Part shown: one piece after another, positions 1-64,000 of the stretch
Layout of the letters: each line of letters begins with the position of its first letter
How positions within the stretch are numbered: the stretch's first letter is position 1
Assembly: GCA_016788115.1 (NCBI GenBank)
Contig: JAEURR010000005.1
Coordinates: forward strand, 372,001-436,000
Source of the DNA: Chthonomonas sp.
GTDB taxonomy: Bacteria > Armatimonadota > Fimbriimonadia > Fimbriimonadales > Fimbriimonadaceae
Direction: 5' to 3'
DNA: 64,000 bases
The notes under the pieces: generated by a model
Seen by the model: the letters and a program-made list of their open reading frames with translations, nothing else
What the model was told of the DNA's origin: nothing
Databases searched by the model: none
Program-made: the position numbers and the translations under genes

Positions 1-589
1 TTCGTCGCATCGCGTTTTGCTTCATCGTTTCGATCTCTCTCTTGAAGACGTCCGGGGTTCCCACCCTGCGCATGTCGGCGGTCGCAAGCATCGCGGGCAA
101 TGGACCCACGTTGTACGACTTGCTAACGATCCGGACATTTCCGCGCGCCTCGATCAGTTGGTAAGCGTCGAGGTATCGCACGGAGTCGGCGGACAAGGCG
201 AGGTCGCCACCCACCTGCTTTATATGAACCCCGGGCGACAGACTGAGAACGCCCGCTTTTTGGTCCGCAACTGCCTTTGGGGCGGAAAAGGTGCTGCCCT
301 CAGTGCCGTCCTGGTAGAGGCTCCCGGTGACCTGATCAAACTGCCCGGCGGCACGGCCTTCTCCATCCAGCGAGACGCCTCCAGTGCTCCACTTGACGGT
401 CCACAAGGATTTCCCTTCCGGAGAAGTCTGAGTCATTGCTCCAGCGCCGGTGTTCACCTTGCGCGCAGGCTCGCTCGCGGTGGCCGACGACTCGGGCTTC
501 ACTTCAGGCTTGGGAGCGGTCGGCTTCGCGCCGCAGCCGCACAGCATGAAGAGCGCGGCGCAGGCCAGCGCGCCGCCGCTAGTCCACAA
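1..589 (-). CDS. LptC/OstA-like lipoprotein, 3' end cut by window edge
   Basis: Reading frame open on the minus strand from a TTG at 589 to the left edge, so the C-terminus is missing. The N-terminus is a short hydrophobic stretch ending in a lipobox-like Leu-Cys-Gly-Cys, followed by a Lys/Pro/Ser-rich linker. The body contains phrases typical of LptC/OstA-type proteins, such as TFSAPKAVAD, SLSPGVHIKQ, LIEARGNVRI and a closing TADMRRVGTPD. This suggests a periplasmic lipopolysaccharide-transport or LptC-domain protein. The start overlaps the end of rlmN by 11 bases, which implies coupling; an ATG at 547 is the alternative but would leave almost no signal peptide. The CDS is well supported; the LptC assignment is by family resemblance only. 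Confidence 0.55.
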   Translation of the reverse strand, partial: MWTSGGALACAALFMLCGCGAKPTAPKPEVKPESSATASEPARKVNTGAGAMTQTSPEGKSLWTVKWSTGGVSLDGEGRAAGQFDQVTGSLYQDGTEGSTFSAPKAVADQKAGVLSLSPGVHIKQVGGDLALSADSVRYLDAYQLIEARGNVRIVSKSYNVGPLPAMLATADMRRVGTPDVFKREIETMKQNAMRR

Positions 590-1655
590 CGCGCAAGCCT
601 CCCGATCGGCGGGCAAAACGACCCGTATGCTGGCCAGCAAGCTGCCCGCATGCGGCGGCGATGTCGTGCCCCCGTTCCACACGCTCGGTCACGTTGCAGC
701 CGCGACTCTCCAAGTAGCCTTTGAATCGGCGCACGTTCTCGCGCGTGGGTCGTTTGAATCCCTGACCCGTGTCCACCCAGTTGAACGGGATGATGTTGAT
801 GACGTTGGGTACGCCCTTCACGAGCTTGGCCAGGGCGTCCGCCTGCTCCCGCGAATCGTTGACCCCTTGAATCAGCAGGTACTCGATCGTGATCTTGCGT
901 CCCGTCGCCTCGTGGTAGGTCCGCATGGTGGCGAAGACTTCGGCCACCGGCCACTTGTGATTGACGGGCATGAGTCGCGAACGGACCTCGTCAACCGCCG
1001 AGTGGAGCGACAGCGCAAGGTGAATGGGGAGTTTGTGCTCGGCGAGTTTGAGTATCTGGGGAGCGAGACCGACGGTGGAGACGGTGATGTGACGCAGGCT
1101 GAGGCCCACTTCATCGTGCATGAGGTGAATCGTCTTGAGCAGATTGTCCAGGTTGAGGAGCGGCTCGCCCATCCCCATAAAGACCACGTGGCTCAAGCGG
1201 CGCTCGGTAAGTGACTGGAGAAGCAAGTACTGACCGATGATCTCGCTGACCTCTAGGTTGCGATCGAAGCCGCCAAGACCCGTTGCGCAGAAGGTGCAGC
1301 CCATCGGACAGCCGACCTGGGTCGAGAGGCAGCAGCTCACGCGATCTTGGTAAGGAAGCAGTACGCACTCAAAGACCTGCTGGTCGCCGCGGTGAACCAG
1401 GAGTTTTTCGACCCCGTCGGAGGACTTCTTGTGATCGGCGACTTGCAGTGGGCACGCCACAAACTCCGCCTCAAGCCTCGTTCGCAGTTGGACCGGCAGA
1501 TCGGTCATGAGTCCAAACTCACGAACGTTCTGGCGATACAGGTTCTGCGCAAGTTGTCGGCCACGCATCTTCGGCTCTCCGAGATCGACGAGGATTTCGG
1601 ACAGCTCGCGGGCGCTATGGCCCAGCAGGGCAGGCTTGGAGAGAACCATCGACAA
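579..1655 (-). CDS. rlmN: 23S rRNA (adenine2503-C2)-methyltransferase RlmN
   Basis: Radical-SAM methylase that methylates C2 of A2503 in 23S rRNA and, in many bacteria, A37 of some tRNAs. At 358 residues it has the usual family length. The radical-SAM cluster motif CPMGCTFC lies at residues 116-123. The two catalytic cysteines expected for the family are present: Cys109 in SCCLSTQVG and Cys336 in AAACGQLAG. The SAM-binding region MGMGEPLLN is also visible. The start at 1655 precedes a second Met two codons later. About 110 bases separate it from the divergent GYF-like gene, so both probably have promoters there. An LptC-like lipoprotein gene overlaps its 3' end. Confidence 0.95.
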   Translation of the reverse strand: MSMVLSKPALLGHSARELSEILVDLGEPKMRGRQLAQNLYRQNVREFGLMTDLPVQLRTRLEAEFVACPLQVADHKKSSDGVEKLLVHRGDQQVFECVLLPYQDRVSCCLSTQVGCPMGCTFCATGLGGFDRNLEVSEIIGQYLLLQSLTERRLSHVVFMGMGEPLLNLDNLLKTIHLMHDEVGLSLRHITVSTVGLAPQILKLAEHKLPIHLALSLHSAVDEVRSRLMPVNHKWPVAEVFATMRTYHEATGRKITIEYLLIQGVNDSREQADALAKLVKGVPNVINIIPFNWVDTGQGFKRPTRENVRRFKGYLESRGCNVTERVERGHDIAAACGQLAGQHTGRFARRSGGLRVVD

Positions 1656-1764
1656 CGAATCGGAGTTTACCTGTCACCAGGTTCAAACCCCGCTGAACGA
1701 AGTTACTTTGGGGCGACTGGGACCCTCCGCGACAGATTTGTCGTAAAAGCACGATAATAGGACC

Positions 1765-2352
1765 ATGTCTACGAAGTTCTTCGTGGTGATGCCAGACGGT
1801 CAGAAGTACGGCCCCGCCGAGGTCGACATGCTGACGCAATGGGCCGCCGAAGGCCGCTTGACGCATCAGTCGATACTCGAGTCTGCAGATACGGGCCAAC
1901 GTCTTCCTGCGGGCAGTGTCCAGGGAATTCTTTTCCTTGATGCGCCGTCAGGGCCCGCGGCTCCCCCTCAACAGCCGCGTCCATTCAGTTCTCCGGGAGT
2001 TCCTTCGCACCCACAGTCGAACCCCTACGAGAATCCCATCCCGCCCGCGGGTTTCAGTCAACCTCCGAGCCCGTATGCGCGACCCCACGACGTCTCGGGC
2101 TCAGGAGCGCTCGACCCTCAGACCCAGAACAACTTGATCATCTCGTGGGTCATGTTCGGCCTTGCCTTTGCAGGTTGCGGGTGCATCACACCGTGGATCG
2201 GGATGCACTTTGCCAAGAAAGTGGAGGCCGTCAACCCGGCGGTCGCCAAGGCACCCTACATCTGCAATCTGATCCTGGGCATCCTATCCGCGATCGGGGT
2301 CCTGCTTTACGTGTTCGTCATGCTTGCAGTTTTCGGAAGCGCGAGTCGTTGA
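1765..2352 (+). CDS. GYF-like domain protein with two C-terminal membrane helices
   Basis: 195 residues. Residues 1-55 resemble the bacterial GYF_2 domain (FFVVMPDGQKYGPAEVDML, then a conserved hydrophobic core), which is thought to bind proline-rich peptides. A Pro/Ser-rich linker (about 60-115) follows. The C-terminal part (about 120-195) has two hydrophobic helices, with CGCITPWIGMHFAKK between them, resembling DUF4190-type membrane tails. It probably sits in the inner membrane with the GYF part in the cytoplasm. Its stop overlaps the TTG start of the downstream Ppx/GppA gene by four bases (TTGA). Function unknown; the domain calls are by eye. Confidence 0.75.
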   Translation: MSTKFFVVMPDGQKYGPAEVDMLTQWAAEGRLTHQSILESADTGQRLPAGSVQGILFLDAPSGPAAPPQQPRPFSSPGVPSHPQSNPYENPIPPAGFSQPPSPYARPHDVSGSGALDPQTQNNLIISWVMFGLAFAGCGCITPWIGMHFAKKVEAVNPAVAKAPYICNLILGILSAIGVLLYVFVMLAVFGSASR

Positions 2353-3278
2353 GAAGAGCCGTCCTCGACGTGGGTTCAAACTCGGTGCTCACGCTCGTCG
2401 CGGAGTGGAAGCTCGGCGCGTGGCACACGGTAGGCGAAACCTCGGCGGTTACCGGGCTTGGGCGCGGGACCAAAGAGAGTGGGATCCTCACCGAGCAAGC
2501 GATGGCGGACACGCTCGCCGCGATCAAAACCGGATTCGATTGGGCACGTGAAAACGGCGCAACGGAGATCCTCGCCGGTGGGACGATGGCGCTGCGGATC
2601 GCGCGCAACACCGCCGAGTTTCTGGGGCGCGCCCAGGCGCAAGGGACACCCGTCCGGTTGGTATCGGGTGAGGAAGAGGCGGAGTTGGGGTTCCTGGCGG
2701 TCGCTGACGATCCAACGTTCCAGGGTGTGGATCGACTGAGTATCGTCGATCCGGGCGGCCACAGCACCGAACTCGTGACCGCGGTGCGAAACGCCAGCGG
2801 TGAATGGGAGACCGTCTTCAAGAAGAGTTATTCAGTCGGGGCGCTCGGCCTGGCCGAAGGGCCAATGCACGAGGAGTCGCCCGGCATCGCCGCACGCCTG
2901 CGCACCGCATCCGCGCTCGACGATCTCATTGGGCTCGATTACCTCCCGCTCGCCGCCGGTCAGACGATCGTGCTGGGTGCAACGGGAACGAACCTCGTCT
3001 CCATCCGCGAATCGATGGTGACCTGGCAGTCGGAGCGGGTGCATGGAGCGTGGCTCGATTACGAAGAGATCAGTCGCGCGGTCGCTTGGATGTGCGAGAT
3101 GACCGAAGCCCAGCGGCGCGCCATCCCCGGGATCGAGCTGGGCCGTGAGCGGACTCTCCACATCGGCGCGCTCATCTTAGAGAGGTTCCTTCAGAAGCTG
3201 CATGTCCTAGGTTGCACCGTCAGCGTCCGCGGGTGGCGACACGCCTTGCTCGAACGTGAGTTCGCGCCGGCGGTTTAG
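2349..3278 (+). CDS. Ppx/GppA-family phosphatase
   Basis: About 309 residues, starting at a TTG inside the TTGA overlap with the preceding gene. The homology begins at once: RAVLDVGSNSVLTLV is the N-terminal phosphate-binding strand of the ASKHA fold, GEEEAELGFLA is the motif around the catalytic Glu, and DPGGHSTEL is the second phosphate loop. The family hydrolyses inorganic polyphosphate or pppGpp, so a role in the stringent response or phosphate metabolism is likely; which substrate cannot be told. It lacks the C-terminal HD domain of long Ppx enzymes. Its stop codon overlaps that of the convergent secreted-protein gene by four bases (TTAG). Confidence 0.85.
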   Translation: MRRAVLDVGSNSVLTLVAEWKLGAWHTVGETSAVTGLGRGTKESGILTEQAMADTLAAIKTGFDWARENGATEILAGGTMALRIARNTAEFLGRAQAQGTPVRLVSGEEEAELGFLAVADDPTFQGVDRLSIVDPGGHSTELVTAVRNASGEWETVFKKSYSVGALGLAEGPMHEESPGIAARLRTASALDDLIGLDYLPLAAGQTIVLGATGTNLVSIRESMVTWQSERVHGAWLDYEEISRAVAWMCEMTEAQRRAIPGIELGRERTLHIGALILERFLQKLHVLGCTVSVRGWRHALLEREFAPAV

Positions 3279-4657
3279 GGCCGAGTTCCGCCGCGTTTGC
3301 CCGTACCGCCCCGGAATGCGGGCGGGGGCACCTCGCGCGGCTGAGACAACGAGAGGTCGCCCAGATAGTCCTTGCGGTACCGAATGCGCTGGACAAGCTG
3401 GTACTCGTACGTCGCCAATTCGCCGAGGGTGCGAAGGCCGTACTCGGTCATCAACTGCTTGACCGTCTGGGCAAGCGGATCGACCTTGCCAGTATTGACC
3501 TTGCGATCCATCAGCGTGGCCAGACCAGCCTCGCTTTTCACGAAATCTCCTACGGTTCCGCTGACGACGGTGCCGTCGTCCAACGTGACCGAGAACGGGT
3601 CACCGGCGGGGAAATAGCGCTTCATCGCAATGTCAATCTGCGAGATGCAGAAGTCGCGGCTGGTCAGCCCCGCGTGCTGGAATACGGCAGTCAACCGCTT
3701 GTCCTCAATAATCGTAGCCACGGCCGCCGCACCGATTTTCTCCTCGCCCGTGTTCAGGTCGAGTGCCACGATGTAGCCAGCGGGCGCGACGTCGATCCCA
3801 TATTGGCGGAAGTCGCGTTGGAACGAGGTGGGATTGTCCTTCTTGAGGTCCAACAGCACATCGCCGAGCGAGCCTGCTCCTTCTTTCAGCGTGGCGAACT
3901 GGATCACGCCGACGCTGAGGAACCCAGTGTCATAAGTGTTCACCGAATCAAAGCCGCCTTCCAGCAACGAAACGGATGCCATGATGCGCTTCGCTCGATC
4001 GTCGAGCCCGGCCGAGCGGAATAGGGCTTGCAGATCCGACTCCGGCATCTTCTTGACGCTGACCCCGCCGCTTCGGACGCCTTGCGAGAATCGGTAATAG
4101 GCGAACTTGGGGCGCATGGAGACATTGTCTTCGTAGCTCAGCGTAACCCCGGTCGAGAAGGTGATCTTGTATCCTGTGGGTCGGACACAGCTTGCGAAAA
4201 TCGGCGGTTCTCCGGCGAGAGCGACGAGCGAATCCGGCGGTAAGCCGGGATCTGGAGGCAGCATGGTGGTCGTCGGTCGACCGTTCGCCTGGTCGGCTTC
4301 CAATTGGGCGACCGCCCGGTCAAAGTTCACCTTCGCGTCGATCCAAGCGTCCCATGTAGCCGCCTCAGGATCCTGCGACTTCGGGTCTTGGGTCGGAATC
4401 ACTTTGCCGAAGCCACGCGCCCGGTAGTAGTTCCACAGCCACGTGGAGCCCTCCACAGTCAAACGCATCTGCGACCGACCCGCCTTCTCGGCGCTGGCGG
4501 GCGCAGTGAGCGCAAATCGGCCCGGCTTGTTCCAATCCGCGCGAATCTGTTCCGACTCGCCCTTTGAGAAGTAGGGGTTCTGGGTCATCGATCGGTTTGA
4601 GGCAACCGCGATGGCGCTGACCATCGCAAGTACGGCAATTACACGTGGTTCTGGCAT
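3275..4657 (-). CDS. Secreted protein of unknown function, possibly lysozyme-like
   Basis: I place the start at the Met giving MPEPRVIAVLAMVSAIAVA, a normal signal peptide; an in-frame ATG at 4687 would add ten residues ahead of it. The mature protein is about 440 residues. A central segment (SLLEGGFDSVNTYDTG, then SVGVIQFATL) is reminiscent of lysozyme or chitosanase-like folds in which an early Glu is catalytic. A later part is rich in charged helices, and the tail is Pro/Gly/Arg-rich. No clear family is recognised, so the enzymatic idea is only a hint. It is convergent with the Ppx/GppA gene, sharing the stop region. It is a full-length, plausible gene with codon use like its neighbours. 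Confidence 0.7.
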   Translation of the reverse strand: MPEPRVIAVLAMVSAIAVASNRSMTQNPYFSKGESEQIRADWNKPGRFALTAPASAEKAGRSQMRLTVEGSTWLWNYYRARGFGKVIPTQDPKSQDPEAATWDAWIDAKVNFDRAVAQLEADQANGRPTTTMLPPDPGLPPDSLVALAGEPPIFASCVRPTGYKITFSTGVTLSYEDNVSMRPKFAYYRFSQGVRSGGVSVKKMPESDLQALFRSAGLDDRAKRIMASVSLLEGGFDSVNTYDTGFLSVGVIQFATLKEGAGSLGDVLLDLKKDNPTSFQRDFRQYGIDVAPAGYIVALDLNTGEEKIGAAAVATIIEDKRLTAVFQHAGLTSRDFCISQIDIAMKRYFPAGDPFSVTLDDGTVVSGTVGDFVKSEAGLATLMDRKVNTGKVDPLAQTVKQLMTEYGLRTLGELATYEYQLVQRIRYRKDYLGDLSLSQPREVPPPAFRGGTGKRGGTRP

Positions 4658-4789
4658 AGCTCTAAGTTTAAGAATCGGCCACGGCACGATACTTTATCAT
4701 AGTCCAAATTTCTAATCGCTCCAATCGCGGGTCGATCGCGGGGCTGGCTCATACAAATCTCAACACTTTGTGCCGAGAATTCCTTAGCG

Positions 4790-5647
4790 ATGGGACTCGC
4801 CCTCAATTACGAGTCGGATGCACGCGAACATCTTCGCGCCGTCCTACAAAAGCTCGATGCGAATGCTGACCTGGATCACCTGATCCATCGTCTGGTCGGC
4901 GTCGTCAACCATTACGTTCCGTCGCCGGTTGTGCTGGACCGATTCGTTTGTGTCGATCCTGCGCTGAAACTAAAGCTACTGAACTCAGTGCGCGAATTCG
5001 TGATCGAGGACCCACGGCGCCCCTTCGAGAGCGCAGCAGACATCATCGAGATCTACGGCGATCGCCACGTGGCCGAGCTGACGGTGATCATGCTCGTAGA
5101 CCAGATCCACTCCAGCGTCTTCAAGGGTTCCGGCTATCTGTCCCGCGAGCTCACGAAGCACGCGGTCGCAAGCGCGGCAACCATGCGTTGGCTGGCGAAG
5201 CGCCATGGTGAAGACGAGGATCAGTGGTTCTTGTACGGCATGTGCTGGCGAATCGGCATTCCCGTGCTGTGCAACTACGATGCGGGCACCTACGCCAAAT
5301 GCGTCTCGAACTTGATGGGTACAGGTGTGCAGTTGCACGCCGCAGAGCTCTCCATGTTCCGTCTGAACCACCGGCAAGTGACGCATGCCATCTTTGGCGA
5401 GCGGGCTTTTCCGGAATTCATGATCGCAGCGGCGGACCCGGATTCGATCCCGAGCCGCTTGAAACGCCATGCAGCATTCGCATCGCATGCCGCGCACAAG
5501 CTGGGCTTCGACATGGGCTTGGCAACCGTCGCAAACCCAATTTTGCCGCACCATCTGCAGCAAGCCGAGATCGACGTCTCGGACCTCGGGCTCATCCGAT
5601 CGGCAGTGCTGGATGCGGTCTCAGACTTCCAGCGGTACAAGCTGTAA
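4790..5647 (+). CDS. HDOD-domain protein
   Basis: 285 residues, almost entirely one HDOD-type helical domain. Recognisable pieces are PSPVVLDRFVCVDPALKLKL (about 45-65), the helix with YGDRHVAELTVI, and HAAELSMFRLNHRQVTHAIF (about 180-200), where HD-GYP relatives keep metal ligands but HDOD proteins do not. HDOD proteins are signalling or regulatory scaffolds, often tied to motility, competence or two-component systems. No GGDEF, EAL or receiver domain is fused here. About 100 bases of AT-richer DNA upstream probably hold its promoter. The partner and signal cannot be inferred from the context. Confidence 0.7.
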   Translation: MGLALNYESDAREHLRAVLQKLDANADLDHLIHRLVGVVNHYVPSPVVLDRFVCVDPALKLKLLNSVREFVIEDPRRPFESAADIIEIYGDRHVAELTVIMLVDQIHSSVFKGSGYLSRELTKHAVASAATMRWLAKRHGEDEDQWFLYGMCWRIGIPVLCNYDAGTYAKCVSNLMGTGVQLHAAELSMFRLNHRQVTHAIFGERAFPEFMIAAADPDSIPSRLKRHAAFASHAAHKLGFDMGLATVANPILPHHLQQAEIDVSDLGLIRSAVLDAVSDFQRYKL

Positions 5648-5779
5648 GCATTTCCAGGCACGCCCCTGGCACTTTCCTCCTAAAACCGTGCAAACTATCG
5701 TCACGCGTTGCGCGTCAATCTTCGGGAACTCCGTAACCGGGTTCTGGATGAAGGGACGACGAAACCGATAAGGTAGGAA

Positions 5780-7108
5780 TTGACGAACGTGCTCAAGAAA
5801 GGCAATTTGCTTGTGTTGGCGATGTCGGCGGCATTGATCGCTGGCTGCGGTGGCGGTGGATTTTTCGATTTCCACGATGATTCCGGGAGCACTTCCGGTG
5901 GGTCTTCGAGCGGTGGCTCCTCCAGCGGCGGCGGCGGCATCTCTCGCAACTACCCCACGTTCAATTTGTCGCAGAACGGCATCGTTCAGGTCACCTTCCT
6001 GAGTGGCCTGAGTCGGCGCGCGACCGGATCGCAAGTTGCGGTTATTAACGCGGTCGAGTTCCAGAACGACGATGGCGAGCGGATTCCTGGCGCCAGCCAG
6101 GGTGCCTTCCCTGAGCTCTCAGTGGTGCTGGACGAGTACCGCATCAACACGGGCGAGATCGTGGTTAACTTCGACGGAACTCGCGCGAGCCAGATGTTCA
6201 CCGAGTTCCCGCTCCAGATCGCGAAGCTCAAGGAGATCCAGTCGGACGGAACAGCACAGGATCTGCCGATCGCAGGCAGTCCGGTTTTCGCCGCATCGCA
6301 ACCATTTGACGTGGATATGACCGTCGTGCCGGGTCGGTACACCGGTATTCAGGTACGCCTTGATCAGGAAATCGTGAAGTACAACAGCACCACGGGCCTG
6401 ATCTTCGACGAGGATAAGTTCCAAGCGTTCAACTACGATTTTCGCGGATCGATGCCGACTTTCTTCTCCGACTATCTCGCGTTTGACCTGAATGCGACGC
6501 CCGCTGGCGATCGCCCGTTCATGTCGAATGGCCAAGTAGCGGACCGCGTTTACTTCAGCGGTGACGGCATCGCCATCAGCCGCGGCGTCGGCTCGACCAG
6601 CAAGTTCGAGTTGCTCGCACCCATTGCGATCCAGTCGGGCACGATCCAAGTCGGTCCCACGATTGGCGGACGCAAGGCGAACAACACCTACCTGCTGACC
6701 GATAGCAATCCGAGCTCGTCGACCGAGACGGCGCTTACCGGCGTCTGGAAGCCTCACACCGACGTGGTCTCGCCCGGCGGCGACATCACCATGATCGCCT
6801 TCCCGAAGAGTGATGATGGTGCCTCGCAGCAGTTGGTCATCTACAAGCAAGCAAACGGATCGATCACCGCGATGTGGCAGGGACAGGTGGACTACTCGGA
6901 CGATTCGACGTCCGGAACGTTCAAGCTCTTCCCCGTCAGCACAGTTGACAACGCCATCCCGGTCACCACGGAGACCGTGACAGGCACCGTTTCAGGCCTT
7001 GTGACTCAGAACGGGGCGGTCATGCGCGGCAACTGGCTAGTCTCGGGGACGACCCCGGGCAGCTGGGTCTTCGGCACCAGCGGCGGATTCGCAACCTATC
7101 GACGTTGA
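5780..7108 (+). CDS. Lipoprotein with Gly/Ser linker, unknown function
   Basis: 442 residues from a TTG start at 5780, preceded by AGGTAGGA as a plausible ribosome-binding site. MTNVLKKGNLLVLAMSA followed by lipobox IAGC marks an exported lipoprotein, and a Ser/Gly repeat linker (about 35-55) separates the lipid anchor from the body. The body looks beta-rich (VVLDEYRINTGEIVVNFDG, VVPGRYTGIQVRLDQE) and resembles surface or DUF4382-like carbohydrate-associated domains, but I cannot assign a family. Its stop overlaps the TTG start of dop by four bases, so it is probably cotranscribed with the UBact-proteasome genes. A functional link is not shown. Confidence 0.75.
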   Translation: MTNVLKKGNLLVLAMSAALIAGCGGGGFFDFHDDSGSTSGGSSSGGSSSGGGGISRNYPTFNLSQNGIVQVTFLSGLSRRATGSQVAVINAVEFQNDDGERIPGASQGAFPELSVVLDEYRINTGEIVVNFDGTRASQMFTEFPLQIAKLKEIQSDGTAQDLPIAGSPVFAASQPFDVDMTVVPGRYTGIQVRLDQEIVKYNSTTGLIFDEDKFQAFNYDFRGSMPTFFSDYLAFDLNATPAGDRPFMSNGQVADRVYFSGDGIAISRGVGSTSKFELLAPIAIQSGTIQVGPTIGGRKANNTYLLTDSNPSSSTETALTGVWKPHTDVVSPGGDITMIAFPKSDDGASQQLVIYKQANGSITAMWQGQVDYSDDSTSGTFKLFPVSTVDNAIPVTTETVTGTVSGLVTQNGAVMRGNWLVSGTTPGSWVFGTSGGFATYRR

Positions 7109-8541
7109 ACCTAGGCCTTCTCACAGGCATCGAAACTGAATATGGCCTGTTCGTCGAAGGGCGGACACCAACGGACCAAGTGGAGGACGCCGCGGAATTT
7201 GTGCGGAGCCACCTTGGTCCGTCTTTCGTTGGATGGAATTACGACCACGAATCGCCGCGAAATGACCTGCGTGGGTTCAAGCTTGAGCGGCTGAGCGTCG
7301 ATCCGGAAGACTGGAAGTTTGAATCGGGCTCGCGCGTGCGACAGTCCGACGCGGCCGTGCGGAGCGACCGCGTGATGCACAACGGGGGAAGGTACTACAA
7401 CGACCACGGCCACCCCGAGTACGCCACCCCCGAATGCCTGGACACCGCCGATCTGGTGTGTCACGACCTCGCAGGGCATGCGACGCTGCGTCATTGCGCC
7501 ACACAGTTCACCGAGAGGACCGGTCGGCGATGCAAGGTCTACAAGAACAACACAGACTTCCACGGGGCTTCGTACGGAACGCACGAGAGCTACCTGGTGC
7601 CGCGCGCGGTCGGGTTTGAGGCATTGTACGCGGCGGTAATGCCGATGCTGGTCGCGCGAACCATCTTGTGCGGCGCAGGCAAGGCGTGCGCTGAATCCGG
7701 GGAGCCCTGTGATTTCCAACTGAGCCAACGGGCAGACTTCTTCATGGAATCGGCGAACGCAGAGACGCTGTACCGCCGACCGATCTTTAACACCCGAGAC
7801 GAGCCGCATGCCGACCCGCGAAAGTGGATGCGGTTGCACGTCATCTCGGGCGATGCGAACATGAATCCGAACGCGACCGCACGCAAAGTCTCCTTGATGC
7901 ACATCGCGTTGCGGCTCGCTGAGGCGGGCCATGCGCCCCGCTGGCCGCTGGCCGATCCTGTCCGGGCCATCAGGCAAATCAGCCGCGATACAACGCGCAA
8001 GTTTGAGACACCGGAGGGGGTGAGCGCCTACGCTATCCTGGATTCATATCTTGAAGCAGCCGTGCAGCATCTTGATCTCTGCTCCCGTGGCCGGGAGGCG
8101 CTCGATGAGATCGCACGGGTGATGAATTGGGTCCGAAGTCTTGATGACCAGGCGATCGGCGCAGTGGACTGGGTCGCCAAAGAGTACTTGCTCAGAGCGT
8201 TTTCAGGCGACCTGGATGGGCGCGCCGTGGATCTGGCCTACTGCGACCTGGATCGCGACGAGGGACTGTACTACGGTCTCGCCGCAGCCGGTATGGTGCC
8301 CGATCTGGACGATCTCGTTGAGCTGACTGAGGCTCCACCTACCCGAGCGGCCTGGCGAGCGCTGGCACTCGAAAGGTGGCCTGAAGCAGTCAGAGCGGTC
8401 ACGTGGAGTAGCTTGACCTTGGCGGTCGGAAGCGGAGAAATTGAGGTGGCATTACCTCCGGACATCGCTGCTCCCCCGAACCCGGAGTCTATACTCAGCG
8501 TAGAAGATTTCATCACTGAATTGGAGCGGTGCAATGCCTGA
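7105..8541 (+). CDS. dop: Dop-type UBact/Pup deamidase-deconjugase
   Basis: 478 residues of the Dop/PafA carboxylate-amine ligase-like family. The N-terminal GIETEYG is the beta-strand with the metal-binding Glu. WNYDHESPRNDLRGF, the loop region before YNDHGHPEYATPE and the later QLSQRADFF and NTRDEPHAD match Dop rather than PafA; Asp100 in YNDHGHPEY corresponds to the catalytic Asp of Dop. It would deamidate the C-terminal Gln of the tag encoded next door and remove the tag from lysines. It starts at TTG within TTGA, overlapping the upstream lipoprotein stop. Its 3' end carries the ribosome-binding site and start of the UBact gene (8-base overlap). The ligase PafA is not in this window. Confidence 0.9.
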   Translation: MNLGLLTGIETEYGLFVEGRTPTDQVEDAAEFVRSHLGPSFVGWNYDHESPRNDLRGFKLERLSVDPEDWKFESGSRVRQSDAAVRSDRVMHNGGRYYNDHGHPEYATPECLDTADLVCHDLAGHATLRHCATQFTERTGRRCKVYKNNTDFHGASYGTHESYLVPRAVGFEALYAAVMPMLVARTILCGAGKACAESGEPCDFQLSQRADFFMESANAETLYRRPIFNTRDEPHADPRKWMRLHVISGDANMNPNATARKVSLMHIALRLAEAGHAPRWPLADPVRAIRQISRDTTRKFETPEGVSAYAILDSYLEAAVQHLDLCSRGREALDEIARVMNWVRSLDDQAIGAVDWVAKEYLLRAFSGDLDGRAVDLAYCDLDRDEGLYYGLAAAGMVPDLDDLVELTEAPPTRAAWRALALERWPEAVRAVTWSSLTLAVGSGEIEVALPPDIAAPPNPESILSVEDFITELERCNA

Positions 8542-8710
8542 ACGAATCAACCGACCGAAGCCAGCTGAACCCGAGCGCAAACTGGGAGAAGACGAGGGGC
8601 CCAAGAACCCCAACCTGCAAAAGCCTTCCTTGCCCAACGAGTTGTTGCGCCGGATGAAGAATATTGATCCAGACCAGGCGAAGAAGTATCGCCAGCGCAG
8701 CGGCCAATGA
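8534..8710 (+). CDS. UBact, prokaryotic ubiquitin-like protein modifier
   Basis: 58-residue protein, highly charged and without Cys, beginning MPERINRPKPAEPERK and ending DPDQAKKYRQRSGQ. The disordered Pro/Lys/Glu-rich N-half, a helix-forming middle (LPNELLRRMKNID) and the C-terminal YRQRSGQ match UBact, the Pup-like modifier described from several Gram-negative phyla; actinobacterial Pup has a different C-terminal stretch. The last residue is Gln, so deamidation to Glu would be needed before ligation, which fits the adjacent dop. GGAG at 8523-8526, inside dop, is 7 bases before the ATG. The gene overlaps dop by 8 bases and its stop overlaps the prcB start (ATGA at 8707-8710). Seven Lys residues could accept chains. 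Confidence 0.92.
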   Translation: MPERINRPKPAEPERKLGEDEGPKNPNLQKPSLPNELLRRMKNIDPDQAKKYRQRSGQ

Positions 8711-9456
8711 ACGTTCCTCCTCCTCGCTCGTTCGCTGATCTGGTGGGATTCCACGACCGCCAAGTCACGGGCGTCTCGGCCGACCGTGAAGTCCACGGAA
8801 CCACCGTTCTCTCGCTCCGTTACGATGGAGGCATCCTCACCTTGGCCGATCGGCGCGCCACCATGGGCAACCTGATCATGTTTGATCAGGCGGAGAAGAT
8901 CATGCCCCTGGACGATGCGACCGTCGTCGCGATCAGTGGCTCGTTCGCCCGGTCCATCGAAGTGTGCCGGATGCTCAAGCACTCCTACAAGTACTACCGG
9001 CGCATGCACATGAGCTCGATGTCCACTGAGGGCAAGCTGCAGGAGATCTCGCGCGCACTCGCGGGGAACATGCCCATGGCGATGCAGGGGATCGGCGTGT
9101 TCATCCCGATCTTGTCCATGTACGACTCGCATAGCGATGAGTTCAAAATGTTCTTCTTTGACGCCGCCGGGGCGCAATTCTTGAGCGGGGAGTACGCCGC
9201 AGCGGGGAGCGGCTCGGAGCGGATTCGCGGCATCTTTGAGTACCTCACTCGCACCGGCAAACCGTGGCGCGAGCGAAAGCTCGCAGACGTGCTAAAGGAG
9301 GGACTGCGAATGCTCGACATCGCCGCCGATCTCGACTCGGCAACGGGTGGTTTTGGCAAAACGCCTCCGATGGCGCAACTCTTGGATCGCGACGGCACAC
9401 GGCCTGTCGACGCGGCATTGCTGACGAAGACGATCGAAACAGTTCTCGGTCGCTAG
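8707..9456 (+). CDS. prcB: 20S proteasome beta subunit PrcB
   Basis: 249 residues. A 31-residue propeptide ends at His-Gly, leaving Thr32 as the N-terminal nucleophile of the mature chain (TTVLSLRYDGG). Counting from that Thr, the expected Asp17, Arg19 and Lys33 are all present (LADRRA, DQAEK), and later GSGSER and DLDSATGG fit the beta-subunit core. It would form the proteolytic rings that degrade UBact-tagged proteins. It starts in the ATGA overlap with the UBact stop and has no visible Shine-Dalgarno of its own, so translation is probably coupled. No alpha subunit follows: the next gene is on the other strand, with the two stop codons overlapping (CTAG). Confidence 0.93.
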   Translation: MNVPPPRSFADLVGFHDRQVTGVSADREVHGTTVLSLRYDGGILTLADRRATMGNLIMFDQAEKIMPLDDATVVAISGSFARSIEVCRMLKHSYKYYRRMHMSSMSTEGKLQEISRALAGNMPMAMQGIGVFIPILSMYDSHSDEFKMFFFDAAGAQFLSGEYAAAGSGSERIRGIFEYLTRTGKPWRERKLADVLKEGLRMLDIAADLDSATGGFGKTPPMAQLLDRDGTRPVDAALLTKTIETVLGR

Positions 9457-9788
9457 CGCACTCGAACTGGGTCCGGGAAGTCGCGGTACAGCGCGGTTCG
9501 CATGGACCGTATTCGGCTGAAGACCTCGGCATGGAGCGTCTCTAGCTCACCGGCGCGTGCGGCCGCGTGGTTGAAAACTTGGTCTAGCTGCACCAAGTCC
9601 ATCACGTCGATGACCACAGCCCATTCGCCGAGCTCGCTTGGACCAAACCCCAGGGAGCGACGCTGAATCCGGTACTCGGCGATGTCACCGGTCTCTTTCA
9701 GGTAGCCGAGGAACTTGTGGAGGGCGTCGCTAAAAGCAATATCATGCACGCCCTTCTGGATATCGACCCACACGTAATAAGACTGCAC
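9453..9788 (-). CDS. Conserved-looking small protein of unknown function
   Basis: 111 residues from a GTG at 9788 that touches the last base of alaS. The sequence (MQSYYVWVDIQKGVHDIAF, then FLGYLKETGDIAEYRI, RRSLGFGPSELGEW) alternates strands and helices in a way that suggests a small dimeric alpha/beta-barrel protein, cytosolic and with no signal peptide. It ends by overlapping the stop of the convergent prcB. I do not recognise a characterised family. It is likely cotranscribed with alaS. The coding nature is supported by clean GC-biased codons and the tight packing against both neighbours. Confidence 0.7.
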   Translation of the reverse strand: MQSYYVWVDIQKGVHDIAFSDALHKFLGYLKETGDIAEYRIQRRSLGFGPSELGEWAVVIDVMDLVQLDQVFNHAAARAGELETLHAEVFSRIRSMRTALYRDFPDPVRVR

Positions 9789-12580
9789 TAGCTGCTCACC
9801 ATCTGTTTCAGCGCAGCCGCACCGATCTCAAGGGCTTCGTTCAGTTTCGAAGGATCGCGGCCCCCCGCAGTTGCGTACTCGCTCCGGCCACCGCCACCGC
9901 CACCGGCTGCCTTGGCGACTTCGCGAACGATGTTCCCCGCGTGCGCACCCTTCTCTACCGCCCCGGCACCAGCCTTGCAGAAGAAGGTCAATTTGCCATC
10001 GGCCAAGAGGCCAGCCAGAGCTACGCGCAACGGATTGCCAGCGACGAAGTTGTCCACCTGCTCGGAGACCATTTTTTGCTCGATGTCCTCGAACGTCGGG
10101 CGCCAAAGTTCGATTTCTCCAAAAAGATCGGTCTTTATTCCGCCTTCTTCTCCCTCACCAGAGAGCAACCGTCGCTCGACGGTCTCGCGCCGTTTACGCT
10201 CCTCGCGCAGCTGCTCCAGGGTGCGCTCTATTGCACTGACGAGGCTCTTGGGAGCGGCCTTGAGGCATGCGCTCGCCGCACGGATGGTTTCGGCCTGCTC
10301 GATCAGCAGGGCACGCGCACCGTTGCCGGTCCGAGCCTCAATGCGCCGGATGCCACTGGCGGCGCTGCTCTCGCTTACGATACGGAAAAGTCCAATCTCG
10401 CCCGTCGCACCGACGTGCGTGCCACCACACAGTTCGCGGCTGAACTCGCCGATCTCGACCATGCGCACACGATCACCGTACTTTTCGCCGAACAATGCCA
10501 TGGCGCCGCGCGCACGAGCCTCCTCAATCGGAAGATCAACATGGGTGACGACGGATGTATTGGCGAGTATCTGCTCGTACACAGCCTCCTCAATCTCTGC
10601 CAACTCCTGGTGGGTCAGTGCTTTGCTATGCGAAAAGTCAAAGCGGAGGTGATCCGGCGCGACGAGCGAGCCAGCCTGGCTCACATGGCTGCCGAGCGTC
10701 TTGCGCAGCGCTGCATGCAGGAGGTGAGTTGCGGTGTGGTTCCGCATGATCTCGCGGCGACGACTAACATCGACCATGGCAACGACTTCGTGGTTGAAGA
10801 GCTGCGAGTGCAGTATTTTCGCAACTTCATATCGCGGCAGCCCAGAGAGCTCGGTCGGATGGTTTAGTTTCTTAACTTCGCACAAGTGGACGAAGACACC
10901 ATCTTGTCGGATGGAATCGACGACCTCCAACTCGAATGCGGGGCCGACCAGGGTGCCGGTATCGCTGATTTGGCCGCCAGACTCTGCATAGAGTGGCGTC
11001 CGATCTAACGCGATCGCGACTCGCCCCGTGCTCAACCCGTTCTCCAGGACCTCTGGAAGTGCACCCACTATCCGCGCCGGGACTTGAGCCTCTGTGTATC
11101 CGACGAAGTGGGTAGGGGTCGCACTGTCGGAGTCCGCTTCAAAGATGAACTGAATCTCGACCCCACCGTAGACCGTGTCGAGCCCGCTCGCGCCACGGCT
11201 GCGCTCTTGCGCCTCGCGCATGGCGTGCTCGTAGCCATCGGTATCCACGGTGACGCCCGACTCGCCGCAGATCTCAAGTGTCACCTCAAGCGGGAAGCCG
11301 TACGTGTCGTAGAGCTTGAACGCATACTCACCATCGAGCACATCGCCTGCTTGCTTCGACTCGATTTCCTCCTGCAACCGAGCGAAACCCGCATCGAGCG
11401 TGCGGCGGAATAGTTGTTCCTCGTTCGCCAGCGTCTCGGCGATCGCGGCTTCTCGGTCCACTAGTTCGTGGTACGCCGAGCCCATGATCTCTGGGAGCAC
11501 GGGGAAGACCAGGTGCATGAACGGCTGATCAAAATGTAATACACGCTGTCCCTTGAGCACTGCGCGGCGAATGAGGCGGCGCAGCACGTATCCGCGCCCG
11601 GTGTTGCCGGGCAAGATTCCGTCCCCGATGCAAAAGGACGCCGTTCTCAGATGGTCGGCGATGATGCGCATGGCTGCATCGGTCGTCTCGTCCGCTCCGT
11701 ACTTTCGGTTACAAAGCCCACCAATCCGCGCAAGAATCGGCTGAAAGACGTCCGTCTCGTAGACGCTGCTAAAGCCGCCCAGCACAGCGGCGGTCCTTTC
11801 AAGTCCCATTCCAGTGTCGATGCTCGGGAACGGGAGGTCAGGCATTCCGTCTTTGACATAGCCGTCACCGGGGCGATCAATATTCATCAAGTGGCCTTGC
11901 CATTCGTATCGAATGAACACATCGTTCCAGATCTCCAGCCAGCGGCCCGCTTCTTCGTCCCGCAGATAGTCCTCGCGGGTGTAGGGTCCTTCGGGAAGCG
12001 GTCCAGAGTCGGCAGTCCAGTAGAACATTTCCGAATTTGGCCCGCAGGGTCCCGGAGGGCCGGAAGAGAATGAACCAGCCGGCCAGAAGTTCGTTTCCTC
12101 GGTCAAGCGAAAGATGCGTGTCGCCGGGTCAATTCCGACCGACGCGAGGCACTTCGCCCACTCATCGTACGCTTCGTCGTCATTCTCGAAGACCGTGAAT
12201 GCGAGACGCTTCGGGTCTAGACCCAGCCACTTTTTCGAGGTCAAGAATTCCCACGAGTACTGAATCGCCTCGGCCTTAAAGTAGTCTCCGAACGAGAAGT
12301 TGCCGAGCATCTCGAAGAAGGTGAGGTGCGAACTATCGCCGACGATCTCGATGTCGCCGGTGCGCACACACTTCTGCGCGGTCGTCAATCGTCGATTCTT
12401 CGGTTCCGCGACCCCGCGGAAGTAAGGCTTGAACTGCACCATGCCCGCGCCGTTGAAGAGCAGCGACTCATCCAAACGACCCGTGACATCGTAAGGCACG
12501 AGCGAACCCGATGGGAAATGGTCATGCCCTTTCTCGACGAAGAATTCAATGTATTTACGGCGGAGCTCGCTGGCTTTCAT
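9788..12580 (-). CDS. alaS: Alanine-tRNA ligase
   Basis: About 930 residues, close to the usual bacterial length of about 875. It charges tRNA-Ala. The start is the Met of MKASELRRKYIEFFVEKGHD, the conserved family N-terminus; the frame stays open 55 codons upstream but that part overlaps priA and is not AlaRS-like. Visible parts are the class II core (SSHLTFFEMLGNFSFGDYF; GMGLERTAAVLGG), the editing-domain zinc motif HTATH, and CGGTHVGATGEIG with the partner Cys and His. The C-terminal domain ends in a Gly-rich segment (AAGGGGGGRSEYATAGG) typical of the DHHA1 region. priA ends 35 bases upstream. Confidence 0.97.
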   Translation of the reverse strand: MKASELRRKYIEFFVEKGHDHFPSGSLVPYDVTGRLDESLLFNGAGMVQFKPYFRGVAEPKNRRLTTAQKCVRTGDIEIVGDSSHLTFFEMLGNFSFGDYFKAEAIQYSWEFLTSKKWLGLDPKRLAFTVFENDDEAYDEWAKCLASVGIDPATRIFRLTEETNFWPAGSFSSGPPGPCGPNSEMFYWTADSGPLPEGPYTREDYLRDEEAGRWLEIWNDVFIRYEWQGHLMNIDRPGDGYVKDGMPDLPFPSIDTGMGLERTAAVLGGFSSVYETDVFQPILARIGGLCNRKYGADETTDAAMRIIADHLRTASFCIGDGILPGNTGRGYVLRRLIRRAVLKGQRVLHFDQPFMHLVFPVLPEIMGSAYHELVDREAAIAETLANEEQLFRRTLDAGFARLQEEIESKQAGDVLDGEYAFKLYDTYGFPLEVTLEICGESGVTVDTDGYEHAMREAQERSRGASGLDTVYGGVEIQFIFEADSDSATPTHFVGYTEAQVPARIVGALPEVLENGLSTGRVAIALDRTPLYAESGGQISDTGTLVGPAFELEVVDSIRQDGVFVHLCEVKKLNHPTELSGLPRYEVAKILHSQLFNHEVVAMVDVSRRREIMRNHTATHLLHAALRKTLGSHVSQAGSLVAPDHLRFDFSHSKALTHQELAEIEEAVYEQILANTSVVTHVDLPIEEARARGAMALFGEKYGDRVRMVEIGEFSRELCGGTHVGATGEIGLFRIVSESSAASGIRRIEARTGNGARALLIEQAETIRAASACLKAAPKSLVSAIERTLEQLREERKRRETVERRLLSGEGEEGGIKTDLFGEIELWRPTFEDIEQKMVSEQVDNFVAGNPLRVALAGLLADGKLTFFCKAGAGAVEKGAHAGNIVREVAKAAGGGGGGRSEYATAGGRDPSKLNEALEIGAAALKQMVSS

Positions 12581-12615
12581 GGCGAAGTGCCCTAAAGGGT
12601 ACCCGCGAGCCTGAG

Positions 12616-15102
12616 TTACATCATGGAATGTGGGTTGACGTCCACCATCATCGAAGCTTTCTTGGGGTCGAATCCGGCCAAGATCAGGCCAATCTCCGAG
12701 GGGTGCACATGCAGAGGCAGCTTCAGCAGCAAGTGCATGCGCCACTGGTTATTCAGCCGTTCCAATGGACAATCCACTGGCCCGTTGACCCGCACTCCGT
12801 GCGCCGCCGACTTGAGCTGCGTGGACAAATCCGAGATCGCTGCGCCGACCGCTTCGCGATCCTCACCAGAGATTACAATATTGATCAGCCTGCAGAATGG
12901 GGGGTACCAAGCTTCCTTCCGTTCGGAAAGAATATTGCGATAGAGCTCGCGATAGTCGTGGCTCATCGCACACCTGATGGCGTGGTTCTCGGGGGCCAAG
13001 GTCTGGATGACGACCTCGCCGGGTCGCTCGCCGCGTCCCGCGCGACCGCTCACCTGCGAGAGCAGTTGGAACGTGCGCTCGCTCGCACGGAAGTCTGGAA
13101 TATTGAGCGAGATGTCGGCGGCGATGACGCCCACCAGCGTGACATGGGGAAAGTCGAGACCCTTCGCCACCATCTGGGTGCCGACAAGCACCTGAATGGC
13201 TCGGCTACGGAAAAGCGCCAACGTTTCCTCAAGCGCGCCCGACTTTGCGGCAATGTCGCGGTCCAAGCGTGCGACCGACGTGGTGGGAAACTCTTGACGG
13301 ACGGCTTCTTCCACCTTCTCCGCGCCAGTACCGAACGCCCCGATCCGGTCGCTAGAGCAGGCCGGGCACACGTCCGGCGCCGCTTCCTCGCGTGCGCAGT
13401 GGTGGCACTTCAGCCGCTTCACCCGCTTATGGAAGCTCATCGCGGTGGCACAGTTTACGCACTTGAACTGGTGCCCGCAATCACGACACAGAAGAAACGG
13501 CGAGTAGGCGCGCCGATTCAGGAATAGGATCACCTGTTCTTCTCGCGCGAGTGAGGACACCATTTTCTGCTTCAGCAGGGGCGAAAAGAGCGAGGGGTGT
13601 CGCTCGCGATACAACTCGGTGAGGTCCTGGATGTGGATGGTCGGCAGCTTGGCGCTCGCCGTCCGCACCGGCATCTCCAGGAGCGTGTGCTTCTCGGTCT
13701 CGGCTGCGTAAAAGCTCTCGATGCTGGGTGTGGCCGAACCCAGTACCACGGGCGCATCGAACTGCTGCCCCAAGAAAAGCGCCACATCGCGACCGTGATA
13801 GCGCGGGGCCGATTCCTGCTTGTAGCTGTTTTCGTGCTCCTCATCCACGATCACCAAACCGAGATCGCGAATCGGCGAAAAGAGCGCCGATCGTGCCCCA
13901 AGGATCACTGCCGCCTCGCCGCTCGCGATTTTGAGCCAGTTTGCGAGCCGCTCCTGTGGAGGCAAGTTGCTGTGCAGGACGGTCACCCCGCGACCGAAGC
14001 GGTTTCGCAGTTGGGCAATGACTTGGGCGGTCAAGGCGATCTCAGGGACGAGGTAGAGGACGCTTCGCCCCAGCCGGAGGGCCTGCTCGGCAGCGTGCAG
14101 ATAGACTTCTGTCTTGCCGCTCCCCGTGACGCCAAAGAGCAGGAATGACTCGTGACGACGACCGGTGATTGCGGACACAACCGCGTCGGTCGCCTTGCGC
14201 TGAGCCGGGTTTAAGACCGGCGCAGGGGTCGAAAGATAACCGTCGGCATCGACGCGCTCCAACAGCCCCGCCTGGATCAGCGCATGGAGTGTCTGATCGG
14301 TTGCCCCGCTGAGCGCCTTGACCTCTTGCGCGCTGAAACTGGAAGTAGATGCCCCCTGTAGCCGCATCAAAGTAAGTGCCTGCGCGGGCCGCTTCTTACC
14401 GTTTTTGGCCAGGAACAGCTCAATTTTATGCTCGTCTGAAGTCAACCGGATCTCGCCCGTGAGACGGTGTCGATCGACGAGCGGTGCGACACTCAACTGC
14501 TCCTCGACGATCCCGAGCTTGCGCAGTGAACGCAGGTGTTTCTTGGCTCCCGCCGCGATCGGCTTCTGCTTGGTTTCGATAAGTGAACCGCCGTGATCGG
14601 CCAACACCTTGAGAGTCTCCGACTGGGCGACGGACAGCCCGGTCTGCTCGTCCTTTTCAAGAGCTCGGATGACCTTCCACTCGGTCACTATCCGCTCTTT
14701 CAACCCGGGTGGCATCGCCAGACCCAGCGCAGCGGAGGTCGAAGACAGAGTCTCCGTGGCGACCCACTCCACCAGGTCGAGCAGCGTCTCCGGGAGACGC
14801 ACACCGTGGACGATCCCCGTGATCTGCCGTAGCGCCGACGGCGCAAATCCGAGTTGGCGCGGGGACACACGTCGAATCGAGAGGACGGTTCCCAGAGCGG
14901 TGCGCGGGCCGAGCGGCACCACGACGGTATCTCCCGGCGAAGCCCCGACTGCGTTGCTGTAGGTGTAGAGCGCCTCGTTGCCCGCCGTGCGCGCGTCCAT
15001 TGCCACATCGGCAACTTCGATTTGGGCGACGCCTCCCACGATGGCGTGGGTCACGGTCTTGGCAGGGGTTTTCATCGCTGGGATGCGTTCATTGTGCAAC
15101 AT
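12616..15102 (-). CDS. priA: Primosomal replication-restart helicase PriA
   Basis: 828 residues. It restarts stalled replication forks by loading the replicative helicase. Motifs in order: N-terminal DNA-binding domain, Walker A FGVTGSGKTEVYL, DEEH box (VIVDEEHENSYKQ), then the zinc-binding insert with paired cysteines (CRDCGHQFKCVNC, CHHCAREE, CPACSSD) and the helicase motif VSGRAGRGERPGEV. The start at 15102 is taken because it gives full length; MKTPAKTV at 15075 is an alternative that may be better, since only 15 bases separate 15102 from the divergent small gene. It is followed closely by alaS. Confidence 0.95.
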   Translation of the reverse strand: MLHNERIPAMKTPAKTVTHAIVGGVAQIEVADVAMDARTAGNEALYTYSNAVGASPGDTVVVPLGPRTALGTVLSIRRVSPRQLGFAPSALRQITGIVHGVRLPETLLDLVEWVATETLSSTSAALGLAMPPGLKERIVTEWKVIRALEKDEQTGLSVAQSETLKVLADHGGSLIETKQKPIAAGAKKHLRSLRKLGIVEEQLSVAPLVDRHRLTGEIRLTSDEHKIELFLAKNGKKRPAQALTLMRLQGASTSSFSAQEVKALSGATDQTLHALIQAGLLERVDADGYLSTPAPVLNPAQRKATDAVVSAITGRRHESFLLFGVTGSGKTEVYLHAAEQALRLGRSVLYLVPEIALTAQVIAQLRNRFGRGVTVLHSNLPPQERLANWLKIASGEAAVILGARSALFSPIRDLGLVIVDEEHENSYKQESAPRYHGRDVALFLGQQFDAPVVLGSATPSIESFYAAETEKHTLLEMPVRTASAKLPTIHIQDLTELYRERHPSLFSPLLKQKMVSSLAREEQVILFLNRRAYSPFLLCRDCGHQFKCVNCATAMSFHKRVKRLKCHHCAREEAAPDVCPACSSDRIGAFGTGAEKVEEAVRQEFPTTSVARLDRDIAAKSGALEETLALFRSRAIQVLVGTQMVAKGLDFPHVTLVGVIAADISLNIPDFRASERTFQLLSQVSGRAGRGERPGEVVIQTLAPENHAIRCAMSHDYRELYRNILSERKEAWYPPFCRLINIVISGEDREAVGAAISDLSTQLKSAAHGVRVNGPVDCPLERLNNQWRMHLLLKLPLHVHPSEIGLILAGFDPKKASMMVDVNPHSMM

Positions 15103-15117
15103 GCGATACCATGGGTT

Positions 15118-15387
15118 GTGACACGCTGGATCCTCGGGTGCGGCACGATGGGTATCGGCATGCTGATGCTCGGCGCAACCGTGGTGATGGTTCTCACGAT
15201 GGACCTGCGCACAACGAGCGACTACGTCTGGGTTATCGTCATCCCCATCGCCGCCGGTCTGGGCCTCTTGGCAATCGGATGGTACGCGTTAGAAAACGCC
15301 GGGAATCTCGACGACAATTCACACCCAGGACCCGATCTCAATGCGGCTCCCTTGGGGATCCCGGACGAGCGAGACCTGTTTTCCTAG
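15118..15387 (+). CDS. Small two-helix membrane protein
   Basis: 89 residues from a GTG at 15118. Two hydrophobic segments (about 5-28 and 36-58) are followed by a short polar tail with DDNSHPGPD. No family is recognised. It is divergent from priA with 15 bases between the starts, and its stop overlaps that of the convergent VWA gene by four bases (CTAG). The start is the only reasonable one in the frame before the first helix; no clear Shine-Dalgarno is seen. It is a plausible gene because of its length, hydrophobic pattern and the stop-codon overlap also seen at other convergent pairs here. Confidence 0.6.
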   Translation: MTRWILGCGTMGIGMLMLGATVVMVLTMDLRTTSDYVWVIVIPIAAGLGLLAIGWYALENAGNLDDNSHPGPDLNAAPLGIPDERDLFS

Positions 15388-16736
15388 CTCTGCTTCTTGC
15401 CCTGATCTAGCTGGACCACGGTGCCCATCAACGTCTTCTCTGCGGTGCCGTGGTCTCCGGACTGCAATGCCCGCAGTGCCATCGTCACTTCCTGAGCTTC
15501 GCTGATGCGGCCATCTTGCAGGAGGAGCGCTTGCGTCTTTTGGAGCTCTGCGACCGCACCCATGCTCGTGATTTGGCCGGTCTTGAGTCCCATGATAGTC
15601 CGCTCGACGGCGCGGCTGGCGGCGGCGACATCGGACGCCTGGGTGACCACCGGATTCGCCGGGGCAGAGTATCGCGCGGCATCGGCAGTGAACTCCATTT
15701 CGAAGTCGATCTCCATACTCGAAGGTTGGCCAGTGGTGGAGTCATCGAAAAGCAAGCGCCCGGTTGCCACTCGGTAGTGCCCGAGCGGGTGGTTGGCAAA
15801 CTCGAAATCAAAAACCTGCTGTAGAGTCGCGCCGCGTTCGAGGTCGGTGAGCGTCAGTTCAAATTCGCGGTCTCCGGGCGGCACGTTGTGGCCCGTTGCC
15901 GCGCGAAGCTTCACCCATCGGGCGAGCTTCATCTGGAGTCGCAGATTTTGCCCCGTGAGCGTGAAGAGTTTTTCGAGTTCGGTGCGGAAAATCTCGGGAA
16001 GTAGTTCCGGGCGAGGAATGAAGTAGTGGTTGCCGCCTGCTCGCTTGGCCATCCCGGCCAGCAGTTCTTCGTTGTAGTCGCCGCCGAACCCCAGGAAGGT
16101 CGTCGTGATCCCTTTGGCTTTGAGCTCGCCCGCGAAAGCCACCAGCGTGGCGAAGTCCTTGATTCCTTCGGTCGGGTCGCCGTCCGTCAGGACGATCACT
16201 CGGGTGGCGCGCTTGCCTTCTTGGAACGATATCACCTGCTGCATCGCCATGTTCAATGCGTCGTACAAGTTGGTGGTGTTCCCGGGCGTCAATCGCGAAA
16301 TGCCCTGCTTGATCGGGTCCTTGCTCGTCACGCGCTGGGGAGGCATCAAAAGTTCGACAAACTGCTCGAAGGTGACGATGCTCAGGATGTCGTTCGGTGA
16401 GAGCATGTCCACCACGTAAGTGCAGGCCTGCTTGGCGTACTCCAAGGGCTGCCCTTCCATCGAACCGCTGCGATCCACGACCAAGCACAGGTTGAGCGGA
16501 GTGCGGACCGAGCCCGAAGCCACGCCCGGCAGGTCGTTGTTGGGCGAGGTGATCTCCAGCAAGAACTGCTCGCGCGCGGGCCCGTTTGCCATGGTTGCCG
16601 GGCGGCTAGGCGTCAGCTTGGCGACCAGCGACTGGGCTGGCTGCGCCATGGAGCCCGCGGGCATCGCCATCGTGGGCTGACCGGCCGGGGGCGCGATCAT
16701 CGTGCGATTTGGATCAAATGCCTGCGTAGGTTCCAT
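15384..16736 (-). CDS. VWA-domain protein
   Basis: 450 residues. After a Pro/Met-rich N-terminus that includes PNRTMIAPPAGQP, residues about 75-250 are a von Willebrand factor A domain with a complete MIDAS: Asp-x-Ser-x-Ser in DRSGSMEG, the Thr in PGNTTNLYDAL and the Asp in VLTDGDPTEG. It should bind a divalent metal and a protein ligand. The C-terminal part is beta-rich, then helical (MGAVAELQKTQALLLQDGR), like other bacterial VWA proteins. There is no signal peptide, so it is probably cytosolic. It is the last gene of a minus-strand run with two FHA proteins, which suggests one phospho-signalling or complex-assembly module. A Thr-rich N-terminal FDPNRTMI stretch could be a phospho-Thr site for the FHA domains (inference). 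Confidence 0.85.
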   Translation of the reverse strand: MEPTQAFDPNRTMIAPPAGQPTMAMPAGSMAQPAQSLVAKLTPSRPATMANGPAREQFLLEITSPNNDLPGVASGSVRTPLNLCLVVDRSGSMEGQPLEYAKQACTYVVDMLSPNDILSIVTFEQFVELLMPPQRVTSKDPIKQGISRLTPGNTTNLYDALNMAMQQVISFQEGKRATRVIVLTDGDPTEGIKDFATLVAFAGELKAKGITTTFLGFGGDYNEELLAGMAKRAGGNHYFIPRPELLPEIFRTELEKLFTLTGQNLRLQMKLARWVKLRAATGHNVPPGDREFELTLTDLERGATLQQVFDFEFANHPLGHYRVATGRLLFDDSTTGQPSSMEIDFEMEFTADAARYSAPANPVVTQASDVAAASRAVERTIMGLKTGQITSMGAVAELQKTQALLLQDGRISEAQEVTMALRALQSGDHGTAEKTLMGTVVQLDQGKKQS

Positions 16737-16769
16737 GTTCTTGATTATTGACGAGAAACCGCCCGAGAG

Positions 16770-18083
16770 TTACTCAACCCTAAAGACGGTTGATCCTATC
16801 TGCACGGTGTCGCCCGGGTTTGCCAGGGTCGACTGGACGCGCTGACCGTTCACGAGCGTGCCATTGGTACTGCCATGATCGGTCACCAAGACCCCCATTC
16901 CCTGCGGTTCCAGGCTCGCATGGCGACGGGAGACGAGCGAGTCGAATTCGACTGGAATCGCGCTGGCCTCGCGTCCGACGAACATCGTCCCAACCACTGG
17001 GAAACGCATGCCTGCCAGCGGCCCACCGGTCGCGACGAGCGTTGCCATACCGCCACCTGCAGCGGGCATGGCGACGGTCGGTTGCAGCACGTTCACCGGG
17101 GCGCTGGAGACGGCGTGGCGCGGATCGACTTGTGCGGGCGCAGCAGTTGGGATGTATTGCGGGCGTGGCCCTTTGGACAGGAACTGAAGCTGGTGTCCGG
17201 CTACCTGAATGACGTCGCCATTGTTGAGCGGGGCCGAGCCTTGGACACGTTGTCCATTCAGCCCGATACCGATCGGCGTACCCGCATCATGAACCCAGTA
17301 ACCCGCACCCTGGCGGACGATTGTGGCGTGGTGTGGGGCAACGTTCATGTCGCCGAACAGCGGTATGTGGGCCCGCTCGTCCCTGCCGATGTAGGCAGTC
17401 GGCCAGTCGAGCGACCAGTCGCGGCCCTCGTTGCGCCCCAGCATGAGTCGAATCCAAGCGGTCCGGGCGTACGCATCCGCAAGACCGATGAAGAGACCAA
17501 TTCCCGCGCCTACGCAGGTCAAACCCACCGCTCTCGGGATCGTGCCAACCTCATGCACGCCCGCGCCCGGGGTTACGAGCAGCGGGGCGACCACAACCGC
17601 TGCCATCTCGAATGCGAACCCGCCAACAATGCCTCCCAAGCCGCCGCCAATCAAGCCCTGAATCGCTCGCTTGGTGCTTCGTCCGATCGCGCCTAATCCG
17701 AGCCCGAGCAGCGCTCCGAAGATTCCCCAGCCCACAAGGCGCGCAACGAACACGATCGGGCCCCCGCCGAGGGCCCCAACGCCACCCGTGAGCGAATTGA
17801 ATGCTGCGGAGCCCACACTGCCGGCAATCGGACCGACGACCAAACCGACGATCAAACCTAGAATCAGTCCCCGAATCGAGTGAGTTCGGGAGCCTTGAAA
17901 CCGGCCTGATACAAACCCGATCAGGCCGCCGATGAAGCACCCCATGCTGATGTTGAAGATGCGCTCGAAAGCAGCCCAAGTGGGTGCGTCAATCATCCGT
18001 GGAGCAAACGGTTCGGAAACGGCCCAGGCGAGCGCTCCGCCCATGGCTCCCACAAACATCAACGCAAACGCGCGGCCGTACAT
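16770..18083 (-). CDS. Membrane protein with two FHA domains
   Basis: 437 residues. Residues about 5-205 hold repeated Gly-rich hydrophobic helices (GLIGFVSGRF, GLIVGLVVGPIAG), i.e. a multi-pass membrane domain. FHA domain 1 (about 225-300) keeps the IGRDE strand but has PHHA in place of SRRHA and lacks the usual STNGT, so it may not bind phospho-Thr. FHA domain 2 (about 365-437) is canonical: VGREA, SLVSRRHA, GSTNGTLVNG. It would present phosphopeptide-binding domains on the inner side of the membrane. It abuts the upstream FHA gene (next base) and precedes the VWA gene by 33 bases, so one operon. Confidence 0.85.
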   Translation of the reverse strand: MYGRAFALMFVGAMGGALAWAVSEPFAPRMIDAPTWAAFERIFNISMGCFIGGLIGFVSGRFQGSRTHSIRGLILGLIVGLVVGPIAGSVGSAAFNSLTGGVGALGGGPIVFVARLVGWGIFGALLGLGLGAIGRSTKRAIQGLIGGGLGGIVGGFAFEMAAVVVAPLLVTPGAGVHEVGTIPRAVGLTCVGAGIGLFIGLADAYARTAWIRLMLGRNEGRDWSLDWPTAYIGRDERAHIPLFGDMNVAPHHATIVRQGAGYWVHDAGTPIGIGLNGQRVQGSAPLNNGDVIQVAGHQLQFLSKGPRPQYIPTAAPAQVDPRHAVSSAPVNVLQPTVAMPAAGGGMATLVATGGPLAGMRFPVVGTMFVGREASAIPVEFDSLVSRRHASLEPQGMGVLVTDHGSTNGTLVNGQRVQSTLANPGDTVQIGSTVFRVE

Positions 18084-19298
18084 CTATTTTTCAAATCGGA
18101 AGGAAGCCGCGCCAAACTGCACAGCATCGCCCACTTCCAAAATTCTGTCGTCCACCCCTAGCTTATCCCCGTTCACGTAGGTCCCGTTCGTGCTGCCCAA
18201 GTCTTTGAGCCGGACAACGTCCCCAGAACGGTTGAACTCGGCATGCCGCCGCGATAGCGAGGGCTCGCCCGGCATGACCCAATCGGCGGGTGCCTCCCGC
18301 CCGACCGTCGTCGTTCCGTCAGCGATCAGGCGAATCTCCCCCGAGCCGAAGACAAGGCGCGGATTGCTCACTACGGGAGCGGTTGCGATCGGGGCAACGG
18401 GATCGAGCGGCGCACTGTCCAAGACGATTTGCGGGACGGGCTCGGCTCGGCGAGAGGAAGTCGGAGGTGGCGGAGCGGTCTCGTCCGGTTCCGCAGGGTC
18501 TTCCGGGATTTGAACGCCAATCTTGGCCAGGTTCTGATTGACTGTCGCGATATTGCCCGTCAGGTACCGAGTGCCGTAGTAGAGCACGGCTGCGACGACC
18601 CCAAAGCCCAGAATGTAGGCAATGACGCGGCCGAGGAGTGATTGTCCTTCGTTCGGCTGAGCCGGGGCGTCCTTCGCGGCTGGCTGCGCGTGGGCTTTGG
18701 GTTCGGCGTCAGGGGCTACCGTATCGACCGCGGCGGTGATCGAAACCGGCAGCACGACTGGTTGACCGTCTTTCGGCAGCGCAAGGTCGAACATGGGTCG
18801 GGGGACGAGTTCCTGGGTTGTGCCCTTGGAACGGTAGGTGATCTTCAGTTTAGCTGGCCCCGTGGGCAGGCAGTAAAAACTCAGGGTGCCAACGTCGGCG
18901 GGAGCAAGCAACCCAGAGTAGGATTCGGAGCCCGTGGTGAGGACCACTTGGGCGGCGCTGACGGGCTTCTCGGCGTGAGTCAGCACAACCGTGACCTTGC
19001 CGATGAGGTTGAAATCAGTGTCTTTGACCGTCCACGAGCCCTTCACATCGGCGACCTTGCGCCGGGCCGCCCGACCCGTCGAGAGGTCGAGGACATAGCA
19101 CCACGGCTTGGACTTATCGTCCGCGAGGGTGACCTTCGCCTCGCTCACCGCGGCCTCGGCGGGCGGGGCCCCGCCGAAGGAATCGGCCAGCCAGGCAACG
19201 CGCTTTCCCTCGTTGACGAACTGGAGCGTGAGCGCATGGGCTACCCCCGCGAACAGCACGCCGACTACGGCAACTGACAAGAGTCTTCTGACGGGCAC
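18084..19298 (-). CDS. Exported-N-terminus protein with one membrane helix and a C-terminal FHA domain
   Basis: 404 residues. A signal peptide (MPVRRLLSVAVVGVLFAGVAHA) leads to an extracytoplasmic beta-rich domain (about 23-200). After a Pro/Ala linker comes a single membrane helix (about 225-250, VIAYILGFGVVAAVLYYG), then a Pro-rich linker and a cytoplasmic FHA domain (about 320-404) with canonical GREAP, SLSRRHAEF and GSTNGTYVNG. The layout suggests a receptor-like protein that joins an outside domain to inside phospho-Thr binding. Its start overlaps the end of nnr by 34 bases, and the next FHA gene begins immediately after its stop. Confidence 0.85.
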   Translation of the reverse strand: MPVRRLLSVAVVGVLFAGVAHALTLQFVNEGKRVAWLADSFGGAPPAEAAVSEAKVTLADDKSKPWCYVLDLSTGRAARRKVADVKGSWTVKDTDFNLIGKVTVVLTHAEKPVSAAQVVLTTGSESYSGLLAPADVGTLSFYCLPTGPAKLKITYRSKGTTQELVPRPMFDLALPKDGQPVVLPVSITAAVDTVAPDAEPKAHAQPAAKDAPAQPNEGQSLLGRVIAYILGFGVVAAVLYYGTRYLTGNIATVNQNLAKIGVQIPEDPAEPDETAPPPPTSSRRAEPVPQIVLDSAPLDPVAPIATAPVVSNPRLVFGSGEIRLIADGTTTVGREAPADWVMPGEPSLSRRHAEFNRSGDVVRLKDLGSTNGTYVNGDKLGVDDRILEVGDAVQFGAASFRFEK

Positions 19299-20824
19299 GG
19301 TGCAGTGATTTTAGCCCTTGCAGCCGGTAACTTTGCTGCAACCTCGGAAGCGAGGTAACCCTGAGGTCCAATCTCTTCGGCACAAAGGTCAGCCGCAAGT
19401 CCGTGCCAATACGCCCCACATGATGCAGCCAAGTACGGCGGTAGATCCTGCGCCAGCAACGTACCCAGCAGTCCACTGAGCACGTCCCCCATCCCACCGG
19501 TGGCCATACCGGGGTTGCCGGTCGGGTTGACGTTCAACGGCTGCATCATGCTGCCTACGATGCTGTACGCCCCCTTCAAGAGGATCGTCCGTTCGAATTT
19601 CTGGACCGCCGCCTCGACGATCGAGAATCGGCGCGATTGAATCTCGGCGGCGCTACAGTGCATCAGCCTGCCCATCTCGCCGGGGTGAGGAGTTAGCACG
19701 CACTCGCCCGGGGGGAGTGTGACGCCACGGCTCACCGCGTTTAGGGCGTCGGCATCGATCACCGATGGGATGTCCCACCGCGGCCAGAGGTCGGCCAAAA
19801 ACTGGGTCACCGGCAGCCAGTCTGAAAGGCCTGGACCGAACACCACGGACGTCGCGCGTTGCGAAGCCGCTAACAAGGGTTCGACCGCAAGCGGGCTGAT
19901 GCACCCTTCGCGCTCAGGGAGCACGAGGAGCAGGGCCTCGGGCAATCGCTGCGACACCGCGCGCACCACGCTCTCGATCCCGGCGACGGTCACCAGCCCC
20001 GCACCCGCACGCAGGGCAGCCTGAGCGGCCAGCACTGCCGCACCCGGCATCGCCGCACTCCCGGCGACAATGAGCACGTGCCCGTGATCACCTTTGTGGC
20101 TGGAACGGAGTCGATCGGGCAGCAAGTCACAGACCCATTCGCGGTCGATCAGCCGGGCGGAAGTTGGCTCCCGCAGGAGTTCGTCCGGATACCCCAAGTC
20201 GGCCACGCGCCAAGCGCCAGAATGCTCGATCCCGATCCCCTGGAAGAAGCACTGCTTGGGAAGCCCCATCGTAATCGTGCAACTCGCCCACACGCTCTCG
20301 CCCAGTTCTTCCCCGGAGTCGGCCACGATCCCGCTTGGCACATCCACGGAGATGACCGGCAACCCACCCTCGTTCATGGAGCGGATCGCCGCGCGGACGG
20401 CATCAGCGACGTCGCCCCGTGCGCCAGTTCCAAGCACGGAGTCCACCACCAGGTCGCGGCAAGCCACACATCCGGCCTTGGTCAGCCACTGGGGATCGCT
20501 CGGGAAAATCGGATCGATTCCCTGCGCGCGCAGGTTCGTGAGGTGAGCAAGTGCGTGCGCATTGAGCTCGTCCTCTGAGTGGGTCATGAGCACCTCGACC
20601 CCGAGTCCGGTCTGGTGAACAAGTGTTGCGGCGTACAGACCGTCCGCCCCATTGTTGCCCTTGCCGCAGAAAAAAGTAACCCGGCCGCCTTCGGGAAGCA
20701 TTTCAAGGATGGCGTCTCGGACTGATTGGCCAGCCCGCTCGATCAGGATATCGGTCGATAGACCGTAGAGTTCTTCCGCTCGGTCATCCAATCTGTGCGC
20801 ATGTGCTGCCGTTGCGATCCACAT
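19265..20824 (-). CDS. nnr: Bifunctional NAD(P)H-hydrate epimerase / ADP-dependent NAD(P)H-hydrate dehydratase
   Basis: 519 residues. It repairs damaged NAD(P)HX. The N-terminal YjeF_N-type epimerase domain (about 1-215) has FFCGKGNNGADGLY, VDSVLGTGARGDV and SVDVPSGIVAD. The C-terminal dehydratase domain (about 230-505) has KGDHGHVLIVAGS, AALRAGAGLVTVA, TPHPGEMGRL and the nucleotide-site motif GMATGGMGDVLSGLL. This is the usual fused bacterial form and length. It lies between the SprT-like gene and the FHA genes on the same strand, and its 3' end overlaps the first FHA gene by 34 bases. Confidence 0.93.
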   Translation of the reverse strand: MWIATAAHAHRLDDRAEELYGLSTDILIERAGQSVRDAILEMLPEGGRVTFFCGKGNNGADGLYAATLVHQTGLGVEVLMTHSEDELNAHALAHLTNLRAQGIDPIFPSDPQWLTKAGCVACRDLVVDSVLGTGARGDVADAVRAAIRSMNEGGLPVISVDVPSGIVADSGEELGESVWASCTITMGLPKQCFFQGIGIEHSGAWRVADLGYPDELLREPTSARLIDREWVCDLLPDRLRSSHKGDHGHVLIVAGSAAMPGAAVLAAQAALRAGAGLVTVAGIESVVRAVSQRLPEALLLVLPEREGCISPLAVEPLLAASQRATSVVFGPGLSDWLPVTQFLADLWPRWDIPSVIDADALNAVSRGVTLPPGECVLTPHPGEMGRLMHCSAAEIQSRRFSIVEAAVQKFERTILLKGAYSIVGSMMQPLNVNPTGNPGMATGGMGDVLSGLLGTLLAQDLPPYLAASCGAYWHGLAADLCAEEIGPQGYLASEVAAKLPAARAKITAPCPSEDSCQLP

Positions 20825-20852
20825 AGTCGCCTTCCTGGGAGGGCATTGAGAA

Positions 20853-21365
20853 CTACGCGTCCAATTCAGAATTCGTTATCGCGATCTTTTGCAGATAATT
20901 GAGCTTGCCACCGCAATCCTTGTGGATATAGACCCTGCCGCGCGAGAAAAGTCGTCCCCTTTTGAACTGCTCGCGACACCGGACGCACACATAGATGTGG
21001 AGGTGGCGCGTGCGGTTTCGCTGGCAGTCGTACCGGTGGCGAACGGTCGGAGTCTCCCCGAGATCGACCATTGCTTGACGCCACGCAGGCCCGTGGCCCC
21101 GTCCCCGCAGGCCATGGCGCGCGAAAGCGAGAAGATGGGCGTACTCGTGCACCAGCGTGCTGCGCAGACGCTCAGCGTCGGTCATGAGCGTCTTGCTGAG
21201 CGAGATCGTAAACGTCGTAAACTCGGCAGTGCCGGCCGTCGTGCGATAGTTCCGCCAGCGCAAAGTGATCGGCTTGCCCAAGGGGTGAGTGTGCAATAGG
21301 CTGCACAGAATCTCCCGCGCCTCTTCGTCCAGCGGGTGGATCGGCTTAGCGTCTACTGATGCCAT
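20853..21365 (-). CDS. SprT-like zinc metallopeptidase-fold protein
   Basis: 170 residues. The zincin motif HEYAH (LVHEYAHLLAFARHG, about 92-106) and a downstream HGPAWR supply the metal ligands of SprT/Spartan-type proteins. A C-terminal zinc-ribbon-like part has CVRCREQ and a later HKDCGG. Bacterial SprT proteins are poorly characterised; eukaryotic relatives cut DNA-protein crosslinks. It is probably the first gene of the minus-strand run sprT-like/nnr/FHA/FHA/VWA, with 28 bases to nnr. Confidence 0.85.
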   Translation of the reverse strand: MASVDAKPIHPLDEEAREILCSLLHTHPLGKPITLRWRNYRTTAGTAEFTTFTISLSKTLMTDAERLRSTLVHEYAHLLAFARHGLRGRGHGPAWRQAMVDLGETPTVRHRYDCQRNRTRHLHIYVCVRCREQFKRGRLFSRGRVYIHKDCGGKLNYLQKIAITNSELDA

Positions 21366-21477
21366 TGAATGAACGCCACTGATGCACTAACCTCAATGAT
21401 GAGCCGTCAAAAAAAGAAAGGCCATTCTTTCTAAGCGCAGTGCTTATACAAAAATGGAAACAGCGGTACCGATATGT

Positions 21478-21563
21478 TGGTGCCGGGAGCGGGACTCGAA
21501 CCCGCACGAGTTTGAGCTCAACGGTGTTTGAGACCGCCGCGTCTACCATTCCGCCATCCCGGC
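21478..21563 (-). tRNA. tRNA-Leu (anticodon CAA)
   Basis: The acceptor stem GCCGGGA/TCCCGGC closes perfectly, with discriminator A and an encoded CCA at the 3' end (21480 down to 21478 on the minus strand). The T arm contains GGTTCGAGTCC. The anticodon stem GCGGT/ACCGT holds a 7-base loop CTCAAAC, giving anticodon CAA, which reads UUG. The long variable arm typical of type II tRNAs is present. It lies between the SprT-like gene and the divergent ABC-F gene. Confidence 0.96.
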
Positions 21564-21604
21564 CAGAAATCCGAGCATACCTGGTTGCCTAGTACAATCG
21601 TGGA

Positions 21605-23500
21605 GTGCTGCTGGTCGTCTCCAACGTCCGCAAGGAGTTTGCCGATTCCATCGTCCTTGACGGTGTCGATCTGCGCATTCAAAGGGGCGACAAGGTGGCA
21701 CTCGTAGGCCGCAACGGCTGCGGCAAGACAACTCTGCTGAAAGTAATCGTTCGGGAGTACGAGCCGGATGGCGGGACCGTGAACCTGGCTCGCGGAGCCG
21801 AGATCGGCTACCTGAGCCAGATGGCTTCGCTGGACAACGAGTTGACCGTCCTTCAATCGGCTGAGCAAGCGAGGGGGCACCTCGTTGAGATGAAGACTCG
21901 CCTCGACGCACTGCTTGAAAATCCGTCCCCGTCGATGGAGGACTTGGAAGAGATCAGCGCCCTCCACGAGCACTTCCACGCCGAAGGTGGGTTCTCGCTG
22001 GAGACCGACTTCCGGGTCGTGCTCACTCGCATGGGCTTCCAGGATTCAGAGTTCGACCGGCAAGTCAAATACCTTTCTGGTGGCGAGAAGACGCGCCTAA
22101 TGCTCGCCCGGCTGCTGCTGGAAGAGCCGGACTTGATCATCCTGGACGAGCCAACGAACCACCTGGACCTGGAGGCAACCGAGTGGCTTGAGGGGTGGGT
22201 CCGGGCGTATCACGGTGCCGTCCTGGTGGTCTCTCACGACCGCGAGTTTCTGCGCCGGACGGTGAGCTCCGTCATCGAGATGCGCGATGGGCGGGTGAAG
22301 TCGTATCCCGGCGATTTCGACCAGTATTTGAAGCTGCGTGAGGAGGACGAGGCGCGACTCGCGGACCTCGCCAAGAAGCAGCAGGATCAGATGTCCAAGC
22401 TGGATGAGTACGTCCGGCGGTTCATGAACAGCCAGCGCACGGCCCAGGCCCGTGGCCGGCTGAAGCAGCTGGAGAAACTCCAGGCAAGCGCCGTCCAGGC
22501 TCCCAAAGCCGAGAAGTCCATGGTCACCAGTTTCCAAGTCATGAAGCGCGCAGGCGACCGGGTTTACGAAACAAGCGGGCTCGGACATGGGTTTGGTGGT
22601 TCGAACCTCTTCGAAGGGCTCGACTGGACGGTCCGGTGGGGTGAACGTTGGGGCGTCATCGGCGTAAACGGCGCGGGCAAATCGACCTTGGTCCGACTGT
22701 TGACGGGCGAGTACCCGCCCACCAATGGGACGATCAAAGTCGGCTCAAACGTAAACGTCGGTTACTTCAGCCAGCACGCCGACGCGCTTGTGAGCGATCT
22801 CAGCCCCATCGAGTTCTTGCACCACCGAGAAGGGATGGAGATCGCGGCAGCGCGCAACCTCTTGGGACGCTTCCTGCTCAGCGGCGATGACGCGATGCGC
22901 CCGATTAGAACGCTGAGCGGCGGCGAGAGGAACAAGGTTCAACTCGCGGTACTCACCATCCAGCACCCCAACGTCCTGATCCTGGACGAGCCGACCAACC
23001 ACCTGGACATGGCCTCACGGGACGCGCTCACGGAGGTGCTCTCTGAGTTCAATGGCACGCTCATCCTGGTCTCTCACGACCGGACGCTGCTGACTCAAGT
23101 GACCGACCACACACTCGATATGCGTGGAGGGGTTCCAATCCAGTACGGAGGAAGTTACGCAGAGTATCGCCGGAGCAAGACCACTCCCTCCACGGAGACG
23201 AAGGCGCAAGTACAGGCCCAGGCGGTCGTGGCGAGTGCGGCCCTCAGCCCGCGTGAACTCAGCAAGGAAATCCAGCGACTCGAGAAGGCGATCGCGGACG
23301 CCGAAGACGCCATCACCGCCACGGAGGCGAAGCTCTCCGCGCTGGAATCACGCATGGCCCTCGCTGACCCGAAAGACGATCACTTCGCAATGAGCAAGGA
23401 TCACGCCCAGATCCAAGCAGACGTCGAGGCTCAACTCGGACACTGGGAGACAACCGCCGCACGACTTGAAGAGCTCAGGGCTTTGCAGGGCTCGGCTTAG
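21605..23500 (+). CDS. ABC-F family ATPase
   Basis: 631 residues from a GTG start. Two ABC modules without membrane domains: Walker A GRNGCGKTT and GVNGAGKST; signatures LSGGEKTRLMLA and LSGGERNKVQLA; Walker B followed by DEPTNHLD in both. Between them is a charged helical linker (about 245-300, QQDQMSKLDEYVRRFMNSQRT) like the P-site tRNA-interaction motif region of ABC-F proteins. The C-terminal tail (about 535-631) is a coiled coil as in Uup/YdiF-type members. It acts on the ribosome as a translation factor, or in resistance if the linker is specialised; subgroup not decided. Its 3' end overlaps the convergent neighbour by 26 bases. Confidence 0.92.
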   Translation: MLLVVSNVRKEFADSIVLDGVDLRIQRGDKVALVGRNGCGKTTLLKVIVREYEPDGGTVNLARGAEIGYLSQMASLDNELTVLQSAEQARGHLVEMKTRLDALLENPSPSMEDLEEISALHEHFHAEGGFSLETDFRVVLTRMGFQDSEFDRQVKYLSGGEKTRLMLARLLLEEPDLIILDEPTNHLDLEATEWLEGWVRAYHGAVLVVSHDREFLRRTVSSVIEMRDGRVKSYPGDFDQYLKLREEDEARLADLAKKQQDQMSKLDEYVRRFMNSQRTAQARGRLKQLEKLQASAVQAPKAEKSMVTSFQVMKRAGDRVYETSGLGHGFGGSNLFEGLDWTVRWGERWGVIGVNGAGKSTLVRLLTGEYPPTNGTIKVGSNVNVGYFSQHADALVSDLSPIEFLHHREGMEIAAARNLLGRFLLSGDDAMRPIRTLSGGERNKVQLAVLTIQHPNVLILDEPTNHLDMASRDALTEVLSEFNGTLILVSHDRTLLTQVTDHTLDMRGGVPIQYGGSYAEYRRSKTTPSTETKAQVQAQAVVASAALSPRELSKEIQRLEKAIADAEDAITATEAKLSALESRMALADPKDDHFAMSKDHAQIQADVEAQLGHWETTAARLEELRALQGSA

Positions 23501-24524
23501 GTGCCGGGGGCTTGGCGGGCGGGGGCTGCGTCCACCGCGCGACGGGCGTCCACGTTCCCTTGGCGTACCACGTGGCGGTGGTGGGCTTCGTGCTCGGGTA
23601 CCAGGTGATCAGCCCGTGCGGAGTGTCTCGAGCCGCGGTCCAGGCCGGGAAACTTGATTCAAGTCCCGAGGCCAGGTAGCGGATGCGGCATCCCTGCTCG
23701 GAGTCGAAGCGAAGCACGGTCGGGTCCGTCGCCACGAAACTAACCTTGTCTCGATCTTCGGCGAGATCTTCTCGCTCATTGGTCGCCAAATCCACACGTC
23801 CAGCCAGCCACGAGCCGTACGAAGTGCGCTCCACGAAGAGTAGCTTGCTCGGAGCCTGGCTCGGGATGGAGTAACGCATCAGACCCGAGCCAATCGGGTA
23901 GAAGCGGGTGTACTTTTTGTCCAAGTCCCAAGTCGCTAGCCCCCACTTTTCGCTGTTCTTGGCGACCGTCGCGAGCCGCCCATTCACGACGAGCAGTTCG
24001 TCGCTGATTGAGCCCGTCGCGGTCGAGACACCCGGCATCTTGTCCACCACCTTGAACCAGGGGATCGCCTCGGCCAGGTCGATGGACACGAGCGCTTCGA
24101 AGATCGGCTTGCGATCCTCATCGTCCCAGTGCAGCAGCAAGTACATCTGATCGCCGAGCAGCTCGTAACCGGAAAGTGCCGAGACTTCCCGAGCGCGTGA
24201 TCCAGCCTCAATGCCTTGGATGGCATCGCGGATCTGCTCTTTGCTGAACAGCCGCGGGCTGGTGGGGATATCTGGGAAGCGCGTGGACCGTGTGTACTTA
24301 CCCAGCGTGATGGTCATTTGCTTCCCATCGAATTTGATCGAGAGCTCGCCGTCGGAAAACTCAAATGTCTTCGCCGGAGGCAGCGTCGCCGTCGAAACCG
24401 GCACCCGCTCCGTCCAGTTGGATCCAGTCGCGACGAAGTTCCATCCGTCGTATGCCAACCGGACAGTGTCCACGCCGCTGACGGCGGTGGTCTGAAGGCA
24501 AAGTAGAATGGGAATCACCAACAT
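23475..24524 (-). CDS. Secreted protein of unknown function with Pro/Lys-rich tail
   Basis: The start is placed at MLVIPILLCLQTTAVSG, which gives a signal peptide; the frame is open to 24680, but that extension runs into the divergent small gene and lacks export features. The mature protein is about 330 residues, beta-rich (TFEFSDGELSIKFDGKQMTI, YELLGDQMYLLLHWDDEDR), without a family I recognise. It could be a beta-propeller-like periplasmic protein. The tail is a run of Pro/Ala/Lys. It is convergent with the ABC-F gene, overlapping by 26 bases. Confidence 0.65.
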   Translation of the reverse strand: MLVIPILLCLQTTAVSGVDTVRLAYDGWNFVATGSNWTERVPVSTATLPPAKTFEFSDGELSIKFDGKQMTITLGKYTRSTRFPDIPTSPRLFSKEQIRDAIQGIEAGSRAREVSALSGYELLGDQMYLLLHWDDEDRKPIFEALVSIDLAEAIPWFKVVDKMPGVSTATGSISDELLVVNGRLATVAKNSEKWGLATWDLDKKYTRFYPIGSGLMRYSIPSQAPSKLLFVERTSYGSWLAGRVDLATNEREDLAEDRDKVSFVATDPTVLRFDSEQGCRIRYLASGLESSFPAWTAARDTPHGLITWYPSTKPTTATWYAKGTWTPVARWTQPPPAKPPAPKPSPAKP

Positions 24525-24539
24525 TTTTACGGTACTAGT

Positions 24540-24728
24540 ATGGACTGCAGAGATTGCCCACGCTTTAATACAGACGAGGCAAAGTGCCGCGATGGAAAGG
24601 TGAATCCACAAAAGTGGACGCAAGCCGTAGAAGTCGCCAATCAATTCGGCGTGCGGGCGATCTGCGTCATGAACGACCACCGCGAGCGGCTGGTGAGTTG
24701 CCGGTTGCGAATCATCCCGCCCCGTTAG
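24540..24728 (+). CDS. Small Cys-rich protein, possible metal-binding
   Basis: 62 residues: MDCRDCPRFN, then KCRDGKVNP and a helix (QKWTQAVEVANQFG). Cys occur at 3, 6, 16, 42 and 54, so a zinc site built from Cys3/Cys6/Cys16 plus one more is possible. There are only 15 bases between this ATG and the start of the divergent secreted-protein gene, and no Shine-Dalgarno is visible, so it may be read from a leaderless or internal-promoter transcript. Its stop overlaps that of the convergent VOC gene by four bases (TTAG). Function unknown. Confidence 0.6.
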   Translation: MDCRDCPRFNTDEAKCRDGKVNPQKWTQAVEVANQFGVRAICVMNDHRERLVSCRLRIIPPR

Positions 24729-25093
24729 GCGGCTTCGCTGAGGAGAATCGCGTAGTTGTCTGGGTCGGCAATCAGGACCGAGCGAACCTGATTCGAACCG
24801 CCCTCCATGCCGCGCAAAACCGTGAGACCCATCTGCTCAGAATTGCTCAACACATCCGCGATGCTGGAAATCTGGAAGCTGAGAATCACGCCGCCGCGCC
24901 GATCGTAGTCGGCTCCGTCTGAGCCGCCCTGGATGAGCAGGAGCTCGGTTTCGCCGTTGCTCAAATGGGCCATGGGGTGGCCACCGAAGCCAGCAGCGGG
25001 AGAGACTCGCATCTTCAGCACGCCGGCATAGAATTCCAGCGATCGCTCCAAGTTCGCGACGTCAAGAATGATCTGCGACAATGTGCTTTTCAT
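24725..25093 (-). CDS. VOC-superfamily (glyoxalase/bleomycin-resistance fold) protein
   Basis: 122 residues starting at MKSTLSQIILDVANLERSLEF. It shows the two beta-alpha-beta-beta-beta halves of the vicinal oxygen chelate fold: FYAGVLKMRV and GGHPMAHLSNGETELLLIQ, then GVILSFQISSIADVL and VRSVLIADPDNYAILLSE. It may be a small-molecule lyase, isomerase or resistance protein; the substrate is not predictable. The frame remains open to 25840, but that part is antisense to the zinc-ribbon gene and is not counted. Confidence 0.82.
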   Translation of the reverse strand: MKSTLSQIILDVANLERSLEFYAGVLKMRVSPAAGFGGHPMAHLSNGETELLLIQGGSDGADYDRRGGVILSFQISSIADVLSNSEQMGLTVLRGMEGGSNQVRSVLIADPDNYAILLSEAA

Positions 25094-25169
25094 GTGTCTC
25101 TTTGGACTCTTTCGGTCTATTCCCGCCAAATACGTAGCCCGAACTCGTGGAGCGGTATGATTGAATCTA

Positions 25170-25889
25170 ATGTCACATGACGATCTGAGCAGTCTCCTGC
25201 GTCTACACAAGGTCGATGCGGCAATTGTTGAGTTGAAGAAGCGGGCGGCAAACATGGACGCTGGCCGCTCGGTGAAAGAGGAGATTGAGCGGCTGAAGCC
25301 GAAATGGTCTGCAGCGACCACCGCATACGCTTCCTCGAGAACGGAAGTCGCCGACTTGGAGCTTTTGCAAAAGACGCTCACCGACAAGATCCAGCACATT
25401 GAGTCCCTGCTGTACTCGGGCAAAGTTGTGAATCCGCGAGAGGTCGAGGCGTACCAGAAGGAGCAGAAGATGTTCCAGCGCCAGCGAGACGAGGCAGAGA
25501 CGAAAGCTCTGGAACTGCTCGAAGCGCAACCGCCACTGCGCAAGGAGGCGACCATCATCGACCGTGCGATGCAAGAACTCCAGGCGAAGCAGAAGGCCCA
25601 GTACGACGCGGCTGTGGCGGAGAAGGAGCGAATGCAAGCGCAGTACAAGACGCTCGTCGAGAAGCGTAAAACGATCGCCCCGACGGTACCAGCAGGCTTG
25701 CTGAAGCAATACGAAGCGATCCGGGAACGACACGGCGGAATTGGGATGAGCGAGGTCACGGCCACAGGCAACTGCGCGCAGTGCGGAACCTCATTGCCCA
25801 CCAAGCCCCTGGAGTACACGAAGGAGGGACGCATCGTCACATGCGAAGCCTGTCATCGCATTTTGATTCGCATCTTGGTCGAAGGCTAG
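25170..25889 (+). CDS. Coiled-coil protein with C4-type zinc ribbon
   Basis: 239 residues from ATG 25170 (a TTG three codons upstream is possible). Residues about 5-180 are a long heptad-rich coiled coil (VDAAIVELKKRAANMD, then KALELLEAQPPLRKE), and the C-terminus holds a C4 zinc ribbon: CAQCGTS and CEACHRIL. This matches the CT398/YbgI-neighbour 'C4-type zinc ribbon' family, whose members may be nucleic-acid or flagellar/secretion associated proteins; the role is unclear. It is the first gene of a tight run with a lipoprotein, a glycosyltransferase and an epimerase, overlapping the lipoprotein gene by 49 bases if that gene starts at 25841. Confidence 0.85.
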   Translation: MSHDDLSSLLRLHKVDAAIVELKKRAANMDAGRSVKEEIERLKPKWSAATTAYASSRTEVADLELLQKTLTDKIQHIESLLYSGKVVNPREVEAYQKEQKMFQRQRDEAETKALELLEAQPPLRKEATIIDRAMQELQAKQKAQYDAAVAEKERMQAQYKTLVEKRKTIAPTVPAGLLKQYEAIRERHGGIGMSEVTATGNCAQCGTSLPTKPLEYTKEGRIVTCEACHRILIRILVEG

Positions 25890-26587
25890 CTCAGCTTGCT
25901 TCGTGCGGGTTCGTGTTGCTGACCCTCGGCGCGTGCGCCAAACAGCCCGCGACGGGCGTGGCCGGTTCGACTCGCGTGCTCGTGACCCTGACCGTCGACG
26001 GTCGGTTGCGCGACGGATCGCGGCCAGAGGATGCAGGCATTCCGTACATCTACATTGTCGCCATGAACGTGGCCACCGTCGACAACCCCACTACCTTAGG
26101 CCCGACGCCGGTCATTTCGCCACCCTGGGGCAACGGTTTCGTTGCCGGCGATGTTAGCCATTTCGTGTGGTGGGATCCAACCGCCGTGAATCCGTACACC
26201 GTATACCGTTTTGTAGACACGACGCTGAACAACTACATTCCCATCGGCATTCCGGTAAATGGTCAGATCACTGGATCCAACTCGCAGACCCTCCAGTTCG
26301 AAATTGACGTCGATCAGCTTGAGACGGCCTTGCCAACTGGCCAAAGTGCGCGCTCCTTGCAACTCAACTTGTTGACGATGGATCGGTTCGGCAGTACCCA
26401 GGGGAGTAAGCAGTGGGACGCGCTCGGCGATGGCAACACCGCGCAAGTGAATCTGCCGATCACCATTCCCCTGCGCTCCAGCGGCACCTACTCAAACTCC
26501 TTGTCGGGCGCGATTGAGCCGCGCGGCGACACACCCAACCCAGACTTGGACATTGTCGATTGGAAGGTCGAAGTCCGAGTCCAATGA
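25841..26587 (+). CDS. Lipoprotein of unknown function
   Basis: About 248 residues. From ATG 25841 the N-terminus is MRSLSSHFDSHLGRRLAQ, followed by a hydrophobic core and lipobox LGAC, so it is exported and lipid-anchored. The body is beta-rich (VLVTLTVDGRLRDGSRPED, AGIPYIYIVAMNVA, LDIVDWKVEVRVQ), with no family recognised. The start lies inside the zinc-ribbon gene, which would couple them. Its stop overlaps the ATG of the glycosyltransferase (ATGA at 26584-26587). Confidence 0.7.
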   Translation: MRSLSSHFDSHLGRRLAQLASCGFVLLTLGACAKQPATGVAGSTRVLVTLTVDGRLRDGSRPEDAGIPYIYIVAMNVATVDNPTTLGPTPVISPPWGNGFVAGDVSHFVWWDPTAVNPYTVYRFVDTTLNNYIPIGIPVNGQITGSNSQTLQFEIDVDQLETALPTGQSARSLQLNLLTMDRFGSTQGSKQWDALGDGNTAQVNLPITIPLRSSGTYSNSLSGAIEPRGDTPNPDLDIVDWKVEVRVQ

Positions 26588-27528
26588 CCGATCTGCCGCT
26601 GGTCTCGGTGCTGCTTACGTGCTACAACCATCTGCCCTACATAGGCGAATGTGTGGAGGGAGTCTTAGCTCAGACCTACCCCAATCTGCAGATCATTGCG
26701 ATTGATGACGGCTCGACGGACGGGACTCGCGAATGGCTCAAGGAGAACGAGTCCCGGATCGCCACGCGGTGCCCGATCAAGATCATTTTCTCAGAGCAGA
26801 ACCTGGGTACGTACGGCGCGTTGAATGCTGCGATCGAAGCAAGCAGCGGTGAGTTGCTCGCAGTACTGAATGACGACGACTTCTGGTTGCCGGAAAAGAT
26901 CGCCTCGCAGGTCGAGTTACTGCGGAACGACGCGCGCATTGGCCTCACCCACACCGATGGCGAGTTTGTGGACCAGCAGAGCGCGGTGATCAAGGGAAGC
27001 CCACTGGGGTTTGCGTACCCACGCACAGCCACGGGGGACATGTTTCCCGCGTTGATCGAGTTCAACAAGATTATCGCCAGCTCAGCCTTGTTCAGGCGTG
27101 AGTGCCTCGCCAAGGTCGGACCGTTCGATCCGGAGTTCTACGGCTGCGGCGACTGGCACATGTGGGTGCGCATCGCAGAGTTCTGGCACGTCGGATTCGT
27201 TCACCGATCGCTCACTCGGTACCGGGTCCACGACTTGAACGCCTGTCACAACTCGGACCGGATGATCGAGGACGAATGGCGGATTCGGACTTGGCTGCGT
27301 GGTCGCACCCGTGAGTTGCTCCAGTCCGATCGTTCTAGCAATGAACTGCGCCGCGCACTCGCGCACAATTTGGCGTGTATCGGGACCGAATCGGCATGGC
27401 GAGGGAACCGGGGTGCCGCGCTCGTTGCGTATCTAGATTCGCTGCGACTGCTTCCCACGCGGTTCAAGTCGCTCTTACGCATCGGATCGTTGCTCCTGCC
27501 AGCCAAGCTGCTGCGCAAGCTCAGATAA
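26584..27528 (+). CDS. Family 2 glycosyltransferase
   Basis: 314 residues. GT-A fold: SVLLTCYNHLPYIGECVEG, DDGSTDGT (nucleotide-sugar site), then LNDDDFWLPEKI with the metal-binding Asp pair and DWHMWVRIAEF near the acceptor site. The C-terminal helices are basic. It probably transfers a sugar to a surface polysaccharide or protein. It starts in the ATGA overlap with the preceding lipoprotein and is followed, 3 bases later, by an NAD-dependent epimerase-like gene. Confidence 0.9.
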   Translation: MTDLPLVSVLLTCYNHLPYIGECVEGVLAQTYPNLQIIAIDDGSTDGTREWLKENESRIATRCPIKIIFSEQNLGTYGALNAAIEASSGELLAVLNDDDFWLPEKIASQVELLRNDARIGLTHTDGEFVDQQSAVIKGSPLGFAYPRTATGDMFPALIEFNKIIASSALFRRECLAKVGPFDPEFYGCGDWHMWVRIAEFWHVGFVHRSLTRYRVHDLNACHNSDRMIEDEWRIRTWLRGRTRELLQSDRSSNELRRALAHNLACIGTESAWRGNRGAALVAYLDSLRLLPTRFKSLLRIGSLLLPAKLLRKLR

Positions 27529-27531
27529 CTC

Positions 27532-28518
27532 ATGAAGAAGCTACTCATCATCGGCGGGACCGTCTTTGTCGGTCGGCACATCACAGAAGCGGCGCTCGCC
27601 GCGGGCTGGGAGATAACCCTCTTCCACCGCGGGCAGTCCGGCACTGACCTATTCCCGGGGGTCGAGCGGATCCTGGGAGACCGCAACACTGATGCGGCCA
27701 AGCTGGAGTTTGGGCAATGGGACGCTTGCATTGATGTTTCCGGATACACGCCCACGAACATGCGCGGCCTCTTGGAAACGCTGCGAGACCGGGTGGGGCA
27801 CTACGTCTTCATCTCCACAATCTCGGTGTATCGTGACGGCCCCGGAGACGCCCTTGACGAGGACGGCCCTGTTCTGCCCGATGAGGGGCTACAGACCGAA
27901 GAGGTGACCGGCGAAACCTACGGCCCGCTCAAGGTCCGCTGTGAGCGCATGGTGCGCGAAGCCTTCGGCGAACGGGCGACGATCATCCGCCCAGGGCTCA
28001 TCATCGGACCGCACGATCGCACCGACCGATTCTCGTACTGGCCGATGCGGTTCGACCGAGAGGCCGTCGTACTCGCCGCCAGCCCCGATTCGATCATCCA
28101 ACTCATCGACGGGCGTGACCTTGCCCAACTGGCCCTCAAATCGATTGGCCATAGCGGGACGTACAACGCGACGGGATCCGGCGTCACGTGGGGCGAGATC
28201 GTTTCGGTATGTCAAGCGGCGACGGACAATGTTTCACGCGTAGTCTGGGCCGATCCCAGTTGGCTGACTGGGCAAGGCGTGCAAGAATGGACGGATCTGC
28301 CACTGTGGGTGGCAGATCCCAGCGCACACCGGTCGCTCAGCGATGTGCCCATCACTCGTGCGCAATCCATTGGGCTCACCCACCGGAGCCTCAAGGAGAG
28401 TGTCGGCGACCTGCTGGCCTGGCTCCGCGATGGTCGCGGCGACGCTCCGCTGAAAGTCGGGATGACTACCGAACGACAGCAAGAACTTGTCAAGGCGCTG
28501 GAAGAAACTCCGGCTTGA
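27532..28518 (+). CDS. NAD(P)-dependent epimerase/dehydratase family protein
   Basis: 328 residues. The Rossmann motif KLLIIGGTVFVGRHI (Gly-Gly-Thr-x-Phe-x-Gly) is at the N-terminus; FISTISVYRDG carries the Ser/Tyr of an extended short-chain dehydrogenase, although the Tyr is not followed by the usual xxxK spacing here. Members like this act on nucleotide sugars or related reductions. The location right after a family 2 glycosyltransferase suggests sugar modification for a surface glycan. The 3' end overlaps the convergent dipeptide epimerase gene by 29 bases. Confidence 0.85.
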   Translation: MKKLLIIGGTVFVGRHITEAALAAGWEITLFHRGQSGTDLFPGVERILGDRNTDAAKLEFGQWDACIDVSGYTPTNMRGLLETLRDRVGHYVFISTISVYRDGPGDALDEDGPVLPDEGLQTEEVTGETYGPLKVRCERMVREAFGERATIIRPGLIIGPHDRTDRFSYWPMRFDREAVVLAASPDSIIQLIDGRDLAQLALKSIGHSGTYNATGSGVTWGEIVSVCQAATDNVSRVVWADPSWLTGQGVQEWTDLPLWVADPSAHRSLSDVPITRAQSIGLTHRSLKESVGDLLAWLRDGRGDAPLKVGMTTERQQELVKALEETPA

Positions 28519-29545
28519 GTGCGGCGCCGTGACCGGGTTGTTCAGTGGGCGTGACGACGCCATCGATGATCGGCGCGCCCGTCGCAGGGTCCGGGTTAAG
28601 ATTCAGATGCGAATCAAGATCAATGTGATCGAAGAGTTCGCCCAGCGCGGCTCCCGCGGCGATCCCAACTGACGAGTCGCTCATGCAGCCGATCATCGTG
28701 CCCAGACCGTGCGCCCGCGCCGTCGCGACGATGCGCAACGCTTCGGTAATGCCGCCGCATTTGGTCAGCTTGAGGTTGACGCCGTCGATACAGTGGACAA
28801 CGGGCGGGATGTCGGCGGACGACCAGATCGATTCGTCAAGGTAGATCGGCAACGGTCGGCCTTCGAAGATGGCAGGCAGCTCGGCTTCATTGCCTTTCTC
28901 AAGCGGCTGCTCGACGTAGTCACACCCTCGCTCAGCCAGCCACGCCATCGTCGACCGGGCGCGGGCCACGTCCCATCCGCCGTTGGCGTCCACCCGCAAA
29001 GAAACGCCGTACGGTCGGGCAACTTCAGCCGCGGTGGAGTAGATCTGCTGATCGTGCTCCATCCCTTGGGGTGATCCTAGCTTGATCTTGAGTGCTTTGG
29101 CCCCGGTGAGATCGAGAATGATGGGGACTCGCTCGCGCACGATTTCCTCGGGCTCGATGCCGATCGTCACACTCGTCGGAGTCGAGCGATTGCTGAGCCC
29201 GAGAAGCCGGTACAGCGGCATGTTGGCCTCTTTGGCACGCAAGTCCCACAGTGCGATGTCGAGCGCGCACAGCGCGAAGGGATCCAGCTCCATCTCGCGG
29301 GCGCGGGCGTGAACACCGTGAATTGAGAGCCCCTCCAGGTCGCTCGCCACCAGCCGTTCAAGATCCGCTTGCGCCAGCGGGGCCATGGTGTCGGCAAAAC
29401 CGGTGCGCGGTGCACACTCGCCGATACCGACGTGCTCGCCGCGACGCACGAACACGAAGAGGTTATTGTGCTCGGCGGTCGTGCCTCGGCTGATGGCCAG
29501 CGGAAAAAGCTTCTTGAGCCGCAGGGTGAGAAAGGAGACTTCCAT
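28490..29545 (-). CDS. Dipeptide epimerase (enolase superfamily)
   Basis: 351 residues. The muconate lactonizing/mandelate racemase fold with the acid-base pair expected of L-Ala-D/L-Glu epimerases: the KxK motif in ALKIKLGSP, metal ligands in DANGGW, EQPLEKG and LDESIW, and the second catalytic Lys in NLKLTKCGG. These enzymes epimerise cell-wall-derived or other dipeptides, usually during murein peptide recycling. It is followed by a long-chain acyl-CoA ligase gene on the same strand, 12 bases upstream in genome order. No peptidase or transporter neighbour confirms the substrate. Confidence 0.88.
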   Translation of the reverse strand: MEVSFLTLRLKKLFPLAISRGTTAEHNNLFVFVRRGEHVGIGECAPRTGFADTMAPLAQADLERLVASDLEGLSIHGVHARAREMELDPFALCALDIALWDLRAKEANMPLYRLLGLSNRSTPTSVTIGIEPEEIVRERVPIILDLTGAKALKIKLGSPQGMEHDQQIYSTAAEVARPYGVSLRVDANGGWDVARARSTMAWLAERGCDYVEQPLEKGNEAELPAIFEGRPLPIYLDESIWSSADIPPVVHCIDGVNLKLTKCGGITEALRIVATARAHGLGTMIGCMSDSSVGIAAGAALGELFDHIDLDSHLNLNPDPATGAPIIDGVVTPTEQPGHGAALKPEFLPAP

Positions 29546-29557
29546 GCCTCCTCAAGC

Positions 29558-31291
29558 CTACCCCTGCTTGAAGAGCCTCTTGATCGCCTCGCTCTGGCGC
29601 TCCATCACGACCTTGCGTTTCACCTTCAGGCTCGGCGTGAGCTCGCCGGTTTCGACACTGAATCGTGCGCTGATCAACTCGTACCGCTTGATCTTTTCGT
29701 AGTCCGCCAATACCTTGTTCACCTTGTCGATCTCGCCCTTGATGAGCGCGCGGACGGGCTCATGATCCAGGAGGTGCGATGGATCGTCCACCTTCATCCC
29801 TTGCTCCTTGACATACGCTCCGACATGGTCGAGATCGGGCACTACGAGGGCACCGACGTACGATTGCCCGTCACCCAGCAGCACGACTTCGGCGATGTAC
29901 CGGCTCTCGCGCAGCTTCGATTCGATCGGTTGTGGAGCGACGTTTTTGCCGTTCTCTAGCACCAAAATGTCCTTCTTGCGATCGGTGATCTTTAGGTGTT
30001 TGCCGACGAACTTGCCGACGTCCCCTGTGTGGAACCAGCCTTCGGGGTCAATCGCCTCGCGAGTGGCATCGGGCAAGTTATGATAACCGCGCATGACGGA
30101 TGGCCCTTTGATGAGGATTTCGCCATCAGCGGCAATCCGGACTTGGAGGCCGTCGAGCGGAATACCCACGGTGTCGGGGTGGTTGTCGGTGGGTGGGTTG
30201 AAGCTCGTCGCTGCGCATGTCTCGGTCAGCCCATAACCCTGGAGTACCTTCAGCCCAAACGCACCGAAGAACTCGTACACGTGCAGCGGCATAGCTGCGC
30301 CTCCCGAGACGAAAAACTTCAGCTTGCCACCGGTGCGCGCACGGATTTTCTCGCCGACCAGCTTGTCCAGCAACCCACTCAGCGGTGCGAACCCTCCGCG
30401 CAGCTTGGTGGTGCCTTGGGCGAGCGCCATTTCGAATAGGCGACGCCTGATCGGCGGCATTTTCTTCGTTGAATCGAGAATTCTCTCGCGCATCGATTCC
30501 AAGAACCGCGGCACGGCCAGCATGATCGTGGGCTGGGCCTCCTGTAGATCGTTTGCGAGAGTAGCGAGCGAGCCCGCGTACACGACGGTCGCGCCAACGC
30601 TCGTCGGAAGCACGAGACCCGCAAACCGCTCGTAGACGTGCGCCATCGGAAGCCAGGACAGGAACGTGTCGTGCTCATCGATCGGGAGCTGGCTCCGCAC
30701 GTTGGTAACGAGCGAGACGAATGCCTCGTGGGTAAGGACCGCGCCCTTAGGATTTCCCGTCGTTCCGCTCGTGTAGATGATCGTGGCGACGTCGGCAAGC
30801 GTTGCCTTGGCGATCTCGGCTTCCCAATCGGCTTGCGGCCAGTCGGTGGTTTTCGACCGCTCCAGCAGCGCGTCGGGCTCACCTTTCAAGAGAATCTTCT
30901 GGATGTGAATGACGCCATCGATCCGTTCGTGGTGGGGCTGCGACCCACTTACAAAAAGCTTTGCGCGGCAATCGTCGGCGATGTACTTCGCCTGGTCCGC
31001 GGGCAAGGTCGGGTAGACAGGCACGAGGATGATGCCAAGCGTTTGGCAGGCCCAGTCCAGCAACGCCCACTCGTAGCAGTTTTCGCTGAAAAGGCACAGT
31101 GCGTCGCCACGCACAAGCCCGTATGAGCGGACGGCACCTGCCATCGCATGGACGTCTTTGTACAGCTGAGTAAAGCTGATGTCGCGCCGCGTCTTGCCGT
31201 GCGGAATACGCATGGCGACCTTGAGGCCCCAGGTCTGGCAGGAAAGTTGGAACAGGTGTGGAAGCGACTTCGCTTCGCCAAGGTAGGTCAT
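29558..31291 (-). CDS. Long-chain-fatty-acid-CoA ligase (AMP-binding)
   Basis: 577 residues. ANL-superfamily adenylating enzyme: TIIYTSGTTGNPKGAVLTH (P-loop), YGLTETCA, GWFHTGDVGKF and the hinge/adenylation motif KDILVLENGKNVAPQPIE. The FACS-type length and the LPMAHVYERFAG segment place it with long-chain acyl-CoA synthetases. It activates fatty acids for lipid synthesis or beta-oxidation. Its start overlaps the stop of the rhodanese gene by one base, so the two are cotranscribed. Confidence 0.93.
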   Translation of the reverse strand: MTYLGEAKSLPHLFQLSCQTWGLKVAMRIPHGKTRRDISFTQLYKDVHAMAGAVRSYGLVRGDALCLFSENCYEWALLDWACQTLGIILVPVYPTLPADQAKYIADDCRAKLFVSGSQPHHERIDGVIHIQKILLKGEPDALLERSKTTDWPQADWEAEIAKATLADVATIIYTSGTTGNPKGAVLTHEAFVSLVTNVRSQLPIDEHDTFLSWLPMAHVYERFAGLVLPTSVGATVVYAGSLATLANDLQEAQPTIMLAVPRFLESMRERILDSTKKMPPIRRRLFEMALAQGTTKLRGGFAPLSGLLDKLVGEKIRARTGGKLKFFVSGGAAMPLHVYEFFGAFGLKVLQGYGLTETCAATSFNPPTDNHPDTVGIPLDGLQVRIAADGEILIKGPSVMRGYHNLPDATREAIDPEGWFHTGDVGKFVGKHLKITDRKKDILVLENGKNVAPQPIESKLRESRYIAEVVLLGDGQSYVGALVVPDLDHVGAYVKEQGMKVDDPSHLLDHEPVRALIKGEIDKVNKVLADYEKIKRYELISARFSVETGELTPSLKVKRKVVMERQSEAIKRLFKQG

Positions 31292-31740
31292 TAGCTAACC
31301 TCTACGGGAAGATCGGCTGAAGAGTAAGCCGTCCAACCGCCCCTAAGGCTGACGACGTCGCTAAATCCCATCTGCTGCAGAGACTGGGCCGCAAGGGCAC
31401 TCCGGTGTCCACCACCGCAGTAGCAAACCAATCGCTGGGATCGGTCGGCCATACGCGGATCGCGCTTTGGGTGCTCCAGATCGGCCCGCACCTCCAGGAA
31501 CCCGCGGGGCATGAAGATTGCCCCCGGAATATGCCCCGCCGCAAATTCATCGCCCTCGCGCACATCCAGCAGTGTATAGCCTTCAGCCGTCAAGCGGTCT
31601 AGATCGGACACTTCGACCTCTGCGACGGTCTCCAGTGCCTGGGTTACGAAGTCCTTCAGCGTCTTTGCCACGGTGCGGCCAAGGTACCCGAATCGACGAG
31701 CAAAACCGGTAATCGTCGGGGCTCGTGCGTTCGACTCCAA
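31291..31740 (-). CDS. Rhodanese-domain protein
   Basis: About 149 residues from 31740; a GTG at 31671 (VAKTLKDFV) would remove a poorly supported N-terminus and is equally possible. The rhodanese fold is seen in LLDVREGDEFAAGHIPGA (CH2A), and the active-site loop LVCYCGGGHRS has the catalytic Cys with the six-residue CGGGHR loop. It probably transfers sulfane sulfur. It is single-domain and cytosolic, and forms a two-gene unit with the acyl-CoA ligase. Upstream it faces the pilin genes. Confidence 0.85.
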   Translation of the reverse strand: MESNARAPTITGFARRFGYLGRTVAKTLKDFVTQALETVAEVEVSDLDRLTAEGYTLLDVREGDEFAAGHIPGAIFMPRGFLEVRADLEHPKRDPRMADRSQRLVCYCGGGHRSALAAQSLQQMGFSDVVSLRGGWTAYSSADLPVEVS

Positions 31741-31784
31741 TGGAATCTAGTGATCGGGTGAGCCTTGTGCTCAACGGGTCAAGA

Positions 31785-32246
31785 ATGCACAACACCGGGC
31801 GAGGACGCATCAAGAATCGAATTCGGGGGCTAACGCTGGTCGAGACCATGATCAGCACGGTCCTCGTGCTGGTTGGCATCCTTCTCGGGACTGCCCTCTA
31901 CAGCGCATCGAGTCTGATGAACCGCCAAGCGGCCGCTAGGAGCGTGGCATACGCCGCCGCTCGACAGCAACTGGAAATCCTCCGTGCCCAAGATCAAAGT
32001 AACCGTCTCACGGTCAGCGACCAGGCGTTCCCGATTCCGCAGCGCGTGTTGCAGAACTTCCCGGGCGGTAGCAAAGGCGTGAAGATGGAAGGCCGTTACT
32101 CGGTTGCACCCGTCAGCGGCTCAACAACACGGCAGCAAGTCATCGTCACGATCTCGTGGCGCAACGCCAGCAACACCAAAGCGGAGACTGCACCGATCTC
32201 CGAGGTCTCTCTTTCGGCCATCGTCGCCATGGAGCCCACGACATGA
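31785..32246 (+). CDS. Prepilin-like protein (minor pilin, PilV-like)
   Basis: About 153 residues from ATG 31785. The type III signal sequence has a basic leader, then Gly followed by LTLVETMIST, with the Glu at +5 of the mature protein that type IV pilins need, and a 20-residue hydrophobic helix. The body is short and beta-rich. An upstream in-frame start at 31725 would run into the rhodanese gene. It is the first of three linked prepilin-like genes and overlaps the second by an ATGA at 32243-32246. Likely role: minor pilin or pseudopilin priming assembly. Confidence 0.8.
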   Translation: MHNTGRGRIKNRIRGLTLVETMISTVLVLVGILLGTALYSASSLMNRQAAARSVAYAAARQQLEILRAQDQSNRLTVSDQAFPIPQRVLQNFPGGSKGVKMEGRYSVAPVSGSTTRQQVIVTISWRNASNTKAETAPISEVSLSAIVAMEPTT

Positions 32247-33109
32247 GGAGGACGCAGATAAGAAGTCGGCTTGGCTTCTCATTGGTGGAAATTCTCGCGA
32301 CGGTGTCAATTCTGATCACCGTCTTCGGCGCTATGACGCTCTTCATGTCGCAAAGCGGAAGGCTTGCACAGAAGAACCAGGATGAGACCCAGACCGTGGC
32401 CAAGGCTCGAAAGGCCATTGACGAGATGGCTTCGGACATTGAATCCGCCGACGCCGTCCTGAGGCAGTACCCGCCGACCGGCACACCGAGCGTGGTGACC
32501 GATCAAGCGAACGTCTTGATTCTGCGGCAGCCCCAGTTCGCGACGGACGGTTCCATGGTCTCAGGTTCTTGGAACGTGGTGATATACCGGCTCGAGGCTG
32601 TCGCCGGACAGGCCGGACCCTTCGCCCTGCGGCGATACACCGGCACGATCGTCGGCGGAGTCGCCAGCGCGGCCAGCCTGAGCAGCACGGTAGCGGAGCA
32701 AGTCGGGGGTATGGAGCTTGGCTACACGGCCAGCCAGCGGGTGGTCGGCAGCACCACGCAATCGAGTTATCCGCTCGCTGAGGCATCGTATTCGCAGAAG
32801 TCAACCTGCGCCCCGCCGGCACGCATTCTCTACGCAGGCACGGATCTCACCGCGTCAAGTGCTGCCCGAATCTCAGGAGATAGCGGGGGCGGGCTGAACT
32901 TGACGCTCAGTGGCGAACTGCCCGCAAACGGAACGCTGGACGTTTCGTATCCGATTATTCCGGCCAGAACTTCTCTCACGGATGGTTTGACCGGCACCTC
33001 CATGGTGACAGTCCTGATCTACCCAGTCACCAAGTGGAAGACCACCGGTTTCAAGGAGAAATCGACTCCGCTTAACGTGATGTCTTCAACCTTTTTGCGC
33101 AATCGCTAG
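32243..33109 (+). CDS. Prepilin-like protein (minor pilin, PilW-like)
   Basis: About 288 residues from MRRTQIRSRLG. The prepilin cleavage site is Gly then FSLVEILATV with Glu at +5 and a hydrophobic helix. The larger, beta-rich body (SGSWNVVIYRLEAVAGQAG, LTSDGLTGTS-type repeats) fits a PilW/PilJ-like minor pilin. The ATGA overlap with the PilV-like gene and 18 bases to the third gene indicate an operon. Likely exported, processed by a prepilin peptidase and used in a type IV pilus or type II secretion-like machine; no assembly ATPase is in the window. Confidence 0.78.
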   Translation: MRRTQIRSRLGFSLVEILATVSILITVFGAMTLFMSQSGRLAQKNQDETQTVAKARKAIDEMASDIESADAVLRQYPPTGTPSVVTDQANVLILRQPQFATDGSMVSGSWNVVIYRLEAVAGQAGPFALRRYTGTIVGGVASAASLSSTVAEQVGGMELGYTASQRVVGSTTQSSYPLAEASYSQKSTCAPPARILYAGTDLTASSAARISGDSGGGLNLTLSGELPANGTLDVSYPIIPARTSLTDGLTGTSMVTVLIYPVTKWKTTGFKEKSTPLNVMSSTFLRNR

Positions 33110-33127
33110 TTTCAACCAAGGGGACCT

Positions 33128-34924
33128 ATGCAAGAACTCAAACTGCAGCTCAATCGATCGATGCGACGACGACGGACCAAACAGGCCGGCATGTCGCTTG
33201 TGACCGTCATGTTCTTCATCGGCGGAATCTCGCTGATCGCGATTTCAGGACTCGCGCTTGCGACCATGGGCAACCGCATGGCGTTCCGATCCGAATCCAA
33301 GATCGCTTCGAACACGCTGGCGGAAAGTGGCATCAACCACCTTTACGACGAGGTGCGTCGGCAGATGCAGGCGTCGAATACGTACCCTGAATCGGTCTCG
33401 GGCTCGCTCGGAACTGACCTCGACGGCGGGGGAACTCCGGTCGGGACCTACACCGCAGTGGTCGAAAACATGACGACGAAGGAAGTCTCCACCGGGATGG
33501 GGGTTCAAACCGAGTGGACGTTCATAGTGCGTGGCACTGGCCGCGCCGCAAATGGAGCTGAGAGTGTCGTGACCGCACGCTTCACCGCAATTGGTGCGGC
33601 AGGAACGTCGCAAGTCGATGCTCCCGCCGATCCCTTTGGGCTGTTCATGTTCTCTCCGGGGGCGGTTCAATCGAACGGACCCATCGAATTCCGCAGCGAC
33701 GAGGGTTTCAATGCGAAGGACCCGAACAACTCGAAGTACCCAAGCGCACATATCGTGTCCAACGCGGGCATCACTTGGTCAACGGTCAGCAAGACGAAGA
33801 CGGATATCTCCTCATCTAGCTTCTTTACGGTGGAAGGGATGATCATGGCACCGAACATGCCGACGGCAACACCCTACGACGTGACCATCGCCAAGACGGG
33901 CATGAACAACCCCAACGGCAAGATCAACTATTCGACGACCTCCTACAATGGCACACAGGCGTACCTGGCCGGGAGCAACTTGGGCCGGCTTGTGGAGTAC
34001 TTCGAAGAACTCGCTCTCTCGACGGCAAACATGAAGCTGCTGGGCGATGTCGCCACTACAACCACGACCATGCTCGCAGACGCCTCCTCTGGCAAAGTCA
34101 AATCCAGTGGCTCTGAGCTCACGGCGATCCCCAAGAAGTGGTACATGCCCACCAAGAGCCAGGTGGATACTTGGGAAGGACAGTGGTTTGCACGAGTGCA
34201 TGCGGCCGACTCGACACAAATCTGCGGCGACTTGAACTCCAGCGAGTACACCCCTGACAAGAATGGAGTCGTCACCATCAAGACCCCTTTGGTCGTTCAC
34301 GGCAACATCAATATTCAAGCGGGAACGAAGGTGAAGTTCCTTGGCACGTCGGCGATCGAAGCAGACAACGTCATCTACACCACCGGGGACATCACCAACG
34401 AGGGGTCGATTGTAAATGCCGGAGTGACGCTCGTTTCGAATGGCCGGTACTCCGACACTCCAACCAGTAAATACTCGGTGCAGCTCAGCTTTGACGCGGG
34501 CGACCCACGATCGGTCCGACTCAAGAAGGCCATCTTGCCCGAGAATGACGATCCTTCGGTCGATGCACGCCGGAAAATGTTGAATGCGTCGTCTTTGGTC
34601 AGCCTCCTGCAAGACAAAGAGGCGATCCGTATGGCCTCGTCGCAGAACTCGGCGATCGGACTGGTTTATGCCGCTCGGGGTGGCATTGCGGTCACTTCAT
34701 CAGACGCGGTTTTCAATGGCTCCTTCATCAGCGGACCCAATGACGCTTACGGTGGTATCCGGATCGCTCCGCGAAAGGGCGGCAAACTAGAGATCCAGTA
34801 CGAGCAAGACTGCCTGGGACCGAAGGCCGCGTTCATGCTTTCAAAGACCACAGAAGCGGTCACGATCGAGTCGTGCGAATCGTTTACCCCGAGCAAGCTC
34901 TTCGGTTGGAACCGCTCGAAGTAG
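33128..34924 (+). CDS. Large PilX-like prepilin protein
   Basis: 598 residues. The basic N-terminal leader (MRRRRTKQAG) is followed by MSLVTVMFFIGGISLIAISG, a prepilin-like hydrophobic helix, but the +5 position is Thr, not Glu, as in PilX-type proteins. The rest is a long beta-rich domain (SNGPIEFRSDEGFNAK, VVHGNINIQAGTKVKFLGTS, IYTTGDITNEGSIVNAG) with repeated parallel-strand-like turns suggesting a beta-solenoid surface domain. It is the third gene of the pilin run and convergent with folE2. It may be a tip or surface-exposed component. Confidence 0.75.
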   Translation: MQELKLQLNRSMRRRRTKQAGMSLVTVMFFIGGISLIAISGLALATMGNRMAFRSESKIASNTLAESGINHLYDEVRRQMQASNTYPESVSGSLGTDLDGGGTPVGTYTAVVENMTTKEVSTGMGVQTEWTFIVRGTGRAANGAESVVTARFTAIGAAGTSQVDAPADPFGLFMFSPGAVQSNGPIEFRSDEGFNAKDPNNSKYPSAHIVSNAGITWSTVSKTKTDISSSSFFTVEGMIMAPNMPTATPYDVTIAKTGMNNPNGKINYSTTSYNGTQAYLAGSNLGRLVEYFEELALSTANMKLLGDVATTTTTMLADASSGKVKSSGSELTAIPKKWYMPTKSQVDTWEGQWFARVHAADSTQICGDLNSSEYTPDKNGVVTIKTPLVVHGNINIQAGTKVKFLGTSAIEADNVIYTTGDITNEGSIVNAGVTLVSNGRYSDTPTSKYSVQLSFDAGDPRSVRLKKAILPENDDPSVDARRKMLNASSLVSLLQDKEAIRMASSQNSAIGLVYAARGGIAVTSSDAVFNGSFISGPNDAYGGIRIAPRKGGKLEIQYEQDCLGPKAAFMLSKTTEAVTIESCESFTPSKLFGWNRSK

Positions 34925-34930
34925 TTCGCG

Positions 34931-35746
34931 CTACTTTGTACGAGTCAGCATCGCAAACGCGTTATGCGCGTGGATGGACTCGTGGTTCTCGACTTCGATC
35001 TGATACGAAGTGATGCGGTCGTCCTGGTCAAAGACCAGGGCGACTTCGCGCACCATGTCCTCAACAAATCGAGGATTCTCGTACGCATGCTCGGTTACGA
35101 ACTTCTCATCGGGCCGCTTCAGCACCGGATAGAGCGCACAGGACGAGGCCCCTTCGACCATCTCGATGACCTCTTCGAGCCAAACCAACGCGCGGGTATG
35201 CAAACTCACCGTCACGTAGCCGCGTTGGTTGTGGGCCCCATACTTGCTGATCTCCTTGCTGCAGGGGCACAAGGTGGCGACGGGGACCACGACGATGATC
35301 TCGAACTCGGTCTTCGCCCCGCCGGTCGCCCGGAAAGCACAATCGAACTGCATCATGCCCTGCTTACCGGTGACGGGCGCATGCTTGGTCATGAAGAACG
35401 GAAACTCAACATCCAAGTGAGCCGTGCTCGCATGCAATCGCTCGCGCAGCTCGGTGAGGATTGAGGGAATGCTCTCGACGCTTACGGCACCTTGATGCTC
35501 GCTCAGCACTTCAAGGAATCGGCTCATGTGCGTCCCCTTGAAATGGCTCGGTAGATCGACGGTCAAAGTGAACGTCCCCACCGTTGCTTGGTGCTCTTGG
35601 GCACGGTCGAGCACCGTGATGGGGTACTTCACGTTGCGCACCCCCACGCGATCGATCGGGATGTTTCGCTGGTCGGGGGTCTTCTGCACGTCCGGCAGGA
35701 TCACCGCGTTGGTCAGCGTTGAAGAGTTGTTCGACTGGTCAATCAT
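34931..35746 (-). CDS. folE2: GTP cyclohydrolase FolE2 (type IB)
   Basis: 271 residues. It converts GTP to 7,8-dihydroneopterin triphosphate, the first step to folate and queuosine. N-terminal NAVILPDVQKTPDQRNIPID and the metal-site LCPCSKEIS, then GAHNQRGYVTV and CALYPVLKRPDEKFVTEHAYENPRF-type segments, are characteristic of the MptA/FolE2 family, distinct from FolE. Length is normal. It is convergent with the large pilin-like gene; about 80 bases upstream is the end of the subtilase gene on the same strand. Confidence 0.95.
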   Translation of the reverse strand: MIDQSNNSSTLTNAVILPDVQKTPDQRNIPIDRVGVRNVKYPITVLDRAQEHQATVGTFTLTVDLPSHFKGTHMSRFLEVLSEHQGAVSVESIPSILTELRERLHASTAHLDVEFPFFMTKHAPVTGKQGMMQFDCAFRATGGAKTEFEIIVVVPVATLCPCSKEISKYGAHNQRGYVTVSLHTRALVWLEEVIEMVEGASSCALYPVLKRPDEKFVTEHAYENPRFVEDMVREVALVFDQDDRITSYQIEVENHESIHAHNAFAMLTRTK

Positions 35747-35823
35747 GCTGCTCTCAAGTGGATTCCAATCGGAACCTACCCCAACTCCTACGCATCATGA
35801 GTCGGCGGCGTTCTCGAACGGGC

Positions 35824-38343
35824 TCAGAGCGTGTCGTCCCCTTCCAGTTCGTAGTTGGCTGAGAGTGCCAAATAGTCGAAGAATCCGACCTCATCGTCCC
35901 GGTCGAGGTCCGCGCGGGCGTCGTAGAAGGGCCCACCGTAAACCTGTTCAAACGAGTCGGACAGGATGAAGTAGTCGAAGAGATCGACGGCATTATCACC
36001 ATTGCAGTCGCCGTTCGGAAGCGTGATCCCGGGCACATTGACCGTCGCACCCGTGAGGTTCACGTTCGCAACCCGCTTGCGGAGCCACTGCTCAACCTTT
36101 GGGCTCACGTTGAACGTCCCGGAAAGGTTGGTCGTGAACTTGTAGGTCCCGTCCGGCTGCAACACGATCGGGAATCGGGCGACGAGACCACTATTGGTCG
36201 TGGACTTCACCCGGACGTCCCCCATGATCCCGTACTGCGCGCCGCTTAGACTGTTGAGCGTCACGGTGCCCTGGACGGTGCGCATGGCCGCTCCCGCCAC
36301 GAATGGCATGTCGATGGTCGTGTCCACACCCGCGCCATTTCGATACGTTCCCCGGACCCAGTAGGTCTGCCCAGAGGTCATCGACAGGCCGGTGAAGTTG
36401 ACCACATCGCCATCGGGATAGATGACGGTATCGCCTCGCACATTGCTAGCCCCGGCGGTCGTGCCTATTCGGAAGGTCATCTTTTCGATGCTTGTCTCCG
36501 TGTCGTACGCCCAGTGCCGCACGGACAAGGTCGTGGTGGTTGGGCTGCTCGCCAACTCAAAGCGTCCGACTCTGGCGGGAGTGGTGTCGAACGGATTGCC
36601 GCCGATCCAGAAGTCCACCCCAGGCGTGTTACAGCCCGCCTTGACCGTCACGTTGATCGTGCGGCTCTGGAACTGCGATTCGGCGATGATCACCCAACTC
36701 CCGGGATTCAGGCCCGCGAAGCGGTACGCGCCGCCGGCGACGGTGTTGTTCACGATGCCACCGGTGGTCTGACCTGGAAGCCGCGCGGTGACCTTCACTC
36801 CGACGGTCGGGTCGCCCATGAACCTCACCAGGCCTTCGACCGATCCGGTCGTCGCGCCACGGGCGTTTTGGTCCAGAAGCGTCGCCTGCATATTGAGGTC
36901 ACCGAAACCCTTGACTTCGCTCCAAGGCAGGTTGCCACCTGCCGAGCCGATCGCGCCGCGCTCTAGCGCCTGCATGGTCTGGATATTGCTCCAGCCTCCG
37001 CGCCGAACTAGCCCGTTCTTGCCCATGTACAGTCCAGCCGCGCCCGCCACATGCGGCGACGCCATACTTGTGCCGTACAGGTAGGTGTAGTTGTTTTGGA
37101 TCGGCGGGTAGTAGCTCGCCAGATCGTTCAGCGTCACATGGTACGTCGGGAACGGCGCCCAGATGAAGAATAGATAGTAGTTGAGGTTGACATCCTGGAG
37201 AATGTCGCCTCCGGGAGCGGCCATGTCGATGTAACTGCCGGTTCCCGAGTAGCTAGTCGCAGGGATCTGTTGCGCCGTACTGGCGGTGACGGCAAGGACC
37301 GCCGAGTTGGCGGCTGGGTAGAAGCGACCCAGGTTCGTTGGGGAGTTGCTCTCACCCGCGGCAGCTACAAGAACGCACCCTTTTTGGAACGCGTAAGTTG
37401 TCGCTTCCTGCAAAGCAATCGAGTTCTCGGTCGAGCCAATGCTCATGTTGATGACGTCAGCCCCGCGGTCGGCTGCATACATGACGGCTCGCGCCGCATC
37501 GACGTCCGTGCCTGATCCCTCTTCGCTGATGATTCGCAGACTCATTCCCTGGCAGTTGTAGCCGGTACCAATGGTTCCGTGCGAGCCATATGCGCCGCTA
37601 TTGCCCGCGGCCAGCGCGATGCCCGCCACGTGCGTCCCATGGCCGTTGACGTCTGCGCCGTTCGAACCGATCTCAACCTGGAAGTTTGAGAACGAGCGAG
37701 ATCGAGTCCAGTCCATTTGGCCGCCGAGGTTCCGCCGGGTGCTCGTTCCGGACAAGTTTCGGAAGTCGGGATGATCCATATCCACGCCGCTGTCCACCAC
37801 GGCAATGGTCGGAGGATGTGCCGGTCGATTGAACGTGGTGAAGTAGGCGTTCGGATAGATCGACCACGCCTCGAAGGCGTTGATGTCGTAGAGTGGCCAC
37901 ATGCGCGGGAAGAGCACTACCGACTCTTCGTCGAGCGCCAGATACATGTCGGGGTTGTCCTCAACGGCATCGTAATCTGGATCGTTGGGGGTTGCCAGGA
38001 GCGTGCGAACTCGGTAGACCGGCTCGGCCATAACGCCCCTCGAGCGAAGTTGCCTGACGAACTGATCGATGTCCAGGGTCTCGGGAACTTGGTAGATGGA
38101 CCAACCCAGCGGACCGAGCTTGGCGGTCAAGGTTCCGTCGGGGACCAGGCTCGTCGCGCCGTCCGCTTGCACTAAGTTGCGACTCTGGGCTGGCGTCAGC
38201 TTGACCTTCACGTAGCCCGGCACGATCGATTCTGCTCGAGTCAAGGGCTCGGCCTTCTTGATGGAGCGGATTTCGAATGGGTTGGCGGTCGCGAAGGCCG
38301 AACCCAAAGCGGCGACGAATAGAGCTACAGATCGAACGGACAT
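35824..38343 (-). CDS. Secreted S8 (subtilisin-like) peptidase with dockerin-like tail
   Basis: 839 residues. Signal peptide, an N-terminal inhibitor-like prosegment (about 22-140), then the catalytic domain with Asp184 (VVDSGVDMDH), His235 (NGHGTHVAG) and Ser426 (GTSMASPHVAG). The oxyanion-hole Asn, usually in an AAGN motif, reads AAGE here (Glu331, AAAGESNSP). After beta-rich repeats that look like carboxypeptidase-regulatory and fibronectin-type domains, the C-terminus has two EF-hand-like dockerin repeats (GDCNGDNAVDLFDY and DLDRDDEVGFFDYLALS). It is probably secreted, with calcium-stabilised repeats. Whether a cohesin partner exists is unknown. Confidence 0.9.
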   Translation of the reverse strand: MSVRSVALFVAALGSAFATANPFEIRSIKKAEPLTRAESIVPGYVKVKLTPAQSRNLVQADGATSLVPDGTLTAKLGPLGWSIYQVPETLDIDQFVRQLRSRGVMAEPVYRVRTLLATPNDPDYDAVEDNPDMYLALDEESVVLFPRMWPLYDINAFEAWSIYPNAYFTTFNRPAHPPTIAVVDSGVDMDHPDFRNLSGTSTRRNLGGQMDWTRSRSFSNFQVEIGSNGADVNGHGTHVAGIALAAGNSGAYGSHGTIGTGYNCQGMSLRIISEEGSGTDVDAARAVMYAADRGADVINMSIGSTENSIALQEATTYAFQKGCVLVAAAGESNSPTNLGRFYPAANSAVLAVTASTAQQIPATSYSGTGSYIDMAAPGGDILQDVNLNYYLFFIWAPFPTYHVTLNDLASYYPPIQNNYTYLYGTSMASPHVAGAAGLYMGKNGLVRRGGWSNIQTMQALERGAIGSAGGNLPWSEVKGFGDLNMQATLLDQNARGATTGSVEGLVRFMGDPTVGVKVTARLPGQTTGGIVNNTVAGGAYRFAGLNPGSWVIIAESQFQSRTINVTVKAGCNTPGVDFWIGGNPFDTTPARVGRFELASSPTTTTLSVRHWAYDTETSIEKMTFRIGTTAGASNVRGDTVIYPDGDVVNFTGLSMTSGQTYWVRGTYRNGAGVDTTIDMPFVAGAAMRTVQGTVTLNSLSGAQYGIMGDVRVKSTTNSGLVARFPIVLQPDGTYKFTTNLSGTFNVSPKVEQWLRKRVANVNLTGATVNVPGITLPNGDCNGDNAVDLFDYFILSDSFEQVYGGPFYDARADLDRDDEVGFFDYLALSANYELEGDDTL

Positions 38344-38446
38344 AGATACTCCAGAACCTAGACCCTATTGTAAGGCAGGTTTTCCCCTATGGTAAGCGTG
38401 ACCCCCGGTCGACGCAGAATGTTCCCAGGTTTTAGGGCGCATAATC

Positions 38447-39487
38447 ATGGCACCCGTGTCCGGCACCGCCTACACCAAGCTGCTGCGCCCACTCCTGTTT
38501 CGGCTCGATCCCGAGCGGGTCCACCACATTGGCATGGCGCTGATCGCCCGCGGTTTGATCCGTGCGCGGCTGGTCGTCGATCCGCGTCTGAGCGTCCGTC
38601 AGCTGGGTGTCGACTTTCCAAATCCCGTTGGGCTCGCGGCGGGGTTTGACAAGGACGGAGTGGCAATTGATCGGTGGGCGGGCCTCGGGTTCGGGTTTGC
38701 AGAGATCGGAACGGTCACCCCCATAGCGCAACCCGGCAACCCGAAGCCCAGACTCTTTCGCTTGCCCGGTGACCAGGCGGTCATCAACCGGTTCGGATTC
38801 AACAATCAGGGGGCTCAGGCCATGGCCGCACGTTTGGAGCGGGCTCGTCCGGGGATCCCCATCGGGATCAACCTCGGGAAGAACAAGGAAACCGCCGCCG
38901 AAGATGCCGCCGCCGACTACCAAGCCGCGTTTCGGCAACTACACACCTATGGCGACTACTTCGTGGTGAACGTCTCCTCCCCAAATACTCCGGGTCTCCG
39001 CGCGCTCCAGGACCGAGCATCATTGGAGGGCATCGTCGCCGCCATGCGCGAAGTCAATGCGATTCGTCCGATCCTGATCAAGGTCTCGCCCGACTTGTCA
39101 AACGCCGCGCTCGACGAGGTGATCGAGATGGCGATGACGACTAAGATCAGCGGCTTGATCGCCACAAACACGACTCTGGATCGGAGCAAATTGACCCGGG
39201 ATCCGGGCGAGCTTGGTGGCCTCTCGGGGGCCCCGCTCCGCACTCGGTCTACCGAAGTGTTGGCCGCGCTCACCCAGGCGCTGGACCCGAGCATGACGCT
39301 GATCGGGGTCGGCGGGATCTTCACCGCCGAGGACGTGATCACCAAGCTCGCTGCGGGCGCACATCTGACTCAGATCTACACCGGTTGGGTGTACGGGGGT
39401 CCCTCGCTTGTCCCGAGGATTCTGCTGGACTTGCTGGCGCACTTGGATGCGCAGGGGATGAGGCAAGTTTCCGAGTTTCGGGCATAA
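38447..39487 (+). CDS. pyrD: Dihydroorotate dehydrogenase (quinone), class 2
   Basis: 346 residues. It oxidises dihydroorotate to orotate, passing electrons to quinone, in pyrimidine synthesis. The N-terminal helical extension (LLRPLLFRLDPERVHHIGMALIA) that attaches class 2 enzymes to the membrane is present. The FMN site GLAAGFDKDG, the NVSSPNTPGLRALQ loop carrying the catalytic Ser, and VGGIFTAEDVITKLAAGA fit. A strong hairpin follows the stop, between it and convergent ndk. Confidence 0.95.
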   Translation: MAPVSGTAYTKLLRPLLFRLDPERVHHIGMALIARGLIRARLVVDPRLSVRQLGVDFPNPVGLAAGFDKDGVAIDRWAGLGFGFAEIGTVTPIAQPGNPKPRLFRLPGDQAVINRFGFNNQGAQAMAARLERARPGIPIGINLGKNKETAAEDAAADYQAAFRQLHTYGDYFVVNVSSPNTPGLRALQDRASLEGIVAAMREVNAIRPILIKVSPDLSNAALDEVIEMAMTTKISGLIATNTTLDRSKLTRDPGELGGLSGAPLRTRSTEVLAALTQALDPSMTLIGVGGIFTAEDVITKLAAGAHLTQIYTGWVYGGPSLVPRILLDLLAHLDAQGMRQVSEFRA

Positions 39488-39489
39488 AG

Positions 39490-39519
39490 ACGCCTCGTGC
39501 TGCGGACAGCACGAGGCGT
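39490..39519. terminator. Hairpin between convergent pyrD and ndk
   Basis: A perfect 13-base-pair inverted repeat (arms 39490-39502 and 39507-39519) with a 4-base loop CGGA lies between the two convergent stops. It is GC-rich, so a stable stem is expected. A T-rich tract is short on both sides (TCTTTATG reading toward the left), so it could act as a bidirectional terminator or transcript-stabilising hairpin. Confidence 0.75.
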
Positions 39520-39527
39520 TACGGGCC

Positions 39528-39941
39528 TTACTTGATCAGGCCTTCGGGGAACCACAGTCCCAGCTCGCGGGCCGCTGCTTCGGGGTCGCTACTGCTGTGG
39601 GTGAGATTGTCGTCGATGGTGAGCGCAAAGTCGCCTCGCACCGTGCCCGGGGTGGCTTCGAGCGGATTCGTCGCACCCATCATAGCGCGGATCGCTTTCA
39701 CTGCGTTCGTTCCGCTCACTGCCATCGCGACAACGGGGCCACTGGTCAGGTAGTCGCAGACGTCCTTAAAGAACGGGCGCTCGGCGTGCTCGGCGTAGTG
39801 TGCCTCGACGGTCGCGCGCTCTGCCTTGATGAGCTTCATCGCGGCGACCTGGAGGCCGCGCGCCTCGACGCGTCGCGTAATTTCGCCGATGAGGTTGCGC
39901 TGCACTCCGCCCGGCTTGATCAAAACCAAAGTTGTTTCCAT
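39528..39941 (-). CDS. ndk: Nucleoside diphosphate kinase
   Basis: 137 residues. It balances NTP pools by phosphate transfer through a His. METTLVLIKPGGVQRNLIGEI is the typical start, with ATPGTVRGDFAL and the active-site His in NLTHSSSDPE. The usual wording of that motif is Asn-x-x-His-Gly-Ser-Asp-Ser; here the Arg before Asn and the residues after His differ (DDNLTHSSSD), a divergence worth noting though the His is kept. It is convergent with pyrD and followed by a beta-propeller gene upstream on the same strand. Confidence 0.93.
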   Translation of the reverse strand: METTLVLIKPGGVQRNLIGEITRRVEARGLQVAAMKLIKAERATVEAHYAEHAERPFFKDVCDYLTSGPVVAMAVSGTNAVKAIRAMMGATNPLEATPGTVRGDFALTIDDNLTHSSSDPEAAARELGLWFPEGLIK

Positions 39942-39968
39942 AGTCCGGGGTAAGAGGATACCTTTCGG

Positions 39969-41072
39969 CTAGTTCTTCCAGTCGGCGGCGAAGATGTTCG
40001 TCTCCCCGCGGACCTTGCCGTTCCGGTTGCTCGCGAAAACAAGCCGCTTGCCATCGCGCGTGAACATGGGGAACCCATCGAACTCGGGTGTGTGCGTGAT
40101 CCGGGTAAGTCCCGTGCCGTCCACATTGATCATAAACAGATCAAACTCCCGTCCTTTGGGATCCCCGTAGTTGGAACTGAAGATGATCTGCTTGCCGTTG
40201 GGGTGGAGAAATGGAGCAAAGCTGGCGCACCCGAGCTGGGTCACCTGGCGCTTTCCGCTGCCGTCGGCGTTCATGATCCAGATTTCGAGCTTTCCGGGTC
40301 GAACTAAGTGCTCCTTCAGCAGGGCGCGGTAGTCGGCCAGTTCGCTCTCCGCGTCGATCTTGTCGCGGCGGTAGACGATTTTCTTGCCGTCCCAGCTGAC
40401 GAATGGACCGCCGTCGTATCCGGGGTCGTTGGTAAGCCGTTTGATGCCGGTACCATCGAGCTTCGAGCGGTAGATCTCCAGGTCGCCTTCGGAATCACTG
40501 GTAAAAGTCATGTAGTCGCCGCGCGGTGAGATCGTGGTCTCGGCCACATAGCTGTTCTTATCCAGGACCCGTTCCAGCCCGGTACCGTCCGGACGCACTC
40601 GGTAGATCGAGAATTGGGGGTTAACCATCCAGAGGTACCCCTTGCTCATGTCCAATGGAGCCTGAGCCCCCTTGTTCTTGGCGTGGGTGCTGCTGAAGTA
40701 GATCCAGCGCTTGTCGGGCGTGAAGTAGCTGCAGGTACAGCGTCCGAGTCCAGTGCTGACCAGCCGCTTACCCGAACCGTCGGCGTTCATGACGAAGATC
40801 TGTTCGTCGGGGTAGCCCGGCTGACGAGACTGGTAGACGATCTGCTTGCCGTCCTTGTCCCAGTACGCTTCGGCATTCTGGCCCCCGAAGGTGAGCTGTC
40901 GCAGGTTGGAAAGATGAGCCTCGCGATCGTCGAGCTTGGGTGCAGGGTACTCGGCTCCGCTGGTCTGCATGGCGAGCGCGGCGACGTCATCGAGCGTGCC
41001 GAGGGCGGCGTGCTCGGGGCAGCATGGCGGGGTCGCGTTCATCGAAACAAGCAACGAGAGCAGCTTCCACAT
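39969..41072 (-). CDS. TolB-like beta-propeller protein (PD40 repeats)
   Basis: About 367 residues from MWKLLSLLVSMNA, a short hydrophobic N-terminus that could be a signal peptide; five residues upstream is another Met. Several WD40-like/PD40 repeats are visible: FVMNADGSGKRLVS, WIYFSSTHAKNKGAQ, FTSDSEGDLEIYRS and FMINVDGTGLTRIT, with the aspartate-rich DGSG/DGTG turns of TolB propellers. It is probably periplasmic and acts as a scaffold or sensor. It has no visible enzyme residues. Near the N-terminus is an odd CCPEHA segment. Confidence 0.8.
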   Translation of the reverse strand: MWKLLSLLVSMNATPPCCPEHAALGTLDDVAALAMQTSGAEYPAPKLDDREAHLSNLRQLTFGGQNAEAYWDKDGKQIVYQSRQPGYPDEQIFVMNADGSGKRLVSTGLGRCTCSYFTPDKRWIYFSSTHAKNKGAQAPLDMSKGYLWMVNPQFSIYRVRPDGTGLERVLDKNSYVAETTISPRGDYMTFTSDSEGDLEIYRSKLDGTGIKRLTNDPGYDGGPFVSWDGKKIVYRRDKIDAESELADYRALLKEHLVRPGKLEIWIMNADGSGKRQVTQLGCASFAPFLHPNGKQIIFSSNYGDPKGREFDLFMINVDGTGLTRITHTPEFDGFPMFTRDGKRLVFASNRNGKVRGETNIFAADWKN

Positions 41073-41172
41073 GCTTAGATTTTGCAATGTCTCCGGGCGC
41101 GCTGGCTTGTTGCGCGGCGATATTGTGTAAAGTTAATCAGTACGTGACCGTTAGTGTCGCGTGAGGAATCAT

Positions 41173-41820
41173 ATGTTGCACAGGCTAGAAAGTGCGCCGG
41201 CCCGCATCGGGGCCGCAGGGGTATTAATGCTGACTGCCCTGGCGGGTGGTTACGTGTTGAGCTCCAGGCAACACGTCGGGAACAGTATGGTCGTCTCCGC
41301 GGATGCACCCGCCACAGTGCTCGCGCAGTCCGTCGTGGTGCAGGTTGCCGGGGCCGTCCGAAAGCCGGGCCTGCTGCGCCTGAAAACGGGTGCTCGGGTA
41401 GCAGACGCTGTCGAGGCTGCTGGCGGAGAAACGCGTGATGCTGATCTCGGCCAACTAAATTTGGCGGAACCGCTGCTCGACGGATCGAAAATTACCGTCC
41501 CGAAGTTTGGTCAAGACTTGGAGACACCCCTGGTCACCACGAGTTCCGCGCCTCCTGCCGGGATCATGAGCCGCCCGAGCACGACGCACATGAGCGGTAG
41601 TTCTTCTCCTTCGACACCGCTCGCGCCTGGCTCGATCAGCCTCAATCGAGCGACGCTTGCCGATCTCGACCGGTTGCCCGGGGTTGGACCGTCGACCGCG
41701 CAGAAAATCTTGGAGTTCCGCGCTCAGGCGGGAGGCTTCAAGTCGATCGAGCAGTTGATGGATGTCAAAGGGATCGGCCCCAAGAAGTTTGAGAAAATGC
41801 GCCCATACTTGAGCCTGTGA
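41173..41820 (+). CDS. comEA: ComEA-like DNA-uptake protein with SLBB and helix-hairpin-helix domains
   Basis: About 215 residues from ATG 41173, which has GAGGA five bases upstream at 41162-41166 (the GTG at 41161 is less likely). It has an N-terminal hydrophobic segment (AAGVLMLTALAGGYVL), an SLBB-type domain (VVVQVAGAVRKPGLLRL, VADAVEAAGG, about 55-110), a Ser/Thr/Pro linker, and a helix-hairpin-helix pair (LNRATLADLDRLPGVGPSTAQ, QLMDVKGIGPKKFEKM, about 155-212). ComEA binds incoming DNA in the periplasm during competence; pilins nearby (32-35 kb) fit that. The stop overlaps the next GTG start. Confidence 0.85.
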   Translation: MLHRLESAPARIGAAGVLMLTALAGGYVLSSRQHVGNSMVVSADAPATVLAQSVVVQVAGAVRKPGLLRLKTGARVADAVEAAGGETRDADLGQLNLAEPLLDGSKITVPKFGQDLETPLVTTSSAPPAGIMSRPSTTHMSGSSSPSTPLAPGSISLNRATLADLDRLPGVGPSTAQKILEFRAQAGGFKSIEQLMDVKGIGPKKFEKMRPYLSL

Positions 41821-42386
41821 ACTGGAGCGAGTACTACCGTCGTTCTCTTGACCGGCCCGTCCACCCCAACTACGCACTCCTTGAGCCGCACTTAGATGGC
41901 CTAGGGGATGCGATCGAGCTGGGATGTGGCGTGGGGAACGGCGTGTTGTGGCTTCTTGAACGAGGATTGCACGTCATCGCCGTCGATAACGACAACGAGG
42001 CGCTGCAGATCGTCGAAGGACGCCTCCCGGACGGGGCAGATTGCCACTTGGTCGGTTCTATGCTTGAGAACCTGGCCCTTCCGGACGTGGATGTAGTCGT
42101 AGCCCAGTTCAGCTTGTTCTTCATGCATCCGAAAGACTTCCCTGCTACTTGGGATCGGATCGTCGCAAGCATCCGCCCCGGCGGCTTGTTCATGGGTCAG
42201 TTCTTGGGGCCTGACGACGATTGGGCCGAACGCGAATACGTCACGCACACCGCTCAGCAAGTGTCCGAATTGCTGCAAAACTTCTCGATCCTCCACCGCG
42301 AAGAAGTCAATCGCGACGGGCTGACGCTGCTAGATGAGCCCAAGCATTGGCACGTGCATCACGTCATCGCCCGCAAGTCGAAGTGA
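41817..42386 (+). CDS. Class I SAM-dependent methyltransferase
   Basis: 189 residues from a GTG in the GTGA overlap with comEA. Motif I AIELGCGVGNGVLWLLERG, motif II with IAVDNDNEAL and a later GGLFMGQFLGPDDDW are typical of class I methyltransferases resembling TehB-type proteins. Substrate unknown. The 3' end overlaps the convergent mqnA by 23 bases. No special partner is evident. Confidence 0.85.
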   Translation: MNWSEYYRRSLDRPVHPNYALLEPHLDGLGDAIELGCGVGNGVLWLLERGLHVIAVDNDNEALQIVEGRLPDGADCHLVGSMLENLALPDVDVVVAQFSLFFMHPKDFPATWDRIVASIRPGGLFMGQFLGPDDDWAEREYVTHTAQQVSELLQNFSILHREEVNRDGLTLLDEPKHWHVHHVIARKSK

Positions 42387-43173
42387 CGCCGACCCATTCG
42401 GGGAAATGCGAGCAGTCATCGAACCCTGAGGCCCGAAGAGCGGACTGGAACGCGCGCAAACTTGGCTCCATTTCCTCGCCCAGAAGGAAGCTCATACTCT
42501 CGAACAGGTAGCTCCGTACGGTGTCAGCAGACCAACCAGACCGCCGCATGGCATCCGCGACAAGCTCCTCGCGATGCTGAGTCAAACTGCTTTCGGCGTC
42601 TGATCGCAGTCTGCCCGAAAGCTCGGCGGTCAACCGTTCGCCGCCAATCCAGCCCGCCCACACGAACGGAAGCCCCGAAAGCTCAAGCCACGCTTCACCC
42701 AAGTCCATTACATGCAGGCCCTTACCTTCGGCCTCCAACCCGCGGTCGCCGATAAGAACGCACGCATCGGAGTCGCGCAGCATCACGTTGAGATCGGGCG
42801 GGGCGGTTCGGGTCACGGGTCGGACACCCACCACCTGGCCGAGCACGACCTGCGCGAGACGATTGGACGTCATCGAGCTTTGATCAAGGCACAGCGTACG
42901 AAGCTTGTCAAATGGGACTTGGCTAAAGAGGCGCACACTGCGCACCGCGCCACGCGATCCGATGCAGACTCCGGCTGCCATACGCCGGCCGGGGACTCTC
43001 AGTGCGTCTACGCTGCTGACGAGGATGGCGTCCACCCGATCGGCTTCGAGAAGCACGGGCAGTTCGGACGGCGGTGCGTAGAGAACTTCGAATTCGTCAG
43101 TCGCGCGTGCCGCCGCCCAAACAAGCGGGACAGCATTGACATACGGGACCGATCCAAGCCGAAATCGTTGCAC
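42364..43173 (-). CDS. mqnA: Chorismate dehydratase MqnA
   Basis: 269 residues. It makes 3-enolpyruvyl-benzoate from chorismate in the futalosine route to menaquinone. The N-terminal LGSVPYVNAVPLVW, the pocket segments ILVSSVDALR and CIGSRGAVRSVRLFS, and LPFVWAGWIGG are family features (MqnA/MqnD solute-binding-like fold). Length is normal. Its presence implies that the organism makes menaquinone, which fits the alternative complex III and oxidase genes at 47-60 kb. Other mqn genes are not in this window. Confidence 0.9.
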   Translation of the reverse strand: MQRFRLGSVPYVNAVPLVWAAARATDEFEVLYAPPSELPVLLEADRVDAILVSSVDALRVPGRRMAAGVCIGSRGAVRSVRLFSQVPFDKLRTLCLDQSSMTSNRLAQVVLGQVVGVRPVTRTAPPDLNVMLRDSDACVLIGDRGLEAEGKGLHVMDLGEAWLELSGLPFVWAGWIGGERLTAELSGRLRSDAESSLTQHREELVADAMRRSGWSADTVRSYLFESMSFLLGEEMEPSLRAFQSALRASGFDDCSHFPEWVGVTSTCGR

Positions 43174-43184
43174 TACGCTTCATT

Positions 43185-43928
43185 CTACGTGTTTCCCGAC
43201 GAACTCTTTCGGGCCACCGCGATCACACTCGAGCCCCACGGTAGCCCCCAGCGTCGGATCAGCGGAGTCTCCCAAGCCATGAGCTTGATGAGCGCGCCGT
43301 TCAGCGCATCGCCCACTTGCGGAAGTGAAACTGCCGCCGGCCGACGTCGGAACTTGTCGATTAGCCTCAAGAACACGACAACCGGAAAGAGCCAGAAGAC
43401 TGAGTAGCTCACCAAGCTCACCTCGAATCCGGCCGCGCCCAGTTGGCGACGCAAGAGGCTGCGGGTGTAGCGTCGCTTGTGCATGAGTGCGACATCGTGT
43501 GGTCCCCACAGCCACCGGTAGGCGGGCACACTGAGCACGAGCACGCCGCCCGGAGCAAGGATGCGGTACGCCTCGGCAAATGCAGCCTCGACTCCCTGAA
43601 TGTGTTCGAAGATGTCGAGGGCAATCATCCCTTCAAACTGGTCCGCACGCAGAGGGACATGTTCGCCGTCGCCTTGTACCAGGCGCGTGAGGCCGCGCTC
43701 CGCAGCGAGTTCTAAAGCGATGGAACTGAAGTCAACACCCACCGCGAAGGACTCGGCCTGGAGTTCGGCAAGCGCCGCCCCGGTCCCACACCCAAAATCG
43801 AGTAGTTTGCGACCAGAAAGTTGGCTAAGTTCGTCTCTAAGGAGCTCAATGGCGAGCCGACGCCGGGCAACGAACCACCAGTAGCGATCCTCGACGGAGC
43901 GCATCCTGAGATATTCGTCAGCTTGCAC
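43185..43928 (-). CDS. SAM-dependent methyltransferase with hydrophobic C-terminus
   Basis: 247 residues. Motif I LLDFGCGTGAALAEL, then GVDFSSIALELAAERGL, DIFEHIQGVEAAFAEAYRIL and PGGVLVLSVPAYRWLWG place it with the methyltransferase 11/12 group. A hydrophobic segment (WLFPVVVFLRLID) near the end suggests membrane association, common for lipid or glycolipid modifying enzymes. Its start overlaps the end of the ALG5-like glycosyltransferase by 11 bases, and a joint role in glycolipid synthesis is plausible. Confidence 0.82.
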   Translation of the reverse strand: MQADEYLRMRSVEDRYWWFVARRRLAIELLRDELSQLSGRKLLDFGCGTGAALAELQAESFAVGVDFSSIALELAAERGLTRLVQGDGEHVPLRADQFEGMIALDIFEHIQGVEAAFAEAYRILAPGGVLVLSVPAYRWLWGPHDVALMHKRRYTRSLLRRQLGAAGFEVSLVSYSVFWLFPVVVFLRLIDKFRRRPAAVSLPQVGDALNGALIKLMAWETPLIRRWGLPWGSSVIAVARKSSSGNT

Positions 43929-44658
43929 GGCCCTCGAGACGACCCTTTCGGCCCTTCAGTCGAAGCCGGACCAGGTCGAGCAGCATGCGGCTGCCATCGC
44001 GCAAAAAACGGACTTTTGAGCCTTCTTGGTGGGCCCAGCGGATGGGCACCTCGGCAATCTTGTAGCCCAAATCGCGGGCGATCATCAGCGCCTCGAAATC
44101 GTAGCTGAACCCGTCCAAGGTGCACCTGGCAAAGACATCTCGTGCGACCGGTTTGGTGAAGACTTTGAACCCACACTGGGTGTCCTGAATCCCGCGGATG
44201 GCGAGCATCTGCACGACCTGGTTGAATGCCCGACCGGCGTATTCGCGGTACTTGGGCTGGCGGATCTCCAGACGGCTTTCGCGCAGGGGCCGACTGCCAA
44301 TAGCGATCTCGTACCCTTCGCGGATCTTGGGGAGCAGCTTCTCGATCTCCTCGATCGGCGCGGCGAGGTCCGCATCCGAGAACAGCAGCAGATCGGCGTC
44401 TACTTCGAGCATTGCGCGTCGAATGACAAACCCCTTCCCTCGGTTTGGCTGAGAGTCAATTAGTGTGAATTGGGGATGCTTGATACCAAAATCATTAACG
44501 ATTCGCGGCGTATCGTCCGTGCTCCCGTCGCTGATGACAACCACCGACCACGGGTACGTCTGGTCCGACAAGTACTCATGCAGTCGCGCCAGGGTTTTGG
44601 GCAAACGCACCGATTCGTTATAAGCCGGGACAATCACGGCGAGGGAAGGCTCGCTCAA
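43918..44658 (-). CDS. Dolichyl/polyprenyl-phosphate glycosyltransferase-like (ALG5-type) GT2
   Basis: 246 residues. N-terminal LAVIVPAYNESVRLPKTLARL, VISDGSTDDT, NRGKGFVIRRAML, LLLFSDADLAAPIEEI and a Q-rich acceptor segment (GIQDTQCGFKVF) are close to ALG5/DPM1-like enzymes that transfer glucose or mannose from a nucleotide sugar to polyprenyl phosphate at the cytosolic membrane face. There is no obvious C-terminal membrane helix. It is cotranscribed with a methyltransferase and precedes the phosphodiester glycosidase gene in genome order. Confidence 0.88.
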   Translation of the reverse strand: MSEPSLAVIVPAYNESVRLPKTLARLHEYLSDQTYPWSVVVISDGSTDDTPRIVNDFGIKHPQFTLIDSQPNRGKGFVIRRAMLEVDADLLLFSDADLAAPIEEIEKLLPKIREGYEIAIGSRPLRESRLEIRQPKYREYAGRAFNQVVQMLAIRGIQDTQCGFKVFTKPVARDVFARCTLDGFSYDFEALMIARDLGYKIAEVPIRWAHQEGSKVRFLRDGSRMLLDLVRLRLKGRKGRLEGRAS

Positions 44659-44683
44659 GGTAGCGAGAGAATACCGCCGCGAC

Positions 44684-45439
44684 CTACTCGACCTGCATGT
44701 GTTCGTTGGGAGTCATGCCCGGCACCGAATTGACGATCAGCAGGTTCGACAGCTTGCGCTGCGGCTGCACCAACATCTTGCCCCGGTACTGGAGCGCGGT
44801 CGAGGACCCACCGTCCAAGTTCACCGCATCCACAGCCCCTGCTTTGACCATCGCCCAACCGAGCTCGTTCAGAGTGACGGATTGGCTGGTGGCGACGAGC
44901 AGCAGCTTTCCGCTGCTTGTGATGCCGGCGGCGGCGCGACGGGCGCGGCCCCAAATGCGCGGGTCACGGAACTGTTGAGCGCGGGGATTCGAGGCCACGA
45001 CACCATCACGGACGATTCGAACGGTGCCTCGCAAACCGCTCTTGAATCGCGACCAGTCCATTGGTTTGCTGAACGTCGTGTCGAAGATCGCCGGGCGATT
45101 GTTCCAGTCGATCGCGATGACCGACCCGCGGGCTCCGCGGGCGAGTAGATCCCCTTCGGAGAGGACATCACCGACGGGCTGACCGTTCGCAGTGTTGAAA
45201 AATGTCCCGGTGATGGCGACTTCTGGCTTTCGGGTGCGGACGAGGTCGCTGAATGAGTGCAGCCCGCGAGGGGCCACAGTTGTAGCCGTGGCATAGCCCG
45301 AACTCAGGTCTGCCTGGACCACATGAAAAAAGAGGTGACCGCGTTTCATCCCGTGGTACGAGATGGGAGCGCTGGACACTGCAACGGCTGCAACAGTCAT
45401 TGCCGCAAGGACACTTCCGCTTCGCGTGGTGATCGCCAT
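44684..45439 (-). CDS. Phosphodiester glycosidase family protein (NAGPA/DUF2233)
   Basis: 251 residues from MAITTRSGSVLAAMTVAAVAVSSAP (a signal peptide); the ATG at 45439 is preceded by GGAG. The segment EVAITGTFFNTANGQPVGDVL, then AVNLDGGSSTALQY, matches the phosphodiester glycosidase fold, with the Asn-Leu-Asp-Gly-Gly active region. It probably cleaves a glycosyl-phosphodiester from cell-wall or exported glycans. The reading frame is open to 45751, but that part lacks coding features. Confidence 0.85.
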   Translation of the reverse strand: MAITTRSGSVLAAMTVAAVAVSSAPISYHGMKRGHLFFHVVQADLSSGYATATTVAPRGLHSFSDLVRTRKPEVAITGTFFNTANGQPVGDVLSEGDLLARGARGSVIAIDWNNRPAIFDTTFSKPMDWSRFKSGLRGTVRIVRDGVVASNPRAQQFRDPRIWGRARRAAAGITSSGKLLLVATSQSVTLNELGWAMVKAGAVDAVNLDGGSSTALQYRGKMLVQPQRKLSNLLIVNSVPGMTPNEHMQVE

Positions 45440-45831
45440 TTTCTGCTCCTGGTCCAATTGCTCACCTCCCAATTCGGCGGTGAAGCAAGATTGAGACTCT
45501 ACCTTACGCCAATTTCTTGCCGTTCGACGGCAACTGACCAAAAAAGTCCACCGTCTTCCTACGGGATTTTCAATGCCGGGTTCTCGGCATTGGTGAATTT
45601 TCACTGCAGAATGCGCAACAGTGGCCCTTGCGCGAAGCTCGCCCGGGTGGATACAGTATTGGGAAGTATCGTGTGCCACCTCGATCGAGGAGCGGTGACG
45701 CCGTGTCATCCGCTTGAAGCGACCCACTCGATGCAGATCATTGTTCTGCATCGCTTCTTAGTTAAGACTTCCGTTTCAATCTTGACGTCTGAGTCAACTA
45801 TCGAGTTTCAGCTCTCAAGGAGGCTGTGTCG
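45440..45831. other. Divergent intergenic region with two inverted repeats
   Basis: 392 bases between the divergent phosphodiester glycosidase gene and ctaA-ctaB, the largest gap in the window. Arms CAATGCCG/CGGCATTG (45571-45592, 6-base loop) form an operator-like palindrome, and CGATGCAGA/TCTGCATCG (45729-45753, 9-bp stem, 7-base loop) forms a hairpin about 80 bases before the fusion gene. A good ribosome-binding site AAGGAGG lies at 45817-45823. No tRNA or confident promoter is seen. The repeats may be a regulator site and an attenuator or stability element. Confidence 0.6.
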
Positions 45832-47679
45832 ATGAATCGTTCCCTAGGCTTAGGCCGCTTCTCGGCTGGCTTGCTGATCTATACGTTGGTCGTGATCGTT
45901 TGGGGTGCGTTCGTCCGAATATCGTTCTCCGGCGATGGGTGCGGCATCCACTGGCCACTCTGCGATGGGCAGATCTTGCCCGCGATGGTCGACAGCAAGA
46001 CGCTCATCGAGTTTGTTCACCGTATCAGCTCAGGGATCATCGGACCCCTTTCCTTAGGCTTGCTGTATTGGTGCCACCGCGTCGCGCCCAAGAAGTCTCA
46101 GCTAAGAAAGTCTGCATTGGCCGTCGTGGCGCTCACGATTACAGAGGGGCTCATCGGCGCTCAGCTCGTTTTGAAGAGCTACGTCGCGGGCAACGCGACG
46201 GCTGAACGCGCGCTCTGGGGTGGCATCCACCTCGTCAACACGTTTTTCCTTCTCGCCGCGATGACCATGGTTGTGTGGCTGGCTTTTGGTAAGCCTCAGC
46301 TGCGACTGAAAGGCCAGGGACCCGCGATGACCGCCATCGTCATCGGGCTCGTGGGCGTGCTGCTCATGGGCGTGACCGGAGCGATTGCCGCGCTCGGCAA
46401 CATGGTCGACCACAGCGCTGCCGCAAGCCTCGCCGAAGGGATTCGCAAGGATTTCGATCCTTCTTCGCACTTCCTCGTACGGTTGCGACTGTCCCACCCG
46501 CTCATCGCCACGAGCGTCGGCGTCTACGTCGTCTTCTTGATGAGCTACCTCACCAAGGTGCGCCCCGCCGCAGAAATGCGAAAGCTGTCGAACCTGGTCG
46601 TCGGCATCTTTGCGTTCCAGATGGTCTTTGGTGTTGCGAACCTGGTGATGCAGCGACCGCTCCTCATGGCGCTCGGTCACCTGCTCGTCGCCGACGTGCT
46701 GTGGATTGCGTTGATCCTGGCTTGCGCTCAGGCGCTGAACAAGAACGCCGAGGTCGTACTCCTCGCCGAGCCAACCACCGAGACTCCCGAACCAACCCCG
46801 GTCATGGAACCCGCCGTCCCGCTCTGGAAGGCGTACATCGAGCTCACCAAGCCGCGCGTGATCAGCTTGCTCTTGTTCACCACGGTCACCGCCGCATTCA
46901 TTGCGGCGAAGGGTTGGCCGGGCGGATGGCTGCTCGTTGCGATCACGCTCGGAGGCTATGCCGCCGCCGGTGCCGCGAACGCGATCAACATGGTTTACGA
47001 CCGGGACATCGACATTCGCATGGAGCGAACGGCGAAGCGTCCCACGGTTACGCACCGGATCAGCAGTGCCAACGCTCTGCTCTTCGCGCTCGTGCTCGAA
47101 TCGTTCAGCTTCGTGCTGCTCTGGAGCGTGTGCAATCTCTTGAGCGCGGTCATGGCGCTGGCGGGACTGTTGTTCTACGTTTTCATCTACACCATGGCGC
47201 TCAAGCGCCGAACCTGGCACAACATCGTCATCGGCGGCGCAGCCGGGGCGTTCCCTCCGCTAGTAGGTTATTCCGCGGTCACCGGCTCGCTCAGTCCGCT
47301 CGCTTGGGTGCTCTTCGCGATCATCTTCCTCTGGACTCCGGTGCACTTCTGGGCGCTCGCGCTGCTCATCAAAGACGACTATCGCGCGGCCGGGATTCCG
47401 ATGCTGCCGGTTGTCCGAGGTGAACGGGCAACGGTGCTGCAGATCGCGCTGTACACCGTCTTGACCGTGATCGTGAGCCTGCTGCCGCTGCTCATGGGAC
47501 AGTCCGGCCCGATCTACCTGGTGGCTGCCCTCGCTCTCAATGCCGTGTTGTTCGTCCGGACGTTCCAGCTGGTCCAAGCGCCTGACAACGCCAAGGCGCG
47601 GACCCTCTTCAAATACTCAATGGTCTATCTGGCCGCCCTCTTTTTGATGATTGCGATCGACCGAGGAGTGCTCTCGTGA
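45832..47679 (+). CDS. ctaA-ctaB: CtaA-CtaB fusion: heme A synthase + protoheme IX farnesyltransferase
   Basis: 615 residues from ATG 45832 (AAGGAGG at 45817-45823 is 8 bases before it; a GTG at 45826 is too close). Residues about 1-300 are CtaA/Cox15: eight hydrophobic helices with conserved His in FVHRISSG, GIHLVNT and MVDHSAA. After a polar linker rich in Glu/Pro/Thr, residues about 320-615 are CtaB/Cox10 with KPRVISLLLFTT, the prenyl-diphosphate motif NMVYDRDIDIRME and further helices. One protein thus makes heme O and heme A, the cofactor of the caa3 oxidase encoded downstream. Fusion of the two is unusual but not unknown in bacteria. Confidence 0.92.
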   Translation: MNRSLGLGRFSAGLLIYTLVVIVWGAFVRISFSGDGCGIHWPLCDGQILPAMVDSKTLIEFVHRISSGIIGPLSLGLLYWCHRVAPKKSQLRKSALAVVALTITEGLIGAQLVLKSYVAGNATAERALWGGIHLVNTFFLLAAMTMVVWLAFGKPQLRLKGQGPAMTAIVIGLVGVLLMGVTGAIAALGNMVDHSAAASLAEGIRKDFDPSSHFLVRLRLSHPLIATSVGVYVVFLMSYLTKVRPAAEMRKLSNLVVGIFAFQMVFGVANLVMQRPLLMALGHLLVADVLWIALILACAQALNKNAEVVLLAEPTTETPEPTPVMEPAVPLWKAYIELTKPRVISLLLFTTVTAAFIAAKGWPGGWLLVAITLGGYAAAGAANAINMVYDRDIDIRMERTAKRPTVTHRISSANALLFALVLESFSFVLLWSVCNLLSAVMALAGLLFYVFIYTMALKRRTWHNIVIGGAAGAFPPLVGYSAVTGSLSPLAWVLFAIIFLWTPVHFWALALLIKDDYRAAGIPMLPVVRGERATVLQIALYTVLTVIVSLLPLLMGQSGPIYLVAALALNAVLFVRTFQLVQAPDNAKARTLFKYSMVYLAALFLMIAIDRGVLS

Positions 47680-47693
47680 GGCAGTGTTCGGGT

Positions 47694-47699
47694 TATAAT
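47694..47699 (+). promoter_or_regulatory. Possible -10 element upstream of actA
   Basis: A perfect TATAAT is present at this position, 15 bases after the ctaA-ctaB stop and 110 bases before actA. No good -35 box is seen at 17 bases upstream, so this is a weak call; it could supply a second promoter for the act-cta genes. The leader to actA includes a small palindrome (GGCCCCAAATTTGG region) whose role is unknown. Confidence 0.4.
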
Positions 47700-47808
47700 C
47701 TGGCCTGGTTCATTGAGGGGACTCACGGAAGGCCCCAAATTTGGCTTGTGCAACGCGTGGTCGTCCCATGGACGCCTCGCCATCGAGACAGAAACATGGA
47801 GTTGTTGA

Positions 47809-48573
47809 ATGGCTCAGTTATTTAAGCCCTCGGCGAATACTCTGGCGCGCGCCAGTTCGGTACTCGCGGCGGCCCTGCCGGTCGTGGCCATCGTCGTGGG
47901 ATCCCAGATCACACGATCGCCCGCCAATACGGGCGTCGAGATCCCGCTGGAACAGCCGGTCCCGTTTAGCCACAAGCACCATGCGTACGAACTCGGCATC
48001 GACTGCCGGTACTGTCACACGGGCGTGGAAGAGACCGGGTTTGCGGGCCTGCCTCAGACCGAGACGTGCATGACCTGCCACTCGCAGATCTGGACGAACT
48101 CACCTTTGCTGGATCCGGTACGCCAGAGCTACCAGACGGGCAAGCCCATCGAGTGGACCTTGGTCAACAAGGCGCCCGAGTTTGTGTACTTCAACCACTC
48201 GATCCACATCGATCGTGGCGTGAGCTGCAACCACTGCCATGGTCCGGTGACCGAGATGCAGATCACTTGGAAGGGTAAGCCATTCCAGATGGCGTGGTGC
48301 TTGGAGTGCCACACCCAGCCAGAGAAGTACCTCTACGAGGATCCCGAAGCCGCTGCGCGAGGAATGTCGCCCCGGCAGCAGGTCTTCAACCTCTATCTGA
48401 AGAAGCAGTCCGATCCGAAGGGGCAGAAAATGACCCCGCAGGAGCAGCAACTCATCCACGGCGGCGAGCAGAAGACCTCGGTCGCGGAGCTCATCAAGCG
48501 TGGAAACGAGCTGCTCAAGGAGCGAGGGGTCAAGAAAGATCAGCTCGCCGATTGTACGGTCTGCCACCACTAA
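47809..48573 (+). CDS. actA: Alternative complex III, pentaheme cytochrome subunit ActA
   Basis: 254 residues. An N-terminal membrane helix (about 14-33) is followed by five CxxCH heme motifs at 66-70, 87-91, 140-144, 164-168 and 249-253, and His/Met side ligands are plentiful (KHHAYELG, FNHSIH). Five hemes match ActA, the periplasmic electron carrier of alternative complex III, which hands electrons from menaquinol to the oxidase. It is the first of a tight cotranscribed set actABCDEF. Confidence 0.93.
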   Translation: MAQLFKPSANTLARASSVLAAALPVVAIVVGSQITRSPANTGVEIPLEQPVPFSHKHHAYELGIDCRYCHTGVEETGFAGLPQTETCMTCHSQIWTNSPLLDPVRQSYQTGKPIEWTLVNKAPEFVYFNHSIHIDRGVSCNHCHGPVTEMQITWKGKPFQMAWCLECHTQPEKYLYEDPEAAARGMSPRQQVFNLYLKKQSDPKGQKMTPQEQQLIHGGEQKTSVAELIKRGNELLKERGVKKDQLADCTVCHH

Positions 48574-48617
48574 CATTTTTGTTTGAAAGCACTTAGGGTC
48601 TTGGAATAACACGTCGG

Positions 48618-51600
48618 ATGGATACTCAAAATACGGAGCAGTTGAACCTAGAGGTCGTACGCGAAAAGCTCGCACGACGTCGGGGCAAGGAGTTTTGGCG
48701 CAGCCTGGAGCAAGTCGCCGAGACGCCGGAATTTCAGGCGTGGGTCGAGGATGAGTTCCCGAACAGACGCTCGATCGCAGAGCTTGACCGCCGGTCATTC
48801 TTGAAGTTCATGGGCGCATCCATGCTGCTCGCGGGCGTGGGCGGTTGCCGATCGCTCCGCTTGCCCAGTGAGCACGCATTGCCCTATACGAAGATGCCGG
48901 AAGACCTCGTGCCCGGAATGCCGATGCAGTTTACGACGGCGTTCGAGCACAACGGCACCGTCATGGGCCTTGTGGTCGAAAGCCACGAAGGTCGCCCGAC
49001 CAAGATCGACGGGCTCGAGGCGCATCCGAACAGCCTTGGGTCAAGCAACCACTTTGCCCAGGCCGAGTTGCTCGGCTTGTACGATCCTGACCGGTTTGAA
49101 GGAGTCCTCCATAAGGGCCAAGCTTCGCAATGGGAGCTCTTCACCAAAAACATCCGAGCCTCGATTGACGAGCTGAAGCCGCTCGGCGGAGCGGGTCTGT
49201 ATGTGGTTCTCGAATCGAACTCTTCACCCACGATCCAGCGACTGGCCAAGAAGATCGCGAACAATCTGCCCAATGCGCGGATCGCGACGTACGATGCAGT
49301 CGGACATGAATCCGAACGCGAAGGTCTGAACACGGCCTTTGGACAGCCCGCGCGAGCGCACTACGACTTGACTAAGGCGAGCGTCGTGCTCTCGCTCGAT
49401 GCCGATTTCCTCTATTCGATGGGCGACTCGGTTCGGTTGTCTCGCGAGTTCATGGACGGACGCCGAGTCCAGGGCACCGATGTCGCGAATATGAACCGGC
49501 TGTACGCCGCCGAAGCGACTCCGACGACCACGGGCGCGATGGCCGACCACCGCATCTCGCTGAAGCCCCACACCATCGAAGCCCTCGCCCGGCAGGTCGC
49601 CGCTGAACTCGGGGTCAGCGTCGCCGACGTTCCGAACGACACGGCGATCCCCACCGCTTGGGTCAAGGAAGTCGCGAAGGATCTGCTGTCCAAGGGATCG
49701 CGTGCGGTCGTTATGGCGGGACAGTTCACCAGCCCGGCCGTCCACGCGCTTGCCGCAGCCATGAACTCGAAGCTGGGCTCGCAGTGCGTGCACTACCTCG
49801 CCGCACCGGCGCAGGGGATCGATCTTAAGACGCTTCACGCCGACCTCTATGCCGAGAAGGCGAAGGTGCTCATCATGCTCGGTGGCGACCCCGCCTACAC
49901 GGGTCCAGCCGACCTCATCCTGGAGAATCTGATCAAGCGGGTGCCGGTCTCCGTTCACCATACGCAGTATTTCAATCAGACCTCCAAGGTGTCGACTTGG
50001 GTCACTGGCGATTCGCACTTCCTGGAAGCTTGGGGCGACCTGAGGGCGATGGATGGAACGACTTCGGTTGTCCAACCGCTAATCGCACCACTCCACGATA
50101 CGAAGTCCAGGATCGAATTCCTCGGGCTGCTTCTCTCGGACGCTCGGGGCGGGTACGACATCGTCCGCGAGACCCACGGCGTGACGCCTGCGAACGAATC
50201 GGCATGGACGGAATTGCTCAATACGGGAGTGCAAGCTGGCGCGGCTTTGCCCGCGAGTCTGATCCCTGCGGGCCAAATGAATCTCGGTCCGTCGCCCAAA
50301 CCCAAAGGAACCACCATCGTTTTCCGCCCAGACCCGACGATCTGGGACGGCCGGTATGCCAACAACGGCTGGTTGCAAGAGCTGCCCAAGGTCATGACCA
50401 CTCTGACTTGGGAAAATGCCGCACTGATCTCGCCGTCGATGGCACAGACTCTGGACGTCCGCGACGGCGACCACGTCTCGGTTGAGGTGAGCGGTGGTCG
50501 AGTAGTGATCCCGGCGATGATCTCGGTCGGGCACCCCGATGACTCTGTCACTCTGCACCTTGGCTATGGACGGACCGAAATCGGTTCGATCGGCGAGGGC
50601 GCAGGGGCCAACGCCTACTTTGTCCGATCCTCCACGACGCTATGGCACGCCGACGACGCGACCATCAAGCGCGCTTCAGGACGTTCTGAACTGGCACTCA
50701 CCCAGACCCACCATAGCATGGAGGGTCGCGACATCTTGAAGGCCGCGACGGTGGCGGAGTTCCTGCAGAACCCGACGCTGCACACGGAAGGCGACGAACT
50801 GGGCAAGAAGGCCGAAGAGGGGATCGAAATGTTCCCCAGCTACAAGACCGAGTTCCCGTTCGAGGGCCCGCAGTGGGGCATGTCGATCGACCTCAACGTC
50901 TGCACTGGTTGCCACGCCTGTGTAACCGCCTGTCAGGCCGAGAACAACATCCCGGTCGTCGGTAAGGATCAGGTTCGCAAGGGCCGCGAAATGCACTGGA
51001 TTCGCATCGACCGGTACTACCGAGTCCGAGGGCACAGCGCAGAGGAAGCGGCCGCTGGCGTGATGACGAAGAACGTGGAGATCACGAATTCGCGCGACAT
51101 CACGGACTACGGCGACTCGCTCAAAGACGTGCTCGACTCCAAGAATCTGGAGACAGTATTCGCTCCGGTCGCCTGTATGCATTGCGAGAAGGCACCGTGC
51201 GAACCGGTTTGCCCGGTCGCCGCGACGGTGCACAGCCACGAGGGGTTGAACCAAATGGTCTACAACCGCTGCGTCGGCACCCGCTACTGCTCAAACAACT
51301 GCCCCTATAAGGTGCGTCGCTTCAACTTCTTGAACTACACCGACAACCAGGCGCAGTTCATGGATCGCCACGAGGTCGCGAACGGCCTTATCTCCAGCGA
51401 GAAGCCGCACGGGCGCGAGTACCTGAAGCTGATGAGCAACCCGGACGTCACCGTTCGTGGTCGCGGCGTCATGGAAAAGTGCACCTACTGCGTGCAGAAG
51501 ATCAACAAATCAAGAATCGCTGCCAAAAAGCAAAAGCGCGACATCCGTGACGGTGAGATCGTCACCGCGTGCGAGGCGGCCTGTCCGACTCAAGCGATCA

Positions 51601-51752
51601 CGTTCGGCAACATCGCCGATCCGACGAGCCGAGTGAGCAAGCTCAAGGCTGACGTCCGGACTTACGCGATGCTGCCCGAGCTCAACACACGAAACCGAAC
51701 AACCTATATGGCTCGACTTCGCAATCCGAACCCGGCCTTGGAGAACGCATAA
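48618..51752 (+). CDS. actB: Alternative complex III, molybdopterin-like/Fe-S subunit ActB
   Basis: 1044 residues. The N-terminus has the twin-arginine motif RRSFLKF (ELDRRSFLKFMGAS) followed by a hydrophobic stretch ending in GGC, which suggests Tat export and perhaps lipid attachment. The middle (about 80-780) is a catalytically silent molybdopterin oxidoreductase-like domain. The C-terminal quarter has four cysteine clusters: CTGCHACVTAC, CMHCEKAPCEPVC, CVGTRYCSNNC and CTYC with CEAACP, as in the ferredoxin-like part that binds three [4Fe-4S] and one [3Fe-4S] in this family. It accepts electrons from the quinol-oxidising membrane subunits. Confidence 0.93.
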   Translation: MDTQNTEQLNLEVVREKLARRRGKEFWRSLEQVAETPEFQAWVEDEFPNRRSIAELDRRSFLKFMGASMLLAGVGGCRSLRLPSEHALPYTKMPEDLVPGMPMQFTTAFEHNGTVMGLVVESHEGRPTKIDGLEAHPNSLGSSNHFAQAELLGLYDPDRFEGVLHKGQASQWELFTKNIRASIDELKPLGGAGLYVVLESNSSPTIQRLAKKIANNLPNARIATYDAVGHESEREGLNTAFGQPARAHYDLTKASVVLSLDADFLYSMGDSVRLSREFMDGRRVQGTDVANMNRLYAAEATPTTTGAMADHRISLKPHTIEALARQVAAELGVSVADVPNDTAIPTAWVKEVAKDLLSKGSRAVVMAGQFTSPAVHALAAAMNSKLGSQCVHYLAAPAQGIDLKTLHADLYAEKAKVLIMLGGDPAYTGPADLILENLIKRVPVSVHHTQYFNQTSKVSTWVTGDSHFLEAWGDLRAMDGTTSVVQPLIAPLHDTKSRIEFLGLLLSDARGGYDIVRETHGVTPANESAWTELLNTGVQAGAALPASLIPAGQMNLGPSPKPKGTTIVFRPDPTIWDGRYANNGWLQELPKVMTTLTWENAALISPSMAQTLDVRDGDHVSVEVSGGRVVIPAMISVGHPDDSVTLHLGYGRTEIGSIGEGAGANAYFVRSSTTLWHADDATIKRASGRSELALTQTHHSMEGRDILKAATVAEFLQNPTLHTEGDELGKKAEEGIEMFPSYKTEFPFEGPQWGMSIDLNVCTGCHACVTACQAENNIPVVGKDQVRKGREMHWIRIDRYYRVRGHSAEEAAAGVMTKNVEITNSRDITDYGDSLKDVLDSKNLETVFAPVACMHCEKAPCEPVCPVAATVHSHEGLNQMVYNRCVGTRYCSNNCPYKVRRFNFLNYTDNQAQFMDRHEVANGLISSEKPHGREYLKLMSNPDVTVRGRGVMEKCTYCVQKINKSRIAAKKQKRDIRDGEIVTACEAACPTQAITFGNIADPTSRVSKLKADVRTYAMLPELNTRNRTTYMARLRNPNPALENA

Positions 51753-53174
51753 ATGGCGACCTTACCCAGCGAGAATAAGACCCTCCTGACCGATCACCGT
51801 TCGTATGCGGCGCTCGACGAGATTCTGGGCGGCTTGGTCCTCAACCAGAGGCAGCACCAAGACAACAAGAAGTGGTTCCGCTTGCTCGGAATCGGCTTCC
51901 TGGGCGTCAACTTGATGCTGGTCTCGATCGCCTGGCTGCTGTACCAAGGCATCGGTGTCTGGGGTAACAACCAGCCCGTCGGATGGGGTTTCGATATCAT
52001 CAACTTCGTCTGGTGGATCGGTATCGGCCACGCGGGCACTCTGATCTCGGCAGTCTTGCTGCTCCTGCGACAGCAATGGCGCAACTCGATCAACCGCTTT
52101 GCCGAAGCCATGACCCTGTTCGCGGTCATGTGCGCGGGTCTGTATCCGCTTCTGCATACAGGTCGCCCATGGGTCGCGTACTGGCTGTTCCCCTATCCTA
52201 ACGTTTTGGGGATGTGGCCACAGTTCCGCTCGCCGCTCATCTGGGACGTCTTTGCGGTTTCCACGTACATCACGATTTCGGCGGTGTTCTGGTTCGTCGG
52301 TCTAATCCCCGACTTTGCCACGATGCGAGACCGCAGCCCCAAACTGTGGCAACGCAAGCTGTGGGGAACGCTGGCCGCTGGCTGGCGCGGCTCGACCAAG
52401 CACTGGCACCGCTACGAGGCGGCGTACCTCATCCTCGCTGGTCTTTCGACCCCACTCGTTCTTTCGGTCCACTCGATCGTGTCCTTCGACTTCGCCGTCT
52501 CGATTGTCCCGGGCTGGAACGTCACGATCTTCCCGCCGTACTTCGTTGCCGGCGCCGTCTTCGCCGGTTTCGCCATGGTTATCACCTTCGCGATCCCGCT
52601 TCGGCATTGGTACAACCTGAAGGGCATCATCACGATGAAGCATATCGACTGGATGGCGAAGATCATGCTGTCCACCGGCCTCATCGTCTTCTATGGCTAC
52701 ATCATGGAAGTCTTCTACGCCTGGTACAGCGGCAACCCGTACGAACTCTTCCTGAAGGAGAACCGCATGTCCGGTCCATACGCCTGGGCGTTCTGGTCAC
52801 TCTGGGTGTGCAACGGCCTGATCCCACAGATGCTCTGGTTCCCCAAGATTCGCCAGAACCTGACGGTCCTGTTCATCATCTGTCAGTTCGTTTCGATCGG
52901 CATGTGGCTCGAACGGTTCGTCATCATCCCGATGTCGCTGCACCGCGACTACGTCCCAAGCGCCTGGGGGCTCTATACGCCCACCATGTGGGACTGGGGA
53001 ATGTTCCTCGGCACGATCGGCTTCTTCGTCTTCTTGATGATGCTCTTCGTGCGGTTTGTCCCGATGATCAATATCTTTGAAATGAAGGATCTGCTTGAAC
53101 GCATTCGCCACGAAGACCACGACTCGCACGGCCACGAGCCGGTGGGCGCGGCTACGGAAGGAGGCGCTCTCTAA
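51753..53174 (+). CDS. actC: Alternative complex III, NrfD-like quinol-binding membrane subunit ActC
   Basis: 473 residues. Multi-pass membrane protein (about ten hydrophobic helices) of the NrfD/PsrC type, e.g. WWIGIGHAGTLISAVLLLLRQQW, HSIVSFDFAVSIVPGWN and PPYFVAGAVFAGFAMVITF. Conserved His and Asp/Glu line the menaquinol site and a proposed proton channel in solved relatives. It starts one base after actB ends. Paralogous to ActF further down. The C-terminal tail is His/Asp/Glu-rich. Confidence 0.93.
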   Translation: MATLPSENKTLLTDHRSYAALDEILGGLVLNQRQHQDNKKWFRLLGIGFLGVNLMLVSIAWLLYQGIGVWGNNQPVGWGFDIINFVWWIGIGHAGTLISAVLLLLRQQWRNSINRFAEAMTLFAVMCAGLYPLLHTGRPWVAYWLFPYPNVLGMWPQFRSPLIWDVFAVSTYITISAVFWFVGLIPDFATMRDRSPKLWQRKLWGTLAAGWRGSTKHWHRYEAAYLILAGLSTPLVLSVHSIVSFDFAVSIVPGWNVTIFPPYFVAGAVFAGFAMVITFAIPLRHWYNLKGIITMKHIDWMAKIMLSTGLIVFYGYIMEVFYAWYSGNPYELFLKENRMSGPYAWAFWSLWVCNGLIPQMLWFPKIRQNLTVLFIICQFVSIGMWLERFVIIPMSLHRDYVPSAWGLYTPTMWDWGMFLGTIGFFVFLMMLFVRFVPMINIFEMKDLLERIRHEDHDSHGHEPVGAATEGGAL

Positions 53175-53176
53175 TC

Positions 53177-53752
53177 ATGGCTGCCGTCGCAATACAAAAC
53201 GATCCGATGTTCCACGGCATCGTGGCGGAGTTCCACGCTTCGGAAGACATTCTGCGGGCCGCAAACCGCGTCCGAGAGGCTGGCTACACTCAGCTCGATT
53301 GCTACACGCCGTTCCCGGTCCACGGGCTCGATGACGCCATCGGCTTCAAGTGCGCCAAGGTTCAGTGGTCGATCTTCCTCGCGGGATTGGCCGGACTGGT
53401 GACCGGTATGGGACTGGAAGCGTGGGTGAACATGGTGGGCTACCCGATGAACGTCGGTGGTCGACCCAAGTTCAGCTGGCCGAGCTTCATCCCCGTGGCG
53501 TACGAGTGCACGATCTTGTTCGCGGGCCTGGCGGCAGCGATCTCGATGCTGCTGTTCAATGGTCTGCCCCGGCCATACCACCCGATCTTCAACACGCCCA
53601 ACTTCGAGCGGGCCTCGCAGGACACTTTCTTCCTTTGCGTGGAGAAGTCCGATCCCAATTTCGACGAGAAGGAAGTTCACGCGCTGCTTCAGAAGCTTGG
53701 CGCAGTCAACGTGAGCAACGTGTACGGCGAAGAGCCGGAGGAAAGTAAGTGA
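53177..53752 (+). CDS. actD: Alternative complex III subunit ActD (DUF3341)
   Basis: 191 residues. The N-terminal soluble part (FHGIVAEFHASEDILRAANR, QLDCYTPFPVHGLDDAIG) and two membrane helices (about 75-95 and 112-135, flanking a loop with YPMNVGGRPKFSWP) match the DUF3341/ActD family, a structural membrane subunit of the complex. The stop overlaps the actE start (GTGA). Confidence 0.9.
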   Translation: MAAVAIQNDPMFHGIVAEFHASEDILRAANRVREAGYTQLDCYTPFPVHGLDDAIGFKCAKVQWSIFLAGLAGLVTGMGLEAWVNMVGYPMNVGGRPKFSWPSFIPVAYECTILFAGLAAAISMLLFNGLPRPYHPIFNTPNFERASQDTFFLCVEKSDPNFDEKEVHALLQKLGAVNVSNVYGEEPEESK

Positions 53753-54417
53753 GTCGATCCCAACTGCGCTCCATCACGCTGCTGGCGTGCGCTGGCGTGG
53801 TGATGACTGGATGCCACACCGACATGTGGGTCCAGCCCAAGCACCACCATCCGTACCAGAAGAACGAGCTGTTTGACGATGGCATGAGCTCGCGGCCACT
53901 CGTCGAGGGCACGGTCCCCATGGGCGGCGCAAAGACCGACAGCGCACGATTCGAGGGGCGCGTGGACGGCAAGCTCGTGAACGCACTCCCGGCCACGCTC
54001 ACGATCCTTGGCGAAAAGGTGGATACCAAGAAGGACCTGAAGAAGGTTTTGCAGCGCGGTCAAGAGCGATTCCACATCTATTGCTCGCACTGCCACGGCG
54101 ACACGGGCGACGGCAAGGGGATGATCTCGCAGCGCGGATTGGTCCTCAAGCGCCCGCCAGCCAGCTACCACACGGATCGCCTGCGCAATATGCCGTTGGG
54201 CCACTTCTACAACGTCATCGCACGCGGCTACGGCACGATGTACAGCCAAGCGAGCCGCGTGAAGACCGACGACCGCTGGGCGATCGTAGCCTACATTCGG
54301 GCGCTGCAGATGAGCCAGAACACCAAAGCCAGCGAATTGACCGCCGAAGAGTTGAAAATGCTGAACAATCCCGGATCGACGAAACCGACAGTTGAGAAGA
54401 CGGGAGGGCACGAATGA
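53749..54417 (+). CDS. actE: Alternative complex III monoheme cytochrome c subunit ActE
   Basis: 222 residues from a GTG in the overlap with actD. An N-terminal hydrophobic region with lipobox MTGC marks a lipoprotein; the known ActE is lipid-anchored. The single heme motif CSHCH sits in IYCSHCHGDTGDGKG (about 110-118), followed by RNMPLGHFYNVIARGYGTM with a possible Met ligand. It would be the exit carrier towards the oxidase. The stop overlaps the start of actF (ATGA). Confidence 0.92.
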   Translation: MSRSQLRSITLLACAGVVMTGCHTDMWVQPKHHHPYQKNELFDDGMSSRPLVEGTVPMGGAKTDSARFEGRVDGKLVNALPATLTILGEKVDTKKDLKKVLQRGQERFHIYCSHCHGDTGDGKGMISQRGLVLKRPPASYHTDRLRNMPLGHFYNVIARGYGTMYSQASRVKTDDRWAIVAYIRALQMSQNTKASELTAEELKMLNNPGSTKPTVEKTGGHE

Positions 54418-55607
54418 GCGAGCAGCACAACAATGCTCCTGGCTTGAACTTTGCCCGCCTAGGTAACACCGGCTTGATCCTCGCGATCATGGGCGTCGCA
54501 GTCACGATCCTGAGCTACACCGTTTCGAAAGAGACGTTCCTGAGCTCTTACGTTTTTTCGTACATGTTCTGGGTGTCGCTGACGCTGGGCTGCCTTGGGT
54601 TGGTCACGCTGCATCACACGGTGCGCGGCAGCTGGGGACTGGCGACGCTGCGGCTCTTCGAAGCGGGCGGTGGACCCCGCATGCTCATCACCTTCTTGCT
54701 GCTCTTCGCGCCAATCGCGCTGGGCATCAATGAGGTCTACCACCACTGGACCCATCCAGATCCGGCGGACCTGATTCTGGCCCACAAGCAAGGCTATTTG
54801 AACGTTCCGTTCTTCCTTGCGCGCACGGTGCTCTACTTCCTCGTCTGGATCGGGTTCTCGGCGTACTTCAAGCGCAGTACCCGCCAAGACGACAACTCTC
54901 CCGACCCACGACTGGGAGCCAAGCGCTCTTCGTGGGGCGCGGGCGGGATCATCGCGTTCGTCATCACGATGACCTTCGCGATCACCGACTGGGTGATGTC
55001 GCTCGATCCGCACTGGTTCTCCACCATCTACGGTTTCCTTTTTGTGATCTACTCCTCGCTGGCGGCACTCTCGCTCGCGACGTTCATCATCACCCGATAC
55101 AAGAACGTTGAGCCCTACAAGAGTGTGGTGACCCCCGCGCTGCAACGCGACCTCGGCAACCTGCTGTTCATGTTCACCATGCTGTGGGGATACATGACGG
55201 TCAGCCAGTTCCTAATCATCTGGTCGGGCAACTTGCCGGAGTTCACGTCCTACTTCGCAAACCGACAGGGTGGGTTCTGGAACCTCCTCGGCGCGTTCAA
55301 TGTGTTCTTCGCATTCTTCCTGCCCTGGACCGCGCTGCTCTCGCCGCGCGCCAAGCGAGACACCAACAAGCTGATGTGGCTGGCGGTACTGATCTTCGTG
55401 ATGCGTATCCCGGACTGGTACTGGATCATCATCCCGTTCTTCCGCGATCACTTCGCATGGACGGACGTCACCTGCTTCCTGAGCTTGGGCGCATTCTGGT
55501 TCTGGACTTTCGGCAAGGAAGCAAGCCAATCGAATCTTCTCCCTGCTCACGATCAACGCCTTGTCGAGACCAAGAAACAATCGGAGGCTGCTCATGTCCA
55601 CGCATAA
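54414..55607 (+). CDS. actF: Alternative complex III, second quinone-binding-type membrane subunit ActF
   Basis: 397 residues. About ten membrane helices; segments such as LGCLGLVTLHHTVRGSWGL, LDPHWFSTIYGFLF, MLWGYMTVSQFLIIWSGN and PWTALLSPRAKRD match the ActF relatives, which resemble ActC. It stands after actE with a 4-base overlap and has a C-terminal polar tail containing the start of the next gene (14-base overlap). Confidence 0.92.
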   Translation: MSEQHNNAPGLNFARLGNTGLILAIMGVAVTILSYTVSKETFLSSYVFSYMFWVSLTLGCLGLVTLHHTVRGSWGLATLRLFEAGGGPRMLITFLLLFAPIALGINEVYHHWTHPDPADLILAHKQGYLNVPFFLARTVLYFLVWIGFSAYFKRSTRQDDNSPDPRLGAKRSSWGAGGIIAFVITMTFAITDWVMSLDPHWFSTIYGFLFVIYSSLAALSLATFIITRYKNVEPYKSVVTPALQRDLGNLLFMFTMLWGYMTVSQFLIIWSGNLPEFTSYFANRQGGFWNLLGAFNVFFAFFLPWTALLSPRAKRDTNKLMWLAVLIFVMRIPDWYWIIIPFFRDHFAWTDVTCFLSLGAFWFWTFGKEASQSNLLPAHDQRLVETKKQSEAAHVHA

Positions 55608-56049
55608 CGAACCTGAGAACCCACAAGAACTTGAGAAAGCCGTCAGCGCCGGTTACGAGCATCGAGACTTTGACTTCGGCAAGATCGGCAAGGGATCGAG
55701 CGTTAGCCTTGTGATACTGTGCGCGGTGTCGCTGGTAGCCACATTCCTCGTGCTCATGATCTACGACCGTGTCGTCCAGGGCCGCAGCTCGTTCATGTCC
55801 ACCTTCGACCGACAGTCGCCGAGCGGGCGTGCAACGCTTCCGCCTGCGCCGCTGCTCCAAAGCAACATCACCGCGAAGACCGACATCGCCGACCTACGCA
55901 AGGCTGAGCTCGAAGCGATGACAACCTACGGTTATGTGGACAAGGAAAAGGGCATCGTGCGCATCCCGGTGGATGCGGCGATCGACCGACTGGCCAAAAC
56001 GGGGCTTAGCGCGTCAGCCCCGGCCGCCCAGGAGGCAACAACTCCGTGA
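55594..56049 (+). CDS. Single-helix membrane protein of the respiratory cluster, unknown
   Basis: 151 residues from ATG 55594, with GGAGG at 55583-55587. The N-terminus is polar (STHNEPENPQELEKAVSAG), one hydrophobic helix spans about 35-57 (SVSLVILCAVSLVATFLVLMI), and the remainder is periplasmic-looking with a C-terminal segment (TTYGYVDKEKGIVRIPVDAAID). It overlaps the end of actF by 14 bases, and its stop overlaps the SCO gene. It may be an accessory subunit like ActG of other alternative complex III operons, or an assembly factor; no family is recognised. Confidence 0.7.
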   Translation: MSTHNEPENPQELEKAVSAGYEHRDFDFGKIGKGSSVSLVILCAVSLVATFLVLMIYDRVVQGRSSFMSTFDRQSPSGRATLPPAPLLQSNITAKTDIADLRKAELEAMTTYGYVDKEKGIVRIPVDAAIDRLAKTGLSASAPAAQEATTP

Positions 56050-56885
56050 CATACCGAGCCGCACTGGGTGTTTGCGCGTTGGCATTGATGCCGTGGGTGT
56101 CCCACGCTCAATACACTGATTCGTCGGGCGCACTCAACCCGAAGATTACGGACAACATCGGCATCGATGACAAGCGTCGATCGATCGTGCCCCTGGCTAC
56201 CGAGTTCACGGACGAGTCCGGCAAGAAGATCTTGCTACGCGACGTCATCAAGACGCGCCCCGTGATCGTCATGCCGATCTTCTACAACTGCAACAGCTCC
56301 TGCAACCTGATCTTTAATGGCGTGCTGGACTGTGTCCGTGACTTCAAGACTTTCCGACTTGGCCAGGATTACGATATGGTCTGCATCAGCATCGACCCGG
56401 CCGAAACCGCAAAGGATGCGATGAAGAAAAAGGGACTGATCAGCGAAGTCGTCCACGATACGCTACATAAGCAAGGTGTCGAGAACGGATGGCACTTTCT
56501 CACCGGCTCGCCAAAGTCGGTCCAGACCGTGACTCAGGCGCTCGGCTTTCGCTATCAGCTCAAGCAAACTGCGGATGGAACCCTGATCAATCACCCGGCT
56601 GGGATCATGATCCTCACCCGCGACGGCGTCATTTCCCGCTACTTCTATGGCGTGGACTACGTGCCCAAGATGGTGATGGACGCGCTGAAGACCGCAGACG
56701 CGCAAAAGATTGGTCCGGAAGCACAGAAGATCCTATTCGGATGCCTGGAGTACGACCCTACCAAGGGCAAGTACAAGCTCGTCGTCTTGCAAGCACTCAA
56801 GGTCAGCGGTATCGCGACCGTTCTCGCTCTGATCTGCAGCATCGTCGTCATGGAGCGACGCCGACGGACGAGCACACCCAATTGA
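56046..56885 (+). CDS. SCO1/SenC family copper chaperone
   Basis: 279 residues from a GTG overlapping the previous stop. A signal peptide (ALALMPWVSHA) leads to the thioredoxin-like SCO domain with the copper motif CNSSC (FYNCNSSCNLIF, about 82-86) and the expected later His near DGTLINHPAG; SIDPAETAKDA is also typical. A C-terminal hydrophobic helix (IATVLALICSIVV) adds membrane attachment. It delivers copper to the CuA site of the oxidase subunit II encoded next. Confidence 0.93.
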   Translation: MTYRAALGVCALALMPWVSHAQYTDSSGALNPKITDNIGIDDKRRSIVPLATEFTDESGKKILLRDVIKTRPVIVMPIFYNCNSSCNLIFNGVLDCVRDFKTFRLGQDYDMVCISIDPAETAKDAMKKKGLISEVVHDTLHKQGVENGWHFLTGSPKSVQTVTQALGFRYQLKQTADGTLINHPAGIMILTRDGVISRYFYGVDYVPKMVMDALKTADAQKIGPEAQKILFGCLEYDPTKGKYKLVVLQALKVSGIATVLALICSIVVMERRRRTSTPN

Positions 56886-56916
56886 AAATGAAGTCATCTG
56901 CCAAGGATTCGCAACA

Positions 56917-57954
56917 ATGAACAACTGGACGATTCGGTTTGCGCCAGAAAAAGCAAGTAACTTTGCTGGGCCGCACGATGCGCTGTTCTACACGATCAGC
57001 GCGCTGGCTGCGGTCTTCACGCTAATCGTGGGCGTGATGGTGATCTACTTCGTCGCGAAGTATCGACGAGGCACCCATGTCGATCGCTCCAATCCGGTTC
57101 ATGACAATCACAAGCTGGAGATGATCTTCCTTGGGATCCCAACACTCTTGGGCCTAGGCATCTTCGCGTGGTCTTCCAAGATCTACCTGGACATGCGCAC
57201 ACCGCCGAAGGACGCTTACGAGATTTTCGTCATCGGAAAGCAGTGGATGTGGCATGTGCAACACCCGAACGGAGTTCGTGAGAACAATGAGATTCACCTG
57301 CCCATCGGACGACCGGTCAAGGTCACGATGATCTCGCAAGACGTGATCCACGGTTTCTATCTCCCCGAGATGCGGGTGCAGTACCACGTGGTGCCGGGCC
57401 GGTACACGCAGCTCTGGTTTGAACCAACCAAGACGGGCAAGTTCCACCTCTTCTGCACAATCCACTGTGGCACGCAGCACTCGGAGATGGGTGGCTACGT
57501 CTACGTGAATTCGCAACGAGAATTTGACGAATGGCTTGCCTCGGGCGGCAACCGCTTCAATCCAAAGCCGAAGACCATCGTCGAGCAAGGCAAATATTAC
57601 TACGACGAGTTTAACTGCGGTTCGTGCCACGGTCCGAATAACACCTCCGATGGCCCGTCTCTGGTCGGAATTTATAACACGCGCCGCGAGTTTGAGAATG
57701 GCACTTCGGGCACCGTCGATCAGAACTACATTCGTGAGTCGATCATCAACCCGTACGGCCGAATCACGAAGGGCTATGACACGAGCATGCCTGTGTACGA
57801 GTACAAGAAGCAGATCAGCGAAGAGCAGCTGCTGGCCATCGTCGAATACATCCGATCTATGACCCCTGGAGCGGCCGCTGTACCAGCATCCGCCGGGAAC
57901 CCGACACCAGCCGGTGCAGCGACTCCGGCGCAACCTGAGAGGCAGCAATTATGA
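56917..57954 (+). CDS. ctaC: Cytochrome c oxidase subunit II with fused cytochrome c (caa3 type)
   Basis: 345 residues. Two N-terminal membrane helices (about 25-50 and 70-90), then the cupredoxin domain with the CuA motif [12 protein letters not shown] (about 168-179). The C-terminal part carries a heme motif CGSCH (about 230-234, [19 protein letters not shown]), the fused cytochrome c that marks a caa3-type oxidase. A Pro/Ala tail closes the protein. The stop overlaps the subunit I start (ATGA at 57951-57954). Confidence 0.95.
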
Positions 57955-59618
57955 GCGAGGTGTCCACACACAGCGCAACCACTGAGAAGGTCAACTACTT
58001 AAACGTCTCGCACACCTTGAAGTCCTGGCTGTTGACCAAGGACCACAAGCGGATCGCGATGCTGTATCTCATCAGCGTCACGTTCTTCTTCTTCCTGGGT
58101 TCCTTGGCCGCCTCGATGGTTCGCATCGAGTTGACGTCGCCGCGCGGCCTGCTGATGGCCAGCGAAACGTACAACAAGATGTTCACCGCCCATGGCGTGA
58201 TCATGATCTTCTTCTTCCTGCTCGTCGCCATTCCGGCGGTGTTCGGGAACTTTTTGGTGCCATTGATGGTGGGTGCCCGGGACCTTGCATTCCCCAGGCT
58301 CAACCTGCTGAGCTGGTACCTCTTCATGATCGCGGGCCTGTTCGGCTTGGTTGCCATGATGTGGGGAGGCGTCGATACCGGCTGGACCTTCTACACCCCG
58401 CTGAGCTCCATGTATTCGAACTCGCAGGTGACGATGGTGCTCGTCGGAGCGTTCATTGCGGGCTTTTCCAGCATCGCAACGGCCGTCAACTTCATCGCAA
58501 CCATTCATAAGATGCGCGCTCCCGGCATGACTTGGTGGCGACTGCCGCTCTTCATCTGGGGCCACTACGCGACTTCGCTTATCATCCTTCTGGGCACGCC
58601 CGTCGTCGCCATCACGCTGCTGCTGGTGGTGCTTGAGCGCACGATCCACCTGGGCGTTTTCAGCCCAGAGTTGGGTGGCGACCCGGTGCTCTTCCAGCAC
58701 ATGTTTTGGTTCTACTCGCACCCGGCGGTCTACATCATGATCCTGCCGGCCATGGGTGTCATCAGCGAGATCATCTCGTGCTTCTCGCGAAGCCGCATCT
58801 TCGGTTACCGATTCGTGGCGATGTCATCGCTCGGTATCGCCGGTCTCGGCTTCTTGGTCTGGGGACACCACATGTTCATCTCCAGCCAATCGATGTACCA
58901 GGGCGTGTTCTTCTCGCTCGTGAGCTTCCTCGTCGCGGTCCCGAGCGCCATCAAGGTGTTCAACTGGTCGTTCACGATGATCAAGGGTTCGATCTGGTTG
59001 AGCGCACCCATGGTCTACGCCATCGGCTTCTTGGGGCTCTTCGTCATCGGCGGTCTCACCGGCCTGTACCTGGCCTCGCTGGCCACAGACGTCCACCTCA
59101 CCGGTACGTACTTCATCGTCGCGCACTTCCACTACGTCATGGTCGGTGGAACGGTGCTCGCGTTCCTGGGCGCATTGCACTTCTGGTGGCCCAAGATGAC
59201 GGGCCGTATGTATCCCGAGACGCTGGCAAAGTACAACGCCGTGGTCGTCTTCCTAGGTTTCAACCTTACGTTCTTCCCGCAGTTCATCGCGGGCTACATG
59301 GGGATGCCGCGACGGTACCACTACTACTACTTCAACACGGACTTCCAGATCTGGCAGATCGCTTCGACCCTCGGGTCTTCGGTCCTCGCCGTCGGATTCA
59401 TCCTTCCCGCCTTCTACCTGCTCAAATCGCTCAAGAGCGGCAAGCTCGCTCCACCCAACCCGTGGGGCGCGAAGGGCTTGGAATGGGAGACCGATTCGCC
59501 TCCAGATCCACACAACTTCCACGAGATCCCGGTCATCACCGGCGATGCCTACGACTACGACGCAGAAGCGGATGAGCGCGTTTACGAACGCGAGCGAGCC
59601 GCTCGAGGGGAGGACTAA
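57951..59618 (+). CDS. ctaD: Cytochrome c oxidase subunit I
   Basis: 555 residues. Twelve or so membrane helices. The low-spin heme His is in [10 protein letters not shown], the CuB/heme a3 region in [13 protein letters not shown] (with the His-Tyr pair) and GHHMF, and the last heme ligands in HFHYVMVG. This is the catalytic core of an A-type heme-copper oxidase reducing oxygen while pumping protons. The gene lies between subunit II and subunit III in the usual order. Confidence 0.96.
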
Positions 59619-59620
59619 CG

Positions 59621-60298
59621 ATGGGCCACGGGCACAGCGATCGCTTAGCTCCGGGCGAGTACGGAGCGGTCTTCGAGCAGTTCGAAGATCTCGAACAGCA
59701 GAACGAGAGCTACGTCGTCGGCATGTGGGCGTTCTTGGTCACCGAAGTCATGTTCTTCGGAGCCCTCTTCTGGATGTACAGCCTGTACCGCTGGAAGCAC
59801 CAGCCGTACTGGTACGAAGTCCACAAAGAACTGCACATTCCGATGGGCGGCCTCAACACGGTCATCCTCCTGACTTCGTCCTTCACGATGGCGATGGCGG
59901 TCTACTACGCGCAGCACCGGCAAAAGCGTGCTCAGCTTATGTGTCTGGGCGCGACGATTGCGTGCGCTTGCGGATTCTTGGTTGTTAAGTTCTTCGAGTA
60001 CAAGGAGAAGATTGCGCACCACCTGCTGCCAGGCGCGAACTTCCAGTGGCACAACGACAAGGTGCCCGCGGGCGTCGCTGAGCTCTTCTTCAGCCTGTAC
60101 TTCGCCATGACGGGGCTGCACGGCCTTCACGTCATCATCGGCATCCTCATCATCGGAACCTTGGCAATCCTCGTCCACCGCGACAGCGTGTTTGTCAAGA
60201 ACGACTACATCCCGACCGAGCTCATCGGTCTCTACTGGCACTTTGTGGACCTCGTGTGGATCTTCCTATTCCCGTTGTTCTACTTGATGCCCCAATAA
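59621..60298 (+). CDS. ctaE: Cytochrome c oxidase subunit III
   Basis: 225 residues with about five membrane helices. FLVTEVMFFGALFW (helix I of the family with the conserved Glu), FFEYKEKI, LYFAMTGLHGLHVIIG and YWHFVDLVWIFLFPLFY are the usual subunit III signatures. It starts two bases after the subunit I stop. Confidence 0.95.
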   Translation: MGHGHSDRLAPGEYGAVFEQFEDLEQQNESYVVGMWAFLVTEVMFFGALFWMYSLYRWKHQPYWYEVHKELHIPMGGLNTVILLTSSFTMAMAVYYAQHRQKRAQLMCLGATIACACGFLVVKFFEYKEKIAHHLLPGANFQWHNDKVPAGVAELFFSLYFAMTGLHGLHVIIGILIIGTLAILVHRDSVFVKNDYIPTELIGLYWHFVDLVWIFLFPLFYLMPQ

Positions 60299-60302
60299 CG
60301 CC

Positions 60303-60713
60303 ATGGCCGGAAAAACTCACGCTCATCCAACTAGGTTCGAACTCGGGAGAAACTTCTTCCTGCTGATGGTGTTCATGGGAATCACCGTGTTCGTGGCCTA
60401 CTTCCCAGTACACGCGTTCTCGGGTCCCTGGAACTCGTTCATCAACAACGTGATCGCCATGGGCATCGCGGTCATCAAAGCCTGCCTCGTCATCTGGTTC
60501 TTCATGGGGGTCAAGTACTCGTCCAACCTGACCAAGATGTACGTCGTGCTCGGCTTCGGGACGTTCCTGCTGATGTTCCTGTCGTTCATCGACTACGGCA
60601 CGCGCCGCTATGAGCCGGTGCGAGGCTGGGAGAAGCAGACCCCTACCGCGCTGCAGCGCGTAAGGGACAATACTCCGATTGAGAACACGGGTCTCGGAGA
60701 TCCTACGCCCTAA
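60303..60713 (+). CDS. ctaF: Cytochrome c oxidase subunit IV
   Basis: 136 residues. Three hydrophobic helices (FFLLMVFMGITVFVAY, IAMGIAVIKACLVIWFFMG and YVVLGFGTFLLMFLSFI) with a K in the second, as in the small subunit IV of caa3 oxidases. It is the last gene of the respiratory run; its stop overlaps the stop of the convergent plsC (CTAA). A strong hairpin just inside plsC may end its transcript. Confidence 0.9.
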   Translation: MAGKTHAHPTRFELGRNFFLLMVFMGITVFVAYFPVHAFSGPWNSFINNVIAMGIAVIKACLVIWFFMGVKYSSNLTKMYVVLGFGTFLLMFLSFIDYGTRRYEPVRGWEKQTPTALQRVRDNTPIENTGLGDPTP

Positions 60714-61318
60714 TCAAGGGTTTCGCCGGTCAGCCGTTTGAGCTCGCCCTCTACCCAGAGGGCGAGCTCTTCGTTCGAGTCGTCGTTGGTGACCATACGC
60801 CGATCGCCAAACTCCGCGCGGATGGAATGAAGGCTTGGTCGAGGCACCAGACTGCCGTAGGGCATCACTCGGTTCGTCCCTTGCAGACCCAAGCACACCA
60901 TCGGAACCCCCGCTTGGCGTGCCACGAGCATTGCTCCGGGCAACACCTCTTGAAGTAGGCCCGTGGCACTGAGCTGGCCCTCCGGGAAGATGCATACGCA
61001 GTGCCCAGCCTTCAGGCGGTTGATCGCCTCGCGCAGTGCGCCTCGGTCTGGAGCGCCGCGTTTCACCGGAAACGCTTGCCACCAACGCAAGAACCAGCCA
61101 ACGCTCGGCATTTCGAAGAGCTCACTCTTCGCCATGAAGTGGACGTGCCTTGGGGTCGCGATTTGGACCACTGGTGGATCACAGTCCGACCGGTGGTTGG
61201 CGACGATGAGCACTGCTCCCTTGTCGGGCACCGACGCGCTACCGCGCACCCGGACCGCACCGAGCACCCAGAACAGCCCTCGCGCAATCCCAACCACCAG
61301 CCGGTAGCCGAGCTTCAA
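60710..61318 (-). CDS. plsC: 1-acyl-sn-glycerol-3-phosphate acyltransferase PlsC
   Basis: 202 residues. The HX4D acyltransferase motif is in NHRSDCD (about 37-43), and the second site is FPEGQLS (about 112-118). It makes phosphatidic acid from lysophosphatidate at the inner membrane. The N-terminal hydrophobic stretch (LVVGIARGLFWVLGAVRV) fits membrane attachment. The start overlaps the purN stop by four bases. Confidence 0.92.
   Translation of the reverse strand: MKLGYRLVVGIARGLFWVLGAVRVRGSASVPDKGAVLIVANHRSDCDPPVVQIATPRHVHFMAKSELFEMPSVGWFLRWWQAFPVKRGAPDRGALREAINRLKAGHCVCIFPEGQLSATGLLQEVLPGAMLVARQAGVPMVCLGLQGTNRVMPYGSLVPRPSLHSIRAEFGDRRMVTNDDSNEELALWVEGELKRLTGETLD
60740..60769 (+). terminator. 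Strong hairpin inside 3' end of plsC, likely ctaF terminator
   Basis: A 13-bp perfect stem (arms 60740-60752 and 60757-60769) with a 4-base loop ACCC, starting 27 bases after the ctaF stop. The + strand continues with TTCGTTCG, so the tail is only weakly T-rich. On the other strand the same bases encode plsC residues near its C-terminus (EELALWVEGELK region). It may terminate or protect the long respiratory transcript. Confidence 0.6.
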
Positions 61319-61890
61319 GACTTGACCCCCGCCAGCAGCGTCGCGACCGCCTCGGGATAGGCCTGGTGCTCAAGCTGGAGTACCCGCGCCGCCAAAGTCT
61401 CGACAGTGTCATCGGAGAGAACTTCGCATCGCTTCTGGAGCAAGATCGCACCCTCGTCGTACTCTTCGGTAACCAGGTGTACTGTGCAGCCAGACTCCGA
61501 CTCCCCGTGGGCCAGGACCGCCTCGTGCACGTGCATCCCGTACATCCCTTTGCCGCCGTACTTGGGCAGCAATGCGGGATGGATGTTCAGGATGCGGCCC
61601 GCAAAGGCCTGCACGACGATCCGCGGGAGCAGGCTCATGTACCCAGCGAGACAGATCACGGTCGGCCGCGCCGATTCGAGCACCCGCATGAGGCCCGAGG
61701 CGTACGATTCGCTCTTGGGTGATACGACCTCGACGGTGATTCCAAGCTGGGTCGCGACGGCGCAGGCCGGTGCGTCGATCCGGGCGCAAATCACGAGCAC
61801 GGGGTCGGCGGCGAGCCGCCCGTCAGAGCAAGCGGTCACGAGATTGGCCATGTTCGAACCACGACCTCTTGAACCTACGAGGATGACCAT
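61315..61890 (-). CDS. purN: Phosphoribosylglycinamide formyltransferase PurN
   Basis: About 191 residues from MVILVGSRGRGSNM at 61890; a Met 16 codons upstream (61938) gives a less typical start. It uses 10-formyl-tetrahydrofolate in purine synthesis. Family motifs are GSRGRGSNMANLV, the NIHPALLPKYGGKGMYG active-site segment with Asn-His, and HLVTEEYDEGAILLQ with the catalytic Asp. It precedes plsC with a 4-base overlap. Confidence 0.92.
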   Translation of the reverse strand: MVILVGSRGRGSNMANLVTACSDGRLAADPVLVICARIDAPACAVATQLGITVEVVSPKSESYASGLMRVLESARPTVICLAGYMSLLPRIVVQAFAGRILNIHPALLPKYGGKGMYGMHVHEAVLAHGESESGCTVHLVTEEYDEGAILLQKRCEVLSDDTVETLAARVLQLEHQAYPEAVATLLAGVKS

Positions 61891-61949
61891 TCGCGCCTGC
61901 ACGACGCAGATCGTACCCGCCTGAAACACTCCCGGCATTTATGCCAGAT

Positions 61950-62117
61950 TGTCCTTTCTAGGTTTGAACAGGACCCCAAAATGCAGTTCAATAGGGGTTA
62001 CGGGAACGCGCTGCATGCAGCCAAGGAGAGTCCCGTCCCTGACACGGGGTCACCGGCCTCCACACAAGTCTATGAGGCGGACCTACGGTTGGGAGTGAAG
62101 GTCAGAGAGAGGAGAAG
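61950..62117. other. Non-coding stretch with nested complementarity (candidate structured RNA)
   Basis: Between purN and the Rieske gene are 200 non-coding bases. Arms GACCCC (61972-61977) and GGGGTC (62046-62051) enclose ACGGGA (62000-62005) and TCCCGT (62031-62036), with ATGCAG (61981-61986) also able to pair with CTGCAT (62011-62016). A GC-rich hairpin at 62118-62150 follows. On the + strand this would be a free-standing RNA with a terminator; on the minus strand it would be the leader of purN. No known RNA family is recognised. Confidence 0.4.
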
Positions 62118-62158
62118 GCGCGGGTTGAGAGCTTCAGGTTCTCCCCGCGCTTCATTTT
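62118..62158. terminator. Hairpin with T-rich flank beside the Rieske gene
   Basis: Arms GCGCGGG (62118-62124) and CCCGCGC (62144-62150), extended by GAGA/TCTC after a two-base bulge, with TTCATTTT following on the + strand and a CT-rich tract on the minus side. It ends just before the Rieske stop codon at 62152-62154, so it can terminate transcription from either side. Confidence 0.65.
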
Positions 62159-63246
62159 GTGCGGATCGATTCGGCCAGCAGCCGATGGAAGTGGTGAGTC
62201 CCGATCTCTCGCAGCGGTGAGAAGCGTCCCCGATCGTAGTAGCGCGAACGCAATCCACGCTGAACCGCCTCGACGACCACCTCGTCTTCTCGCTCTACGC
62301 GGTCTAGGTCTGCACCGGCCCCGCCCTCTGGCTTTCGGTCGCCCCACACGTAGCGAATAAAGCTCACGCGTGTGAGGTCTTGGGCAAGCGGTCGCACGAC
62401 GTTCACACTGAGCCCCCACGGGTAGAAGTTCAGCATCAGGTTCGGGAAGACCCACCAATAGTAGGCGGAGATCGCGCGTCCGAAGTCGGGCGAACTGGGA
62501 GGCAAGTCGAAGACACCCTGGCCGTCTTTGGACTCCGCGAGCTGCAGATTCGCGTAAGGGTACAGCTCCGTGGCGTACGTGTCGTAGTCGACCGTTTCGT
62601 TCAGAGCCGCGTGGATGAACGGGATGTGGAACCCCTCCAAATAGTTATCGACGTACAGCGCCCAGTGGGACTTCACCACATAGTCCCGCGACTCCTCCGG
62701 AACGTACCGAAACTCATGCAGTGGAAGCCATCCCAAGCGATCCACAATCGGGCCAAATACCTCGCTGAACGGGGCAACCGGGGTCAAGGAGGTGAAGAGG
62801 TACGGCCCGAATGCCTCCAGCGGGACTTGCGGCAGATGATCCGCTTCGGTGGGGAATCCCTCCACGCCTTCGAACTCGGGCATGTGCTGGAACTGACCGT
62901 CGAGCCCGAATCTGCGACCGTGGTATCGACAACGTAGGTACCGCTCGTTCCCCGCGCCTTCGCACACGAGCATGCCGCGGTGCGTGCAGACGTTGCTCAG
63001 ACACCGAAGCTGGTCCTTGGAATCGCGCGTGAGCAGGAGCGGCTCATCCAAGACTCCCGGCAAGAGGGTGAAGGGCCACACCTGACCGGGGATCTTGACG
63101 GGATCGGAGTCTCCAATCCACTGCCAGCTCGACCCAAACACCGACTCTTTGGCTGATTCCCATATTTCGGTATCCGAATAAAACTCAGCCGGAAGCGTAC
63201 TCGCCTTGCGGATATCAGGATCGACAAAGAACCGAGAATCACTCAT
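62152..63246 (-). CDS. Rieske non-heme iron oxygenase, alpha subunit-like
   Basis: 364 residues. The Rieske [2Fe-2S] site is CTHRGM then CRYHGRRF (about 87-112), and the mononuclear iron region contains NYLEGFHIPFIHAAL with His and a later Asp. This matches aromatic-ring-hydroxylating dioxygenase alpha subunits or related O-demethylases and carnitine/choline-type oxygenases. No beta subunit or reductase gene lies next to it in the window. Substrate not predictable. Confidence 0.88.
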   Translation of the reverse strand: MSDSRFFVDPDIRKASTLPAEFYSDTEIWESAKESVFGSSWQWIGDSDPVKIPGQVWPFTLLPGVLDEPLLLTRDSKDQLRCLSNVCTHRGMLVCEGAGNERYLRCRYHGRRFGLDGQFQHMPEFEGVEGFPTEADHLPQVPLEAFGPYLFTSLTPVAPFSEVFGPIVDRLGWLPLHEFRYVPEESRDYVVKSHWALYVDNYLEGFHIPFIHAALNETVDYDTYATELYPYANLQLAESKDGQGVFDLPPSSPDFGRAISAYYWWVFPNLMLNFYPWGLSVNVVRPLAQDLTRVSFIRYVWGDRKPEGGAGADLDRVEREDEVVVEAVQRGLRSRYYDRGRFSPLREIGTHHFHRLLAESIRTK

Positions 63247-63274
63247 ACGGCGGCCTTGAGGATGCTAGCCCGGC

Positions 63275-64000
63275 TCAGTCCGGCAGTTGGTGCCCAAGTT
63301 TGGTGCGCTTGGTCTCAAGGTAGCGCTGGCTGTACTCATTCGGCTCACTAACAATCGGCACTTGCTCTACGATTTCTAGTCCAAAGCCTGTGAGCCCGCT
63401 CACCTTTTTGGGGTTGTTGGTCATCAGACGGATCTTCTGAATCCCGAGGTCGGCGAGCAACTGCGCACCCTGACCGTAGTCGCGTAAGTCCGCCTTGAAG
63501 CCAAGCGCCAGGTTCGCCTCGACCGTGTCGAGACCCTCGTCCTGGAGCTTGTAAGCGCGAAGCTTGTTGAGGATGCCGATGCCGCGGCCTTCCTGCTCAA
63601 TGTAGATGACCACGCCGCGACCCTCCGCTTCGATGCGGTGAAGCGCGAGCTGCAACTGGTCGCCGCAGTCGCAACGCAGGGAGCCCAGGATGTCGCCGGT
63701 GAGGCAGGAGCTGTGCATACGGACGAGCACGGGCTCCTCGGTCGCGACGTCGCCTTTGATGATGGCGAGGTACGGCGTGCCATCCAAGGTGCCTTCGTAG
63801 GCCGAGATGGTGAACTCGCCAAAGTGGGTCGGGAACTGGATCGGACCTGCGACCATCTTGATCAGCTTTTCGGTGCGGCGGCGGTAAGCGATCAGATCGG
63901 CGATCGTGAGGACTTTGAACCCATGCTCCTTGGCGAACGGGATGAGGTCGGGTAGCCGCATCATCGTGCCATCGGCGTTCAGGATTTCGCAGCCGAGGGC
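63275..64000 (-). CDS. ribBA: RibBA (3,4-DHBP synthase / GTP cyclohydrolase II), 5' end cut by window edge
   Basis: The open frame continues off the right edge, so the N-terminus is missing. Residues before the first internal Met read [16 protein letters not shown], the end of the dihydroxybutanone-phosphate synthase domain, followed by the GTP cyclohydrolase II domain: zinc ligands in [18 protein letters not shown], the catalytic region [12 protein letters not shown] and LTNNPKK-like RLMTNNPKK. It makes two precursors of riboflavin. The true start lies beyond 64000. Confidence 0.93.

Follow-up and report, generated by a model that had tools for sequence, protein, structure and literature searches.

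We conclude that a cluster of three overlapping genes in the window, by which we mean the whole 64,000-nucleotide stretch of DNA that was analyzed, very probably (with a probability of about 0.9) codes for three parts of a Pup-type (UBact) system that combines tagging with a proteasome: the modifier, the enzyme that trims it and the proteolytic subunit. The conclusion draws on the presence of the genes, the identity of their families, their conserved catalytic residues, the co-occurrence of the components and the order of the genes. The UBact system of Gram-negative phyla is said to have been set out in 2017 by Lehmann, Udasin, Livneh and Ciechanover. The system itself is not new, having been described under the name UBact (Lehmann et al. 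2017, as cited in PMC12441361), and what the locus adds is a split operon specific to the Fimbriimonadaceae. Shared with the known system are the modifier family (PF20513, NF033388), the C-terminal motif [KR]YRQR[ST]G[QE], homologues of Dop and PafA, a 20S proteasome and an Mpa-type ATPase; the difference is that the operon of the Fimbriimonadaceae is split to dop-UBact-prcB, with prcA, pafA and mpa apart. We found no biochemical study of any UBact system in the literature searched; UBact systems are known from sequence.

Table 1. Features at and around the dop-UBact-prcB locus (positions in the window)
Feature	Position	Strand	Details	Assignment
Lipoprotein-like gene upstream of dop	5780-7108	+		no family match
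Overlap of lipoprotein-like gene and dop	7105-7108	+	4 bases, TTGA	
dop	7105-8541	+	478 aa, TTG start	Dop-type depupylase/deamidase homologue
Overlap of dop and UBact gene	8534-8541	+	8 bases	
UBact gene	8534-8710	+	58 aa, ATG start, C-terminus KKYRQRSGQ*	ubiquitin-like modifier
Overlap of UBact gene and prcB	8707-8710	+	4 bases, ATGA	
prcB	8707-9456	+	249 aa, ATG start, 31-residue propeptide	20S proteasome beta subunit
DUF6614 gene downstream of prcB	9453-9788	-		
alaS, next after DUF6614 gene	9788-12745	-		

The physical coupling of the three genes, which the preliminary description had taken from the two overlaps that join them, matches the coordinates of the open reading frames base for base (Table 1). 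The TTG codon is the earliest available start in the dop frame, and the unusual start of that gene is therefore forced. Directly 3' of prcB the coding strand switches from plus to minus, and a scan of the locus for promoters and terminators yielded none that exceeded shuffled sequences.

The usual order of the genes in the Chthonomonadaceae, in other Armatimonadota, in Poribacteria and in a Nitrospirales and an Acetothermia genome is mpa-dop-UBact-prcB-prcA-pafA. In the Fimbriimonadaceae only dop-UBact-prcB stay together, and prcA, pafA and mpa are found at separate sites; the locus is the remainder of a six-gene module that was split in this family. The sequence ATGA at the UBact stop codon, which permits the overlap with the prcB start, is present at 49 of about 70 split loci and at 1 of about 46 full operons (some genomes were entered twice, L058 and L122, for example, being one contig, and the counts are not independent).

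Other arrangements were also seen. In family f2 (G066-G073; loci L155, L156 and L157) the UBact gene is at a distance from prcB and prcA; this split differs from that of the Fimbriimonadaceae. There is no prcB in the flanks of these three loci, and the idea that UBact exists there without a proteasome was discarded when prcB and prcA were located elsewhere in the genomes. An apparent lack of PrcA in another genome (G104) was likewise dismissed, the TIGR03691 model having found the protein. In a Fimbriimonadales genome pafA adjoins dop (L074:3158-7386), and UBact was not found in the flanks of this pair.

The source genome (2.4 Mb in 9 contigs, 97% complete), which its named relatives place in the family Fimbriimonadaceae of the Armatimonadota, was searched for the partners that the preliminary description had proposed to look for elsewhere, namely pafA, prcA and an Mpa/ARC ATPase gene, and all three were found. 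On contig C8 there is another Pup_ligase gene (L001:1480-2958), which is pafA as judged by its place in the tree described below, the absence of the Dop-loop and the presence of the catalytic Asp. Contig C6 carries a diverged prcA (L004), with 76 bits to TIGR03691 and an E value of 1e-12 to PrcA in the PDB, and contig C5, some 210 kb from the window genes, carries a gene for an Mpa/ARC ATPase (L005:1450-3096), with 462 bits to TIGR03689 and an E value of 1e-106 to Mpa in the PDB. The product of prcB aligns with mature Mtb PrcB from Thr1, which is residue 32, and retains the catalytic trio of Thr1 (T32), Asp17 (D48) and Lys33 (K64). None of Dop, PafA, PrcA, PrcB and Mpa reaches its equivalog cut-off in NCBIfam, and these cut-offs were apparently calibrated on closer homologues.

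Across the 291 Armatimonadota genomes sampled, UBact is present in 167 and a Pup_ligase gene in 188. Given that 21 genomes have a Pup_ligase gene without UBact, all of the genomes with UBact (167/167) also carry a Pup_ligase gene. Two Fimbriimonadaceae genomes of 1.5 Mb, each 97% complete (G133 and G134), lack UBact, Dop/PafA, the 20S proteasome and Mpa alike, apparently a clean loss of the entire system. In a survey from 2020 the occurrence of Dop/PafA beyond the Actinobacteria and Nitrospirae was termed "very sporadic" (PMC7947786), a description with which the 188 Armatimonadota genomes that have a gene of the Dop/PafA family stand in contrast. The family Fimbriimonadaceae includes a sequenced isolate, Fimbriimonas ginsengisoli (PMC4072686), and a complete set of genes in such a family makes Pup-like tagging outside Actinobacteria testable.

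We infer the biochemical steps, and the joint working of all the parts in this organism, by homology. UBact would be made with a Gln end, which Dop would deamidate to Glu. PafA, encoded on C8, would phosphorylate the side chain of this Glu and join UBact to lysines of substrates, from which Dop would later strip it. The Mpa/ARC ring, encoded on C5, would bind the tag, unfold the substrate and feed it into a 20S core made of PrcB and of PrcA from C6.

A different view of what tagging leads to is that UBact is mainly a reversible, non-degradative mark and that the ATPase and the 20S core have become uncoupled from it in this lineage. Some pupylation-competent Actinobacteria lack a proteasome. 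In favor of uncoupling, the genes of the system are dispersed in the Fimbriimonadaceae, and the ATPase has a tail without the Tyr motif that mycobacteria need for opening of the 20S core, where GQYL is required (PMC12288473). The Mpa homologue ends in DQKSII, without GQYL or a Hb-Tyr-X motif, and coupling to the 20S core is thus not to be assumed. This feature extends to the UBact genomes at large: a penultimate Tyr is found in none of 65 Mpa-type ATPases from them (including L182-L209 and L076-L121), and 62 of the 65 end in two aliphatic residues. Against uncoupling, however, UBact and prcB overlap and the pair is adjacent in most split-operon genomes, the proteasome and Mpa were lost jointly from the UBact-less genomes G133 and G134, and the lysine of PrcA at which such tails dock is conserved in all of the relatives compared (67/67). 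The same lysine is present in a reference fragment of Mtb PrcA. On this evidence we regard a chiefly non-degradative role as improbable and favor tagging for degradation by the proteasome.

The gene upstream of UBact was described at the outset as Dop-type, and it proves to encode a true Dop homologue and not an unrelated glutamate ligase or PafA. Its product belongs to the Pup_ligase family (382 bits) and scores higher against the Dop model of NCBIfam than against the PafA model (298 versus 238 bits). The closest solved relatives are structures of AceDop (4b0r and 5lrt, E value of 9e-66), and the alignment pairs W44 with the Dop-loop Trp (W47), R96 and Y98 with R90 and Y92, D100 with D94, R231 with R227, and H245 with H241. 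Asp94, Arg227 and His241 are residues that act in Dop catalysis, and the Dop-loop is absent from PafA (PMC8599861). The N-terminal segment of the window protein measures 78 residues, as compared to 74-84 in Dop and 49-50 in PafA, a difference that corresponds to the Dop-loop. Although the score against TIGR03688 falls short of the equivalog cut-off (297.6 versus 492.3 bits), the tree and the loop place the protein with Dop, and we therefore file it as a Dop homologue rather than as a TIGR03688 equivalog.

Could the roles of the two Pup_ligase genes be exchanged, such that the window gene codes for the ligase, PafA, and the depupylase is encoded on C8? The C8 protein does have Dop as its top matches in the PDB, and its PafA and Dop scores are nearly tied (291.5 versus 289.4 bits in NCBIfam). 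Yet it is the window gene that has the Dop-loop, the equivalent of W47 and NDHGHPEYATPE, whereas the C8 protein lacks the Dop-loop and carries the PafA-like IDAVGSHLEYATAE, and in intact operons the relatives of the C8 protein are encoded at the final position, that of pafA. The tree groups the window gene with Dop and the C8 gene with PafA, the two being separated by one branch with support of 81/89, albeit with a single reference PafA (CglPafA) that forms a long branch. The loop, the motif and the tree led us to reject an exchange of roles, the chance of which we consider very small.

With the window gene as dop and the C8 gene as pafA, a change in the ligase comes into view. In place of NTRDEPH the C8 protein has NPKWEHFY, and NP[KR][WR][DE] occurs in all 34 PafAs from Armatimonadota and one Acetothermia genome (the C8 protein and its relatives L236-L255). 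NTRDEPL is kept in 18 of 18 PafAs from Poribacteria and Nitrospirales, and the N-x-R-D-E core in every Dop sequence examined. The Arg of NTRDEPH, which is R227 in Dop, contacts the active-site phosphate (PMC8599861). Given the near-tied scores and the replaced motif, ligase activity of the C8 protein is not to be assumed; a basic residue is retained at the Arg position of the Armatimonadota PafAs, however, and activity may therefore survive. Judged from the sequences, both the ligase swap in Armatimonadota and the aliphatic ATPase tail of the UBact clade are possibly new: no paper on either was found in a literature search that did not extend to most subscription journals.

The enzyme families, the catalytic Asp, the Dop-loop, the Gln/Glu end of the modifier, Thr1, Asp17 and Lys33 of PrcB, and the docking lysine of PrcA are all common to this system and to the actinobacterial Pup-proteasome (Pup, Dop, PafA, Mpa and PrcAB). 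Pup ends in GGQ or GGE, whereas the modifier here ends in RSGQ and matches UBact models but no Pup model of Pfam or NCBIfam. Also unlike the actinobacterial system are the ligase of the Armatimonadota, with NPKWE rather than NTRDE, and the ATPase tail without GQYL. One might tentatively suppose that UBact and Pup systems differ in mechanism at two interfaces, which in UBact systems would be a rebuilt motif in the Armatimonadota ligase (NP[KR][WR][DE] for NTRDEPH, where the equivalent of Dop Arg227 contacts phosphate) and docking of an aliphatic pair of the ATPase against the conserved PrcA lysine, in replacement of GQYL/Hb-Tyr-X, a proposal that we find conceivable but on balance doubtful. The swaps in the ligase and the ATPase pinpoint exact residues for mutation.

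Finally, the identity of the modifier itself, which the preliminary description had named UBact, is upheld by two curated models. The 58-residue protein scores 73 bits against PF20513 of Pfam (curated cut-off 27.8) and 71.6 bits against NF033388 of NCBIfam (curated cut-off 35), and UBact alone matched in scans of Pfam and NCBIfam; it is the single match in a family search of the whole genome. Its N-terminal half is charged and rich in Pro, its C-terminus, KYRQRSGQ, agrees with the motif YRQR[ST]G[QE], which relatives share with either a Q or an E end, and its sole match in the PDB, a human protein, was at chance level. Although the reading frame is short, a chance frame or a pseudogene is ruled out for practical purposes by the score against PF20513 and by a position and a C-terminus common to dozens of relatives. 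With UBact conserved in relatives, a genuine Dop homologue beside it and the partner genes present, the description withstood scrutiny at each of the three points at which it could have failed.

Less straightforward was the notion that the Gln end fits a Dop deamidase. The neighbor is a true Dop homologue, but UBact ends in Q in 56 cases and in E in 17 in the split arrangement, as compared to 12 and 34 in the full operon (counts that include the duplicate genomes and are not independent), and Dop is retained alongside both kinds of end; hence a Gln end is not required. The presence of Dop with both ends fits, we infer, a role as a depupylase beyond deamidation. The remnant predicted on a UBact-tagged lysine after trypsin should be Ser-Gly-Glu (+273.10 Da, calculated) and not Gly-Glu. 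At one further locus (L094:7534-7879) two neighboring UBact frames, ending in RYRQRSGE and HYKQRPGQ, lie between dop and prcB.
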